From positions 1-45,431 of the forward strand of contig JANXXJ010000055.1 of assembly GCA_025350665.1 (NCBI GenBank): a stretch of DNA of 45,431 nucleotides, given 5' to 3'. This stretch comes from Gemmatimonadota bacterium (GTDB lineage: Bacteria; Gemmatimonadota; Gemmatimonadetes; Gemmatimonadales; GWC2-71-9). The translations under genes and the position numbers were made by a program. A model generated the notes under the pieces. It was given only the letters and a program-made list of their open reading frames with translations. It was not told the DNA's origin and ran no database searches. Numbering within the stretch: the stretch's first letter is position 1; each line of letters begins with the position of its first letter. This document shows, in pieces, positions 1 to 45,431 of the stretch.

Positions 1-975
1 ATGAGTCCTCTCATTGGTTCGCGCGTCAGTGATCGCCTGATCGGCCAGCGACAGCGCGACCACGGCGTCGGCCCCGGTACATGCAGGCGCACGGCCCGTC
101 GCCAGCGCCTCGACCAGGTCGCTCCCGGCGTGCATCAGAAGGTCACTGAGGCCTCCGGCGGGACCGGGAGCCGGGATCAGGTCCCGAAACCCGGGGAAAC
201 GCCGGCTGGGAGCCGCCGTGAACACCTCGACCCGTTGGCCCGAATCGATGACTCGGACCCGGCCCTTCCGGCCGATCAGGTCCATTTCGAAGAACGAATA
301 GGGAACGTCGCGAAGCCCGTGCAGCAGGCCGCGAGCGCCGGTGTCGAACTCCATGGCTACGTCGATCGTCGCGTCGAGAGCATCGTCAGCCACGTCGCCG
401 AATCCGCGCACCCCGACGATGTTCCCGACCAGGAACCGGGCCAGATCGAACCAGTGGGTGCCGTTGTGCTTGAGGCCCCGGACGTATGTCCCCCGGACCA
501 GTTCAAGGTCGCCGATGGGCTCGCCCTCGAGCCAGCGCCGCAACTGCTGGTGACTCGGCGCGAAGCGGCGGACGTAGTTCACCGCCAGCACGATCCCCCG
601 GCGATCCGCCTTGGCCACGAGGGCCTCGGCTTGCGCGACGTCGAGGGCCAGTGGCTTCTCCGCCAACACCGCCCGGACGGATGGCTGGTCGAGGATGAGA
701 TCGAGGACCTCGCCATGAGTCGCATCCGGCGAGCAGAGGCTCACGATGTCGGGTTTCAGCCGTTCGAGGAGCTCTGCCGCCGTGGCGAACGCCGATTGGA
801 CCGACCACCGCGTCGCGGCCGCCTGGAGCCGTTCGGGATCCGGATCGGCCAGGCCCACCAACTGGACGCCCGGGTGGTGCGTCCACGCCGCGGCGTGCGA
901 CTGGACCCCCGACCCCGGCAGCACCGGCGATGCGCCGATGAAGCCGCAGCCGATCACGGCTGCCCGGCGGGTCAT
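1..975 (-). CDS. Gfo/Idh/MocA-family oxidoreductase, C-terminus cut by window edge
   Basis: Reading leftward from an ATG at 975, 325 codons stay open to the window edge, so the C-terminus is missing. The N-terminus carries a dinucleotide-binding loop (GCGFIGA, residues 9-15), with a short insertion before the first helix. An EKPLA motif near residue 111 is the family's conserved Lys-Pro segment, and a second domain follows (VNYVRRF onward). Family members oxidise or reduce hydroxyls of sugars and nucleotide sugars with NAD(P). The ATG overlaps the stop of the upstream methyltransferase (ATGA, 972-975), so the gene is translationally coupled to the Pse operon. A role in tailoring Pse or a related sugar is inferred from position only. 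Confidence 0.85.
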   Translation of the reverse strand, partial: MTRRAAVIGCGFIGASPVLPGSGVQSHAAAWTHHPGVQLVGLADPDPERLQAAATRWSVQSAFATAAELLERLKPDIVSLCSPDATHGEVLDLILDQPSVRAVLAEKPLALDVAQAEALVAKADRRGIVLAVNYVRRFAPSHQQLRRWLEGEPIGDLELVRGTYVRGLKHNGTHWFDLARFLVGNIVGVRGFGDVADDALDATIDVAMEFDTGARGLLHGLRDVPYSFFEMDLIGRKGRVRVIDSGQRVEVFTAAPSRRFPGFRDLIPAPGPAGGLSDLLMHAGSDLVEALATGRAPACTGADAVVALSLADQAITDARTNERTH

Positions 976-1640
976 CCGACCCGGCCCTTTTCGAACAGGA
1001 CGACCTGGTCGGAAAGATCCGGGCCGCCGGTGGCCGCGCTGTAGGGGTAGTAGCGAACCTCGACGCGCTCGAGCCCCGGGCAGACCTCCTCGTAGCGCCG
1101 GGCGAAATCGGTCTTCCACAGCAGGCCCGTCTTCCCATGGTACGTGATCTCGGTCGTGACCGGCGCGAAGTACTCGTGGGCCAGGACGAACCGGCGGCTC
1201 ACCCGGCAAATCTCGGCCATCGCCCTGGGCAGGTCGTCGGGATGGATGTGGATCAAGACCCCGTGGGTCATCACCAGATCGAAGGCATGGTCCGGAAACG
1301 GCAGAGCGAACGCCGTGCCCTGATGAAAATGCATGTTGGGCGCCAGCTCCCGGGCTTTGGCCACCGCATACTCCTGGGGCTCCAGCCCGTGCAACTCGAG
1401 ACCGGGATTGACCCGTTCGAGCATCCGGAGCTGCAGGCCGATGTTGCAACCCACTTCGAGCGCCTTGCCGGCCGGGAGGCGCGCCGGGCCGACGACCTCG
1501 CGATAAATCGCGGACTTGGGCACGCCGAACTGCTCGGCGAAGGCCTGATCCATTTCGTCGAGGGACTGGCTGTTCCGGTCCGTGTAGGCCTGGCCGAAGG
1601 TCGAGGTCCAGGTATCGAGCTGTCTCGTCATCGTCGTCAT
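972..1640 (-). CDS. Pseudaminic acid biosynthesis-associated SAM methyltransferase
   Basis: This is a class I SAM-dependent methyltransferase of 222 aa. Motif I is LEVGCNIG (about residues 69-76), with an acidic loop (LEPQEYA) and a later DLVMTHGVLIHI segment. The N-terminal FGQAYTDRN segment matches the family of methylases found in pseudaminic acid clusters. Methylation of the finished sugar or glycan is inferred, and the acceptor is unknown. The open frame extends to 1763, but the start at 1640 (MTTMTRQ) has GAGGA just upstream and lies 7 nt after the cytidylyltransferase stop. A second ATG at 1631 is possible. Confidence 0.85.
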   Translation of the reverse strand: MTTMTRQLDTWTSTFGQAYTDRNSQSLDEMDQAFAEQFGVPKSAIYREVVGPARLPAGKALEVGCNIGLQLRMLERVNPGLELHGLEPQEYAVAKARELAPNMHFHQGTAFALPFPDHAFDLVMTHGVLIHIHPDDLPRAMAEICRVSRRFVLAHEYFAPVTTEITYHGKTGLLWKTDFARRYEEVCPGLERVEVRYYPYSAATGGPDLSDQVVLFEKGRVG

Positions 1641-1647
1641 GAAATCC

Positions 1648-2382
1648 TCAGCGCACGGCCTTCTGGCGGACGTGCTGGTTGAGTGTGGCAAGGTCGGGGC
1701 GGCGGTGCAGCAACTCGACGATGTCCTCGAGACCGAACCGGCGGTTGGCCGGATATAGTTCACCGTAGATCGCCGCGATCAGCTGGTAGTCCTCCGCGGT
1801 ATCCACTGTGAGCCGCCAGCCGGCATCGCGGGCATCGAGGCCGCTGGCGACGTTGAGCAGCCGGTAACGCTCCGGATGTTCGTAGATGTAGAGCGACACG
1901 TGCTCCCGGTCCGCCGGGTCCTGGGTCCGTTCCGCCACGTCCGCCAGAATCGCGACGGGAAAGACCTGGGCATCGAGCCCCCGGGGATAGGTGTGGCTGA
2001 GAATGTTCGAGCAGTAGTCCACCTGATTGGTCTGGAACGTGTGGATCAGCCCGTCGATCACGCTGGGATCGATCAGCGGACAGTCGGCGGTCGTTTCGAC
2101 GATCAGGTCCGCCCCGGCCCCGCGGGCGGCGTCGAGCACGCGGCTCAGCACATCGTCCTCGCTGCCCCGATGCCAGCCGACGCCGAGTTCCTTCGCCAGC
2201 GCCACGATCGGTTCATCGGCGGGATGATCGGTCGTCGCCACGACGATGCCATCCGCCCGCCGAACCCGACGAAGCCGCTCGATCATCCGGGCCAGCATCG
2301 GTTCGCCGAGCAGCGGCCGGAGCACCTTGCCCGGAAGCCGGGTCGAGCGCATCCTGGCTTCGATCGTGATGACGGTCTTCAC
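1648..2382 (-). CDS. pseF: CMP-pseudaminic acid cytidylyltransferase, SpsF/PseF type
   Basis: A 244-aa nucleotidyltransferase that begins with GTG. The signature EARMRSTRLPGKVL (residues 8-21) is the CTP-binding loop of the acylneuraminate/KDO cytidylyltransferase fold. ETTADCPLIDP contains the acidic metal-binding Asp. It should activate Pse with CTP to CMP-Pse, the donor for protein glycosylation. The sequence resembles SpsF more than Campylobacter PseF, so the function rests partly on its place directly after pseI. The GTG at 2382 overlaps the pseI stop (GTGA) and is preceded by GGAGG. The longer open frame to 3180 is a shadow of pseI. Confidence 0.85.
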   Translation of the reverse strand: MKTVITIEARMRSTRLPGKVLRPLLGEPMLARMIERLRRVRRADGIVVATTDHPADEPIVALAKELGVGWHRGSEDDVLSRVLDAARGAGADLIVETTADCPLIDPSVIDGLIHTFQTNQVDYCSNILSHTYPRGLDAQVFPVAILADVAERTQDPADREHVSLYIYEHPERYRLLNVASGLDARDAGWRLTVDTAEDYQLIAAIYGELYPANRRFGLEDIVELLHRRPDLATLNQHVRQKAVR

Positions 2383-3452
2383 GACACCTCCACGGCGGCT
2401 GATTCGGTTACGAGATCCCAGGTCACCGGCGTCCCACGGGCCGCCGCCCGGGCGGCCACGCGGCCGACCACGTTCGGGAGGTAGCGCGGCGCCAGCCCGA
2501 ATCCGGGCCGGATCGACCGGACATTGTCCGGCGTGAGTGGTTCTCCCGCCGCCACGTCGCGCACCACGTACAGCGACCGGCGAAAGGTGAAGCTGCCTTC
2601 TTCGGTGAGCCCGGGTCCGAATGCGGCCCGGCCTCGCATCGCGGTAGCCCGCTCCACGGCCTCGGCCATCGCCTTGAACTCGGCCGGCTCGAGCGAGAAA
2701 TGACTGTCCACGCCTCCAGCAGCCCGGTCCAGGGTGAAGTGCTTTTCGATCATGACGGCCCCAAGCGTCGCCGCCACCACCGGCGCTACCAGGCCAAGGC
2801 TGTGATCGGACAGGCCTGTCGGGCAACCGGTGGCGGCAGCCAGAAGCGGAATGGTCGCGAGGTTCATCGCCGCGTCCAGCGCGGGGTAGCTGCTGGTGCA
2901 CTTGAGGACGATGAGCTTGCGGCAGCCGTGGGTGCGAAGCACGTCCAGCGCGTGGGCCGTCTCCTCCAGGCTGGCCATACCGGTGGAGATGATGACGGGC
3001 TTTCCCGTAGCCGCGATCCGGGCCAGGAGCCCATCGTCCACGAGTTCGAACGACGCCACCTTGTGGGCCGGCGCGCCGAGCTCTTCGAGCAGATCGACGG
3101 CCGTGCCATCGAAGGGCGTGGAGAAGATCTCGAGGCCGAGGCGACGGGCTTCGGCGAACAGCGTCCGGTGCCAGGCCCACGGCGTATGGGCCTCACGGTA
3201 GAGGTCGTAGAGCGTCCGGCCCGCCCACGGGCCGCTCCCGGACACCACGAAGTCCGGCCGATCACAGTCGATGGTCAGCGTGTCCGGCGTGTAGGTCTGG
3301 AGCTTGATGGCGTGGGCACCCGCGGCGTGAGCCGCGCGCACCGTCGCGACGGCCCGCTCCAGGTCTCCATTGTGGTTGCCGGAAAGCTCCGCCACCAGAA
3401 AACACGGCTCGCCAGGACCGACCCGGTGCCGCCCAATCGCAATCGACGTCAT
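2379..3452 (-). CDS. pseI: Pseudaminic acid synthase
   Basis: A 357-aa NeuB-family TIM barrel followed by a C-terminal SAF (antifreeze-like) domain (about residues 290-350). Segments typical of PseI rather than sialic or legionaminic acid synthases include AELSGNHNG near the start, LQTYTPDTLT, STPFDGTAVD, LKCTSSYPA, GLSDHSLG and IEKHFTLD. The enzyme condenses 6-deoxy-AltdiNAc with phosphoenolpyruvate to form pseudaminic acid in the cytoplasm. The ATG at 3452 has GAGGA seven bases upstream. It follows pseG by 15 nt and overlaps the cytidylyltransferase start by 4 nt. All visible motifs look intact. Confidence 0.95.
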   Translation of the reverse strand: MTSIAIGRHRVGPGEPCFLVAELSGNHNGDLERAVATVRAAHAAGAHAIKLQTYTPDTLTIDCDRPDFVVSGSGPWAGRTLYDLYREAHTPWAWHRTLFAEARRLGLEIFSTPFDGTAVDLLEELGAPAHKVASFELVDDGLLARIAATGKPVIISTGMASLEETAHALDVLRTHGCRKLIVLKCTSSYPALDAAMNLATIPLLAAATGCPTGLSDHSLGLVAPVVAATLGAVMIEKHFTLDRAAGGVDSHFSLEPAEFKAMAEAVERATAMRGRAAFGPGLTEEGSFTFRRSLYVVRDVAAGEPLTPDNVRSIRPGFGLAPRYLPNVVGRVAARAAARGTPVTWDLVTESAAVEVS

Positions 3453-3467
3453 GCCAATCCTCGCATC

Positions 3468-4376
3468 TCAGCGTACCGGCCGGGCTGGGGCCATCGCCAT
3501 CAGTCCCTCCACCAGGCGCCCGGTACCGTTGGTCACCCGCGGCAACGCGCAGGCCACCGCAATCAACGAGCGCAGCTGGTAGGCCAGAAAGTCGGCGTCG
3601 AGCAAGGTCGTGTTGATGCCCGGCGCCCCGGCATCACGGGCCCAGCGATAGACCAGCCGCTGGTTGTCCGCGATCATCAGCAACCCGACCGGTACCCCGA
3701 CCGCCGCCGCCTCCCACACGGTGGTTCCGGCCGCGGTCAGCAGCTGTTTCGCCGCGACGACGTCGGCCCAAAGGCCGGCGGCCTCGATCCGCCGCCACCG
3801 GGCCGGCGCCCAGGTCCCGGTAGCGGCGAACGGCTGATCCGGAACCATGTCGGCCAGCTGCTCGAAAGCCTCGGTCACGATCCCTGGTGGCCGGCCTCCG
3901 CCGAGCGTAATGACGATCTCGGCCGACCCGCCGCGCCATTGCGGGAGATCGCTTCGAACGGCGAGGTACTCGGGGCCCGCGAACACGGTCCCGCCGAATC
4001 GGCGGTACATCGCGGGCTCACGGGTCCCGTTCGGGTTCCAGACGACGTCGAACCCCGGGGCGACGTCGACCCCGAAGTCGTCCACAAGGACCCGAATGCC
4101 CGCGCCGGTGCTCTGAGTCGCCCGAAACCGGGCGCCCGTTTCGTAGGAATCGACGACCAGCACGTCACATTCGGTCACATCGCCGTCTTCAGCCGCAAGG
4201 CCGAGCCGGGCGAAGCGCTCCACGACGAACGGGATTTCGAGGCGACCGCACACGGAGACTTCGCCGCCGGCCTCCAGCCACGTTTCCGCCAGGACTGCCA
4301 GCCGCATCGCGTGCCCGGCACCGACCGACGCGGTAGCGTCGGCCCTGAGCATGAGCAGGCGACCCGTGAGATTCAT
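3468..4376 (-). CDS. pseG: UDP-2,4-diacetamido-2,4,6-trideoxy-beta-L-altropyranose hydrolase
   Basis: A 302-aa GT-B-fold hydrolase that removes UDP from the diacetamido-altrose intermediate. The start motif LRADATASVGAGHAMR (residues 10-25) contains the GxGH signature, with His22 at the position of the catalytic His of PseG. The C-terminal half carries ITLGGG, TAAGTTVWEA and a nucleotide-binding ADNQ segment. The ATG at 4376 overlaps the pseC stop (ATGA). The frame is open further upstream to 4661, but that part is out of frame with pseC and has no homology. No acetyltransferase gene lies between pseC and pseG. Confidence 0.92.
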   Translation of the reverse strand: MNLTGRLLMLRADATASVGAGHAMRLAVLAETWLEAGGEVSVCGRLEIPFVVERFARLGLAAEDGDVTECDVLVVDSYETGARFRATQSTGAGIRVLVDDFGVDVAPGFDVVWNPNGTREPAMYRRFGGTVFAGPEYLAVRSDLPQWRGGSAEIVITLGGGRPPGIVTEAFEQLADMVPDQPFAATGTWAPARWRRIEAAGLWADVVAAKQLLTAAGTTVWEAAAVGVPVGLLMIADNQRLVYRWARDAGAPGINTTLLDADFLAYQLRSLIAVACALPRVTNGTGRLVEGLMAMAPARPVR

Positions 4377-5533
4377 CGAGTCGTGCCTTCGAGCGAGCGG
4401 GCAACGACCCCGACCACCCGTTCCACGTCGGATTCGGTCATCGCCGGGAACACGGGCACGGTGATCGCCGACGCATAGTAGGCCTCGGCCCCCGGCCGGT
4501 TGGTCCGGGCAAACCCGTGCTGCTGGTAGTAGGGTTGCCGATAGACCGGGATGTAATGGACGTTGGCGCCGATCCCTGCGGCGAGCAGACCGTCGTACAC
4601 CGTCCGCCGACGGGCCGGATCGACGCGGATCACATAGAGGTGGTGGGCCCCGCGCGACCAACGCGGCCGGATCAGGCGCGACACCCCCGGCATGGCCGCC
4701 ACGCGTGCGTCATACCACCCGGCAACCCGGGCCCTGGCCTCGAGCCAGCCGGGCAGCCGTTCGAGCTGCGACAGGCCGAGCGCGCATTGGAAGTCCGTCA
4801 GGCGATAGTTGTAGCCCAGCTCGAGCTGCTCGTAGTACCAGGGGCCATCGTTATGCGTCATCTCCGCGGCATCGCGGGTGATGCCATGGCTGCGGAACCG
4901 CTTGAGGCGGGCGTAGAGAGCCGGATCATTCGTGGTCACGGCACCGCCCTCCCCCGTCGTAAGCTGTTTGGCCGGGTGGAAACTGAAGCAGCACATGTCG
5001 CTGTGGGCGCAAGCACCGACCCGGTGGTCGCGGCCGTCGCTGGTGTGATAGGTCGCACCGATCGCGTGGGCCGCGTCTTCGACCACCCGCCATTGCCGCG
5101 CCTCGGCCACGGCGGCGATGGCCTCCATCGGGGCGACCTCGCCGCCGAAGTGGACCGGCGCCACCACCCGGACCGAAGCCTCGGCATGATCGTCCACGTC
5201 GTCGGCGTCCATCAGGCCGGTCTCGGGATCGATGTCCGTGAACCGGACCGATCCGCCCAGATAGAGCGCGGCATTGGCCGTGGCCACGAACGTATTCGGA
5301 CTGGTCAGGACCGACGCGCCGGGACCGACACCAGCCGCGGCGTAGGCCGCGTGCAGCGCCGCCGTGCAGCTGTTGAACGCCACCGCGAAGTCGGCGCCCG
5401 CAAACTCGGCCAGGGCCTTTTCGAATCGGTCCACGGTCGGTCCCTGGGTGATCAGGGCGGCCCGCAGCGCGGTGACGACGGCAGTGACGTCACCGTCGGA
5501 GATCTCCTGCCGGGCGTAGGGGAGGAATGCCAT
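4373..5533 (-). CDS. pseC: UDP-4-amino-4,6-dideoxy-N-acetyl-L-altrosamine transaminase
   Basis: A 386-aa DegT/DnrJ/EryC1 PLP aminotransferase. The FHPAKQLTTGEGG segment places the Schiff-base lysine at Lys189. VVEDAAHAIGA gives the PLP-nitrogen Asp at 153, and FNSCTAALHAA is the phosphate-binding region. It aminates the 4-keto product of PseB at C4 using an amino donor such as glutamate. The ATG at 5533 overlaps the pseB stop by ATGA, so the two sequential enzymes are translationally coupled. Length and motifs are normal for PseC. Confidence 0.93.
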   Translation of the reverse strand: MAFLPYARQEISDGDVTAVVTALRAALITQGPTVDRFEKALAEFAGADFAVAFNSCTAALHAAYAAAGVGPGASVLTSPNTFVATANAALYLGGSVRFTDIDPETGLMDADDVDDHAEASVRVVAPVHFGGEVAPMEAIAAVAEARQWRVVEDAAHAIGATYHTSDGRDHRVGACAHSDMCCFSFHPAKQLTTGEGGAVTTNDPALYARLKRFRSHGITRDAAEMTHNDGPWYYEQLELGYNYRLTDFQCALGLSQLERLPGWLEARARVAGWYDARVAAMPGVSRLIRPRWSRGAHHLYVIRVDPARRRTVYDGLLAAGIGANVHYIPVYRQPYYQQHGFARTNRPGAEAYYASAITVPVFPAMTESDVERVVGVVARSLEGTTR

Positions 5534-6513
5534 CAGTTGAGCCCCAGCGACCCCAGGAGATCCCGCACTTGCTTCACATCGAGGCGGTGAGGATTGTTGT
5601 CGCTCCGATAGGAAAAGCCATCCGGGACGGGTGCGCCGCCGGTCAGGGCCTGCTCATCCCACCAGGCCTGCTGGGGCTGGAGAACGTAGTGACTCCCCAT
5701 GTCGCGGGTCCGCCGGGCGTCGTCTTCGCCGATCATCAGTTCGTGGAGCTTCTCCCCCGGCCGGATCCCGATCACTTCGGTGCGGCAGGTCGGGGCCAGC
5801 GCCTCCACCAGCGTCATGATGTCGGTCGAGGGGATTTTCGGAACGAAGAGCTCGCCGCCATGCATCCGGCGGAGGCTGTCGAGGACGAAGTCCACACCCT
5901 GATCCAGCGTGATCCAGAACCGGGTCATCCGCGGATCGGTGATCGGCAGGACACCGTCGTGGCGCGCCTTGAGGAAGAAGGGCACGACCGATCCCCGGCT
6001 GCCAACGACGTTGCCGTACCGGACCACACTCATGATCGGGCCGCGGCCGCCGGAATAGGCATTGGCGGCGACGAACAACTTGTCGGAGCAGAGCTTGGTC
6101 GCACCGTAGAGATTGACCGGGTTGGCCGCCTTGTCGGTCGACAGGGCGATGACCTTCTCGACCCCGCTGTTGATTGCGGCTTCGATCACGTTCTGGGCGC
6201 CCAGCACGTTCGTCTTGATGCATTCGAACGGGTTGTACTCCGCGGCCGGCACCTGCTTCAGCGCCGCCGCGTGGACCACGATCTGCACCCCGGAGCAGGC
6301 CCGCTGGAGCCGTGGCAGGTCGCGCACGTCCCCAAGGAAGAAACGGACTCGGCGATCCTTGAACGCCTCGGCCATTTCGTACTGCTTGAGTTCGTCGCGG
6401 CTGTAGATGATCACGCGGCGCGGATCGTACCGGTCGAGTACGGTCTTGAGAAAGGCGCGGCCGAACGACCCCGTGCCGCCGGTCACCAGAATGGACTGTC
6501 CTTCGAGTAACAT
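5533..6513 (-). CDS. pseB: UDP-N-acetylglucosamine 4,6-dehydratase (inverting)
   Basis: A 326-aa extended SDR that starts Pse synthesis by dehydrating UDP-GlcNAc with C5 inversion. The NADP-binding TGGTGSFG is at residues 11-18. SRDELKQYEM follows beta-2, and the catalytic set of PseB/FlaA1 enzymes appears as STDKA (Asp127, Lys128) plus Tyr136 and Lys140 in YGATK. The ATG at 6513 has a near-ideal AAGGAG Shine-Dalgarno. It lies 15 nt after the last TPR-glycosyltransferase gene, so the sugar genes are downstream in the same transcript as the putative transferases. Confidence 0.95.
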   Translation of the reverse strand: MLLEGQSILVTGGTGSFGRAFLKTVLDRYDPRRVIIYSRDELKQYEMAEAFKDRRVRFFLGDVRDLPRLQRACSGVQIVVHAAALKQVPAAEYNPFECIKTNVLGAQNVIEAAINSGVEKVIALSTDKAANPVNLYGATKLCSDKLFVAANAYSGGRGPIMSVVRYGNVVGSRGSVVPFFLKARHDGVLPITDPRMTRFWITLDQGVDFVLDSLRRMHGGELFVPKIPSTDIMTLVEALAPTCRTEVIGIRPGEKLHELMIGEDDARRTRDMGSHYVLQPQQAWWDEQALTGGAPVPDGFSYRSDNNPHRLDVKQVRDLLGSLGLN

Positions 6514-6528
6514 CGTATCTCCTTGAAC

Positions 6529-8028
6529 TCAGGCCCGCGCGCGAGCGCCGGCGGTCATGGCCACCCGGACGGACAGGGCGCGCGCCACTTCGTTGAGGGT
6601 CCCGCTCCATGTGCGGTCGCCGTAAGGTTTCCTGAACAACCGGACCGCCGGGAACCACGGCGACCGCTCTTCGCCAAACACCGTCCAATCGTTCCCCGGG
6701 TCGACTTGCCAGGTCTCGGTCCCAACCGCCCCGGCCAATGAGGTCACGGCGGTCGGCGCCGCAATCACCAGATCGAGATGCCACGCCAATGCCGCCACGG
6801 ACTCGAGATCCTGTTTGAGGTCGACCGCGGGCCAGCGGTGCACCCGTCGGCCGGTCGCATGCTCCATGGTCTCGAGTTCCTCGCGACAGTCGTCGTACTG
6901 CAGGTTCACCAGCTCGACTCCCGGAACCTCGAAAATCGGGCGCCAGTCCTGGAGCGCGGCGTAGTAGCGCCGTCGGTCGGTGCCTCGCAGACCGCTCCGC
7001 CAGTTGATCCCGACCCGGAGGCCGGGTCCGAGAGGTTTGAGGCGGTCGCCCCACGCGACCAGCTGGGCGCGCGCCGGCACGAGTTGACTCCACTGCGGCC
7101 GGAAGTCAGTTCGACTCGGCCGGAGGTAGCGGGGCAGCCCGCCTAACGGGATCTGCCAGTCGAACGACCCGGAGCCCCAGGCGCCGTCGGGCACGACCAC
7201 GACGTCGGGCCAGGCCCGGCTGTAGAGGTCCACCAGCCGCGGATCGAGCGCCAGCGTGACCTCGGCGCCGAGGGCCACGAGATCCGGCACGCAGGTGGCG
7301 AACAGCATTTCGTCTCCCAGTCCCTGTTCGGGCCAAACCAGGATCCGGGTACCCTGCACCGGCTCGCCGCGCCACTCGTTCCACGGCAACCCGCGGTCAC
7401 GAGGCCGGCCCAGCCGGGCCCAGCGCGAGTCGTAGTGGCGCCATCCGTCATGGAGGCGGCCCGATGCGAGCTCGGTGAGGGCGCGGTTCCATTCCACCTC
7501 GGGCTGGGCCGGCTTGAGCGCGTCGGCCCGGTCGAATGCGGCGAGCGCCTCGGCGAACCGGCCCGCCTCCCGGCGGGCGTTCCCGAGATTGAGCCAGACA
7601 TCAGCGGCGTCGGGCATCCGGCTGGCGGCCGCTTCGAACGCCGAGACGGCCGCGGTGAGATTGCCCTGCTTCCGGAGGACGTTCCCCGCGTTGAAATGGG
7701 CCGTCGCATCGTGGGGTGCCAGACGGCTGGCCTCGTGGTAACACGCGGCCGCCGTATCGAGGTCACCGAGCTGTTCCCGACACACGCCCAGGTTAATCCA
7801 GGCATCGGGGGCGTCGGGCCGGAGGCGAACCGCCGCATCGAACGCGACCGCGGCCGCCGCGACCTCGCCGCGCTGGCGGAGCAACTGCCCGAGGTTGAAG
7901 TGGGCCGGGGCCAGAGTCGGCGCGGCCGCGACGGCCGTGCGGTAGGCCGCGATGGCGCGTTCCGCCTCGCCGGCCCGCTGCGCGGCCAGGCCCCGTTCAA
8001 ATTCCGCCAACCCAAGCGTCGCCGTCAT
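6529..8028 (-). CDS. TPR/glycosyltransferase fusion, FlmG-like (paralogue 4 of 4 in transcription order)
   Basis: A 499-aa cytoplasmic-looking protein. Residues 1-190 are about five tetratricopeptide repeats (AHFNLGQLLRQRGE, AWINLGVCREQLGD, VWLNLGNARREAGR). Residues 200-490 are a GT-B-like domain shared by all four neighbours, with RILVWPEQGLGDEMLF, VGINWRSGL, LVNLQYDDC, DLESV and APTAVTSLAGAVG. This TPR plus C-terminal transferase layout resembles Caulobacter FlmG, which attaches Pse to flagellins. That role here is inferred from layout and from the pse genes next door. The ATG at 8028 overlaps the previous stop (ATGA). The frame is open to 8934 by shadow only. Confidence 0.85.
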   Translation of the reverse strand: MTATLGLAEFERGLAAQRAGEAERAIAAYRTAVAAAPTLAPAHFNLGQLLRQRGEVAAAAVAFDAAVRLRPDAPDAWINLGVCREQLGDLDTAAACYHEASRLAPHDATAHFNAGNVLRKQGNLTAAVSAFEAAASRMPDAADVWLNLGNARREAGRFAEALAAFDRADALKPAQPEVEWNRALTELASGRLHDGWRHYDSRWARLGRPRDRGLPWNEWRGEPVQGTRILVWPEQGLGDEMLFATCVPDLVALGAEVTLALDPRLVDLYSRAWPDVVVVPDGAWGSGSFDWQIPLGGLPRYLRPSRTDFRPQWSQLVPARAQLVAWGDRLKPLGPGLRVGINWRSGLRGTDRRRYYAALQDWRPIFEVPGVELVNLQYDDCREELETMEHATGRRVHRWPAVDLKQDLESVAALAWHLDLVIAAPTAVTSLAGAVGTETWQVDPGNDWTVFGEERSPWFPAVRLFRKPYGDRTWSGTLNEVARALSVRVAMTAGARARA

Positions 8029-9944
8029 GCGGACTCTCCTGCGGCCCAGTGACTGAGCGTCGCGGCCAACCGGTCGATCGCGCCCGCCCACCCGGACTGG
8101 CCCACGCCCTTTCTGATCATCCGGACACTCGGCGCCCAGGGACTGCGATCTTCGCCCAGCGCGGTCCAGTCGCTGCCGCTGTCGAGTTGCCAGGTTCGGG
8201 CGCCGACGGCGCCCGCAATGGAACTGACGGCCGTTGGGGCGGTCACGACCGCATCGAGGGCCGTGATCAGGCCGGCCACACTCTCCAGATCGTGTTTCAG
8301 GTCTTCGCCGGCCCACCGGTGGACCCGGACCTGGGCCGCGGTTTCGATCACCGACAAGTCGGTGTCGGCCTGGTCGTACTGGAGGTTGACCCAGACGATG
8401 CCGGGGACCCGCCAGACCGGCGCCCAGGCCTCCAGCGGCGCGTAATGACGCTGCCGTTCGGGCGTGAGCAGACCACTGCGCCAGCAGACGCCGACCCGGC
8501 GCCCGGGGCCGAGGCCCTCGAGGCGGTCCCGCCACCGTGCCACCTGGGCCGGATCGGGTTCGAGGTAGTCGCCCTTGGCCGGGAAGGCCGCCCGGGTCCG
8601 GCGGAGCCAGCGCGGCAGACTGCCTAACGGGACATGGCAGTCGAACTCGACGCCGGTTCCGGATCCGGTCTCGTCGGGCAGCACATCGGTTCCCGGAAAT
8701 GTCCGGCGGCAGAGGCTCACCAACCGCGGGGTGACCAGCAGGGTCACCACGGCACCGGCTGCGATCAGCTCGGGAACGCAGGAGAGGAACATCAGCTCGT
8801 CGCCCAGGCCCTGCTCCCGCCAAACCAGAATCCGCTTGCCGTTGAGCGGCTCGCCCTGCCAGAGCGGGCGGAGATACCGGCGACAATCGGCCGGCCGGCT
8901 CGACGCCCGCCACCGCCATTCGTACTCGTCCCACCCCCGACCCAGCTCGCCCGCTCCCAGCAGGGCCAACGCCAGGTTCCAGTGGGCGTCCCCGAAGTCC
9001 GGATCGCAGCTGACCGCGCGCTCATGCTCGACCATGGCCTGGGAGAAGTCCCCCTGCTCCGCCGCAATGCTCCCGAGGGCCGTGTGGGGTTTTGGGCCCG
9101 GCTCGATGGTCTGGGCCCGGGCGAAGCTGGCCCGCGCATCCTCCAGCTGCCCGAGCGCCTGCAGCGTCGTTCCCCGGTTGAGCCAGGACGCCGCCTGATG
9201 CGGCGCTACCATCACGGCCCGGTCGTGCACCACCAGCGCCGCGGCCACCTGACCCTGCCGGGTCAGCGCAACGCCGAGGTTGGTCAGCACGTCGGGGTCA
9301 TCGGGCACGAGGGTGAGGGCTCGCCGGTAGTGGGTTGCCGCCTCGTCGAAACGTCCCAGCTGCTGCGTCGTCACGCCAAGATTCTTGTGGGCGGGCGCCA
9401 GATCGGGGGCCAGCGCGATCGACCGGGCAAACCGATCAGCGGCCTCTTCGAGCCGGCCGATCTGTTGCAGGGCACTCCCCAGGTTCATCTGCGCCAGCGC
9501 GGAATGCGGGGCCCGGGCCACGGCAATGTCCAGGGCCGCCACCGCCCCGGCCGCGTCGCCGCGATCGAGCCGGACCAGCCCGAGGTTGATCCAGCCATCG
9601 GCGAACGACGGATCGAGCGCTGTCGCCTGGCGGAGTTCCCGCTCGGCGTGGTCGTAGTCACCGAGCAACCGGAGAGTGTGGCCGTAGTTCGAGCGATACT
9701 CCGCCACCCGCGGACGGAGCGTGACGAGGCGGGCAAAGTGATTGCCGGCGTCGCCGAGCGCGCCGCGGCCCAATGCCAGCAAGCCGAGGAGATGATGGGC
9801 GTCGGGATTCGCGGGATCCGCGCTCAGGACCCGGTGGTAACAGCCATGGGCCTCGGTGAACCGGCCGGCCCGATGGTGATTCAGCCCGCTGGTCAGATCG
9901 GCGCGCGCCGGTCCCGGTCGCTTCTGGGATGTGGTCGTCGTCAC
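8025..9944 (-). CDS. TPR/glycosyltransferase fusion, FlmG-like (paralogue 3 of 4)
   Basis: A 639-aa protein with about nine TPRs (residues 20-330), longer than in the two shorter paralogues. The shared transferase-like domain follows (about 345-635): RILVWREQGLGDELMF, VGVCWRSGL, WVNLQYDQ, DLESVAGL and APTAVSSIAGAVG. I chose GTG at 9944 because it overlaps the preceding stop (GTGA) and has GGAG eight bases upstream. The open frame to 10064 would overrun the neighbour. The TPR part probably selects the protein acceptor, and different arrays could mean different flagellins or partners. This last point is inference. Confidence 0.85.
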   Translation of the reverse strand: MTTTTSQKRPGPARADLTSGLNHHRAGRFTEAHGCYHRVLSADPANPDAHHLLGLLALGRGALGDAGNHFARLVTLRPRVAEYRSNYGHTLRLLGDYDHAERELRQATALDPSFADGWINLGLVRLDRGDAAGAVAALDIAVARAPHSALAQMNLGSALQQIGRLEEAADRFARSIALAPDLAPAHKNLGVTTQQLGRFDEAATHYRRALTLVPDDPDVLTNLGVALTRQGQVAAALVVHDRAVMVAPHQAASWLNRGTTLQALGQLEDARASFARAQTIEPGPKPHTALGSIAAEQGDFSQAMVEHERAVSCDPDFGDAHWNLALALLGAGELGRGWDEYEWRWRASSRPADCRRYLRPLWQGEPLNGKRILVWREQGLGDELMFLSCVPELIAAGAVVTLLVTPRLVSLCRRTFPGTDVLPDETGSGTGVEFDCHVPLGSLPRWLRRTRAAFPAKGDYLEPDPAQVARWRDRLEGLGPGRRVGVCWRSGLLTPERQRHYAPLEAWAPVWRVPGIVWVNLQYDQADTDLSVIETAAQVRVHRWAGEDLKHDLESVAGLITALDAVVTAPTAVSSIAGAVGARTWQLDSGSDWTALGEDRSPWAPSVRMIRKGVGQSGWAGAIDRLAATLSHWAAGESA

Positions 9945-11341
9945 CGGGCGTACTCCGGAACCCGCACACTGTCGAGTTCGGCGGCCACCCGTTCGAGCGC
10001 CTGGCGCCAATCCCCGGACCCGCTGGCCCGGCGCACCATCCGGATGTTCGGGAACCAGGGACACCGTTCTTCACCGTGAGCGGTCCAGTCCGAACCGTTG
10101 TCGACTTCCCACGTCGGGGCCCCGGCTGCGCCGGCGAGCGAGCTCACCGCGGTAGGCGCCGTGACGACGGCATCGAGATTCCAGATCAAGCCGACCACGC
10201 TTTCGAGGTCGTTCTTGAGATTTTCCTTGGGCCAGCGGTGGATGGTTACCCCAAACTGTTCCTTGACCCGGGCGACCTCGGCCGCACAGTCGTCATATTG
10301 GAGATTCACCCAGTGAACCCCCTCGAGACGGAGCAGCGGCTCCCACTCATCAATCGCCGAGTAGGCGTGGCGTCGATCTTCCGTGAGCAGCCCGCTCCGC
10401 CAGCAAATCCCGACCTTGAGTCCCGCGCCCAACTGATCAAGCCGGCCCGCCCACTTGGTGGCCTGAGCCGAGTCGGGATGGAAGAATCGTGATTCGAGCG
10501 GGAACTGATCCCGGTTTCGACGGAGGTAGCGGGGCAGACCGCCGATCGGGCAATGGAAGTCGAACTCCTTGCCTTTCCATTTGCCGTCGTCGATCACCGT
10601 CACGCCCGGGAAGGCACGGGCAAAGAGCCCATTCAGCCTTGGCGTCACGGCGAGCGTCACCGACGCTCCGGCCGCGACCAGCTCACGGACGCAGCCGGCA
10701 AACAGGATCTCGTCGCCGAGCCCCTGCTCCCGCCAGACCAGGATCCGCTTCTCCACCACCCGCTCGCCTTGCCACGTCGGGCAGGAAAAGCCGGCCGCAG
10801 GATCGAGGCCCAGCTTGGCCCAGCGCCATTCGTACTGGGTCCATCCGCCGTCAAAATCGCCGGAGGAAAGCAGGGCCGCGGCCAGATTCCACTGGGCGTC
10901 GATGTGGTCGGGGCGCTGCTCGATTACCGTCCGGTATGCGGCCGCGGCTCCGGGGTAATCCCCCAGCGCCATGAGGGCGTTGCCGAGGTTGTACTGCGGA
11001 GCCGGCTCCTCCGGCGCGCAGGCGACCGCCCGCTGATAGGCCGCGACGGCGTCACGATGCCGTTCCGTGCGTTCGAACATCGCGCCCAGGTTGAGCCAGG
11101 CATCGCTCGCGTTAGGCCTCAGGCGAGCGGCGCCCTCGAAGCAAATGGCAGCGTCGGCGTATTCGCCTCGCTCCCGCAGCAGTTGTCCCAGATTGAAGTG
11201 GGCCGGGGCCAGGCCGGGATTCTGCCGAATCGCCCGGCGGTAGCAGAGAACGGCCTCGTCCTTCCGGCCGGCTTGCTGGGCCGCGAGGCCACGCTGCAAG
11301 GCAGCCAGGCCGGGGATGTCCCGGTGATCGGGCAGACTCAC
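9941..11341 (-). CDS. TPR/glycosyltransferase fusion, FlmG-like (paralogue 2 of 4)
   Basis: A 466-aa protein, the shortest of the set. About five TPRs cover residues 10-175 (AHFNLGQLLRERGE, AWLNLGAMFERTER, PQYNLGNALMALGD). The transferase-like domain covers 180-460, with KRILVWREQGLGDEILF, VGICWRSGL, WVNLQYDDC, DLESVVGL and APTAVSSLAGA. The GTG at 11341 overlaps the upstream stop (GTGA) and has GGGAGG about nine bases before it. An ATG at 11365 is an alternative but would overlap the neighbour more. The protein is closest in layout and TPR wording to the 499-aa paralogue, suggesting a recent duplication. Confidence 0.85.
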   Translation of the reverse strand: MSLPDHRDIPGLAALQRGLAAQQAGRKDEAVLCYRRAIRQNPGLAPAHFNLGQLLRERGEYADAAICFEGAARLRPNASDAWLNLGAMFERTERHRDAVAAYQRAVACAPEEPAPQYNLGNALMALGDYPGAAAAYRTVIEQRPDHIDAQWNLAAALLSSGDFDGGWTQYEWRWAKLGLDPAAGFSCPTWQGERVVEKRILVWREQGLGDEILFAGCVRELVAAGASVTLAVTPRLNGLFARAFPGVTVIDDGKWKGKEFDFHCPIGGLPRYLRRNRDQFPLESRFFHPDSAQATKWAGRLDQLGAGLKVGICWRSGLLTEDRRHAYSAIDEWEPLLRLEGVHWVNLQYDDCAAEVARVKEQFGVTIHRWPKENLKNDLESVVGLIWNLDAVVTAPTAVSSLAGAAGAPTWEVDNGSDWTAHGEERCPWFPNIRMVRRASGSGDWRQALERVAAELDSVRVPEYAR

Positions 11342-13689
11342 AGCGGCTTCCCTCCCGCCGCCCACTCCGCCAACTCCTGGCTGACCCGGTCGAGAAGCGG
11401 CTCCCAGCCCTGCTCGAAGTCGTCTTTCCGCACCATCCGAATGGAGGTCATCCAGGGGCAGCGATCCTCGCTGAACGCCGTCCAGTCGCTGCCGCTGTCG
11501 ACCTGGAGCGTGGGGGTTCCCACCGCGCCCGCGAGCGAGCTTACCGCGGTTGGTGCGGTGACCACTGCGTCGAGTACCCCGAGCAGTCCGACCACGCTCT
11601 CCAGATCATTGCGGAGGTCCTCGCCTTCCCACTGGTGAATCGCGATGCCGTGCCGGCGCGCGTCGGCCAGTTCCTGATCACACTGGTCGTACTGCAGATT
11701 GACCCAGACGATTCCCGGGGTCCGCAGGACGCGGAGCCATGAGGTCCACGGGGCGTAGTGCCGGGACCGGGTCGCCGACAACAGGCCGCTCCGCCAGCAG
11801 ATCCCAACCTTCCGGCCGGCCCCCAGCTGCGAGAGGCGAACCTCCCACTTGGCGCGGGCGCTCGCGAGCGGCTTGAGAAACGCGCCATTGCCCTGAAACC
11901 GGTCCCTGGTGCGCCGGAGCCAGCGCGGCAGGCTCCCGATCGGGGCATGGAAGTCGTAGCGGAGGCCATCCAGTGCACCGGGCTCGCTGCCGATCACCTC
12001 AGCGGTCGGGAAGGCCCGGCGAACCATCTCGACGAGGCGGAGACTGACGACCAGCATCACCTGGGCCCCGGCCGCAATCAGATCGGGCACGGTCGTCAGG
12101 AACAGGAGTTCGTCGCCCAGGCCCTGCTCGCGCCACACCATGATCCGCTTCCCGCGAACATCTTCGCCCTGCCAGAGCGGCCCGCCGGGCAGGATCGGGA
12201 CCTTGAAGCGGTTTCCGTCGCGCCATCGCCATTCGTATTCGTCGAAGCCGCGGGCCAGGTCGCCGCCGCCGATCAACGCGAGGGCCCGATTCCATCGGGC
12301 GTCGCCGTAGTCGGGATCGATCGCCAGGGCCTGGTCGTACGCGGCGACTGCAGCCGGATAGCGGCCGTTGTCGCGCCAGAGGTTCCCCAGATTGAACGCC
12401 GCCTCGGCCAGCGTCGGTTTGAGCACCAGCGCGTCACCATAGCTTCGGGCCGCGTCTTCGAGCCGGCCCAGCGTCTTTTGGATGTTGCCGAGCGTCAGTC
12501 TCGCTTCGGCCATCGAAGCGTCGAGGGCGATCGCCCGGCGCGCCGCGATCAGCGCCGCCACTTCGTCGCCGACGGCGTGAAGGGTGTTAGCGAGATTGGT
12601 CTCGAGCCGGGCCGAATTCGGTGTCAGGGCCACGGCCGCCCGCAAATCGCGGATCGATTCATCGAGCCGGTCGAGGTGCCGAAGCGTCCCCGCCCGACCG
12701 CTCAGCAGATCCGCGTCGGGCCCGACCCGTTCGAGACCGAGGTTGAACGCGGCCAGGGCTTCGGTGAGCCGGTTCTGGGCCTGGTAGATCGCGCCAAGGT
12801 GCACGTACGGTTCCTTGGCGTCCGAGCGAACCACTCGGGCCGCTTCGAACACCGCGACGGCCTCGTCGAGACGACCCCTTCCCTGAAGCGCCATCCCGAG
12901 ATTGACCAGCGATTGGTAGTGCGAGGGGGCTACCGCGAGGGCCTGTCGATACACCGCGATGCCCGCCTCGATCTCGCCACCGGCCATATAGGCCGTCCCG
13001 AGATTGGCATAGGCCTCGACCAGGTCCGGCTTGAGCCCGATGGCGGTCCGGTAGGACTCGATCGCCGATTCGCGCCGGTCGGTGGCCTGGAGCAGCGAGC
13101 CCAGGTCCGAATGCGCTTCCGCGAAGCCGGGCCGCAACTCCACCGCCTGACGAAGCGCCCGTTCGGCCTCGGCCAGCCGGCCTAACGAATGGAGGGCCGC
13201 GCCGCGGGTGGCGTGCGCTTCGGCAAACGCGGGGTCGAGGGCGAGGGCCCGGTCGTAGGCGGACACGGCACCGGAAAGGTCGCCCAGCAGGCGCCGGACG
13301 GTCCCGAGATGGAGATGGGCCGTCGGCGAGGCCGGACGAAGCAGCACCGCCCGCTCGAACGCCGCCCGGGCCGATTCGATGTCGCCCAGCGCCTGGCGGG
13401 CAAGTCCGAGGTTGATCGCAAAATCAGGGGCCCGAGGGTCGATCGCCGTCGCCTGTTCCAGCAGCGTCACCGCCAGCGTGTGATCACCCATCTGATGGGC
13501 CAGAACGCCGGTCAAATTCAGGGCATCAGGCTGCTCCGGATCCAGCGCCAGGACGGCACGATAGGATTTGAGCGCCGACGCCCAGTCCCCCGCCTGATGA
13601 TGGGCAAGGCCGCGGCGCAGGACCTGTCTGACATCGACGGCGAGTCCGCCGACCACGGCCTCCTGGTTTTCGAGCAGGTTGATTCCCAT
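11338..13689 (-). CDS. TPR/glycosyltransferase fusion, FlmG-like, long TPR array (paralogue 1 of 4)
   Basis: A 783-aa protein and the first gene of the pse operon. About thirteen TPRs fill residues 20-490, for example ALNLTGVLAHQMGD, AHLHLGTVRRLLGD and AAFNLGNLWRDNGR. The C-terminal transferase-like domain (500-780) has KRIMVWREQGLGDELLF, VGICWRSGLL, WVNLQYDQC, DLESVVGLLG and APTAVSSLAGAVG. The ATG at 13689 has GGAGAG about ten bases upstream. Later genes are coupled to it by 4-nt overlaps. An ATG at 13815 in the same frame is not needed. I see no clear promoter on the minus strand upstream. Confidence 0.85.
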   Translation of the reverse strand: MGINLLENQEAVVGGLAVDVRQVLRRGLAHHQAGDWASALKSYRAVLALDPEQPDALNLTGVLAHQMGDHTLAVTLLEQATAIDPRAPDFAINLGLARQALGDIESARAAFERAVLLRPASPTAHLHLGTVRRLLGDLSGAVSAYDRALALDPAFAEAHATRGAALHSLGRLAEAERALRQAVELRPGFAEAHSDLGSLLQATDRRESAIESYRTAIGLKPDLVEAYANLGTAYMAGGEIEAGIAVYRQALAVAPSHYQSLVNLGMALQGRGRLDEAVAVFEAARVVRSDAKEPYVHLGAIYQAQNRLTEALAAFNLGLERVGPDADLLSGRAGTLRHLDRLDESIRDLRAAVALTPNSARLETNLANTLHAVGDEVAALIAARRAIALDASMAEARLTLGNIQKTLGRLEDAARSYGDALVLKPTLAEAAFNLGNLWRDNGRYPAAVAAYDQALAIDPDYGDARWNRALALIGGGDLARGFDEYEWRWRDGNRFKVPILPGGPLWQGEDVRGKRIMVWREQGLGDELLFLTTVPDLIAAGAQVMLVVSLRLVEMVRRAFPTAEVIGSEPGALDGLRYDFHAPIGSLPRWLRRTRDRFQGNGAFLKPLASARAKWEVRLSQLGAGRKVGICWRSGLLSATRSRHYAPWTSWLRVLRTPGIVWVNLQYDQCDQELADARRHGIAIHQWEGEDLRNDLESVVGLLGVLDAVVTAPTAVSSLAGAVGTPTLQVDSGSDWTAFSEDRCPWMTSIRMVRKDDFEQGWEPLLDRVSQELAEWAAGGKPL

Positions 13690-13842
13690 CCGCCGAGAGC
13701 TCTCCGATCCCCGTTCGCTGAAAGTCGGTCGATTGATCCGGTCGATCCGGAAGAGACCCCATCGAAGTCGGGCACAAATTGCCGGTTCGAAGGGTCCGCC
13801 AGAGGGGAGGGGCAAGAGGTACGCCAGTTCTCGACCGCCAAC

Positions 13843-13870
13843 TCAAGATTTTCGCCGACCATGCCGATAC
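13843..13870 (+). promoter_or_regulatory. Possible second sigma-28 (FliA) promoter
   Basis: TCAAGATT at 13843-13850 is followed after 12 bases by GCCGATAC at 13863-13870. The FliA consensus is TAAAGTTT, 11 bases, GCCGATAA. The -10 half matches 7 of 8 but the spacer is one base too long, so this is weaker than the match at 14021. A transcript from here would carry a leader of about 240 bases containing the 13919-13937 hairpin before flgM. Confidence 0.4.
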
Positions 13871-14020
13871 CTTGTTGCGATTGCAGGAGATGGGCGGGGT
13901 GCGGGGCGCCTCAAGTTCGGTGGGGGTCCTCCCCGCCGGCGCCACCAGGATCGGCAAGCATCGACCGGCGATTTCTTCCCGGGCACAGAGCCTGCACTAG
14001 GCTGGGCTCGAGCCGGTCAT

Positions 14021-14047
14021 TCAAGTTTGTGTCTGGCGATCCGATAG
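14021..14047 (+). promoter_or_regulatory. Sigma-28 (FliA) promoter of flgM-cheY-cheZ operon
   Basis: TCAAGTTT at 14021-14028, exactly 11 bases, then TCCGATAG at 14040-14047. This matches 7 of 8 in the -35 and 6 of 8 in the -10 of the FliA consensus, with ideal spacing. It lies about 65 bp before the flgM start. FliA control of flgM is the expected feedback in flagellar late-gene regulation, which supports the call. Confidence 0.75.
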
Positions 14048-14113
14048 TGGGTAACCGAGCGGGGGTCGAAGGTACGCCCGCCCAACAGCGTAGTTCGAAG
14101 GAGCAAGCGACCA

Positions 14114-14449
14114 ATGGCGATCAATCCGACCTCACCCCATGGCCCGTCCCGCAAACCTGACCCGGCCGCGCTCGAGAGCGCCCGGGCCCAGGAAGCCCAG
14201 AAGGCCGGCGCCGCCCAGAACCGGGCCGCCCAAGCCAAGGACGCCGAGGTTCGGAAGGACTCGGTCGAAGTGTCGGCCGACGCCAAAGCCCTGTCGGAAC
14301 AGACCGAGGCGCGGGCCAGCCAGTCGTCGCTCCCCCCCGAACGGCTGAAGCAGATCGGCGAGCGACTGGCCTCGGGCCACTACGACAGACCCGAAGTCAT
14401 CGCCCAGGTGGCCCGGCGCCTGATCCAGGATCCCGAGCTCCACGGGTAA
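14114..14449 (+). CDS. flgM: Anti-sigma-28 factor FlgM
   Basis: A small 111-aa protein with an Ala, Gln and Lys-rich, probably disordered N-terminal half. The FlgM-type C-terminal half reads DSVEVSADAKAL, then PPERLKQIGERLASGHYD and PEVIAQVARRLI. FlgM binds FliA (sigma-28) until the hook is complete and is then exported by the flagellar system. It has a GAAGGAG Shine-Dalgarno nine bases before the ATG. It is first in a plus-strand operon with chemotaxis genes and sits behind a FliA-type promoter. The N-terminus is poorly conserved in this family, so the call rests on the C-terminal half and context. Confidence 0.85.
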   Translation: MAINPTSPHGPSRKPDPAALESARAQEAQKAGAAQNRAAQAKDAEVRKDSVEVSADAKALSEQTEARASQSSLPPERLKQIGERLASGHYDRPEVIAQVARRLIQDPELHG

Positions 14450-14462
14450 CGGGTTGGACGCG

Positions 14463-14828
14463 ATGAAGTGTCTTGTGGTGGATGACTCGGCCACGATGCG
14501 ACGCATCGTCGTCAACGCCCTGAAGAGTATTGGCATGACCGACGTGGTCGAGGCCGGCGATGGCAGCCAGGCCCTCCAGGCCTGTGACCCGTCGGTCGAG
14601 TTGGTCATCACCGACTGGAACATGCCGGTCATGGACGGGCTCGGCCTGGTCAAGGCCCTTCGCGCCAACGCCGCCACCGCCAAGACGCCCGTCCTCATGG
14701 TCACGACCCGGAGCGTTCAGGAAGACATCATACAGGCCGTGGAAGCCGGCGTCACCGGCTACATCCTCAAGCCGTTCACCCCCCAGATCCTCAAGGACAA
14801 GATCAGCCAGATCACGGCGGTCGCATGA
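14463..14828 (+). CDS. cheY: Chemotaxis response regulator CheY
   Basis: A 121-aa single receiver domain. The acidic pocket is Asp7-Asp8, the phosphoacceptor is Asp51 in TDWNMPVMDG, the switch Thr is 81-82 in MVTTRS, and the conserved Lys103 is in LKPF. There is no output domain, as expected for the protein that binds the flagellar switch. I chose ATG 14463 (MKCLVVDDSATMRR) over an in-frame TTG at 14454, because CheY proteins start this way. The Shine-Dalgarno is weak for both. The stop overlaps cheZ by 4 nt (ATGA), so the kinase target and its phosphatase are made together. Confidence 0.93.
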   Translation: MKCLVVDDSATMRRIVVNALKSIGMTDVVEAGDGSQALQACDPSVELVITDWNMPVMDGLGLVKALRANAATAKTPVLMVTTRSVQEDIIQAVEAGVTGYILKPFTPQILKDKISQITAVA

Positions 14829-15544
14829 GCGTCAGCGGCGACGGCCCCGCCGGAAGTGATTTGCGCACCCTCGCCATCGAGTTCCAGGGCACCATGGATC
14901 CCGTCGATCAGCTGGTCAGCGAAGTCAACATCGGCGCTGAAGCGCACACGCTCCGCGGCCGCCTGGTCGAGCTGGCGCGGGTCCTGGGCAGGCGCCCTGA
15001 CCTGACTGCGCTCCCCGGCATCGTACTCCGGGCCTATTCCGAAGTGACCGACGCCCTCGGCGGGATCCAGCAGGGGCGCGAAGCGATTCGCCACGTGACG
15101 TTCGAGCGGCTCCAGAAGGGCCACGCCAAACTGTCTCAGGTCGCCCATGTGACCGAATCGGCCACGCTGGAGTTGATGAACGGGATCGACCGCTCCCTCG
15201 GCTTGATCGACCAGCTGGCGGCCGTGGTGCCGGACCATCCGACGGCGGCCACCGCTATCGACTCGCTCCGCGACGAGCTCAACGAGTTCTTCGGCCATCT
15301 CCAGTTCCAGGACATCACCGCGCAGCAGCTGGCCGGCGTGGGCGGCCTGCTCGAGGACATCGAAACCCGGGTCCAATCCGTCGTTACCCGGTTCGACGGC
15401 CGCGCCGTCACGGCGGCTGTCGGCGACGGGAAAGGGCAACTGACCGGTGCCTACAACGCGGACGCCACCTTCGACCGCATTTCGGCCCGGCAAGCCGCGA
15501 TCGATGCGGCGTTCACCAGGACCGGCGCCCAGGCGTCCAGATGA
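14825..15544 (+). CDS. cheZ: CheY-P phosphatase CheZ
   Basis: A 239-aa largely helical protein. The FQDITAQQ segment at residues 161-168 reproduces the CheZ active site, with Asp163 and Gln167 spaced like Asp143 and Gln147 of E. coli CheZ. Long helices on either side (about 65-150 and 150-190) fit the four-helix bundle dimer. The C-terminal tail (ATFDRISARQAAIDAAF) could be the CheY-binding helix. The ATG overlaps cheY by 4 nt. CheZ dephosphorylates CheY-P to end the motor signal. Confidence 0.88.
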   Translation: MSVSGDGPAGSDLRTLAIEFQGTMDPVDQLVSEVNIGAEAHTLRGRLVELARVLGRRPDLTALPGIVLRAYSEVTDALGGIQQGREAIRHVTFERLQKGHAKLSQVAHVTESATLELMNGIDRSLGLIDQLAAVVPDHPTAATAIDSLRDELNEFFGHLQFQDITAQQLAGVGGLLEDIETRVQSVVTRFDGRAVTAAVGDGKGQLTGAYNADATFDRISARQAAIDAAFTRTGAQASR

Positions 15545-15972
15545 CCGCGCCGCGAAACGTTGAGAACGCTCGCCCGGATGGGACCCGGTGGTCCATCCTC
15601 TTTGTCGACGACGACGATATGGTCTGCCGGAGCATGGGCAAGTGCCTCGACCGGGTCGGATTCCGGACCGTCACGGTGACGTCCGCCGTCGAGGCGCTCG
15701 CCCGGATCGGGACCGAGCGGTTTGATGTGATCATCACCGATCACAACATGCCGGAAATGTCGGGTGGGGAGCTGATCGAGCGTCTGATCGAACACGACCC
15801 GACGCTCCGAGGACGGATCATCCTGACCAGCGGGGACCTTCACTCGGACGCCAACGACGCTCTCATGACCCGGACCGGGGCCCGAGGGCTCCAGAAGCCT
15901 TTTCAGGTCGCCGAGCTGGCCCTGGCGGTACGGGCCGCTGTAGCCAGACTCGGCGCGTTGAATCCCGCCTAG
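15541..15972 (+). CDS. Single-domain response regulator receiver protein
   Basis: A 143-aa receiver domain with a 17-residue N-terminal extension. The acidic pocket is at 23-26 (DDDD), the phosphoacceptor is Asp67 in TDHNMPEMSGG, Thr96 is in LTSGD, and Lys119 is in LQKPF. No output domain follows. It overlaps the cheZ stop by 4 nt (ATGA) and ends the flgM-cheY-cheZ operon. The partner kinase is not in the window. It may be a second CheY-like phosphate sink or a general signalling receiver. Its stop codon shares two bases with the stop of the convergent M55 gene. Confidence 0.88.
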   Translation: MTAPRNVENARPDGTRWSILFVDDDDMVCRSMGKCLDRVGFRTVTVTSAVEALARIGTERFDVIITDHNMPEMSGGELIERLIEHDPTLRGRIILTSGDLHSDANDALMTRTGARGLQKPFQVAELALAVRAAVARLGALNPA

Positions 15973-16859
15973 GGCGTCATGTCCGAGTGGTAGGTCGTGG
16001 CAAACACCAAAAACCGCATCACATCGAGCATGGACTTGGCCGAGTACCTGATGGTGTGGGCGGTCCGCCGCTCGATCCCGGGAAGGATCGCCATCGCTTC
16101 CGCCGGCGTGTAATTCTTGTACGTCAGATCGAGCGCGAAGGGGCCCCTGACCTGATAGGGCTTGAAGTCCCGGAGCCGCGCCATCGCCACCTTGGCCTTG
16201 GCCCGGATCAGGGCCTGCCCCGCCTCCGGCGTCATCGTCATCGCCGAGTGGAAGCCGACACTCCGCTTGACGATGGCGCCCTCAACGTCGCCCAGCAGCT
16301 TCTGGACTTCGCCAACCGCCTGCTCGTCCCCGCTCACCAGGACCACCGGCACCCCGAAGACCCCCGCGGCCGCGGCGTTGATGCCCGACTCCGCCATCGG
16401 CGCGCCGTTCAGCTCAACCGCCGCGAACGTCGCGCTCGAAATGGTATGGGCCCGGACCCCGTTCGGGTTGGTCGTGGCGGCGTGATAGCCGATGAACATC
16501 ACCGCGCTGAAGGTCGAGTCGATTCCCTGCATCATCTCGAGGGGCCGGGGCGACCCGCGGACGATCATCACATCCGGGGAGAACCGGTCGATCAGCAGGT
16601 TCTGCATGTTCCCGTGCGAGTCGGCCACCACGAACTCGGTGGCGCCCGCTTCCCGGGCACCCTGGATCGCGGCGAGCACCTCGGCCGTCATGAAGCCGCG
16701 GAACCGCTCGTATTCAAAGCCCGTCGGGCCCAATTGATCGCTCGTGACCACCCCGGTGATGCCTTCCATGTCCACCGAGATGAATACTTTCACCGGCCGC
16801 TGGGCGGCCAGAGGTGTCACCCAGGCCAGCACGGCTGCCATCCAACCCCAACGCGTCAT
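15969..16859 (-). CDS. Exported M55-family D-aminopeptidase (DppA-like)
   Basis: A 296-aa zinc peptidase with a Sec signal peptide (about residues 1-20, ending LAAQ). The metal ligands of DppA are all visible: Asp30 and Glu32 in SVDMEGITG, His82 in DSHGN, His126 in GYHA and a Glu near 157 in MAESGIN. DppA releases D-amino acids from short peptides. Here export suggests action on peptidoglycan or environmental D-peptides. The ATG has AAGGAG seven bases upstream and follows the M20 gene by 11 nt. It is the last gene of the minus-strand block, convergent with the receiver gene. Confidence 0.92.
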   Translation of the reverse strand: MTRWGWMAAVLAWVTPLAAQRPVKVFISVDMEGITGVVTSDQLGPTGFEYERFRGFMTAEVLAAIQGAREAGATEFVVADSHGNMQNLLIDRFSPDVMIVRGSPRPLEMMQGIDSTFSAVMFIGYHAATTNPNGVRAHTISSATFAAVELNGAPMAESGINAAAAGVFGVPVVLVSGDEQAVGEVQKLLGDVEGAIVKRSVGFHSAMTMTPEAGQALIRAKAKVAMARLRDFKPYQVRGPFALDLTYKNYTPAEAMAILPGIERRTAHTIRYSAKSMLDVMRFLVFATTYHSDMTP

Positions 16860-16870
16860 GTGATGCTCCT

Positions 16871-18022
16871 TCAGATTCCGGTTTCGAAATAGCGGATCGT
16901 CGTGTCGACCAGGACATCCACGACCGGGGCGAGGCTGTCGAGCTCGACGTACTCGTCCTTCTCGTGAAGGCCGCGTCCCTTGGGCCCGAAGATGATCGTG
17001 GGAATGCCGCCCTCGCCCTGATAGATATTGGCGTCGGAAATGCCCAGCAGCCCGCCGATTGACGGATCCCGGCCGAGCCGGACCCGATAGGCCGCCTCGA
17101 ACGCCTGCAAGCCCGGATGGTCGGGATCGATCTCGAACGGCTCATAAGAGGGCGGCCTGGCCTCGACCGTCACGGTGGAGGCCAGGCCCAGGCCCGCCAC
17201 CAGACGCTCCAGCTCCCCGACGGCTCCCTGCCGCGTCTCCCCCGGCGCGAGCAACCGGGTGACGATGATCTCGCACCGCTCGGGCACCACCACGGAGTAC
17301 TCCCGATACCCGCCGTCGATCTTGAGCGTCGAGTAGTTCATCCGGCCGAGCACCGGATGCGAACCCAGTTCGAGGCGTTCGAGCGCGGAAACGATCTTCG
17401 CCGCGTCATCGACGGCGTTGATGCCCCGCTCCGGGTGACAAAGCGCGTGGGAACTCTTGCCGCGCACGACGACCCGATACAGAACCTTGCCCGGCATGAC
17501 GAACGGCACGGCGTCGTCGGGGCCTGACCCGTGGAACGGCTCGGTCAGGAGCATGAGATCGCTCTTGCCGTATTTGGTCCCGAGCAACGCTCGGGCCCCG
17601 GTCCCATAGGCCTCCTCGTCGACAGTTGCCGCAAAACCGATGGTACCAAGTTCCGCGTGGCGGCCCCGGTCCTCAATCAACCGGCGGAAGGCGGTGAACG
17701 CGCAGGCCAGCCCCGATTTCATGTCGAGCGCGCCCAGACCGTACAGCTTGCCGTCACGCTCGGTCGGCTGAAGGGGATCGGTACTCCAGCCTTCCGCATC
17801 AAGAACCGTGTCCAGGTGCCCGGTGAACGTGACGAAGCCCGGTTTCGGCCCAAGACGCGCCATGCAGCACACATTCGGCCGTCCGGGCGCGACCTCCGTC
17901 CACTCCGGCTCGAGACCGGCCGCCCGGATCTCATCCGCCATCACCCGGGCAGCCCGTGCCTCCACCGGCAGCCGGGAATCGGCCCGAACCAGCCGGTCAA
18001 TCAGGTCGCGAAGGCGATCCAC
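16871..18022 (-). CDS. M20-family metallohydrolase (ArgE/DapE-like deacylase)
   Basis: A 383-aa cytoplasmic di-zinc hydrolase. Visible ligands and base are His69 and Asp71 in TGHLDTV, bridging Asp100 in GALDMKSG, Glu136-Glu137 in TVDEEAYG, and a C-terminal His in GRGLHEKDEY. Family members cleave N-acyl groups from amino acids or dipeptides. I chose GTG at 18022, which follows the BKACE stop by 4 nt. The upstream open frame to 18211 overlaps that gene and has no homology. The Shine-Dalgarno is weak, suggesting translational coupling. The substrate cannot be read from sequence. Confidence 0.88.
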   Translation of the reverse strand: MDRLRDLIDRLVRADSRLPVEARAARVMADEIRAAGLEPEWTEVAPGRPNVCCMARLGPKPGFVTFTGHLDTVLDAEGWSTDPLQPTERDGKLYGLGALDMKSGLACAFTAFRRLIEDRGRHAELGTIGFAATVDEEAYGTGARALLGTKYGKSDLMLLTEPFHGSGPDDAVPFVMPGKVLYRVVVRGKSSHALCHPERGINAVDDAAKIVSALERLELGSHPVLGRMNYSTLKIDGGYREYSVVVPERCEIIVTRLLAPGETRQGAVGELERLVAGLGLASTVTVEARPPSYEPFEIDPDHPGLQAFEAAYRVRLGRDPSIGGLLGISDANIYQGEGGIPTIIFGPKGRGLHEKDEYVELDSLAPVVDVLVDTTIRYFETGI

Positions 18023-18026
18023 TGGG

Positions 18027-18992
18027 CTAGTACTTCGACGGAACGGCTGAAAGGCCGAGCATCTGCCGGGCCTGGGCCGGCGTGGCCACCCCGCGGTTGA
18101 GTTCGTTGGCGAGGCGGGCGGCCCGCTCCACCAACTGGGCGTTGCTCTTCGCCTTCTCGCCGCGCTTGTAGTAGACGTTGTCCTCGAGCCCGACCCGGAC
18201 GTGGCCGCCAAGCAACATGGCGAACGTGGTCATCGGCAGTTGGTGGGGCCCGATCCCCGAGGTGAGCCACAGGGTATTCTCGGGCATCTCGCGCACGAGA
18301 TGGACGACATTCTCGAACGTCGGCCAGCTCGCGGTCTGATAGCCCATCACGGTCTGAATCCAGTACGGGGCCTCGACCACCCCGTTCTTGATCAGGTCGC
18401 GCATGACCCACGCGCCGCCCGAGTGATACGTCTCCATCTCGGGCTTGACCCCGTACTTCTTCATCTCGGAGGCAAACCGGTTCACGAGGCCATAGGTGAA
18501 CGGCAGGCACTCATCGAACTCCTGCTCGTCCCGGGGAAACGGCAGCGGCGCCTTCCGCGCGGCGATCCGGAACTTGCTCATGTCCGGCGTCAGGTTGAGC
18601 GAGGCCACTTCGGGGCGTGCCGGCAGACACTGGAGCCGCTCGTCCATCGTCATGTCCGGCCCGCCGCCGGTGGTGTTGTTGATGATGATCTCGGGACAGC
18701 GCTCGCGGATCTTGCGGTTGACCACGGCCCAGACGTCCGTCGTCGTCGCGGGCCGGGTGTGGTTTTTCGGGTCCCGGGCGTGCACGTGGACCATGGTGGC
18801 GCCGGCCTGGTAGGCGCCGTACACCGAATCGGCGATCTCGTCGGCCGTCTCGGGCAGATTGTCGTTCGACTCCTTGCCCTGGACCCCGCCGTTGCAGGAG
18901 CAGACGATGATCACGGGAGGCATCTTGCCGACCCGCTCCATGTACTCGTAGGCGTCCGCGTAGCGCCACAGAAAATCGGATTTCCCGGCCAT
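18027..18992 (-). CDS. Beta-keto acid cleavage enzyme (BKACE, DUF849)
   Basis: A 321-aa TIM-barrel enzyme. The zinc-binding MVHVHARDP motif places ligands at His69 and His71. NLPETADEIADSVYGAYQAGA and HVRVGLEDN are the other family signatures. BKACE enzymes transfer acetyl-CoA onto beta-keto acids, giving acetoacetyl-CoA or another CoA ester plus a shortened acid. Substrates include 3-keto-5-aminohexanoate and dehydrocarnitine. The ATG at 18992 has AGGA ten bases upstream. The dehydrogenase directly before it resembles enzymes that make beta-keto acids, so a two-step pathway is likely. Confidence 0.9.
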   Translation of the reverse strand: MAGKSDFLWRYADAYEYMERVGKMPPVIIVCSCNGGVQGKESNDNLPETADEIADSVYGAYQAGATMVHVHARDPKNHTRPATTTDVWAVVNRKIRERCPEIIINNTTGGGPDMTMDERLQCLPARPEVASLNLTPDMSKFRIAARKAPLPFPRDEQEFDECLPFTYGLVNRFASEMKKYGVKPEMETYHSGGAWVMRDLIKNGVVEAPYWIQTVMGYQTASWPTFENVVHLVREMPENTLWLTSGIGPHQLPMTTFAMLLGGHVRVGLEDNVYYKRGEKAKSNAQLVERAARLANELNRGVATPAQARQMLGLSAVPSKY

Positions 18993-19020
18993 GCTGGTGT
19001 ATCCTGGAAAGAAGGTGAGA

Positions 19021-20007
19021 CTAGCGCTTGCCGGTCTTGGTCCGGCGGCGCGGTTTGAGCGGCAACGGATCCTCGGCTTTGAGGCGCCGGATCCGGCCAA
19101 CCATCCGGTCGCGCCAGGCCCGCTGGGTCTGGTGCGTGGATGGGAGCATCCGGTCGGTCTGCTTCCCGATCCGACGCAGCAGATCATCGTCGAACCGGAT
19201 GTCGGTCTTGAGGTCGTCCCAGAGGGCGTGGTATGACTCCCCGAACCGGGCGAAGTACTCGGCGGCGCCGTGGTCAGCGTTGGTGTTGGCTACGCCGAAC
19301 GGGCCCAGCAGCGCCCAACGGAGGCCGAGCCCTTCGCGAATCGCATCGTCCACGGACTGGACATCGCACACACCGCTCTTGACAAGGTCGACCGCCTCGC
19401 GGACCAGCGCGCTCTGGAGCCGGTTCATCACGAAGCCGGGCGCAAATCGGTACATCACGATCGGCGTTTGGCCGAGCCCCATCATGAACTTGATGGTCCG
19501 CTTCACCACCTTGCGGTCCGTCTCCGTCCCGCCCAGGATCTCGACCGCCGGCACTACATGCGGCGGATTGACCGGGTGAGCCACGATGCAGCGAGCCGCC
19601 CCGGGAAGCCCGGCGGCGACCTCGGTCATGTCGATGGTCGAGGTGCTGCTGCCGATGATCGTCCTGGGGGCCGCGCACCGATCGATCTCGGCGTAGAGCG
19701 CCCGCTTGGCCGCGAGGTTCTCGGGCCCGCTCTCCTGGACGTACCCCGCCCCGGCCACCGCGTCCTCGAGCGAGTCCACCGCCTCGACCAGATCCCACCG
19801 GGCCTTCGCCTCCCGCTTCTTGATCTCGCCCCGGCTCCGCAGGTCCTTGAGATCCGCCTTGAACCACGCCATCGCCCGGGCCAGCTGTTCGGGGTTCTGG
19901 TCGAACGCCCGGACCCGGCAGCCCGCCCGGGCAAACACCTGGATCCAGCTCCGGCCGATGACGCCGGTTCCGACGACGGCAACGGAGGCGATGTCCGGTT
20001 TCTTCAT
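19021..20007 (-). CDS. 3-hydroxyacyl-CoA dehydrogenase family oxidoreductase (L-carnitine dehydrogenase / lambda-crystallin-like)
   Basis: A 328-aa NAD-dependent dehydrogenase. The Rossmann loop is GTGVIG (13-18) with an acidic residue after beta-2 (Asp36), which suggests NAD preference. The catalytic His144 and Glu156 lie in VAHPVNPPH and AVEILGG. The C-terminal helical domain has APGFVMNRLQ and EGLGLRW, as in L-carnitine and L-gulonate dehydrogenases. It should oxidise a beta-hydroxy acid to the keto acid that the next gene, BKACE, cleaves. ATG 20007 is favoured because the family starts just before the Rossmann fold. The basic C-terminal tail (PLKPRRRTKTGKR) is unusual. Confidence 0.87.
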   Translation of the reverse strand: MKKPDIASVAVVGTGVIGRSWIQVFARAGCRVRAFDQNPEQLARAMAWFKADLKDLRSRGEIKKREAKARWDLVEAVDSLEDAVAGAGYVQESGPENLAAKRALYAEIDRCAAPRTIIGSSTSTIDMTEVAAGLPGAARCIVAHPVNPPHVVPAVEILGGTETDRKVVKRTIKFMMGLGQTPIVMYRFAPGFVMNRLQSALVREAVDLVKSGVCDVQSVDDAIREGLGLRWALLGPFGVANTNADHGAAEYFARFGESYHALWDDLKTDIRFDDDLLRRIGKQTDRMLPSTHQTQRAWRDRMVGRIRRLKAEDPLPLKPRRRTKTGKR

Positions 20008-20199
20008 AGGGGAAAGTGACCTGAAGGCGATGTCGGTTTCGGGATACAAGACTGAATCCAATGTACCGCCCCGGCGATCCCGGCACTACTCCGCCCCGGC
20101 CCGAAAAACGGAGACGCGGACGAGTACCAGCCTCGCCCGCGCCTCCTTCCCCACCACCGCTTCTCTTCGATGGACGAGCCTCCGAAGTCCCCTAGAAGC

Positions 20200-20222
20200 G
20201 GTGTCACAGACAAACTGACACC
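20200..20222. other. Inverted repeat, possible terminator or operator
   Basis: GGTGTCA (20200-20206) and TGACACC (20216-20222) form a perfect seven-base inverted repeat around a nine-base loop. It lies about 50 bp downstream of the esterase stop, within the 264-bp gap that precedes the dehydrogenase gene. No T tract follows in either direction, so a Rho-independent terminator is doubtful. A protein-binding site is the alternative. Confidence 0.3.
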
Positions 20223-20271
20223 ACGATCGTTAAGGGTTCGGGAACCGCGCGTGAAGCGTCACTGGCTGGCG

Positions 20272-21984
20272 TCACGGAAGCCAGCGCAGATCCGCTCCGA
20301 CCGGCGCATTCCGGGCCACCTGGCGCGCCATGATCCGCAGGAGGTCGGCATTGGTCCAAGGCTGCCAGCCGTGGCCCTTCATCGGCCGCCCAAACCCGAA
20401 CTCGCCGGCATAGTACGGACTGGTCGTGCCTTCCAAGAACTCCTGCAGCAGGTACACGGACGGCGCCAGGTAGAACTGGTCCATCTCGCCGGTGAAGACC
20501 CGGAGCTTGCCGACCAGCGATGGGCCGATCCTCGGCCACTCTTTCGCCAGGTAGGCTCCCAGGTCGTAGCCGCGGTCCCGCATCGACGAGGCCACCTCAT
20601 GGTCGATCTCCCCCGTGGCCATGTTCCAGAGGCGCCGCGGGTAGCCGGCCGCGTCGACCGGGCCATAGGCCGCGTTCCAGGCGTCGATCTGACCGGCCGA
20701 CCGCCCCCTCGTCCCCTGGGACTCCTCCATGCGGGAGAGCTCCCGCACATTCCCCATGGCCTGGCCCATCGTGTTCATCTGGAACGGCCGTTCCGGCGCC
20801 CCGAAGGGGGCATTCGGCAGCCGGAAAGCGCTGGTGTCCCCGTAGATGTTGACCAGCTGGTAGCGCCGGAAATCGACGGGGTCCGGATACAGCGTCCACG
20901 TCCCGCCGTAGTAATCGGGATAGTGGATCTGGAGAGCCAGCGAGATCCACCCGCCCGTGGACCCGCCGGTCATGACCCGCGCATACGGAGCACCGATCAT
21001 CCGGAACGTTCGTTCGAGATATGGAATCAGTTCCTGATGAATCGCATCGCCATAGGGGCCGTTGTTGGCGGAGTTGATGCCGTACGAGTCATCGAAAAAT
21101 GGGGTCGGGTGCTGGAGCTTGACGGCAATGAACCGCGGGAGGTCGTCCCCGGTCCACGCCTTGCCGAACTCGTATCCGCTCTCCTTCTTCCCCCCGGCCT
21201 CGCGGGTCAGGTTGGCGAACATCTGGGGCCCGCGTTCATCCGGCGGCGTGGTGGTGAAGCCGAAGGGGGCCTCGAGGCTGAAGTGATCTTCGTGGAAGAC
21301 GACCGGGTACTTGAGATCGCCGTGCTCGTCGTAGCCCTTCGGCAGCAGGACGGTGGCGCCGAGGTACATTGGCTGGCCCCACCATTTGCTCAGAATATCG
21401 CTCTTGATCTTGATCCGCTTGACCCAGCGATCATCGGCCGGCACCTGGATCGGTGGCACCACCTGATCGAGCACCAGCCGGGTGAGGTTCGGACGCCGCG
21501 GGTCGAGATGGATTCGGACACTCCGGCTGTACAGGTTGCCCGGGGAGAACGCCCAGCGTTGCCCTTCCCACTGGTCCATGTGGGCCCAGATCGTGTGGCC
21601 GTCCGCCCGGGGAAAGCGGGTGTAGACGTTGACGATCGCCTGGACCCAGTAGTCGCCGGCCGGCAACCGATCGAGGCTCGGATACGGAAATCCGATCGCC
21701 GAACGGTCCATGACAACGGCCCGGCCCGGGGCCAGTTCCTCGATGTCGGCAGCGAAAAACGGCACCCGGGCGTCCCGTTGGCGAGCCGAGTTGTAGGCGG
21801 CGATCCGAGGTTCCTGGTCATTGGTCGGCGCGATCGCCACGAAGACTCGCCCCGTCAGCGCCTCAGGCCGGACTGACGCCGGCACCGAGATCGAAAACCG
21901 GATGCCGCCCGTCGTCTGGGCCCGGGCCGGGGCCACGCCGACCGCGAGCAGCCCGGCGATGGTCATTGCAACGGCGCCGTTCAT
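20272..21984 (-). CDS. Exported alpha/beta-hydrolase, putative esterase
   Basis: A 570-aa protein with a Sec signal peptide (cleavage near residue 22, ARAQ). The first part (30-190) is a beta-rich region without a recognised family. From 190 on it is an esterase-type alpha/beta hydrolase (YLGATVLLPKGYDE, YPVVFHEDHF). The nucleophile elbow is GGSTGG with Ser342. The catalytic acid and His are not obvious by eye. A C-terminal KGHGWQPW segment may hold the His. It probably cleaves esters or peptides in the periplasm. The ATG overlaps the penicillin-acylase stop by ATGA, so it is coupled to it. Confidence 0.78.
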   Translation of the reverse strand: MNGAVAMTIAGLLAVGVAPARAQTTGGIRFSISVPASVRPEALTGRVFVAIAPTNDQEPRIAAYNSARQRDARVPFFAADIEELAPGRAVVMDRSAIGFPYPSLDRLPAGDYWVQAIVNVYTRFPRADGHTIWAHMDQWEGQRWAFSPGNLYSRSVRIHLDPRRPNLTRLVLDQVVPPIQVPADDRWVKRIKIKSDILSKWWGQPMYLGATVLLPKGYDEHGDLKYPVVFHEDHFSLEAPFGFTTTPPDERGPQMFANLTREAGGKKESGYEFGKAWTGDDLPRFIAVKLQHPTPFFDDSYGINSANNGPYGDAIHQELIPYLERTFRMIGAPYARVMTGGSTGGWISLALQIHYPDYYGGTWTLYPDPVDFRRYQLVNIYGDTSAFRLPNAPFGAPERPFQMNTMGQAMGNVRELSRMEESQGTRGRSAGQIDAWNAAYGPVDAAGYPRRLWNMATGEIDHEVASSMRDRGYDLGAYLAKEWPRIGPSLVGKLRVFTGEMDQFYLAPSVYLLQEFLEGTTSPYYAGEFGFGRPMKGHGWQPWTNADLLRIMARQVARNAPVGADLRWLP

Positions 21985-24107
21985 GGCCGCTCCTCCCCGG
22001 GCTTGTACGCCCGTTCGAGATGAGCCTTGATGTCGTCCAGGCTGAACCAGGCCTCCTTGAACCGGCCCTGCGCGAACAACGGGGCCTGGTCGAAGAAGTG
22101 CGGCGACTTGGGATCGCCGCTTTCGCCGAAGGGTATGATCGAGAGGGCCCGAACTTTGGGTCCAAACTCGATCACCGACACATAGGCCGAGCCCGCGACG
22201 TCATAGCGGCGGTGCCCTTCCTTGCCGGCCGCGGTCCCAACCGAGAAGATCGCCCCCACCTGCCCGCCCTCGGCCGAGGGCATCGGCAGGCTCGGCCGTT
22301 CGTCGCTGTAGGTCTCCCGGTCCCGTTCGCTCGGCCGCTGGAGCCGGATCGCGTCGCCCAGCGCCACGTCGGATTTCCCGAAGTACTGGATCAGGTCCGT
22401 GGGGACCCGTTCGAGCGCCGCAATCCGGTACCAGGTGGTCGTGTCCGCCCTCGCCGTTTTCGGGCCGGCGATCGTCTGGTATATCGTGAACCAGAGCGCC
22501 GGCACGGAAGTCGTACTGCCTCGCCGGTCCCAATGCCTGAGGCTGTCGATCATCGGCTGCAGGCGGGCGGCGCGGGGCGGATCGACCGCGGTGAGCAGTT
22601 CGTGTTCGAAGAACAGCGGAGCCAGATCTCGGTCCGCCGCATAGAAGTAGGTGTCGAAGGCCATCGCCGTCCACTCCTCGAAGCTGAACTTGCCGGCCCG
22701 GCTGAGGAGCCTGCGCGAGGCGCGAGCCCGCCAGTTGTCCGGGTGGAGGCCGATGTACTTCGGGTAGTCGGCCCGCTTCGGGTTCACGTCGTCCGTCGTG
22801 GTCAGAAACGGCGTCGAGTTGGTGTTCTGCATCCAGCCGGAAGGCGGGTTCATCACCTGCGGCATCTCGGCCGGGGTGTGGTACCCGTGCCAGTCGCTCC
22901 TCGGGTCCGATCCGTCCACCGGCCGGCTCCAGTCGAGGGTCGTATCACGCTTCGGCACGGCGCCGGCATGAATGAAGAAGATGTTCCCGGCCGTGTCGGC
23001 GTACATGACGTTGTGGTAGGTGAGGCCGTTGATGTCGAGGGCCCGCCGGAACTCGGTGAAGTTCCGGGCCTTGCCCATGGCGTACCACTGCTGGAACAGG
23101 CCGCCGTGGTCGAGGTTCCCGTAGTTCACGGCCAGTTGCTTGTCGCCCCGGCGGCCGAGAATTGGCCCGTGATGCGTCTTCCGGAACAGCAGCGGCCTGG
23201 TCTCGATCCCGGCGGCCGTCCGGACCCGGACCGAGTCCCGCCATTCGGTCGCGCGCCGGTGGGCCCCGGCGTAACGATATGCGAGGGGATCGGCCGGGTC
23301 GTCGAAGGTTTCCTCCCAGACATCGGCCATGTCGGAGTTGTTGACGGTGAGGGCCCAGCCGAGGTGCTCGTTGTGTCCCTTCACCGGGATCATCGTGTTC
23401 GAATAGGCCGTCAGGCCGGACATGTTCCAGCCTTGGTCGCTGATCCAGTGGCTCTCGTAGACCGGGAGCAGCGGCGTGTGGGGGTTCACGAACAGCATGG
23501 CGTGGCCGCTGGCGCTCTTGGCCGCGCTGACGGCCCACATGTTGGAGCCTTCCTCGGAGTGGCGTTCCGGGGTGGTGATCTTGAGCATCGCCTTGAGATC
23601 GACGCCGGTCGACCCCGGATCGACGGCAAAGGCCCGATACAGCATGAACACCATCCAGCCTTCGTAATGGATCACGAGCTGCGGCTTGATCTCGGGATGG
23701 CGGTACAGGAAATAGTTGGTACCGTCCGCCCAGCCGTCGGCCAGCGCCTGAAGCGCGGGCGTGGCGGCGGCGTATTCCTCCCGGCCGAGTCGTTCGATCT
23801 CGAACGCGCGGAGGAAGGTGTCCATCCCGACCCCGTCCTCGCCGACCACCTCGGCCCAGCGGGCCAGGCCCTGGATATAGGACGGCTCCGTTTCCTGAAA
23901 CCGATCCTCGGCCCGGGCATAGGCCATCCCGAACATCGTCTCGGTGTCAGTGTGCCCGTGGACGTGAGGCACGCCCCAGGTGTCGCGGTAGACGGTGACG
24001 GCGGCCGCGAGCCGTTTCCACCGGCCCAGCTCACTCCGGCTCGGGCCGCTCTCGGCTTGGACCAGGCCCGGGCAGAGCGCCAGGACCATCAGAAGCATGA
24101 AACGCAT
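21981..24107 (-). CDS. Exported penicillin acylase family protein (S45 Ntn-hydrolase)
   Basis: A 708-aa precursor with a signal peptide (residues 1-18, LVQA). The S45 autoprocessing site is EEGSNMWAV, making Ser188 the N-terminal nucleophile of the beta chain. The alpha chain would be about 19-187 minus a spacer. A family motif usually written NDPH appears here as VNPH (about 207-210). The later NGLTYHNVMYADTAGNIFF segment is typical. Members cleave amide bonds of acylated amino compounds such as N-acyl-homoserine lactones, and the substrate here is unknown. ATG 24107 has GAGG five bases upstream. The frame to 24197 is not needed. Confidence 0.9.
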   Translation of the reverse strand: MRFMLLMVLALCPGLVQAESGPSRSELGRWKRLAAAVTVYRDTWGVPHVHGHTDTETMFGMAYARAEDRFQETEPSYIQGLARWAEVVGEDGVGMDTFLRAFEIERLGREEYAAATPALQALADGWADGTNYFLYRHPEIKPQLVIHYEGWMVFMLYRAFAVDPGSTGVDLKAMLKITTPERHSEEGSNMWAVSAAKSASGHAMLFVNPHTPLLPVYESHWISDQGWNMSGLTAYSNTMIPVKGHNEHLGWALTVNNSDMADVWEETFDDPADPLAYRYAGAHRRATEWRDSVRVRTAAGIETRPLLFRKTHHGPILGRRGDKQLAVNYGNLDHGGLFQQWYAMGKARNFTEFRRALDINGLTYHNVMYADTAGNIFFIHAGAVPKRDTTLDWSRPVDGSDPRSDWHGYHTPAEMPQVMNPPSGWMQNTNSTPFLTTTDDVNPKRADYPKYIGLHPDNWRARASRRLLSRAGKFSFEEWTAMAFDTYFYAADRDLAPLFFEHELLTAVDPPRAARLQPMIDSLRHWDRRGSTTSVPALWFTIYQTIAGPKTARADTTTWYRIAALERVPTDLIQYFGKSDVALGDAIRLQRPSERDRETYSDERPSLPMPSAEGGQVGAIFSVGTAAGKEGHRRYDVAGSAYVSVIEFGPKVRALSIIPFGESGDPKSPHFFDQAPLFAQGRFKEAWFSLDDIKAHLERAYKPGEERP

Positions 24108-24109
24108 CG

Positions 24110-25822
24110 CTACCTCGGCGGTGGGGTAAACACCGGCAGCAACAGGCGTGAGGCGAAGGTCGCCTCGTGGATCACCATCTGACGGGCCACCCGCCACACG
24201 GTGTCTGTCGCCACCGGATTGCCAGTGTTCTGGTTCGGGTTGAAATGGGGGGAGGCCGCACTGGCCAACTGCAACTGGATCCGATGGCCCGGCAGGAATG
24301 TGTGGGCTGCATCGTAGAGGTCGATGAACAGCTTGGTCGGGCGGTCCGGCACCAGCGGGAGTTCCTGGGTGTACCCGGCACGATACCGGGTCCGGATCAT
24401 CCCGACCTTCGGGCCGATCATGATCGATCGGCCGTCGGGAAACCGGTCGATGAGCACGGCGGCAAAGTCGGTGTCGAACCCGTCCGAGGCGGCGAAGAGT
24501 TCAAGTTTCGATTGACCGATGATGGTCACCGGCCTCGTGAGCGGCGCCGAGGTATAGACAAGGACGTCGGCCCGCTTCTGCAGCGGGGCCAGGTCCGAGC
24601 CGCCATCCTCATCGGGGCCGGGCGTCGGATCCCGCGGATCGTATGTGAAACGGTCGGCGGTTTCCCGTTGCGGAGGCTGCCACTCGAGCCGCCCGTCCCC
24701 CCCCGAAGTATTGGCCCGGCCGCTGCTCCTCAAGTAGAGGGATTTGGTGGCGCTTGCCGCGGGCGGGTAGTCGGGAAAGTCACGCCATTCGTTCGAGCCG
24801 GTCACAAAGATCCGGGCCCGCGAATAGGGAAATGCCGTCGCCGTACCCTTGAGGCAGTAGTCGAACCAGGCCAACTGCACGGGCCGGTAGTCGACGATTC
24901 CCCGCTTGCCCCATTCAAAGGCGCCGATCTTCTCGCCACCGCCGGTCCAGGTCTGGGTATGATCCCACGGCCCAGCCAGGAGGAACTGCCGGTCGCGCGC
25001 CGGAGAATGCTTCCGCATTCCGCGCCAGTAGAAGAGGGCACCAGGCTGATTTCCGTCGAACCAGCCGGTGATGGTCATAGCAGGAAGGGTGGCCTCGGCG
25101 AAGTCCTCGTCGAAATACTGGAGCTTCCGCCAGTACTCGTCCATGGTCGGGTGGTCGAGGAAGCTTCGGTAAATCGGCATCACCCGGCCCATGACCGAGT
25201 CCATCGTCCTGAGCGGGCGGTGGCGGGCCACCTTGGCCCAATCCACTTTCTTGGGATCGACCCGGTCCGGGCCGAACCGGTTGAGCCAGGTGAGGGCCCA
25301 GTTCGCGCCGAACGCGCCGCCGACGTACGGCAGTTCGTTGAAGTAAAGGCCGCCGGCGGCGGTCGGCGCCATGCAGACGAGGTGGGGCGGCCGGGTCCGG
25401 GCGGTGACCCACTGCGACGCCCCGAAATACGACAGCCCCATCGTGGCCACCCGGCCGTTGGACCAAGGCTGCTTCGCGATCCACTCGATCGCATCGTAGC
25501 CGTCGTTGATTTCCTGGAACAGAAACGCGAACGTGCCGCCGGATTCGCCGGTGCCGCGGACGTCCTGCACTACCACCGCATAGCCGCGGGCCGCGAAGTA
25601 TTCGCCCACACCCTTCCCGTCCATCCATTCGGCGCGGCGGCCGTACGGAGTCCGGATGATGATGGCCGGATACTTGGCCGCGCCTGCCGGCAGCCAGAGG
25701 TCCGAGATGAGGCTCACGCCGTCCCGCATCGCGACCTTGATGGCGTCGCGGCGTTGAACTTGAGCCTCGATCCGGCCCGAGAGCAGCCCGGCCAGGAGCA
25801 GGCCGGCGACTCCGACCCTCAT
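24110..25822 (-). CDS. Exported CocE/NonD-family hydrolase (S15-like), copy 1
   Basis: A 570-aa protein with a signal peptide (1-20). The catalytic triad of CocE-type acyl hydrolases is visible: Ser131 in GLSYFGAS, Asp256 in TGWFDGN and His288 in GPWDH. The oxyanion and fold markers RTPYGR and DVRGTGES precede it. A C-terminal jelly-roll domain follows (about 370-570). These enzymes cleave esters or X-Pro dipeptides. The ATG overlaps the M20 stop (ATGA), and the gene ends 2 nt before the penicillin-acylase start. A paralogue with the same layout lies at 32063-33787. Confidence 0.9.
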   Translation of the reverse strand: MRVGVAGLLLAGLLSGRIEAQVQRRDAIKVAMRDGVSLISDLWLPAGAAKYPAIIIRTPYGRRAEWMDGKGVGEYFAARGYAVVVQDVRGTGESGGTFAFLFQEINDGYDAIEWIAKQPWSNGRVATMGLSYFGASQWVTARTRPPHLVCMAPTAAGGLYFNELPYVGGAFGANWALTWLNRFGPDRVDPKKVDWAKVARHRPLRTMDSVMGRVMPIYRSFLDHPTMDEYWRKLQYFDEDFAEATLPAMTITGWFDGNQPGALFYWRGMRKHSPARDRQFLLAGPWDHTQTWTGGGEKIGAFEWGKRGIVDYRPVQLAWFDYCLKGTATAFPYSRARIFVTGSNEWRDFPDYPPAASATKSLYLRSSGRANTSGGDGRLEWQPPQRETADRFTYDPRDPTPGPDEDGGSDLAPLQKRADVLVYTSAPLTRPVTIIGQSKLELFAASDGFDTDFAAVLIDRFPDGRSIMIGPKVGMIRTRYRAGYTQELPLVPDRPTKLFIDLYDAAHTFLPGHRIQLQLASAASPHFNPNQNTGNPVATDTVWRVARQMVIHEATFASRLLLPVFTPPPR

Positions 25823-27120
25823 GCCTGATCCAGCCGCAGCATCGTCTGCATCAGGACGTTGGCGCCATTGGCCACGTCCTCGGCCCGGGTGAACTCCTTC
25901 GGGCTGTGGCTGATCCCGCCCACCGACGGCACGAAGATCATCCCCATCGGACCGATCCGGGCCAGGTCCTGGGCGTCGTGCCCCGCCCCGCTCGGCATCA
26001 GCCGAGTGGTGAGACCGAGCCCCTTGGCAGCCTGGTCGATCACGCCGCGGACCGCCGGATCGGACAGCGCCGTCACGTTGGTGGGGCGTGCGGCGGCCAC
26101 CCAACTGGTACCGTACTTCGTCATGATCTGGTCGCCGGCCGATTTGATCTCGGTCCAGAGCGACGCCAGCGTCTCCATCGACAGGTCGCGAATCTCGATC
26201 GACAGCGAGACCTCGCCCGGGATCACGTTCTGGGCCCCAGGCTTCACCTGAAACCGGCCGACGGTGCCGACCTGGCGGCCCGGCCGGCCTTTGACTGTCC
26301 GGTCGACCGCGAGGGCCAGCTCCGCCGCCGCCAGAAGGGCATTCTTCCGCTCGTCCATCGGCGTCGTGCCGGCGTGGTTTGAGAAGCCCGTCACCGTCAC
26401 ATCCCAGGACATGATCCCCACGATGCCCTCGACGACGCCGATGTTGACGTGGGTCCGGTCGAGGATGCCGCCCTGCTCGATGTGGAGCTCGACGTACCCC
26501 GCGATGCTGCCGGGCTCGTGCCGGTACCCCGCCATGGCCGCCGGGTCCCCGCCGACTTTCCGGATCTTGTCGGCCAGCACGATGCCGTCGCGCGGGCCCG
26601 GGCGGGCCAGGTCCGCGGCCGAAACCTCGCCCAGGAATCCCCGGCTGCCGGTGAGGCCGTTTTCCTCGTCGGCCCACATCGTGACCCAGAACGGGTGGCG
26701 GTTCCGGTAGCCCTTCTCCATCAGCGTTCGCGCCACCTCGACCGCGCTGAGCGTGCCGACGTCGCCGTCGTAATTGCCGCCGTTCAGGACTGAATCGATA
26801 TGGGAGCCGAACAGGAGGGGCTTGAGCGCCGGTGCGGTGCCGGCCCGTTTGCCGAGAATGTTGCCCGCGGGGTCCACCGCCACCTCGAGTCCAGCCGCCC
26901 GCATCACCGGCACCAACCAGCCGCGGCCCTCGACGTCGGCATCGCTGAACCCGATCCGGGTCACTCCGCCCTCGGGATTGGCGCCGAACCGCGACAATTC
27001 CTTGAGCCAGCCGTTGACCCGGTCGCCGTTGACCCGCCAAGCGGCCCAGGCCGGCCCCGGCTGGAGCCAGGGGATGAATGATGCGGCGGCCGCCGCCTTC
27101 ACTACGTCACGTCGGTGCAT
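25819..27120 (-). CDS. Tat-exported M20-family amidohydrolase (AllC/HyuC-like)
   Basis: A 433-aa zinc hydrolase. The N-terminus has a twin-arginine motif (HRRDVVKAAAAASF) and a cleavage region near PAWA, residue 26. Metal and catalytic residues are His107 in GSHIDSV, Asp118 in YDGDVG, Glu152-Glu153 in ADEENG, His in ELHIEQG and a C-terminal His in ISHSPKEF. It resembles allantoate amidohydrolases and N-carbamoyl-L-amino-acid hydrolases. Export through Tat fits a folded metalloprotein. Next to a sarcosine-oxidase-like complex, an N-carbamoyl or N-acyl N-methylamino acid is a conceivable substrate, but this is inference. Confidence 0.9.
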   Translation of the reverse strand: MHRRDVVKAAAAASFIPWLQPGPAWAAWRVNGDRVNGWLKELSRFGANPEGGVTRIGFSDADVEGRGWLVPVMRAAGLEVAVDPAGNILGKRAGTAPALKPLLFGSHIDSVLNGGNYDGDVGTLSAVEVARTLMEKGYRNRHPFWVTMWADEENGLTGSRGFLGEVSAADLARPGPRDGIVLADKIRKVGGDPAAMAGYRHEPGSIAGYVELHIEQGGILDRTHVNIGVVEGIVGIMSWDVTVTGFSNHAGTTPMDERKNALLAAAELALAVDRTVKGRPGRQVGTVGRFQVKPGAQNVIPGEVSLSIEIRDLSMETLASLWTEIKSAGDQIMTKYGTSWVAAARPTNVTALSDPAVRGVIDQAAKGLGLTTRLMPSGAGHDAQDLARIGPMGMIFVPSVGGISHSPKEFTRAEDVANGANVLMQTMLRLDQA

Positions 27121-27153
27121 GGGTGTCTCTCGTTTGATCGGTTTGGACGGAGA

Positions 27154-27471
27154 TCAGCCGACGCTCACCGACTCCGCGGCGAGGTCGCGCTCCACCATGA
27201 AGGTATCCCGCCGGCCGACGGCCGGGAGCCAGACCGGCCCGCCGACGATCAGACAACGCCGAAACATCGCCTTGAGCGCCGGGCCGCCGCCGGCTACCGC
27301 GGTGGCCACGAGACCGGCCACCGTCATGAAGTCACCCGTGTAAAACAACATCGTTCGCAGGGGTGACTGGCCCATGCCGGTGATCGCGATGATGCCCCAC
27401 CCCAGCCAGGGAACGCCAAAGCCGATCGCCAGAAAGATCCGAACCGACCGCCGCCGCCAGATCGACTCCAT
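27154..27471 (-). CDS. Small membrane protein, possibly truncated CPBP-type protease
   Basis: A 105-aa protein with two hydrophobic helices (about residues 11-33 and 42-62) and positive residues between and around them. The wording IFLAIGFGVPWLGWGI and then ALKAMFRRCL is reminiscent of the N-terminal third of CPBP intramembrane proteases. The catalytic EExxxR part is absent, and the sequence changes character after residue 75. It may be a truncated remnant or a genuine small membrane protein. A GGAGAGAGAGG stretch precedes the ATG. It lies between the sox-like genes and the Tat amidohydrolase, and nothing else suggests its role. Confidence 0.5.
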   Translation of the reverse strand: MESIWRRRSVRIFLAIGFGVPWLGWGIIAITGMGQSPLRTMLFYTGDFMTVAGLVATAVAGGGPALKAMFRRCLIVGGPVWLPAVGRRDTFMVERDLAAESVSVG

Positions 27472-27492
27472 GACCGCCTCTCTCTCCTGGTC

Positions 27493-28701
27493 CTAGTGAG
27501 TTCCCGCGGAGGCTCGTTCGGGCACGGCGAGGTCCCGCCGGAACCGGTCGAGCGCGAACGGCGCAATCAACGGCGGCACTTTGCCGGTCGCAATCAATTC
27601 CGCCATCGAGATGCCCGAGGCCGGAATCGCCTTGAATCCCCAGGTCCCCCAGCCGGATGACAGCAGCAGGCGATCAACTTCGGTGACGCCCATCAACGGC
27701 GAGTAGTCCGGCGTCATGTCGCAGAGCCCGGTCCACTGCCGGAGAATCCGGAGTTTGGCCAGGAACGGAAACAGGTCGATGGCCCGGGACGAGCATGAGG
27801 CCAGGAACGGGAAGGTCGAGCGGGTCGAGTAGCTCGAATACGGGTCAATCTCGGCCCCGATCAGCACTTCGCCGCGGGAACTCTGCGACACATAGATGTG
27901 CAGATCGGCCGACGCCACGATCCGGTCCAGCACCGGCTTGTAGGATTCGGTGACGAACGCCTGGAGCGGATGGGTCACGATCGGAATTCGGAACCCGGCC
28001 ATGTTGGTGATCTGGGTGACGTACCCGCCCACCGCCGACAGGACCTGGCCGGCCGCCACGAAGCCGCCGTTGGTCTCCACGCCGACGCAGCGGCCCCGAT
28101 CAATCCTGAGCCCGGTCACCTCCACGCCCTGGTGGATCGAGACACCGAGCCGCTGGGCTTCGATGGCGTATCCCCACGCCACCGCATCGTGCCGGATCGT
28201 GGCGCCGGGCGCGTGATACGCGGCGCCCAGAATCGGCCGCTTCCCGCCGCCGGACATGTCGAGCTCGGGACAGACATCATGAACCTGGCGGGCATCGAGA
28301 TACACGGTGTCGACGCCGAACTGCTGATTCTGCAGGGCCCGCTCCCGCTGGTTGCGAATCTGGGGATCCGAATGCGCCAGCCACAACAGCCCCCGCTCCG
28401 ACCGGAGCATGTTGTAGTCGAGGTCCTGCGCCAGCGTCGCGTACATCTCGAAGCTTCGCTGGTAGAACCGAATCGTGTCCGGCGTCTTGTAGTTGGCCCG
28501 CAGCACGGTGGTATTGCGCCCGGTGCCGCCCGAGCCGATATAGGAGCGTTCCAGGATGGCTACGTTCCGAATCCCGAAGTTCCGGGCCAGATAGTACGCC
28601 GTAGCGAGTCCATGGCCGCCGCCGCCGATGATGACGACATCGTACGAGTGGCCCAGCGTGTCCTGACGGAGGTACTGGTGCCGCCGAAAGAGTTTGAGCA
28701 T
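27493..28701 (-). CDS. soxB: Sarcosine oxidase beta subunit-like flavoprotein
   Basis: A 402-aa DAO-fold flavoprotein. FAD binds at IIGGGGHGLATAYYLA (about 24-39), and the ERSYIGSGGTGRNTT loop follows. His171 in RHDAVAWG sits where the covalent FMN-linking His of heterotetrameric sarcosine oxidase lies. The C-terminal SGWGTWGFKA completes the FAD site. It should carry the amine-oxidation site for sarcosine or a related N-methyl or secondary amino acid. It starts 2 nt after soxG with GGGGAG six bases upstream. It is the last gene of the set, whereas soxB usually comes first. Confidence 0.9.
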   Translation of the reverse strand: MLKLFRRHQYLRQDTLGHSYDVVIIGGGGHGLATAYYLARNFGIRNVAILERSYIGSGGTGRNTTVLRANYKTPDTIRFYQRSFEMYATLAQDLDYNMLRSERGLLWLAHSDPQIRNQRERALQNQQFGVDTVYLDARQVHDVCPELDMSGGGKRPILGAAYHAPGATIRHDAVAWGYAIEAQRLGVSIHQGVEVTGLRIDRGRCVGVETNGGFVAAGQVLSAVGGYVTQITNMAGFRIPIVTHPLQAFVTESYKPVLDRIVASADLHIYVSQSSRGEVLIGAEIDPYSSYSTRSTFPFLASCSSRAIDLFPFLAKLRILRQWTGLCDMTPDYSPLMGVTEVDRLLLSSGWGTWGFKAIPASGISMAELIATGKVPPLIAPFALDRFRRDLAVPERASAGTH

Positions 28702-28703
28702 GG

Positions 28704-29186
28704 CTATCTCCCCGCCCCGGCCGGCACCAGGGGCGCCGCCGGCTGAATAACCGGGGCAAGGTCGGCGCCGACGGTCAGGATACGATCGATCACGTGGTGC
28801 CCGACCGGCGCCGGCACGAACAGGTGGAGCCGCCCCGACTCGTACAGCACCTTGCCCCCGACGCCGGTGATCGCGCCCTGGACGAATGCGGGCCGGTGGT
28901 CGGGCACCGCCGCGAACATCAGGCGTCGGATGATCTCGAGCCGGTCGTCGCCTTCAACGGTCCAGACGGCCCAGCCGTCGGTCTGGTCCACCGCGAGGCC
29001 CCGGCTACCCAGCTGGTCGCGCGCTGCCGTCAGGAGGTCGGTTCGTCCCGCCCGCGGACCGATCAACCAGAGCTCGTCGGGCGCCACCCGGACCGCGGAT
29101 CGATGGCGGCTCGCGAGCCCATCAAGTGTCTCTCGGTCCGCGAGACACGCCACCACCGAGGCCTCGGCCGGAATCAGATCAAGCAC
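28704..29186 (-). CDS. soxG: Sarcosine oxidase gamma subunit-like
   Basis: A 160-aa protein with the GcvT-like fold remnants expected of SoxG: VRVAPDELWLIGP, then DGWAVWTVEGD and a C-terminal FVPAPVGHHVIDRIL. It has no cofactor motif. In heterotetrameric sarcosine oxidase this subunit is structural and contacts alpha. It overlaps the alpha-subunit gene by 8 nt and precedes the beta subunit by 2 nt, so the complex is translationally linked. The sequence diverges from known SoxG, and the call rests on position and size as much as on similarity. Confidence 0.75.
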   Translation of the reverse strand: MLDLIPAEASVVACLADRETLDGLASRHRSAVRVAPDELWLIGPRAGRTDLLTAARDQLGSRGLAVDQTDGWAVWTVEGDDRLEIIRRLMFAAVPDHRPAFVQGAITGVGGKVLYESGRLHLFVPAPVGHHVIDRILTVGADLAPVIQPAAPLVPAGAGR

Positions 29187-31818
29187 GGAGCCTCGCTCCT
29201 TCCCGGTCGTAGAACGGCCCGTGCACCACCGTTCCCTCGAACGACCGGCCGGACCCGTCCACCGCGGTCACGGCGTCGGGCCAGCCGTGCGCCGTCCTGT
29301 AGACCCAGCCGAGCGCCACGCCGTGCCCAAGGGCCGGGGAAAAACGAGATGACGTCAGATACCCCACCCGTTCCGCGCCCATCAGTAGCTGGGCTCCTTC
29401 GAGCGGCGCCTCGTCGAACCGGAACGCCCGCAGGACCCGGTTCGGCTCAATCGCCTCGAGGCGCCGGAGCGCGGTCCGACCCACGAATGCCGGCTTGTCC
29501 ATCTTGACGGCCCAGTCGAGTCCCAGTTTGTGCGGCGTGCTGTCGAAGTCGGTATCCTGACCCACGATGATGTGGCCCTTCTCGAGCCGGAGCAGCCGCA
29601 ACGCCCCGAGGCCGTGGGGCCGGATGCCGAGATCCTTTCCGGCGTCGAGCAGGGCGTCCCAGAGGCGTTCGGATTCGAGCCTCGGGTGATGGAGCTCAAA
29701 GGACAATTCGCCCACGAATCCGACCCGGAGCACCAGGCACCGAATGCCGGCGACGGTCATCCACTGAATCCCGCCATAGGGAAACGATTTCGGATCGACG
29801 GGTTCAGCGGTCAGGCGGGCGAGCAGATCCCGGGCCCGAGGGCCGCACAGGTTGATGGCGCCGAGCGTCGCGGTCTGGTTGGCAATCCGGATGTCGTGGC
29901 CCCAGGTCTCAGCCCAGTCCCGAAGCCAGCTCTCGATCACGTCGGCGCCGCCGCTCGTGAACGTGAGGTAGTAGCCCTCGGGCCCGAGTGAGGCGACCAG
30001 GCCGTCATCGAAGACATAGCCGGCTTCGTTCAGGAGCAGGACGTAGCGGCTGCGATTGGCCTTGAGGTCGGCGACCCGGCAGGGATACAGGCGCTCGAGG
30101 AACGGGATCACATCCGGCCCGTTCACCAGATATTTACCGAGCGTGCTGACGTCCATGACGCTCACCCGCTCCCGAACCGCCCGGTACTCGTCGGCGGCGT
30201 CGCCATAGCGTTCGACCCGTTTCCAGGCGCCGGCCCACTCCATGACGCCACCCATCGCGAGATGCTTTTCGTGGAGCGCCGTATGCCACTCCAACGGATA
30301 CCGCGCGCCGGCCGCGACGTCCTCCAGCCGGACCGGCCGAGCGGGTGGCCGGGCGGTGGTCGGCCCGCTCCACTGGGTGCCGGGTGCCTGTTTCTCGACG
30401 AACCCCCGGAGGTGGGAATGGCACAGACTGCCCTGGCAGGGTCCCATCGTGACGGTCGAGTAGCGCTTGAGCAGTTCGGTCGACTGGAACCCTTCATCCC
30501 ACGCCAGCTCGAGATCGTTCACCGCCACGTCTTCGCACAGGCAGACGAACCCGCTGGTCGGACACACCGGCAGATCGGGCACGGCCACGTCCGGCACGCT
30601 CCCCCTCGCGGCCGACCGTCCATCCGCCTCGGCCGCGGCGGCCTTGAGCCCTGGTCGGGCCAGGTCGCCGATCGCGATCGCCTCAACGGACGCGGCCCGA
30701 GCCTGCCGAAGCAGGCTGGCCCTCGGTTCGAGTCCCAGTGACCCCACGATGGTGTCGCAGGCCACCGTGGTAAGTCCGGTTCGGGACTGAATGATGGCGG
30801 CGCGCACCTTCTTCGCCCCCTTGGCCGCCACCAGGCTCCCGCCCGGGAACGTCGCCAGGCCGGCCGGCAAGCGCAGCGTCATTGCCTCGGGTGCCACGAC
30901 GGCCGCGATTTCAACCCCGGCCGCGATCAGCGAGGACAGATGCTCCAGCCCTTCATCGCTGTCGAACGCGACGACCGCCCGGTGGCCCGTCTTGAGTCCC
31001 CGGCCCGCCATCAACGCCGCGCCGCGACCCTGCCACACGCCGGGCAGGTCATTCCCTTCGAACACGAGGTGTCGTTCCGATGCGCCGGTCGCGAGGATCA
31101 GCCGGCGGCAGCTCACCAACTGGAGCCGATCCGCCGTCACGATCGGCACCAGCGGCCCTTCGTATACGCCGAACGCCACCCCTCGTTCGAACACCGCGAT
31201 CTTGGGGTGGGCCCGGACCTGAACCCCCAGGGCTTCGACCTGATTTCGGAGCGTGCCGGGTGGAATCTTCTCGCCGATTGCGCCCTCGTCGCAGAGCACC
31301 ACGGCGCTCCCGGCCTCGGCGGCGGTCAGCGCGGCCGTCAATCCGGCGATCCCGCCCCCGACCACACAGAGGTCGGGATGGTGATAACGCCGCTCGGGCT
31401 CCCCCGGCGGCGTATGCACGTCCACGTCTCCCAGGCCCGCCAGGCGCCGGATGATCGGCTCGGCCGCCGGCCAGAACTCCCTGGGGTGAATCATCGACTT
31501 ATAGTAAAAGCCGACGGGCAGGAGCTTCCGCATCCACCAGAGCGCGCTCAGCAGATCGTGGTCGGCGGACGGAAAGCCGGTCGATCGCATGACGGAAAGC
31601 CCTGGTACCGCGGGCGTCACGCAGGTGCGGGTGGCCGGCTCGCCGTCAACCGTCATCGAGCAGTTGGGACAGTCACCGGTGCCGCAATAATGGCCCCGGG
31701 GCCGGTGGTACTTGAACGATCGCGAGAGAATTCGAACCCCGGCCCGATGGAGCGCCGAGGCAATCGTGTCGCCGGGCTCGATCGGGACCGAGCGGCCCTC
31801 GAAGTCAAACGACGTCAT
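29179..31818 (-). CDS. soxA: Sarcosine oxidase alpha subunit-like protein with two predicted [2Fe-2S] sites
   Basis: An 879-aa multidomain protein. Residues 1-100 form a Fer2-like domain with Cys45, 50, 53 and 66, spaced for a [2Fe-2S] cluster. A FAD/NAD-binding oxidoreductase domain follows (VVGGGIAGLTAA near 152-163, ATGASER near 243-249). A BFD-type segment has Cys426, 428, 461 and 466. The C-terminal half (about 520-879) is a GcvT-like tetrahydrofolate domain that would capture formaldehyde as methylene-THF. Classical SoxA keeps the fold but not the cysteines. The gene overlaps soxD by 14 nt and soxG by 8 nt. Confidence 0.9.
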   Translation of the reverse strand: MTSFDFEGRSVPIEPGDTIASALHRAGVRILSRSFKYHRPRGHYCGTGDCPNCSMTVDGEPATRTCVTPAVPGLSVMRSTGFPSADHDLLSALWWMRKLLPVGFYYKSMIHPREFWPAAEPIIRRLAGLGDVDVHTPPGEPERRYHHPDLCVVGGGIAGLTAALTAAEAGSAVVLCDEGAIGEKIPPGTLRNQVEALGVQVRAHPKIAVFERGVAFGVYEGPLVPIVTADRLQLVSCRRLILATGASERHLVFEGNDLPGVWQGRGAALMAGRGLKTGHRAVVAFDSDEGLEHLSSLIAAGVEIAAVVAPEAMTLRLPAGLATFPGGSLVAAKGAKKVRAAIIQSRTGLTTVACDTIVGSLGLEPRASLLRQARAASVEAIAIGDLARPGLKAAAAEADGRSAARGSVPDVAVPDLPVCPTSGFVCLCEDVAVNDLELAWDEGFQSTELLKRYSTVTMGPCQGSLCHSHLRGFVEKQAPGTQWSGPTTARPPARPVRLEDVAAGARYPLEWHTALHEKHLAMGGVMEWAGAWKRVERYGDAADEYRAVRERVSVMDVSTLGKYLVNGPDVIPFLERLYPCRVADLKANRSRYVLLLNEAGYVFDDGLVASLGPEGYYLTFTSGGADVIESWLRDWAETWGHDIRIANQTATLGAINLCGPRARDLLARLTAEPVDPKSFPYGGIQWMTVAGIRCLVLRVGFVGELSFELHHPRLESERLWDALLDAGKDLGIRPHGLGALRLLRLEKGHIIVGQDTDFDSTPHKLGLDWAVKMDKPAFVGRTALRRLEAIEPNRVLRAFRFDEAPLEGAQLLMGAERVGYLTSSRFSPALGHGVALGWVYRTAHGWPDAVTAVDGSGRSFEGTVVHGPFYDREGARLRA

Positions 31819-32050
31819 GGATCGCGTTGGTCAGAGTGTTGCGGGTGAGGGAAAACCACCGGCGGCACCCGGCGTGGTGGTACCACCGTTCGCGCTGCTC
31901 TCCCGCGATGTTGGTGCGAAGCCAGACCCGGCGGTAGTCGGCATCGACGTCGCCATCCACCGCATGACCGCCCTCGGGGAGCTCGCCGCTGGGCCAGAAC
32001 TCACCGTAGGGGCGCGGGCCGCAGTTGGGACACGGGATCATCAGCGCCAT
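31805..32050 (-). CDS. soxD: Sarcosine oxidase delta subunit-like zinc protein
   Basis: An 81-aa protein with the SoxD zinc site: Cys7 and Cys10 in IPCPNCGPR, a His at 58-59 and Cys62 in RWYHHAGCRRWF. GEFWPSGE and the ending TRNTLTNAI match the family. SoxD is a small zinc subunit of the heterotetramer. It starts 12 nt after a CocE gene and overlaps the alpha subunit by 14 nt. The order here is D-A-G-B, whereas B-D-A-G is the common arrangement. Confidence 0.93.
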   Translation of the reverse strand: MALMIPCPNCGPRPYGEFWPSGELPEGGHAVDGDVDADYRRVWLRTNIAGEQRERWYHHAGCRRWFSLTRNTLTNAIHDVV

Positions 32051-32062
32051 CGTCAGGGTCTC

Positions 32063-33787
32063 CTAATGGTCGCGCCGGGTGAGTAACGGCAGCAGAATCC
32101 GGGACGCCCGCCCGGGCTCATGAAAAATCGTCTGGTTCGCGAGCACTTTCGTCGTATCGGTCGCGATCGGCTTGCCGGTGTTCAAGTTCGGGTCGGTGAA
32201 AGAGGCCGCGGCGCTGGCGACCTCGACCCGGATCCGATGGCCCGGCAGAAAGGCGTGCCCGATGTCGAACAGCTCGATCGTGAACTCTTCGGCCTTGCCC
32301 GGGGTGAGCAACACGGTCCGGTCGTAGCCGTTCCGGTACCGAGCCCGGCGGACCCCTGCCGGCACCGGTCCAAGCAGCACGGCCCGGCCGTCTGGATAGA
32401 CGTCGAGGAGCTTGCCGGTAAAATCAGTATCGAGCGCGTCGCTCGCCGCCCAGAGTTTGACGAACACCCGGCCCGCGATTTCGACCGTATCGGTGAGCAC
32501 CGGCGTGGAATACACCAGCACGTCCCGGCGATCCTCGATCCGGATGTGATTCGTGACCGGTTCCGCCGACGGTGTCGGGTTCCCGGGATCATAGGTGTAC
32601 TTGTCCGGCGTGGCGCCCTGCGGCGGATCCCACGACAGCCGGCCGTCGCCGCCCGATGTGTTGGCCGAGCCATTGCCGGTAAAATAGAGCGGTTTGAGCG
32701 GCGCCTCGGCCAGCGGATACCGGTCCGAGGTAATCCACCGGTTGGTTCCGGTGACGAAGACCCGGACTTTCGGCGCGGCGAAACTCGGCGTCGCCTGCTT
32801 GAGACACCAGTCGAAGTACTGAAGCCGGATCTTCTGGATCGGCAGGATCGCCGTCGAATCGAAGGTGAGCTCACCCAGTTTCCGGGCGCCGCCCAGATAC
32901 GTCATGGCGTGATTCCACGGCCCGATGATCAGGAACTGGTCCGGTTTGGAACCCGCCCGTCGGCTCATGCCGTCCCAGTAGGAGAGCGCCCCGCTCTGGT
33001 CGCCGTCGTACCACCCCGTGACGGTCAGCGCCGGAACCGCGATGCGCGCGAAACCGGCATCGTCGAAATGCAGTCTCCGCCAGTAGGCATCGAGGGTGGG
33101 ATGGGCCAGGATCTCCTGGTAGAGGCGCATCGGCCGGCCCATCAGGGTGTCGAGCCGGTTGAGGGGCCGCATCTTCGCCAGATCATCCCAGCGAATCAGC
33201 TCGTTCAGCTCCCCCTGCTCCGCCCGGCCCGACACGTCATTGAGCCACGGAAGAGCCCACCCGAGGTGAAGCGCCCCGCCGACATAGGGCAACTCATCGA
33301 ACAGCCGCCCCGACGGCGCGTCCGGCGCGATACAACTCAGGTGCGGCGGCCGTTCCCGCGCCGCCAGCCACTGCACCGCCCCTAGGTACGACCCACCGTC
33401 CATCCCCACCCGACCATTTGACCACGGCTGCCTGGCGATCCATTCGATCGTGTCGTAGCCGTCCTTCCCCTCGGGAAAGTAGAAGTCGAACTGGCCATCG
33501 GAGTCACCGCGGCCGCGGGTGTCCTGCAGGACGACGGCATAGCCGGCCTTCACGTACTTGTCGAGGCTGTAGCGGCGGAATTGCGGGTTCCGGCCATAGG
33601 GCGTCCGGAGCAGGATGGTCGGATGCCGGCCCGTCGGCGCTGGAATCCACAGATTGGCGACCAGCTTGACACCGTCGCGCATCGGGATGGCGAGCCCGAA
33701 ACGATTGACGATCTGAGCCTGGGCGCCGCCAAACGCCGCGACGGCCAGGGCCGTCACCAGAGCCGCGATGCTATTGCCAGAGCGCAC
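32063..33787 (-). CDS. Exported CocE/NonD-family hydrolase (S15-like), copy 2
   Basis: A 574-aa protein with a signal peptide (about 1-25, AQAQ). The triad residues are Ser133 in GGSYLGA, Asp261 in TGWYDGD and His293 in GPWNH. RTPYGRN and DTRGRGDSDG mark the S15 fold, and the C-terminal jelly-roll is present (YFTGNGSANTSGGDG onward). I chose GTG at 33787, with GGAGG nine bases upstream, overlapping the S9 peptidase gene by 17 nt. The upstream frame to 33928 lies inside that gene. It is a paralogue of the 24110-25822 protein, separated from it by the sox-like genes and the Tat amidohydrolase. Confidence 0.9.
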   Translation of the reverse strand: MRSGNSIAALVTALAVAAFGGAQAQIVNRFGLAIPMRDGVKLVANLWIPAPTGRHPTILLRTPYGRNPQFRRYSLDKYVKAGYAVVLQDTRGRGDSDGQFDFYFPEGKDGYDTIEWIARQPWSNGRVGMDGGSYLGAVQWLAARERPPHLSCIAPDAPSGRLFDELPYVGGALHLGWALPWLNDVSGRAEQGELNELIRWDDLAKMRPLNRLDTLMGRPMRLYQEILAHPTLDAYWRRLHFDDAGFARIAVPALTVTGWYDGDQSGALSYWDGMSRRAGSKPDQFLIIGPWNHAMTYLGGARKLGELTFDSTAILPIQKIRLQYFDWCLKQATPSFAAPKVRVFVTGTNRWITSDRYPLAEAPLKPLYFTGNGSANTSGGDGRLSWDPPQGATPDKYTYDPGNPTPSAEPVTNHIRIEDRRDVLVYSTPVLTDTVEIAGRVFVKLWAASDALDTDFTGKLLDVYPDGRAVLLGPVPAGVRRARYRNGYDRTVLLTPGKAEEFTIELFDIGHAFLPGHRIRVEVASAAASFTDPNLNTGKPIATDTTKVLANQTIFHEPGRASRILLPLLTRRDH

Positions 33788-35999
33788 GACGATTGGCCTC
33801 CCAGCCTTCGGGTTGGAGGTGTTCCAGGAAGTAGCTGATCGTGGTCTTGAAGCCATGGATCGCGTCAGTGCCGGCGAGAACGTGAGAGCCCTGGGGATAG
33901 ACCGATACGTCCACCGGCCTCCCGGCATCGATCAACGAGCGCAGCAGTTGCATGGAGTTGGCGTTGACGGCATTGTGGTCGTCGGTGCCGTACTGCAACA
34001 GCAGCCGGCCCTTGAGCGTCGGGGCCAGGGTCATCACGTTCGCCTTGGCGTATCCGTCCGGATTGGCGGCCGGCGTCCGCATGATCCGGCCGATATACTG
34101 ACGGGGCCCGTTGGCCAGATCCGTGATCGGTGCCCCCGCCACGCCGACCTGGTAGACCTCCGGATACCGGAGCATCATCATCAACGTGAGATACCCGCCG
34201 TGCGAAATCCCGGTCACGCCCACCCGGGTTGAGTCGACGTAGGGCCGGTCGCGCAGCTGGCGAACCGCGGCCGCCTGGTCATCGACGTCCTCCCGGCCCA
34301 TGTGCTGATAGTTGCCGGTCTGGAACTTCTTGCCCCGGCCCAGTGTGCCACGCCCATCCACCTGGAAGACCAGGAAACCGAGCTGGGCCAGGCCCGAGCG
34401 GAAGTCCGCAGTCTCGAACTGATTCCGCACCGCCTTGGTGTGGGGCCCTCCGTAGATCGACACGATGACCGGGTACTTCCGGGCTGGATCGAAATCCGCC
34501 GGTTTGAACAGAATCCCGTATGTCGCCTCGCCGTCCGCCGCCTTGAGCGGGATGAGCTCCGGACCGGCCACGCCGAGAGCGTGCAGCGGAGTCGTATCCG
34601 TCGTCGCGATTGATCGCAGCAGGCGCCCGTCCATGGTCTTGAGCACCGCCGTCGGCGCCGCCGTGAGCGACGAGTACCGGTCGAGAAAGACCCGGGCTCC
34701 CGGATCGAGGAAGACCTCATGCCACCCCGGCTCGGTCGTGACCGGCTCAAAAGCCGATCCGTCCAGGCGGGCCCGGTAGAGATGCTGCTCCAAGCCGAGC
34801 CGAGTCGCGGCGGTCAGGTAGACGACACCCTTCGCCTCGTCGACGCCCTGGACCTCGCCGGTTTCCACCTCACCCCGGGTCAGTTGGCGGAGCTGGTGCC
34901 CGTCGCGATCGTAGAGATAGAGATGGCGGTACCCGGTCGTCTCGCCGCTCCACAGGAACCGCCGGCCGTCGGCCAGCACCCGAAAATTGTGCAGGGGGTC
35001 GAGGTAGGCCGGATCTTCCTCGGTCAGCAGGGTCCGGTGCCGGCCGGTGACCGGATCGACCGCCTCGAGGCGAAGGTGGTTCTCCCAGCGGCCCACGATC
35101 TGAAAGACGAATTCCTTGCCGTCCGGGAACCAGCTGATATCCCGGAGGTACGGTTCTTCCTCGGTGCTGGTCGCCACCAGGACGTCGTGCCTGGAAGCCA
35201 GATCCACCACATGGAGCTCGAGAATCGGATTGGGATCGGTCGCGAACGGATACCGGAAGAAGTCAACCGTCGCATGGCGGTCGCTGTCGCGGAGCAGCGG
35301 ATACGGACGAAGCGACGACTGATCGGCCTTGAAGTAGGCGATCCTGGTTCCGTCGGGCGACCACACGAACCACGGGCCGGCGCTGATGAACCCGATCAGA
35401 TTGTCCTCGCCCGTGCCCTTGACCACCTGCTCTTCGGCACCCGTTGCCATGTCGCGAACCCAGAGGTTGTCGTAATTCCTGATGAAGGCATAGCGGCCAT
35501 AGTCGGGCGAGAACTGGCCCGGCTCGGTGGTGGCCAAGTCGAGCGGACCAAACTTGGCGGGCAGTTCAAGGCGCCGGAGCGTGCCCGAGTCGGGCCGGAA
35601 CAGGTAGCGGGCTCCGTCGGCGTTGAACGCCACCAGTTTCCCCTCCCGCTCGAAATCCGCCCCGGCGAGCAGCGCTCCGGCGAAGGGCCTTCCCGCGATC
35701 CGCTGATACTCGGCGCCCAGGCGAGCCACTACCGGAGCAGCCAGCAGTGGTGAGGCCCGACCGGTGAGGGCGTCGATCCTCCGAAGGCCCCTCCCCTGAC
35801 CGGATGTGTCGGCCGCCGGATCGAAGTAGGTCGCCGCGCCGGGCATCCACCGGACCGCCCAGGTCCCGGTCATCTTCAAAGCCTGACCCTGCAGCAGCGC
35901 CCCCAACCTGGCCATCCCCGGGCTCTGGGCCGCGGCCCGCCCGGGACCGAACAAGCCCAGCATGCTCAGAGCCAGCCGGCCGACTTGCGTGATCCTCAT
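33771..35999 (-). CDS. Exported S9 prolyl oligopeptidase / dipeptidyl peptidase IV-like
   Basis: A 742-aa serine peptidase. After a signal peptide (1-24, RAAAQ) comes a DPP IV-type beta-propeller (about 40-490: FSPDYGRYAFIRN, VWSPDGTRIAY, DISWFPDGKEFVF). An alpha/beta-hydrolase domain follows. The nucleophile is Ser599 in GISHGGY, where GWSYGG is usual. The acid is Asp673 or 674 in GTDDHN, and the His is 706 in QGSHVL. It should cut N-terminal dipeptides, often after Pro or Ala. I prefer ATG 35999 because it places the signal peptide at the N-terminus. A GTG at 36032 in frame is an alternative. Confidence 0.9.
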   Translation of the reverse strand: MRITQVGRLALSMLGLFGPGRAAAQSPGMARLGALLQGQALKMTGTWAVRWMPGAATYFDPAADTSGQGRGLRRIDALTGRASPLLAAPVVARLGAEYQRIAGRPFAGALLAGADFEREGKLVAFNADGARYLFRPDSGTLRRLELPAKFGPLDLATTEPGQFSPDYGRYAFIRNYDNLWVRDMATGAEEQVVKGTGEDNLIGFISAGPWFVWSPDGTRIAYFKADQSSLRPYPLLRDSDRHATVDFFRYPFATDPNPILELHVVDLASRHDVLVATSTEEEPYLRDISWFPDGKEFVFQIVGRWENHLRLEAVDPVTGRHRTLLTEEDPAYLDPLHNFRVLADGRRFLWSGETTGYRHLYLYDRDGHQLRQLTRGEVETGEVQGVDEAKGVVYLTAATRLGLEQHLYRARLDGSAFEPVTTEPGWHEVFLDPGARVFLDRYSSLTAAPTAVLKTMDGRLLRSIATTDTTPLHALGVAGPELIPLKAADGEATYGILFKPADFDPARKYPVIVSIYGGPHTKAVRNQFETADFRSGLAQLGFLVFQVDGRGTLGRGKKFQTGNYQHMGREDVDDQAAAVRQLRDRPYVDSTRVGVTGISHGGYLTLMMMLRYPEVYQVGVAGAPITDLANGPRQYIGRIMRTPAANPDGYAKANVMTLAPTLKGRLLLQYGTDDHNAVNANSMQLLRSLIDAGRPVDVSVYPQGSHVLAGTDAIHGFKTTISYFLEHLQPEGWEANRRALWQ

Positions 36000-36040
36000 G
36001 ATGCGTCTCGCTTCCTGAATGAATTCCTGCACCCATCGAA

Positions 36041-36811
36041 TCAGCGTCCTCGGCGGACCTTGCCCGGCGCTTTGAGCACCGCCCCCAGGAACGATGGCGG
36101 TCGCCGCAACCGCTGACGACCGCTTTCCTCTTCCCAGATTCGCTCCAGGAAACTCATGTGCTCGTCCATCGCCGCGTCGATCTCCGCCTCGTCACCTCGC
36201 TTGACCGCCTTGAGGGTCCGGTCGTGGATCGCAATGGCGTGTTCGCTCTCTTCGTGCGCATCGTGGAGCGCCATGTCCCGGGCGATTTCCAGTTCCTTGA
36301 GCAAGGACCGCATCAGCCTCACCACCGTGGAATTTCTGGTGGCGCGGGCCAACAGGATGTGGAACCGGAGATCGAGCTGGAGGGATCGGTTGCGGTCGCC
36401 GATGGCCCGGCGCTGGAGGACGATCGTCTCGGCCATGGCGTCGAAGTCGGCATCGGTGGCGTAGAGGGCGGCCAGCTGGGCAACCCGGGGCTCGAACAGG
36501 CGGCGCGCTTCGAGGACACCGGCGACTTCATTCACCCGGAGTTCGCGCTGTTCGGCGAGGAGGGCCGCCGGAATCACGTCGGAGCGGATGAACATCCCGC
36601 CGCCCGGGCCGGGCTTGACCGTCAGCAGCCCGGATTCGGTCAGCACCCGGGTCGCCTCGCGAAGCGTGGGCCGGCTGATCTGCATCTCGGCGACGAGGTC
36701 CCGCTCAGAGGGGAGCCGGTCGCCCCGGCTCAGGTCGCCGGCGCGAATGGCATCGGCGATTTGTTCGACGGCCTCTTCGAAGGTACGGCGAGTCCGAACC
36801 GGTTTGAACAC
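36041..36811 (-). CDS. FadR/GntR-family transcriptional regulator
   Basis: A 256-aa regulator. The N-terminal winged helix (10-78) has the GntR signature SRGDRLPSERDLVAEMQISRPTLREATRVL. The C-terminal FCD domain (about 100-230) has metal or ligand-binding His residues in LRFHILLA and AIHDRTLKA. The frame is open to 36937, but GTG 36811 matches the family start (FKPVRTRRTFEEAVEQI). It also puts the large inverted repeat at 36831-36859 upstream of the gene rather than inside it. It lies 41 nt before the S9 peptidase gene on the same strand, so it probably controls the catabolic block. The ligand is unknown. Confidence 0.88.
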   Translation of the reverse strand: MFKPVRTRRTFEEAVEQIADAIRAGDLSRGDRLPSERDLVAEMQISRPTLREATRVLTESGLLTVKPGPGGGMFIRSDVIPAALLAEQRELRVNEVAGVLEARRLFEPRVAQLAALYATDADFDAMAETIVLQRRAIGDRNRSLQLDLRFHILLARATRNSTVVRLMRSLLKELEIARDMALHDAHEESEHAIAIHDRTLKAVKRGDEAEIDAAMDEHMSFLERIWEEESGRQRLRRPPSFLGAVLKAPGKVRRGR

Positions 36812-36830
36812 GGGGCTCCGCGGCGCAGTG

Positions 36831-36859
36831 GTCAGCCTTACCGTTCTTGGTAAGCTGAC
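36831..36859. promoter_or_regulatory. Inverted repeat, probable operator of the FadR-type regulator
   Basis: The left arm GTCAGCCTTACC (36831-36842) and right arm GGTAAGCTGAC (36849-36859) pair over 11 bases around a six-base spacer, GTTCTT. One extra C in the left arm is the only flaw. It lies 20 bp upstream of the regulator start and 76 bp before the divergent malic enzyme. FadR-type proteins bind such palindromes, so auto-control and control of both directions is likely but inferred. Confidence 0.6.
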
Positions 36860-36900
36860 ATGACCAATGCTACCAGCGGATGGCGCCGAGGGGAAGACCT

Positions 36901-36930
36901 TTGCCTTCGCCGGCCCGCGACCGCTATTCT
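36901..36930 (+). promoter_or_regulatory. Possible promoter of malic enzyme gene (leaderless)
   Basis: TTGCCT at 36901-36906 and TATTCT at 36925-36930 are separated by 18 bases, giving a sigma-70-like pair. Transcription would begin at about the A of the ATG at 36936. No Shine-Dalgarno precedes that ATG, which agrees with a leaderless mRNA. The match is modest. Confidence 0.35.
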
Positions 36931-36935
36931 CCACC

Positions 36936-38582
36936 ATGACCCGACTGCCCGCTCACGTCCGCGGGGCCGCGTTGCTTCACGAGCCCCGTTTCAACAAAGG
37001 AACCGCCTTCTCGGACGCCGAGCGCGATCAGCTCGGCCTCCGGGGACTGCTTCCACCCAGCCACCTCTCGATCGAGCAGCAGGCGGCCCGGATTCTCGAG
37101 GCCTTTCGCTCCCGGTCGAGCCCGCTCGACCAGTACATCTACCTCACCGGCCTCCAGGACCGGAACGAGACCCTGTTCTACCGGGTCCTGATCGACCACC
37201 TCGAGGAGATGACACCGGTGGTCTACACTCCGACCGTCGGCGAAGCCTGCCTCAAGTTCGGGCACATCTACCGTCGGCCGCGGGGCCTCTACGTCACCGA
37301 TGACGATCGGGGCCGGGTCGAGCAGGTCCTCCGGAACTGGTCCGGATCCAAAGTGTCGATGATCGTCGTCACCGACGGCGAGCGCATCCTCGGCCTCGGC
37401 GACCTCGGCGCGTTCGGGATGGGCATCCCGATCGGCAAGCTGTCACTGTATGCCGCGTGCGCCGGTGTGGCGCCGGACGAGTGCCTCCCGGTCATGCTGG
37501 ACGTCGGGACGGAGAATGCCGCGCTCCGCCGCGATCCACTCTACACCGGCCTCCCCCATGCCAGGATCCGCGGCGAAGCCTACCTTGCCCTGGTGGACGA
37601 GTTCGTGGCCGCGGTCCAGAACGTTTTCCCGGGCGCGATTATCCAGTTCGAAGACTTCGGCACCGAGAACGCGTTCGGCCTGCTGGCCCGCTACCGCGAC
37701 CAGGTGCCCTGCTTCAACGACGACATCCAGGGGACCGCGGCCGTCACGCTGGCCGGATTGATGGCCACGGCCCGGATCACCGGCCGGCCCCTGGCCGACC
37801 AGCGGCTCCTGTTTCTGGGCGCCGGCTCGGCCGCCACCGGGATCGGCGAACTGGTGGCGTCGGCGCTGGTGCGCGACGGTCTCTCCCCGGCCGAGGCGCG
37901 GACTCGTTGCTGGTTCGTGGATACCAAAGGACTCGTGGTGTCGTCCCGGACCGACCTCGCGGCGCACAAGCGGCCATTCGGCCACGAGCATCCGCCGGTC
38001 CCGACGCTCGAGGCCGCGGTCGAGGCGCTCAAGCCCACTGCTTTGATCGGCCTCGCGGCACAGCCCGGCGCGTTCACCGAGTCGATCATCCGGACGATGG
38101 CGGCGAACCACGACCGGCCGGTGATCTTCGCCTTGTCCAATCCGACCTCCAAGGCCGAGTGCACGGCCGAGCAGGCGTATCAATGGAGCGATGGCCGGGC
38201 GATCTTCGCGAGCGGCAGCCCATTCCGGCCGCTCGGCGTGCAAGGCCGTCGGTTCGAGCCGAGTCAGGCGAACAACGCCTATGTGTTCCCGGGCATTGGT
38301 CTCGGTGCGATCCTGGCCGGGAGCCGGCGGATCACCGAAGACATGTTCATTGCGGCTGCCCGGATTCTCGCCGGATCGGCCTCAGCCGAGGCGCTTGCGA
38401 CCGGGAGCCTCTTCCCGCGGCTCGGCGAAATCCGCCGGCTCTCCAGGGAAATTGCCGAAGCGGTCGTTTGCGGCGCCGTGGCCGGCGGCCTCGCGTCAGC
38501 ACCCGTCCCAGCCGACCTCGGGCCCTGGATGAACCAGCGGATCTACCGCGCCGAATACCAGGACTACACCGCGACGTCATAG
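36936..38582 (+). CDS. Malic enzyme (oxidative decarboxylating, NAD-type)
   Basis: A 548-aa enzyme of the long (SfcA/MaeA-like) class that converts malate to pyruvate and CO2. The N-terminal RGAALLHEPRFNKGTAF is conserved. Catalytic Tyr97 is in VVYTPTVGEACLKF and Lys168 is in GIPIGKLSLY. Metal ligands are Glu239 and Asp240 in QFEDFGTENAF and an Asp in NDDIQGTAA. NAD(P) binds at GAGSAATGIGE (295-305). Cofactor choice cannot be read with confidence. An in-frame ATG at 36867 exists, but homology begins at 36936. It is divergent from the FadR-type regulator across a shared operator. Pyruvate supply from C4 acids fits growth on amino acids. Confidence 0.93.
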   Translation: MTRLPAHVRGAALLHEPRFNKGTAFSDAERDQLGLRGLLPPSHLSIEQQAARILEAFRSRSSPLDQYIYLTGLQDRNETLFYRVLIDHLEEMTPVVYTPTVGEACLKFGHIYRRPRGLYVTDDDRGRVEQVLRNWSGSKVSMIVVTDGERILGLGDLGAFGMGIPIGKLSLYAACAGVAPDECLPVMLDVGTENAALRRDPLYTGLPHARIRGEAYLALVDEFVAAVQNVFPGAIIQFEDFGTENAFGLLARYRDQVPCFNDDIQGTAAVTLAGLMATARITGRPLADQRLLFLGAGSAATGIGELVASALVRDGLSPAEARTRCWFVDTKGLVVSSRTDLAAHKRPFGHEHPPVPTLEAAVEALKPTALIGLAAQPGAFTESIIRTMAANHDRPVIFALSNPTSKAECTAEQAYQWSDGRAIFASGSPFRPLGVQGRRFEPSQANNAYVFPGIGLGAILAGSRRITEDMFIAAARILAGSASAEALATGSLFPRLGEIRRLSREIAEAVVCGAVAGGLASAPVPADLGPWMNQRIYRAEYQDYTATS

Positions 38583-38605
38583 CCGGCGACAGGGCGCCGC
38601 CGGCC
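38583..38605. terminator. Possible bidirectional hairpin between convergent genes
   Basis: GCCGGCG (38583-38589) pairs with CGCCGGC (38599-38605) around a nine-base loop, starting at the base after the malic enzyme stop. The convergent amidohydrolase ends at 38619. No T tract is present, so termination is only suggested by position. Confidence 0.3.
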
Positions 38606-38618
38606 GGACTGCCAGTCG

Positions 38619-39929
38619 TTACCGAATACGGTACAACCCGGCGGCGTTCTCGCGCAGCACCATGCGGGCGATTTCCTGGGCCCGCTCCCGGGTCACTTCG
38701 CCATCCTGCATCATGCCGCTGAGCGCGATCCCCAGCGCCCGCCGGCCCGCCGTGGCGCCCAGCCAGCCCCACTCCTCCCAGCCCACCACGTCGCTGTCCT
38801 TGTACGCGTCGGTCCCGAACAGAATCCGCTCGGGAAACTCGCTCAGCCACTCGCGCAGGACCGATGCCAGGGTGTGACTCGACAGCTGGTTGCCCATGAA
38901 CGAAAAATCGGCGTACACGTTCGGCCGGGAGAAGAGCGACATCGTGTTCCGGGTGTGAGGCCAGCCACCGTGGACGATCACGAAGTTGGTCTGGCGGAGT
39001 CGCGGGTCGCTCAGGGCGGACTCGAGCAAAATCGGGTCGGCCCCGGAGGCTTCGAAGTAGCCGCCCGCCCCGTCGGCCGAATGGATGTGGACCGCCATCT
39101 TGAGCCGGCCGGCCTCGATGCCGATGTAGCGGAACAGGTAGTCCTGGAGCGGCTTGTACACCGCGGGCGATGGCGTCCCAGCCGCTCGAAACCGCTCGTA
39201 CACGGCCCGGGCCTCCGCGAACGTTGCGGGAGCGAAGTCGAGCCGCCGCAGATAGGCCGCCTCGTACTTGACCGCCACCGCCCCGCCGGCCGCCATCCGT
39301 TCCAGCGTTGGTCGCACCACCAGGTCGAGATAGCCCTGCAGCGTGGGCGGGACCGTCTTCACCTTGAGATCGCCCAGGTATCTGGCAAGGTTACGCGCGG
39401 TCCTCGGGAATAGATCGGCCCGGTCCGGCGTCGTCTCGAGCCGTTTGGTGTCGACCGGAAAGATCAGGGGATCCACGAAGGCCACCCAGCGGAATCGGGG
39501 AGCCGCGATGCCGGGGCCCATGGCCATGCGGTTGGCGAGTTGGACGTCGACGCCGAGCCGGTCCAGCACCCAGGCTGGATATCGATCGCCCTGCTCCGAG
39601 TAGATCCGGGCCTTGAGCGCCTTGAGTTCGGCCAGATGGGCGTCCGACATGTCGCGGTACGGATAGCCGAACATCTCCCGCCACCCGTCGATCAACTCGG
39701 GATTCCCGCCCCGGAGCCTGGCCGGCATCGAAAACGGCGGGAAACCGTCGATCGGGAGCGCGTCAAAATCCTGGTCCCGAGGATCGGTGGATACCGGGTG
39801 GGCGTGGTTGTCGATCGCCTTGATCGTTCTGATGTACGCCGCGAGGGCGGAGTCGACCTGGACCTGGGCCGACACCGGCCCGATGAATCCGGCAGTGATC
39901 ACGATCACGGCCCCAAGGACGTTTCTCAT
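38619..39929 (-). CDS. Exported amidohydrolase-family protein
   Basis: A 436-aa TIM-barrel metal hydrolase with a signal peptide (about 1-21, PVSAQ). The HxH metal motif is His42 and His44 in IDNHAHP. Further ligands are suggested by AVKYEAAY, AVHIHSADG, IVHGGWPH and FGTDAYKD. It looks closest to the amidohydrolase-2 group (decarboxylases and lactonases), and the substrate is unknown. Two adjacent ATGs exist (39932, 39929). GGAGGA abuts the first, so 39929 has the better spacing. It follows the DUF885 gene by 32 nt and may share its transcript. Confidence 0.85.
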   Translation of the reverse strand: MRNVLGAVIVITAGFIGPVSAQVQVDSALAAYIRTIKAIDNHAHPVSTDPRDQDFDALPIDGFPPFSMPARLRGGNPELIDGWREMFGYPYRDMSDAHLAELKALKARIYSEQGDRYPAWVLDRLGVDVQLANRMAMGPGIAAPRFRWVAFVDPLIFPVDTKRLETTPDRADLFPRTARNLARYLGDLKVKTVPPTLQGYLDLVVRPTLERMAAGGAVAVKYEAAYLRRLDFAPATFAEARAVYERFRAAGTPSPAVYKPLQDYLFRYIGIEAGRLKMAVHIHSADGAGGYFEASGADPILLESALSDPRLRQTNFVIVHGGWPHTRNTMSLFSRPNVYADFSFMGNQLSSHTLASVLREWLSEFPERILFGTDAYKDSDVVGWEEWGWLGATAGRRALGIALSGMMQDGEVTRERAQEIARMVLRENAAGLYRIR

Positions 39930-39961
39930 CATTCCTCCAGATGTTGCTTCCATGCTCGCGG

Positions 39962-41695
39962 TCAGTGGCCCGCGAGTTCGGCGGCGACGAAGCGATCAAC
40001 CCGGCGCTCCAGCACATCGAGCGGCATGGCCCCGGACAGCAGGACGAGGTGGTGGAACTTCCGGACGTCCCACTTGTCTCCCAGCGCCCTCTTCGCCTTC
40101 TCGCGAATCCGCCGGAACGCCAGACTTCCCATCCGATACGCCAGGGCCTGGCCGGGAATGTCCGCGCTGTACCGGAGCGTCTCGGTCGCAATCTGGCGCT
40201 CGGTCTCCAGCGTATGCACCTTCATGTACTCGCGGGCCTTCTCGAGCGACCAGCCGTAGTAGTTCATCCCGACGTCGAGGACCAGGCGAGTGCCCGTCAT
40301 CATCTCCATCGTGAGCCGGCCGGCGCGGCTGTAGGGGTCGCGATAGAGCCCGGCGTCCGTGCCAAGCATCGAGGCGTAGTCGCCCCAGCCTTCGATGTAC
40401 GCGGTGAATCCCTGTTCCCGCCGGTATCGCGACAGCGAGTCGTTCTCGCGGACGCTCGAGATCTGGAAGTGGTGCCCCGGAACCAGCTCGTGGTATGACA
40501 GGCCTTCCGCCATCGCCAGATTCCGGTCTTCGAGCTTCGATCCGTTGAAGAAGTAGATCCCCTTCGGCCGTTGCGGGGTGGGCGGGTCGTAGTACCCATA
40601 CGTCATGTTCGGCTCGAGCGCGGGGTCGAGCCGCTGGGTCCCGTAGGGCGCCTTCGGGCGGCTTCCGAACAACGAGTCGATTCGTGTCTCCATGGTCGCG
40701 GCGTAGCCATCGAGCCTGGCGCCGACGGCTTCCGGTGTGGCCACGAAGTAACGCGGTTCCTTCCGGAGCGACTCCTTGAATTCCTGCACCGTACCCTTGA
40801 ACCCCACCTCCTGGCGGACCCGGTCGAGTTCCTTGAACAGCGAATCGAGCTGCTGCTCGCCGACCCGGAAGACCTCCTCCGGAGAGATCGAGAGTGTGGT
40901 GTGGAGCCGGACCAGATACCGGTAGTAGTCCTTGCCGAACGGATACTGCCACTGGCCCACTTTGGCCGGCGCGGCAGCGTAGTACGGCCCTGCCATGTAC
41001 GCCACCAGCGAGTCCAGCCCTCGACGCACCGGGCCATCGAGCAGCGACTCGAGCGTCCGCTCGAAGTCGGTCCGGTCCGCCTCCGGCAGCGCGGCCAGCC
41101 GGGCGGCGCTCACCCAGAGCGACGTCGATCGGCCGGCCACCTGTCGGGACTTCCATAGTGGAATCGCCAGATCGAGGTCAGGCCGGGTCAGCACCAGGTG
41201 TCGCCGGACCTGGCCCGCGAGCTTGGCCCGGAGCGCGCCGTAGATGTCGCCGTACTCCCTGGCCAGTTCGAGATACCGGGCCCGGTCCAGGGCCGTGGCT
41301 ACCGGAAGCGACCCGAATACCGACGCCACCGGGCCCAGCGACGCCGCGTACGGCGATACCATCGAGGGATACCAGTAGAACCGGTCTTCTTCCGCGGCCC
41401 GCGCCACCTGCCAGGCCAGCATGTCCCGGGTCACCGCTTCATCGGCCGAGAGTCCGCGGACTGGCATCCGCGCCAGTGCGGCCCCCACCTTCCGCCAGAA
41501 TGCCGCGTCGGCCCGCGCACCGGCTTCGGACATGTCGGGCAGGTGGACCACCGCGAGGCCGGCCCGCAACCGGGCCGCCCCGTCCCGCTCGGTCTGATGC
41601 TGCCAGACCAGGTCCGCCAGCGCGGCCAGCCGGGCGGACGGCGTCGAATCAGCCGTGGCACCGGCCAGGATCCCCGCGATCACCAGCATCAGCAT
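39962..41695 (-). CDS. Exported DUF885-family putative metallopeptidase
   Basis: A 577-aa protein with a short signal peptide (about 1-15). The DUF885 signature HELVPGHHFQ is at residues 402-411, with an upstream YYDPPTPQRPKGIYFFN region and a downstream EGWGDYA. The HExxxGHH arrangement suggests a zinc peptidase fold, though few members have known activity. I chose ATG 41695 (MLMLVIAG), which has GGGAGG about ten bases upstream and follows the SDR stop by 4 nt. The frame to 41914 overlaps the SDR gene. It is probably coupled with the SDR and the downstream amidohydrolase. Confidence 0.85.
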   Translation of the reverse strand: MLMLVIAGILAGATADSTPSARLAALADLVWQHQTERDGAARLRAGLAVVHLPDMSEAGARADAAFWRKVGAALARMPVRGLSADEAVTRDMLAWQVARAAEEDRFYWYPSMVSPYAASLGPVASVFGSLPVATALDRARYLELAREYGDIYGALRAKLAGQVRRHLVLTRPDLDLAIPLWKSRQVAGRSTSLWVSAARLAALPEADRTDFERTLESLLDGPVRRGLDSLVAYMAGPYYAAAPAKVGQWQYPFGKDYYRYLVRLHTTLSISPEEVFRVGEQQLDSLFKELDRVRQEVGFKGTVQEFKESLRKEPRYFVATPEAVGARLDGYAATMETRIDSLFGSRPKAPYGTQRLDPALEPNMTYGYYDPPTPQRPKGIYFFNGSKLEDRNLAMAEGLSYHELVPGHHFQISSVRENDSLSRYRREQGFTAYIEGWGDYASMLGTDAGLYRDPYSRAGRLTMEMMTGTRLVLDVGMNYYGWSLEKAREYMKVHTLETERQIATETLRYSADIPGQALAYRMGSLAFRRIREKAKRALGDKWDVRKFHHLVLLSGAMPLDVLERRVDRFVAAELAGH

Positions 41696-41699
41696 CCGT

Positions 41700-42458
41700 T
41701 CATTCCTCCCACTCAGCGTTGCCATCCACCGCGATTTCCTGTCCGCTGATGTGCCGGGCCTGGTCGGATGCCAGGAATGCGCACAGGTCGGCGATCTCGG
41801 ACATCTCGATCCAGGTCCGCATTGATACGTAATGGAGGGCTTCCTTCTCCAACTGCTCGACCGGAATGCCCTTGTCGGCGGCCACCTTGGCGAGCACGCC
41901 TTTCCCGCGGGCATTGTTCATGAACCCGGGGAGGACGCAGTTGACCCTGATGTTCCACGGCCCGAGTTCACGGGCACAGTTCTTCGTCAGCCCAAGGACA
42001 CCAACCTTGCCGGCTACATACGCGGCCCGCTTGGGCAGCATGGTCCGGGCGGAGGTGGTGGACAGATTCAGGATGCAGCCGCTCCGCTGTTTCTTGAGGT
42101 GCGGGATGACCTGCTTCATCGTGTAGAACATCCCGCTCAGGTTGACCCGGAGGCAGCGGTCCCACTCATCATAGTCCAGATCCTCGATGAAACCGCGGGG
42201 CCCGGCGATGCCGTGGTTGTTGATCAGCACATCGACTCCGCCCATCCGGCCCAGCCCGTCGGCGAACATGGCCTCGACCTGGCGCGGGTCGCCCACGTCC
42301 GTCACCGAGCCGGTGACGCCGAGTGCCGTAATCGTGGCGGCGACTGCGCCGGCATCGATGTCACAGATGTGGACCGTATGGCCGTCGCGCCTGAACCGTT
42401 CCGCGATCGCCCGCCCGATACCGCCCGCGGCGGCGGTGATGATGACCCGCTGTGCCAT
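41700..42458 (-). CDS. Short-chain dehydrogenase/reductase
   Basis: A 252-aa classical SDR. Cofactor binding is AAAGGIGRAIA (9-19), with Asp33 after beta-2 favouring NAD. NNHG lies at 80-83, the catalytic Ser/Thr region is at 133-136 (LSTTSA), and Tyr147 and Lys151 are in YVAGK. The residue at the usual catalytic Ser position may be Thr134, with Ser133 next to it. The substrate is unknown. ATG 42458 has GAGGA nine bases upstream. It is divergent from the metallo-beta-lactamase gene with only 28 bp between starts. Confidence 0.88.
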   Translation of the reverse strand: MAQRVIITAAAGGIGRAIAERFRRDGHTVHICDIDAGAVAATITALGVTGSVTDVGDPRQVEAMFADGLGRMGGVDVLINNHGIAGPRGFIEDLDYDEWDRCLRVNLSGMFYTMKQVIPHLKKQRSGCILNLSTTSARTMLPKRAAYVAGKVGVLGLTKNCARELGPWNIRVNCVLPGFMNNARGKGVLAKVAADKGIPVEQLEKEALHYVSMRTWIEMSEIADLCAFLASDQARHISGQEIAVDGNAEWEE

Positions 42459-42486
42459 AGCCCCAGTCCTCGGTAAATTGTCGTGC

Positions 42487-43401
42487 ATGACGATCCACGA
42501 TACCACGATCGATGTCCAGCACCTCGGCCGGAAGGGGTTCGTCGCCGTCGAGGTCCTCGCCACCAGCGCCGGCCCCGTGCTGCTCGACACCGGGCCGGGC
42601 TCGACCCTCGACACCCTCAAGGCCGGTCTGGCGGATCTCGGAATCGGCGTTGGCGACCTCCACGCCATCCTGCTCTCGCACATCCATTTCGACCACGCCG
42701 GCGCCACCGGGCTCCTCCTGGCCGAAAATCCCCGGATCACCGTCTACGTCCACGAGATCGGCGCCGTCCACCTGATCGACCCGACCCGGCTGGTCGCGAG
42801 TGCCACGCGGATATTCGGCGACAACATGGATCGGTTGTGGGGCAAGTTCCTGCCGGTGCCCGCCGCCGCCGTCCGGGACCTCCGCGGGGGCGAGCGGCTC
42901 ACCATCGGCGGCCGCCACTTTGACGTGGCATACACGCCGGGCCACGCCGTGCACCACCTCTCATTCTATGATCCGGCGAACGGAACCGCCTACGTGGGCG
43001 ATACCGGCGGCATTCGTGTCCCCGCGCTTCCGACTCGGGTGCCGGTGACACCGTCACCGGATTTCAACCTCGAACAGTGGCTCGGGAGCATCGGCACGAT
43101 TCTGGCCTGGAAACCGTCACGGCTGTTCAGCACCCACTTTGGCTACGCCACCGACCCGGCCAGCCAGCTCGAGGAGCTCCGTCGCGGCCTCCACCAATGG
43201 AGCGAACTCGTCGGCCAGCTCCTGTCGGCCGGCTCCAGCGACCAGACCTGCGCCGACCAGTTCAACAAGATCGTGATGGGCTGGCTCGGCGAGCGCGCCC
43301 CGGCGGACGCCGTCAAGGAATTCGCCGAATTCTCCGACTTCCGGGCCAACTTCTACGGCATCGCCCGCTACTGGAAGATGAAGACCGCCCCGCCCCGCTG
43401 A
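42487..43401 (+). CDS. Metallo-beta-lactamase-fold hydrolase
   Basis: A 304-aa MBL-fold protein. The metal motif is HIHFDHAG (His65, His67, Asp69, His70), followed by a His in YTPGHAVHH, an Asp in YVGDTGG and a His in FSTHFG. The C-terminal 90 residues are helical. There is no signal peptide. It resembles glyoxalase-II or lactonase-type cytoplasmic enzymes. The ATG at 42487 has no Shine-Dalgarno. A TAAATT at 42474-42479 would place the transcription start on the ATG, suggesting a leaderless message. Its stop is 1 nt from the convergent DadA-like gene. Confidence 0.88.
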   Translation: MTIHDTTIDVQHLGRKGFVAVEVLATSAGPVLLDTGPGSTLDTLKAGLADLGIGVGDLHAILLSHIHFDHAGATGLLLAENPRITVYVHEIGAVHLIDPTRLVASATRIFGDNMDRLWGKFLPVPAAAVRDLRGGERLTIGGRHFDVAYTPGHAVHHLSFYDPANGTAYVGDTGGIRVPALPTRVPVTPSPDFNLEQWLGSIGTILAWKPSRLFSTHFGYATDPASQLEELRRGLHQWSELVGQLLSAGSSDQTCADQFNKIVMGWLGERAPADAVKEFAEFSDFRANFYGIARYWKMKTAPPR

Positions 43402-43402
43402 C

Positions 43403-44647
43403 CTACCAGCGGAACCGGCCGGGATCGAACGGTGCCAAATCGATCGCGGACCCGGCGCCCGTCATCAGATCGGCCATTGCCGCGCCGGTCACCGGAGCCA
43501 GCGTAACCCCGAGCATCGCGTGGCCGGTGGCGACATACAGATTGCGATAGCCGGGCGCCCGGCCGAGCATCGGCAGGCCGTCCGGCGTCAACGGCCGCAT
43601 CCCGACCCATTCGTTTCCCTCGGTCGCCCCGATCGGCTTGGCGAAGTACCGGGCCACACCTTTCCGAATGCCGACCATCCGGCGTGGGTCGAGCACCGTG
43701 TTGATCCCCGACAACTCCATGGTCCCGGCAAACCGGACCCCGCCCTTGAACGGCGTGCAGCCGATCCGCCCTTCACCCAGGTAGAGCGGCTGCCGCAGCG
43801 CCGGACCGCCGTTCTCGATGGTGATGCTGTACCCTTTGCCCGCCTCAACCGGGAGCCGGAGCCCGAAATGCCCCGCCACGAGGCCCGTCTCGGCGCCGGC
43901 GGCCAGGAAAATCTCGTCGCCTTCGACCGGCCCCGCACTGGTCTCGACCCCCCGGGCCTGGTCGCCAGACCGGATGGCGCCCTGCACGGTCACCCCGGTC
44001 TTGATCTCGCCGCCCAGTGCCGTGAATGCCGTCGCGTACCCGGCGGCGAGCGTTTCCGGCCGGACGTGGTACTCCTCTTTCACGTGGAATCCGGTCGTCA
44101 CCCAGTCCGACACCAGCGGCTCGAGCCCCCGCACCCCGGCGCGGTCGAGCGGGGTGGGCACGTTGTACCCGTATTCCTTGTAGTAGTCGAATTCGTGGAG
44201 CACCTTCTCCATGTAGCTCTGGCCGGTAAAGACGAAGAGCAACCCCTGGCGGAAGAGATCGAACGAGACGCCATCCTTCTGGAGTTGGTCGAATGCGGCC
44301 AGGGTGCCCCGGTTGAGTCGGGCCGTGGCGTGGAGGCCGCGAAGGAAATCGGTCGCGTTGCAATACCGCCAGAACCGCCACAGCCACCGGGCCAGATGCG
44401 GCACAGCGCTCGGCGCGATGTAGAGCGGGCTATCGGGATTGAGCATCCACTTCATCGAGGTCCACGTCAGCCCCGGCGCCGGCACCGGGGCCGAAATCGA
44501 CGGCGTGATCCAGCCGGCGTTCCCCTTCGAGGCGCCCTCGCCGACCGGCCCCCGGTCGAGCACCACCACGTCCCGGCCCCGCCTCTTGAGCTCGTACGCC
44601 GTCGCGAGCCCGATGACGCCGGCTCCCACCACGATCGTTCGTTTCAT
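43403..44647 (-). CDS. DadA-like FAD-dependent D-amino acid dehydrogenase
   Basis: A 414-aa DAO-fold flavoenzyme. FAD binds at VVGAGVIGLATAYEL (about 6-20) and the GNAGWITPS segment. EEYHVRPETLAAGYA in the middle and WVGMRPLTPDGLPMLGRAP plus NLYVATGHAMLGVTLAP at the C-terminus are typical of the DadA family. It deaminates D-amino acids or oxidises related imino acids and passes electrons to the respiratory chain. Together with the exported M55 D-aminopeptidase elsewhere in the window, it suggests D-amino acid use, which is inference. A putative lipoprotein gene lies upstream with 15 nt between. Confidence 0.88.
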   Translation of the reverse strand: MKRTIVVGAGVIGLATAYELKRRGRDVVVLDRGPVGEGASKGNAGWITPSISAPVPAPGLTWTSMKWMLNPDSPLYIAPSAVPHLARWLWRFWRYCNATDFLRGLHATARLNRGTLAAFDQLQKDGVSFDLFRQGLLFVFTGQSYMEKVLHEFDYYKEYGYNVPTPLDRAGVRGLEPLVSDWVTTGFHVKEEYHVRPETLAAGYATAFTALGGEIKTGVTVQGAIRSGDQARGVETSAGPVEGDEIFLAAGAETGLVAGHFGLRLPVEAGKGYSITIENGGPALRQPLYLGEGRIGCTPFKGGVRFAGTMELSGINTVLDPRRMVGIRKGVARYFAKPIGATEGNEWVGMRPLTPDGLPMLGRAPGYRNLYVATGHAMLGVTLAPVTGAAMADLMTGAGSAIDLAPFDPGRFRW

Positions 44648-44662
44648 CGATTCACCACGGGG

Positions 44663-45142
44663 TTATTTGAGTTCACCGGATTTGGCCGACTCGTGAACCG
44701 CCACGATCCGCCACCGTCCGTCTTCGATCCCCATCACTTCGGTCCGCGCTACGTCCTCGGTCCAGACCTTGCCGCTCGAATCCGCCTTGTCGCAGATCAG
44801 CCGCCCGGTCACCACCGCGGCCTCCGGCGCCAGGACGTCGACCCGGAGCGCGCCGCCCCACTTGCAGTCAACCTTCGTATAGGTCGCGTACCGCGGCGGG
44901 GCGGCCGCCAGGATCACGGCCCAGTCACCGATCTCCCCGTTCCCGACGTACGCCGTGTGCTTGCCGTAAAACGCCAGCACCGAGTCCACGTTCCGCCCTC
45001 GCATCACGTCCAGCATCCGGGCCGACTCGCTTCGAATCGCGTCGGCCACGGCCGCCCGGGCCGTCGCATCGAACGCCGTGGGCGCCTTGCCGGCCGCGCA
45101 CCCCACCGCGGCCACCATGAGTCCCGCCGCGAGGCGTCTCAT
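44663..45142 (-). CDS. Small NTF2-like (SnoaL/DUF4440) probable lipoprotein
   Basis: A 159-aa protein. The N-terminus (MRRLAAGLMVAAVGC) is a short signal with a possible lipobox ending at Cys15, although the residue at -3 is Ala. The remainder fits an NTF2-like cone fold: SVLAFYGKHTAYVGNGE, then TKVDCKWGG and the closing DGRWRIVAVHES. Such domains bind small molecules or carry ketosteroid-isomerase-like chemistry, and no catalytic residue is obvious. The ATG overlaps the stop of the S9 peptidase remnant (ATGA), so the coupling seems inherited from a once intact upstream gene. Confidence 0.75.
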   Translation of the reverse strand: MRRLAAGLMVAAVGCAAGKAPTAFDATARAAVADAIRSESARMLDVMRGRNVDSVLAFYGKHTAYVGNGEIGDWAVILAAAPPRYATYTKVDCKWGGALRVDVLAPEAAVVTGRLICDKADSSGKVWTEDVARTEVMGIEDGRWRIVAVHESAKSGELK

Positions 45143-45387
45143 CGGCGCAGTTTCCGGCCGAAGAACTCCGCCGTCGCGTGATAGACCCGGGTCCAGTTGG
45201 CAAACGTCAGGAAGTCGTGGACCTCGTCGGGGAGCGCCAGTTGCTCCGGCTCGACTCCCTGCTGCCGCAGGGCCGCGACCAATCGGACCGACTCGTTGAA
45301 ATTCAAGGGGCCGATCCCGTTGAGGGCCGAACCCAGTATGGAACCACCCATAATCCGAATCTGCAGTCGCGGAGTGCGAGTAACCAT
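45139..45387 (-). pseudogene. C-terminal remnant of an S9 prolyl oligopeptidase-type peptidase
   Basis: An 82-codon frame. From about residue 30 to the end it reads like the last part of an S9 peptidase (FNESVRLVAALRQQGVEPEQ, then LPDEVHDFLTFANW and AEFFGRKL). The catalytic His segment (DEVHDF) is present. The propeller, the nucleophile Ser and the GDDD acid region are missing. The first 27 residues match nothing in the family. An in-frame ATG at 45387 has no Shine-Dalgarno and immediately follows the stop of an outer-membrane protein. This looks like a deletion or rearrangement that removed most of the gene. It may no longer be functional. Confidence 0.65.
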
Positions 45388-45431
45388 CTAAAAGGCGAGG
45401 CGGGCCGTGAGACGGTATACGAAAAATTCGG
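45388..45431 (-). CDS. C-terminus of an outer-membrane beta-barrel protein, cut by window edge
   Basis: Only the last 13 codons and the stop (TAG, 45390-45388) are visible. They read EFFVYRLTARLAF. Alternating hydrophobic residues ending in Phe are the classic last strand and BAM signal of an outer-membrane barrel such as a TonB-dependent receptor. The frame is open to the window edge. The short length keeps confidence moderate, but the pattern and the immediate junction with the peptidase remnant make it credible. Confidence 0.5.
   Translation of the reverse strand, partial: EFFVYRLTARLAF

Follow-up and report, generated by a model that had tools for sequence, protein, structure and literature searches.

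Within a 45,431-nucleotide stretch of DNA from a Gemmatimonadota bacterium (the window), four coupled genes of a pse operon encode paralogous putative TPR-glycosyltransferases (TPR-GTs; GT1 to GT4), while a fifth paralogue, GT5, adjoins the genome's only flagellin gene, fliC, on contig C302. The TPR arrays each have a conserved groove of their own, and the catalytic domains are nearly uniform. The explanation we favor, and to which we give about an even chance, is that all five are FlmG-type transferases acting jointly on one flagellin, where each would dock its own segment or site. In Caulobacter crescentus, one FlmG (CCNA_01524) serves six flagellins, binding them through its TPR domain and requiring Pse (Ardissone et al. 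2020, PMC7591256); more than one site therefore does not call for more than one enzyme. This one-enzyme task seems here to be divided among several specialized copies.

Operon layout and the conserved island

The genes of the operon, as they lie in the window, are as follows.

11338..13689, minus strand: GT4, TPR (13 repeats) plus predicted GT9-like GT-B catalytic domain; 783 aa, first of the four coupled genes
9941..11341, minus strand: GT3, TPR (4 repeats plus linker hairpin) and predicted GT-B domain; 466 aa, GTG start, 4-nt overlap with the GT4 stop
8025..9944, minus strand: GT2, TPR (9 repeats) and predicted GT-B domain; 639 aa, 4-nt overlap at either side
6529..8028, minus strand: GT1, TPR (5 repeats) and predicted GT-B domain; 499 aa, 15 nt before pseB
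5533..6513, minus strand: pseB (flmA-like), UDP-GlcNAc 4,6-dehydratase; TIGR03589, 510 bits, over cut-off
4373..5533, minus strand: pseC (flmB-like), aminotransferase; TIGR03588, 459 bits, over cut-off
3468..4376, minus strand: pseG-like nucleotide-sugar hydrolase, from operon position and a weak match; TIGR03590, 53 bits, below cut-off
2379..3452, minus strand: pseI (neuB-like), pseudaminic acid synthase; TIGR03586, 449 bits, over cut-off
1648..2382, minus strand: cytidylyltransferase (CTP_transf_3), likely CMP-Pse activating, not PseF-type; PF02348, E 9e-27
972..1640, minus strand: Pse biosynthesis-associated methylase; TIGR03587, 150 bits, over cut-off
1..975, minus strand: Gfo/Idh/MocA oxidoreductase, cut by the contig end; 57% identity to L117:17219-18208

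A sequence-only reading of this DNA had described four FlmG-like genes (TPR array plus GT-B domain) inside a pse operon, coupled by 4-nt overlaps and leading into pseB. The open reading frames agree, with a 4-nt overlap between each neighboring pair on the minus strand, and domain hits, predicted fold and pse profiles bear out the architecture and its setting. Its count of four holds for the operon, although the genome total is five. The genetic link to the pseudaminic acid pathway rests on pseB, pseC and pseI, which exceed curated cut-offs in the same operon and are kept in the genus. A longer frame for GT3 starts at 11365, and GT4 is divergent from cheY/cheZ-like genes in the window.

The truncated oxidoreductase is the start of a second sugar gene set, which in the congener G031 continues to GT5 and fliC. 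Together, the five TPR-GTs, the pse genes and fliC form an island kept 1:1 in four genomes of one Gemmatimonadota genus. G031 carries the island as one contiguous stretch in the order fliC-GT5-sugar genes-pse genes-GT1-GT2-GT3-GT4, and the split contigs of G083 and G159 are consistent with this order. GT4 has orthologues in these three genomes and survives as a truncated relic in G055, where a single block loss removed the whole GT set, fliC and the pse genes. A contaminated contig or chimeric bin is unlikely because four genomes of the genus share the island.

The source genome and each of three GT-bearing congeners encode one flagellin, against four or five transferases; a second Flagellin_N match in these genomes is FlgL. 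With only one flagellin present, the earlier suggestion of one transferase per flagellin is refuted. A Maf system was rejected: PF01973 had no match in the genome (94% complete), nor in the GT proteins, and the system is Maf-independent.

TPR arrays and the catalytic domain

The C-terminal domain common to GT1 to GT4, recognized in the sequence-only reading, spans 280-284 aa at 45-58% pairwise identity, far beyond chance (BLASTP E 1e-79 to 1e-116). The N-terminal part of the proteins matches Pfam TPR and, as had also been noted, varies strongly in length: a register scan counted 5 repeats in GT1, 9 in GT2, 4 in GT3 and 13 in GT4 (11 strict and 2 degenerate). An AlphaFold2 model of GT3 (pLDDT 95.6) consists of TPR hairpins followed by an alpha/beta domain, with an extra hairpin before the latter (5 in all). 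Across the four proteins the arrays comprise roughly 5-14 hairpins.

The C-terminal domain is predicted to adopt a GT-B fold closest to the GT9 heptosyltransferases. Foldseek assigned a model of the GT2 domain (pLDDT 96.3) to GT9 (1psw, TM 0.68, E 3e-7), with 1psw, 3tov, WaaC and the protein heptosyltransferase TibC as nearest structures. The likeness to the GT9 enzymes and TibC lies in the predicted fold (TM about 0.5-0.68), whereas identity is only 10-15%. The one window domain tested had no match to PF01075 (Glyco_transf_9), although 12 of 93 family members did (best E 1.4e-5), and a search of PDB sequences with the catalytic domain returned no significant match. At full length, the best Foldseek matches were GT41 O-GlcNAc transferase and SPINDLY, which share the TPR superhelix and GT-B combination. 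The catalytic domain alone, however, matches GT9 and not GT41: no GT41 structure was among the best matches listed for its model, and the proteins had no GT41 Pfam match.

We compared the two halves of the proteins between orthologues and paralogues. TPR arrays are 62% identical between orthologues (51-85) but 36% between paralogues (28-47), compared with 66% versus 55% for catalytic domains. Array length is preserved between orthologues almost without gaps, and a tree of the arrays resolves five clean orthologue clades. At groove positions (2, 5, 9, 12 and 13 of the repeat), orthologues are 77% identical, versus 52% at other non-structural positions (bootstrap difference 0.18-0.32); the excess has the same direction in every paralogue, and paralogues are just 13-30% identical there. 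Fixed paralogue differences per 100 columns number 12.3 in the TPR part and 2.2 in the catalytic domain, where 3 of 278 columns are constant inside every group and differ between groups. GT2 and GT4 have no fixed catalytic difference at all, and GT5 alone deviates at two columns that are constant in the rest (P to G, G to A). Because each array has its own conserved groove and the catalytic domains hardly differ, acceptor-side specialization, proposed in the sequence-only reading, is supported indirectly. By sequence, the catalytic halves appear nearly interchangeable. The GT2 and GT4 catalytic domains are mixed in the tree; we do not claim gene conversion between them, since AU tests keep separate clades possible (p 0.32, 0.22).

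Proposed joint action on one flagellin and its alternatives

Under the favored explanation, GT1 to GT5 would be FlmG-type cytoplasmic O-glycosyltransferases whose N-terminal TPR superhelix docks the acceptor and whose GT9-like GT-B domain transfers a nonulosonic acid, a sialic-acid-like sugar, from a CMP donor that the operon itself supplies; the sugar would most likely be pseudaminic acid or a methylated form. We infer CMP-pseudaminic acid as donor, flagellin as acceptor and a division of labor by site: all five enzymes would modify the single flagellin ahead of FlaF-assisted export, and each groove would present a different part of the flagellin and so lead to modification of different Ser/Thr sites. 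The resemblance to FlmG, compared by architecture and context and not by alignment, covers the N-terminal TPR and C-terminal GT-B regions, a Pse pathway with a cytidylyltransferase unlike PseF, the lack of Maf and a FlaF/FlbT-type flagellum. Unlike Caulobacter, with one enzyme for six flagellins, the Gemmatimonadota genus has five for one, with paralogue-specific grooves. The FlmG TPR domain gives acceptor binding; here, five such address domains sit on catalytic domains that may be almost exchangeable. Maf nonulosonic acid transferases, whose domain is absent here, also perform cytoplasmic O-transfer to flagellin; Maf paralogues are reported to differ in site or donor specificity, and the differing sites, as cited in PMC13317340, are a precedent for this explanation. 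Against it, the polar flagellin of Azospirillum brasilense bears a repeat of Rha/Fuc/Gal/GlcNAc (PMC3958885), and the TPR-GT family may therefore not be tied to Pse.

Outside the genus, the closest catalytic domains belong to Azospirillaceae (best ones 42-51%), in proteins annotated, for example, as 'tetratricopeptide repeat protein'. These share the catalytic domain and often the fliC or pseB-pseC neighborhood, but fuse two to five TPR-GT modules in a single open frame. Many of these fusions adjoin fliC or pseB. The Gemmatimonadota genus instead encodes each module in a gene of its own, four of these genes being translationally coupled. In the loci examined, 79 of 130 GT-bearing open frames hold at least two GT domains. 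Next to pseB-pseC, Nitrospirillum has five fused modules and Niveispirillum four; in Azospirillum, three adjoin fliC. Most Azospirillaceae genomes examined encode 12-33 GT domains versus 1-7 flagellin-family proteins. We found no report of multi-copy or fused TPR-GT sets in the open-access literature (subscription papers lay outside the search). More tentatively, one catalytic module may be repeated with different TPR address domains, in split genes in Gemmatimonadota and fused in Azospirillaceae, the number and identity of modules setting the sugar-receiving sites of a single flagellin. A set kept across species, with fused versions elsewhere, bears on how cytoplasmic O-glycosyltransferases choose acceptors.

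The paralogues could instead have different acceptors, GT5 modifying flagellin and GT1 to GT4 other proteins (for example hook, FlgK, FlgL, FliD, chemoreceptors or envelope proteins), each through its own groove. We consider this unlikely, though grooves that diverge between paralogues and stay conserved between orthologues would fit it, as would the position of GT5, the only one of the five next to fliC. Also consistent are the cheY/cheZ-like genes beside GT4 and an Azospirillum oryzae relative (WP_149198670.1, 1285 aa) beside a chemotaxis operon with a chemoreceptor. However, open frames beside fliC or pseB that combine three to five modules suggest a shared acceptor, as does the block loss in G055, weak evidence in that it is a single deletion. 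The earlier idea of one copy for non-flagellar proteins may hold, but the fusions speak for joint action.

Rather improbable, in our view, is that the copies differ in donor or build a glycan in sequence, transferring Pse, methylated Pse or a second nonulosonic acid, or extending a short chain by one sugar each. The second sugar set makes more than one donor possible: it comprises a cytidylyltransferase sharing about 42% identity with the first, a DegT aminotransferase, a GNAT protein, a methyltransferase and an oxidoreductase, and in G031 its cytidylyltransferase, aminotransferase and methyltransferase are located between GT5 and the pse genes. The two GT5 substitutions point the same way. 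A precedent is Campylobacter Maf4, a putative legionaminyl transferase (PMC9298399). Against different donors, the genome has only one PseI-type synthase over cut-off, and strong divergence sits in the TPR grooves rather than among the few fixed catalytic differences.

Redundancy, with copies held for dosage or by drift, is very improbable: tandem arrays expand readily in this family, as the Azospirillaceae domain counts illustrate, but separate species, at 51-70% identity, retain the same members in the same order, and every member keeps an array length and a conserved groove of its own. Recent redundant duplication is rejected, given the age of the paralogues and their 1:1 orthology.

Both the flagellar and the glycosylation genes seem to have come from Alphaproteobacteria by horizontal transfer, placing an alphaproteobacterial-type flagellum and glycosylation island in another phylum. 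FlbT was not found in any other Gemmatimonadota genus sampled, the TPR-GT family is present in 107 of 289 alphaproteobacterial genomes sampled, and in the tree the Azospirillaceae expansion is separate from that in Gemmatimonadota.

The four-gene array and its predicted fold

The sequence-only reading described four tandem genes with TPR and glycosyltransferase parts, coupled by 4-nt overlaps and leading into pseB, and this layout was borne out by the open reading frames and a shared C-terminal domain, 280-284 residues long, in which any two copies are 45-58% identical.

6529-13689, minus strand: GT4, GT3, GT2 and GT1 in transcription order, four complete genes with a 4-nt overlap at each junction
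Downstream of GT1: pseB (beginning 15 nt past the end of GT1), pseC, a pseG-like gene, pseI, a CTP_transf_3 cytidylyltransferase, a Pse-associated methylase and a Gfo/Idh oxidoreductase, the last interrupted by the contig end
14454-15972, divergent from GT4: cheY-like, cheZ-like and second receiver genes, a group also found in part or whole past GT4 in the congeneric genomes G031, G055 and G159

The N-terminal arrays contain 5, 9, 4 and 13 register repeats in GT1 to GT4, respectively, and the GT3 model has an extra linker hairpin beyond its four. AlphaFold2 modelled full-length GT3 and the catalytic domain of GT2 with confidence (pLDDT 95.6 and 96.3, respectively). A GT-B fold, whose absence would have counted against the sequence-only reading, is predicted: the GT2 domain model matched the GT9 heptosyltransferases 1psw (TM 0.68), 3tov and WaaC, as well as the protein heptosyltransferase TibC. 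Full-length matching returned SPINDLY and OGT as best matches at low TM-scores; both have a TPR plus GT-B layout in common with the window proteins. Pfam GT9 gave weak matches in 12 of 93 family members and none in the window domain tested. Residues invariant among 111 family members, including E-Q-G-x-G-D and W-x-S motifs, are kept by all five copies (GT1-GT4 and a fifth paralogue, GT5), so none looks degenerate.

Five transferases and one flagellin

In the window's own genome (4.59 Mb, 94% complete), GT5 lies on contig C302, where the contig end truncates it on the 5' side and the sole flagellin gene follows about 130 nt downstream; the second Flagellin_N match is FlgL, and no Maf gene was found. 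One flagellin against five copies contradicts the suggestion of one transferase per flagellin. The flagellin on C302 is short (271 aa), and between flbT and fliC (L008:12576-13220, on the same contig) lies a genus-conserved protein (35-49%) with no Pfam or NCBIfam match, possibly a flagellin-associated factor.

Among related titled loci, Gemmatimonadetes MAGs matched best, followed by Azospirillum and its kin. The same set occurs in three genomes of the genus, G031, G083 and G159, with 5, 5 and 4 copies found (G159 being 84% complete and split) and one flagellin each, 84-86% identical among the four genomes. The full-length best match of every GT1-GT5 is its namesake in other genomes. G031 carries the whole island on a single contig, in the order fliI to flbD, flgL, flaF, flbT, an unknown gene, fliC, GT5, a second sugar set, methylase, cytidylyltransferase, pseI, pseG, pseC, pseB, GT1, GT2, GT3, GT4 and cheY-like. 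The second sugar set (L117:12551-18208 in G031; L122:9066-13771) comprises a second cytidylyltransferase, a GNAT protein, a methyltransferase, a DegT aminotransferase and a 375-aa protein with no significant Pfam or NCBIfam match, plus a Gfo/Idh oxidoreductase in G031, and may be the source of a second nonulosonic acid or of a modified one.

Two members of the genus have no transferase: G067 has no flagellin, no PseI over the cut-off and no GT, and G055 no fliC, no PseI over the cut-off and no GT domain. A scar remains in G055 (L131:13594-14642), where flaF and flbT abut what is left of GT4, a stretch of its N-terminal TPRs (125 residues, 64% identical), followed by the cheY-like genes and an M55 peptidase gene that both flank GT4 in the window. 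The block that starts with fliC and ends with the catalytic domain of GT4, pse genes included, is absent; as a single deletion, this cannot tell the role of individual genes. Some basal-body genes persist.

Distinct grooves, probably common catalysis

Orthologues are 62% identical in their TPR arrays and 66% in their catalytic domains; for paralogues the figures are 36% and 55%. The five orthologue groups separate cleanly in the TPR tree, whereas GT2 and GT4 intermix in the catalytic-domain tree, although separate clades are not significantly rejected. We took positions 2, 5, 9, 12 and 13 of the 34-residue register to line the concave groove, a choice made from general knowledge of TPR structures. 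Between orthologues these were 77% identical versus 52% at other non-structural positions, an excess seen in every paralogue and with G031 alone, in a sample of few genomes, with G083 and G159 close to each other and some genes truncated. Between paralogues they were 13-30% identical, not above the remaining positions; over the first three repeats, GT1 and GT3 have 60% of the groove in common, GT2 and GT4 less (33%). Per 100 columns, the TPR part has 12.3 fixed paralogue differences, against 2.2 for the catalytic domain. From these alignments, then, each array seems to have a conserved ligand of its own, and catalysis seems to be the same in all copies.

The enzyme class is already known from FlmG of Caulobacter, which uses its TPR domain to bind flagellin and depends on Pse for activity (PMC7591256). 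By analogy, each enzyme's groove would dock an acceptor, and each would transfer a nonulosonic acid in the cytoplasm. Given several grooves, apparently common catalysis and a single flagellin, we favor a division of labor by site on that flagellin, at roughly an even chance; a precedent is offered by the multiple site-specific Maf paralogues cited in PMC13317340. Other protein acceptors for the copies come second and are unlikely, and other donors or chain building, for which donor-specific Maf paralogues are a precedent (PMC9298399), are more doubtful still. Neither a conserved multi-member set facing one flagellin, nor such a set in Gemmatimonadota, nor fused modules were found in the open-access literature searched.

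Origin and fused relatives

All 18 Gemmatimonadota catalytic domains form one clade (support 99-100) amid alphaproteobacterial sequences, so the copies multiplied after the gene's entry into the lineage or were homogenized there. Of the 298 Gemmatimonadota genomes sampled, 4 had FlbT, each from the window's genus and none from other genera, which points to horizontal transfer of the flagellum. This fits acquisition of flagellar and glycosylation genes from Alphaproteobacteria, a direction we infer from the tree and the FlbT distribution. The flagellar genes of alphaproteobacterial type, namely flaF, flbT, flbD and the short flagellin gene, lie at 1-15934 of L008 (contig C302).

In Azospirillaceae, the TPR-GT unit is repeated inside single open frames of up to 2888 aa, with three to five modules per frame at L078, L079, L084, L085 and L086, at L063, L075 and L077, and, for example, at Azospirillum L018-L023.

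Fused TPR-GT frames in Azospirillaceae
Nitrospirillum: five units, 2829-2888 aa, beside pseB-pseC
Niveispirillum: four units, about 2200-2250 aa, beside pseB-pseC
Azospirillum: three units, about 2000 aa, beside fliC, with more units on the other strand

Most Azospirillaceae genomes examined encode 12-33 GT domains versus 1-7 flagellin-family proteins, and PseI exceeded the cut-off in 22 of the 25 genomes examined. One relative in NZ_CP054617.1, adjoining a chemotaxis operon, is annotated as a single 1285-aa CDS, 'tetratricopeptide repeat protein'.
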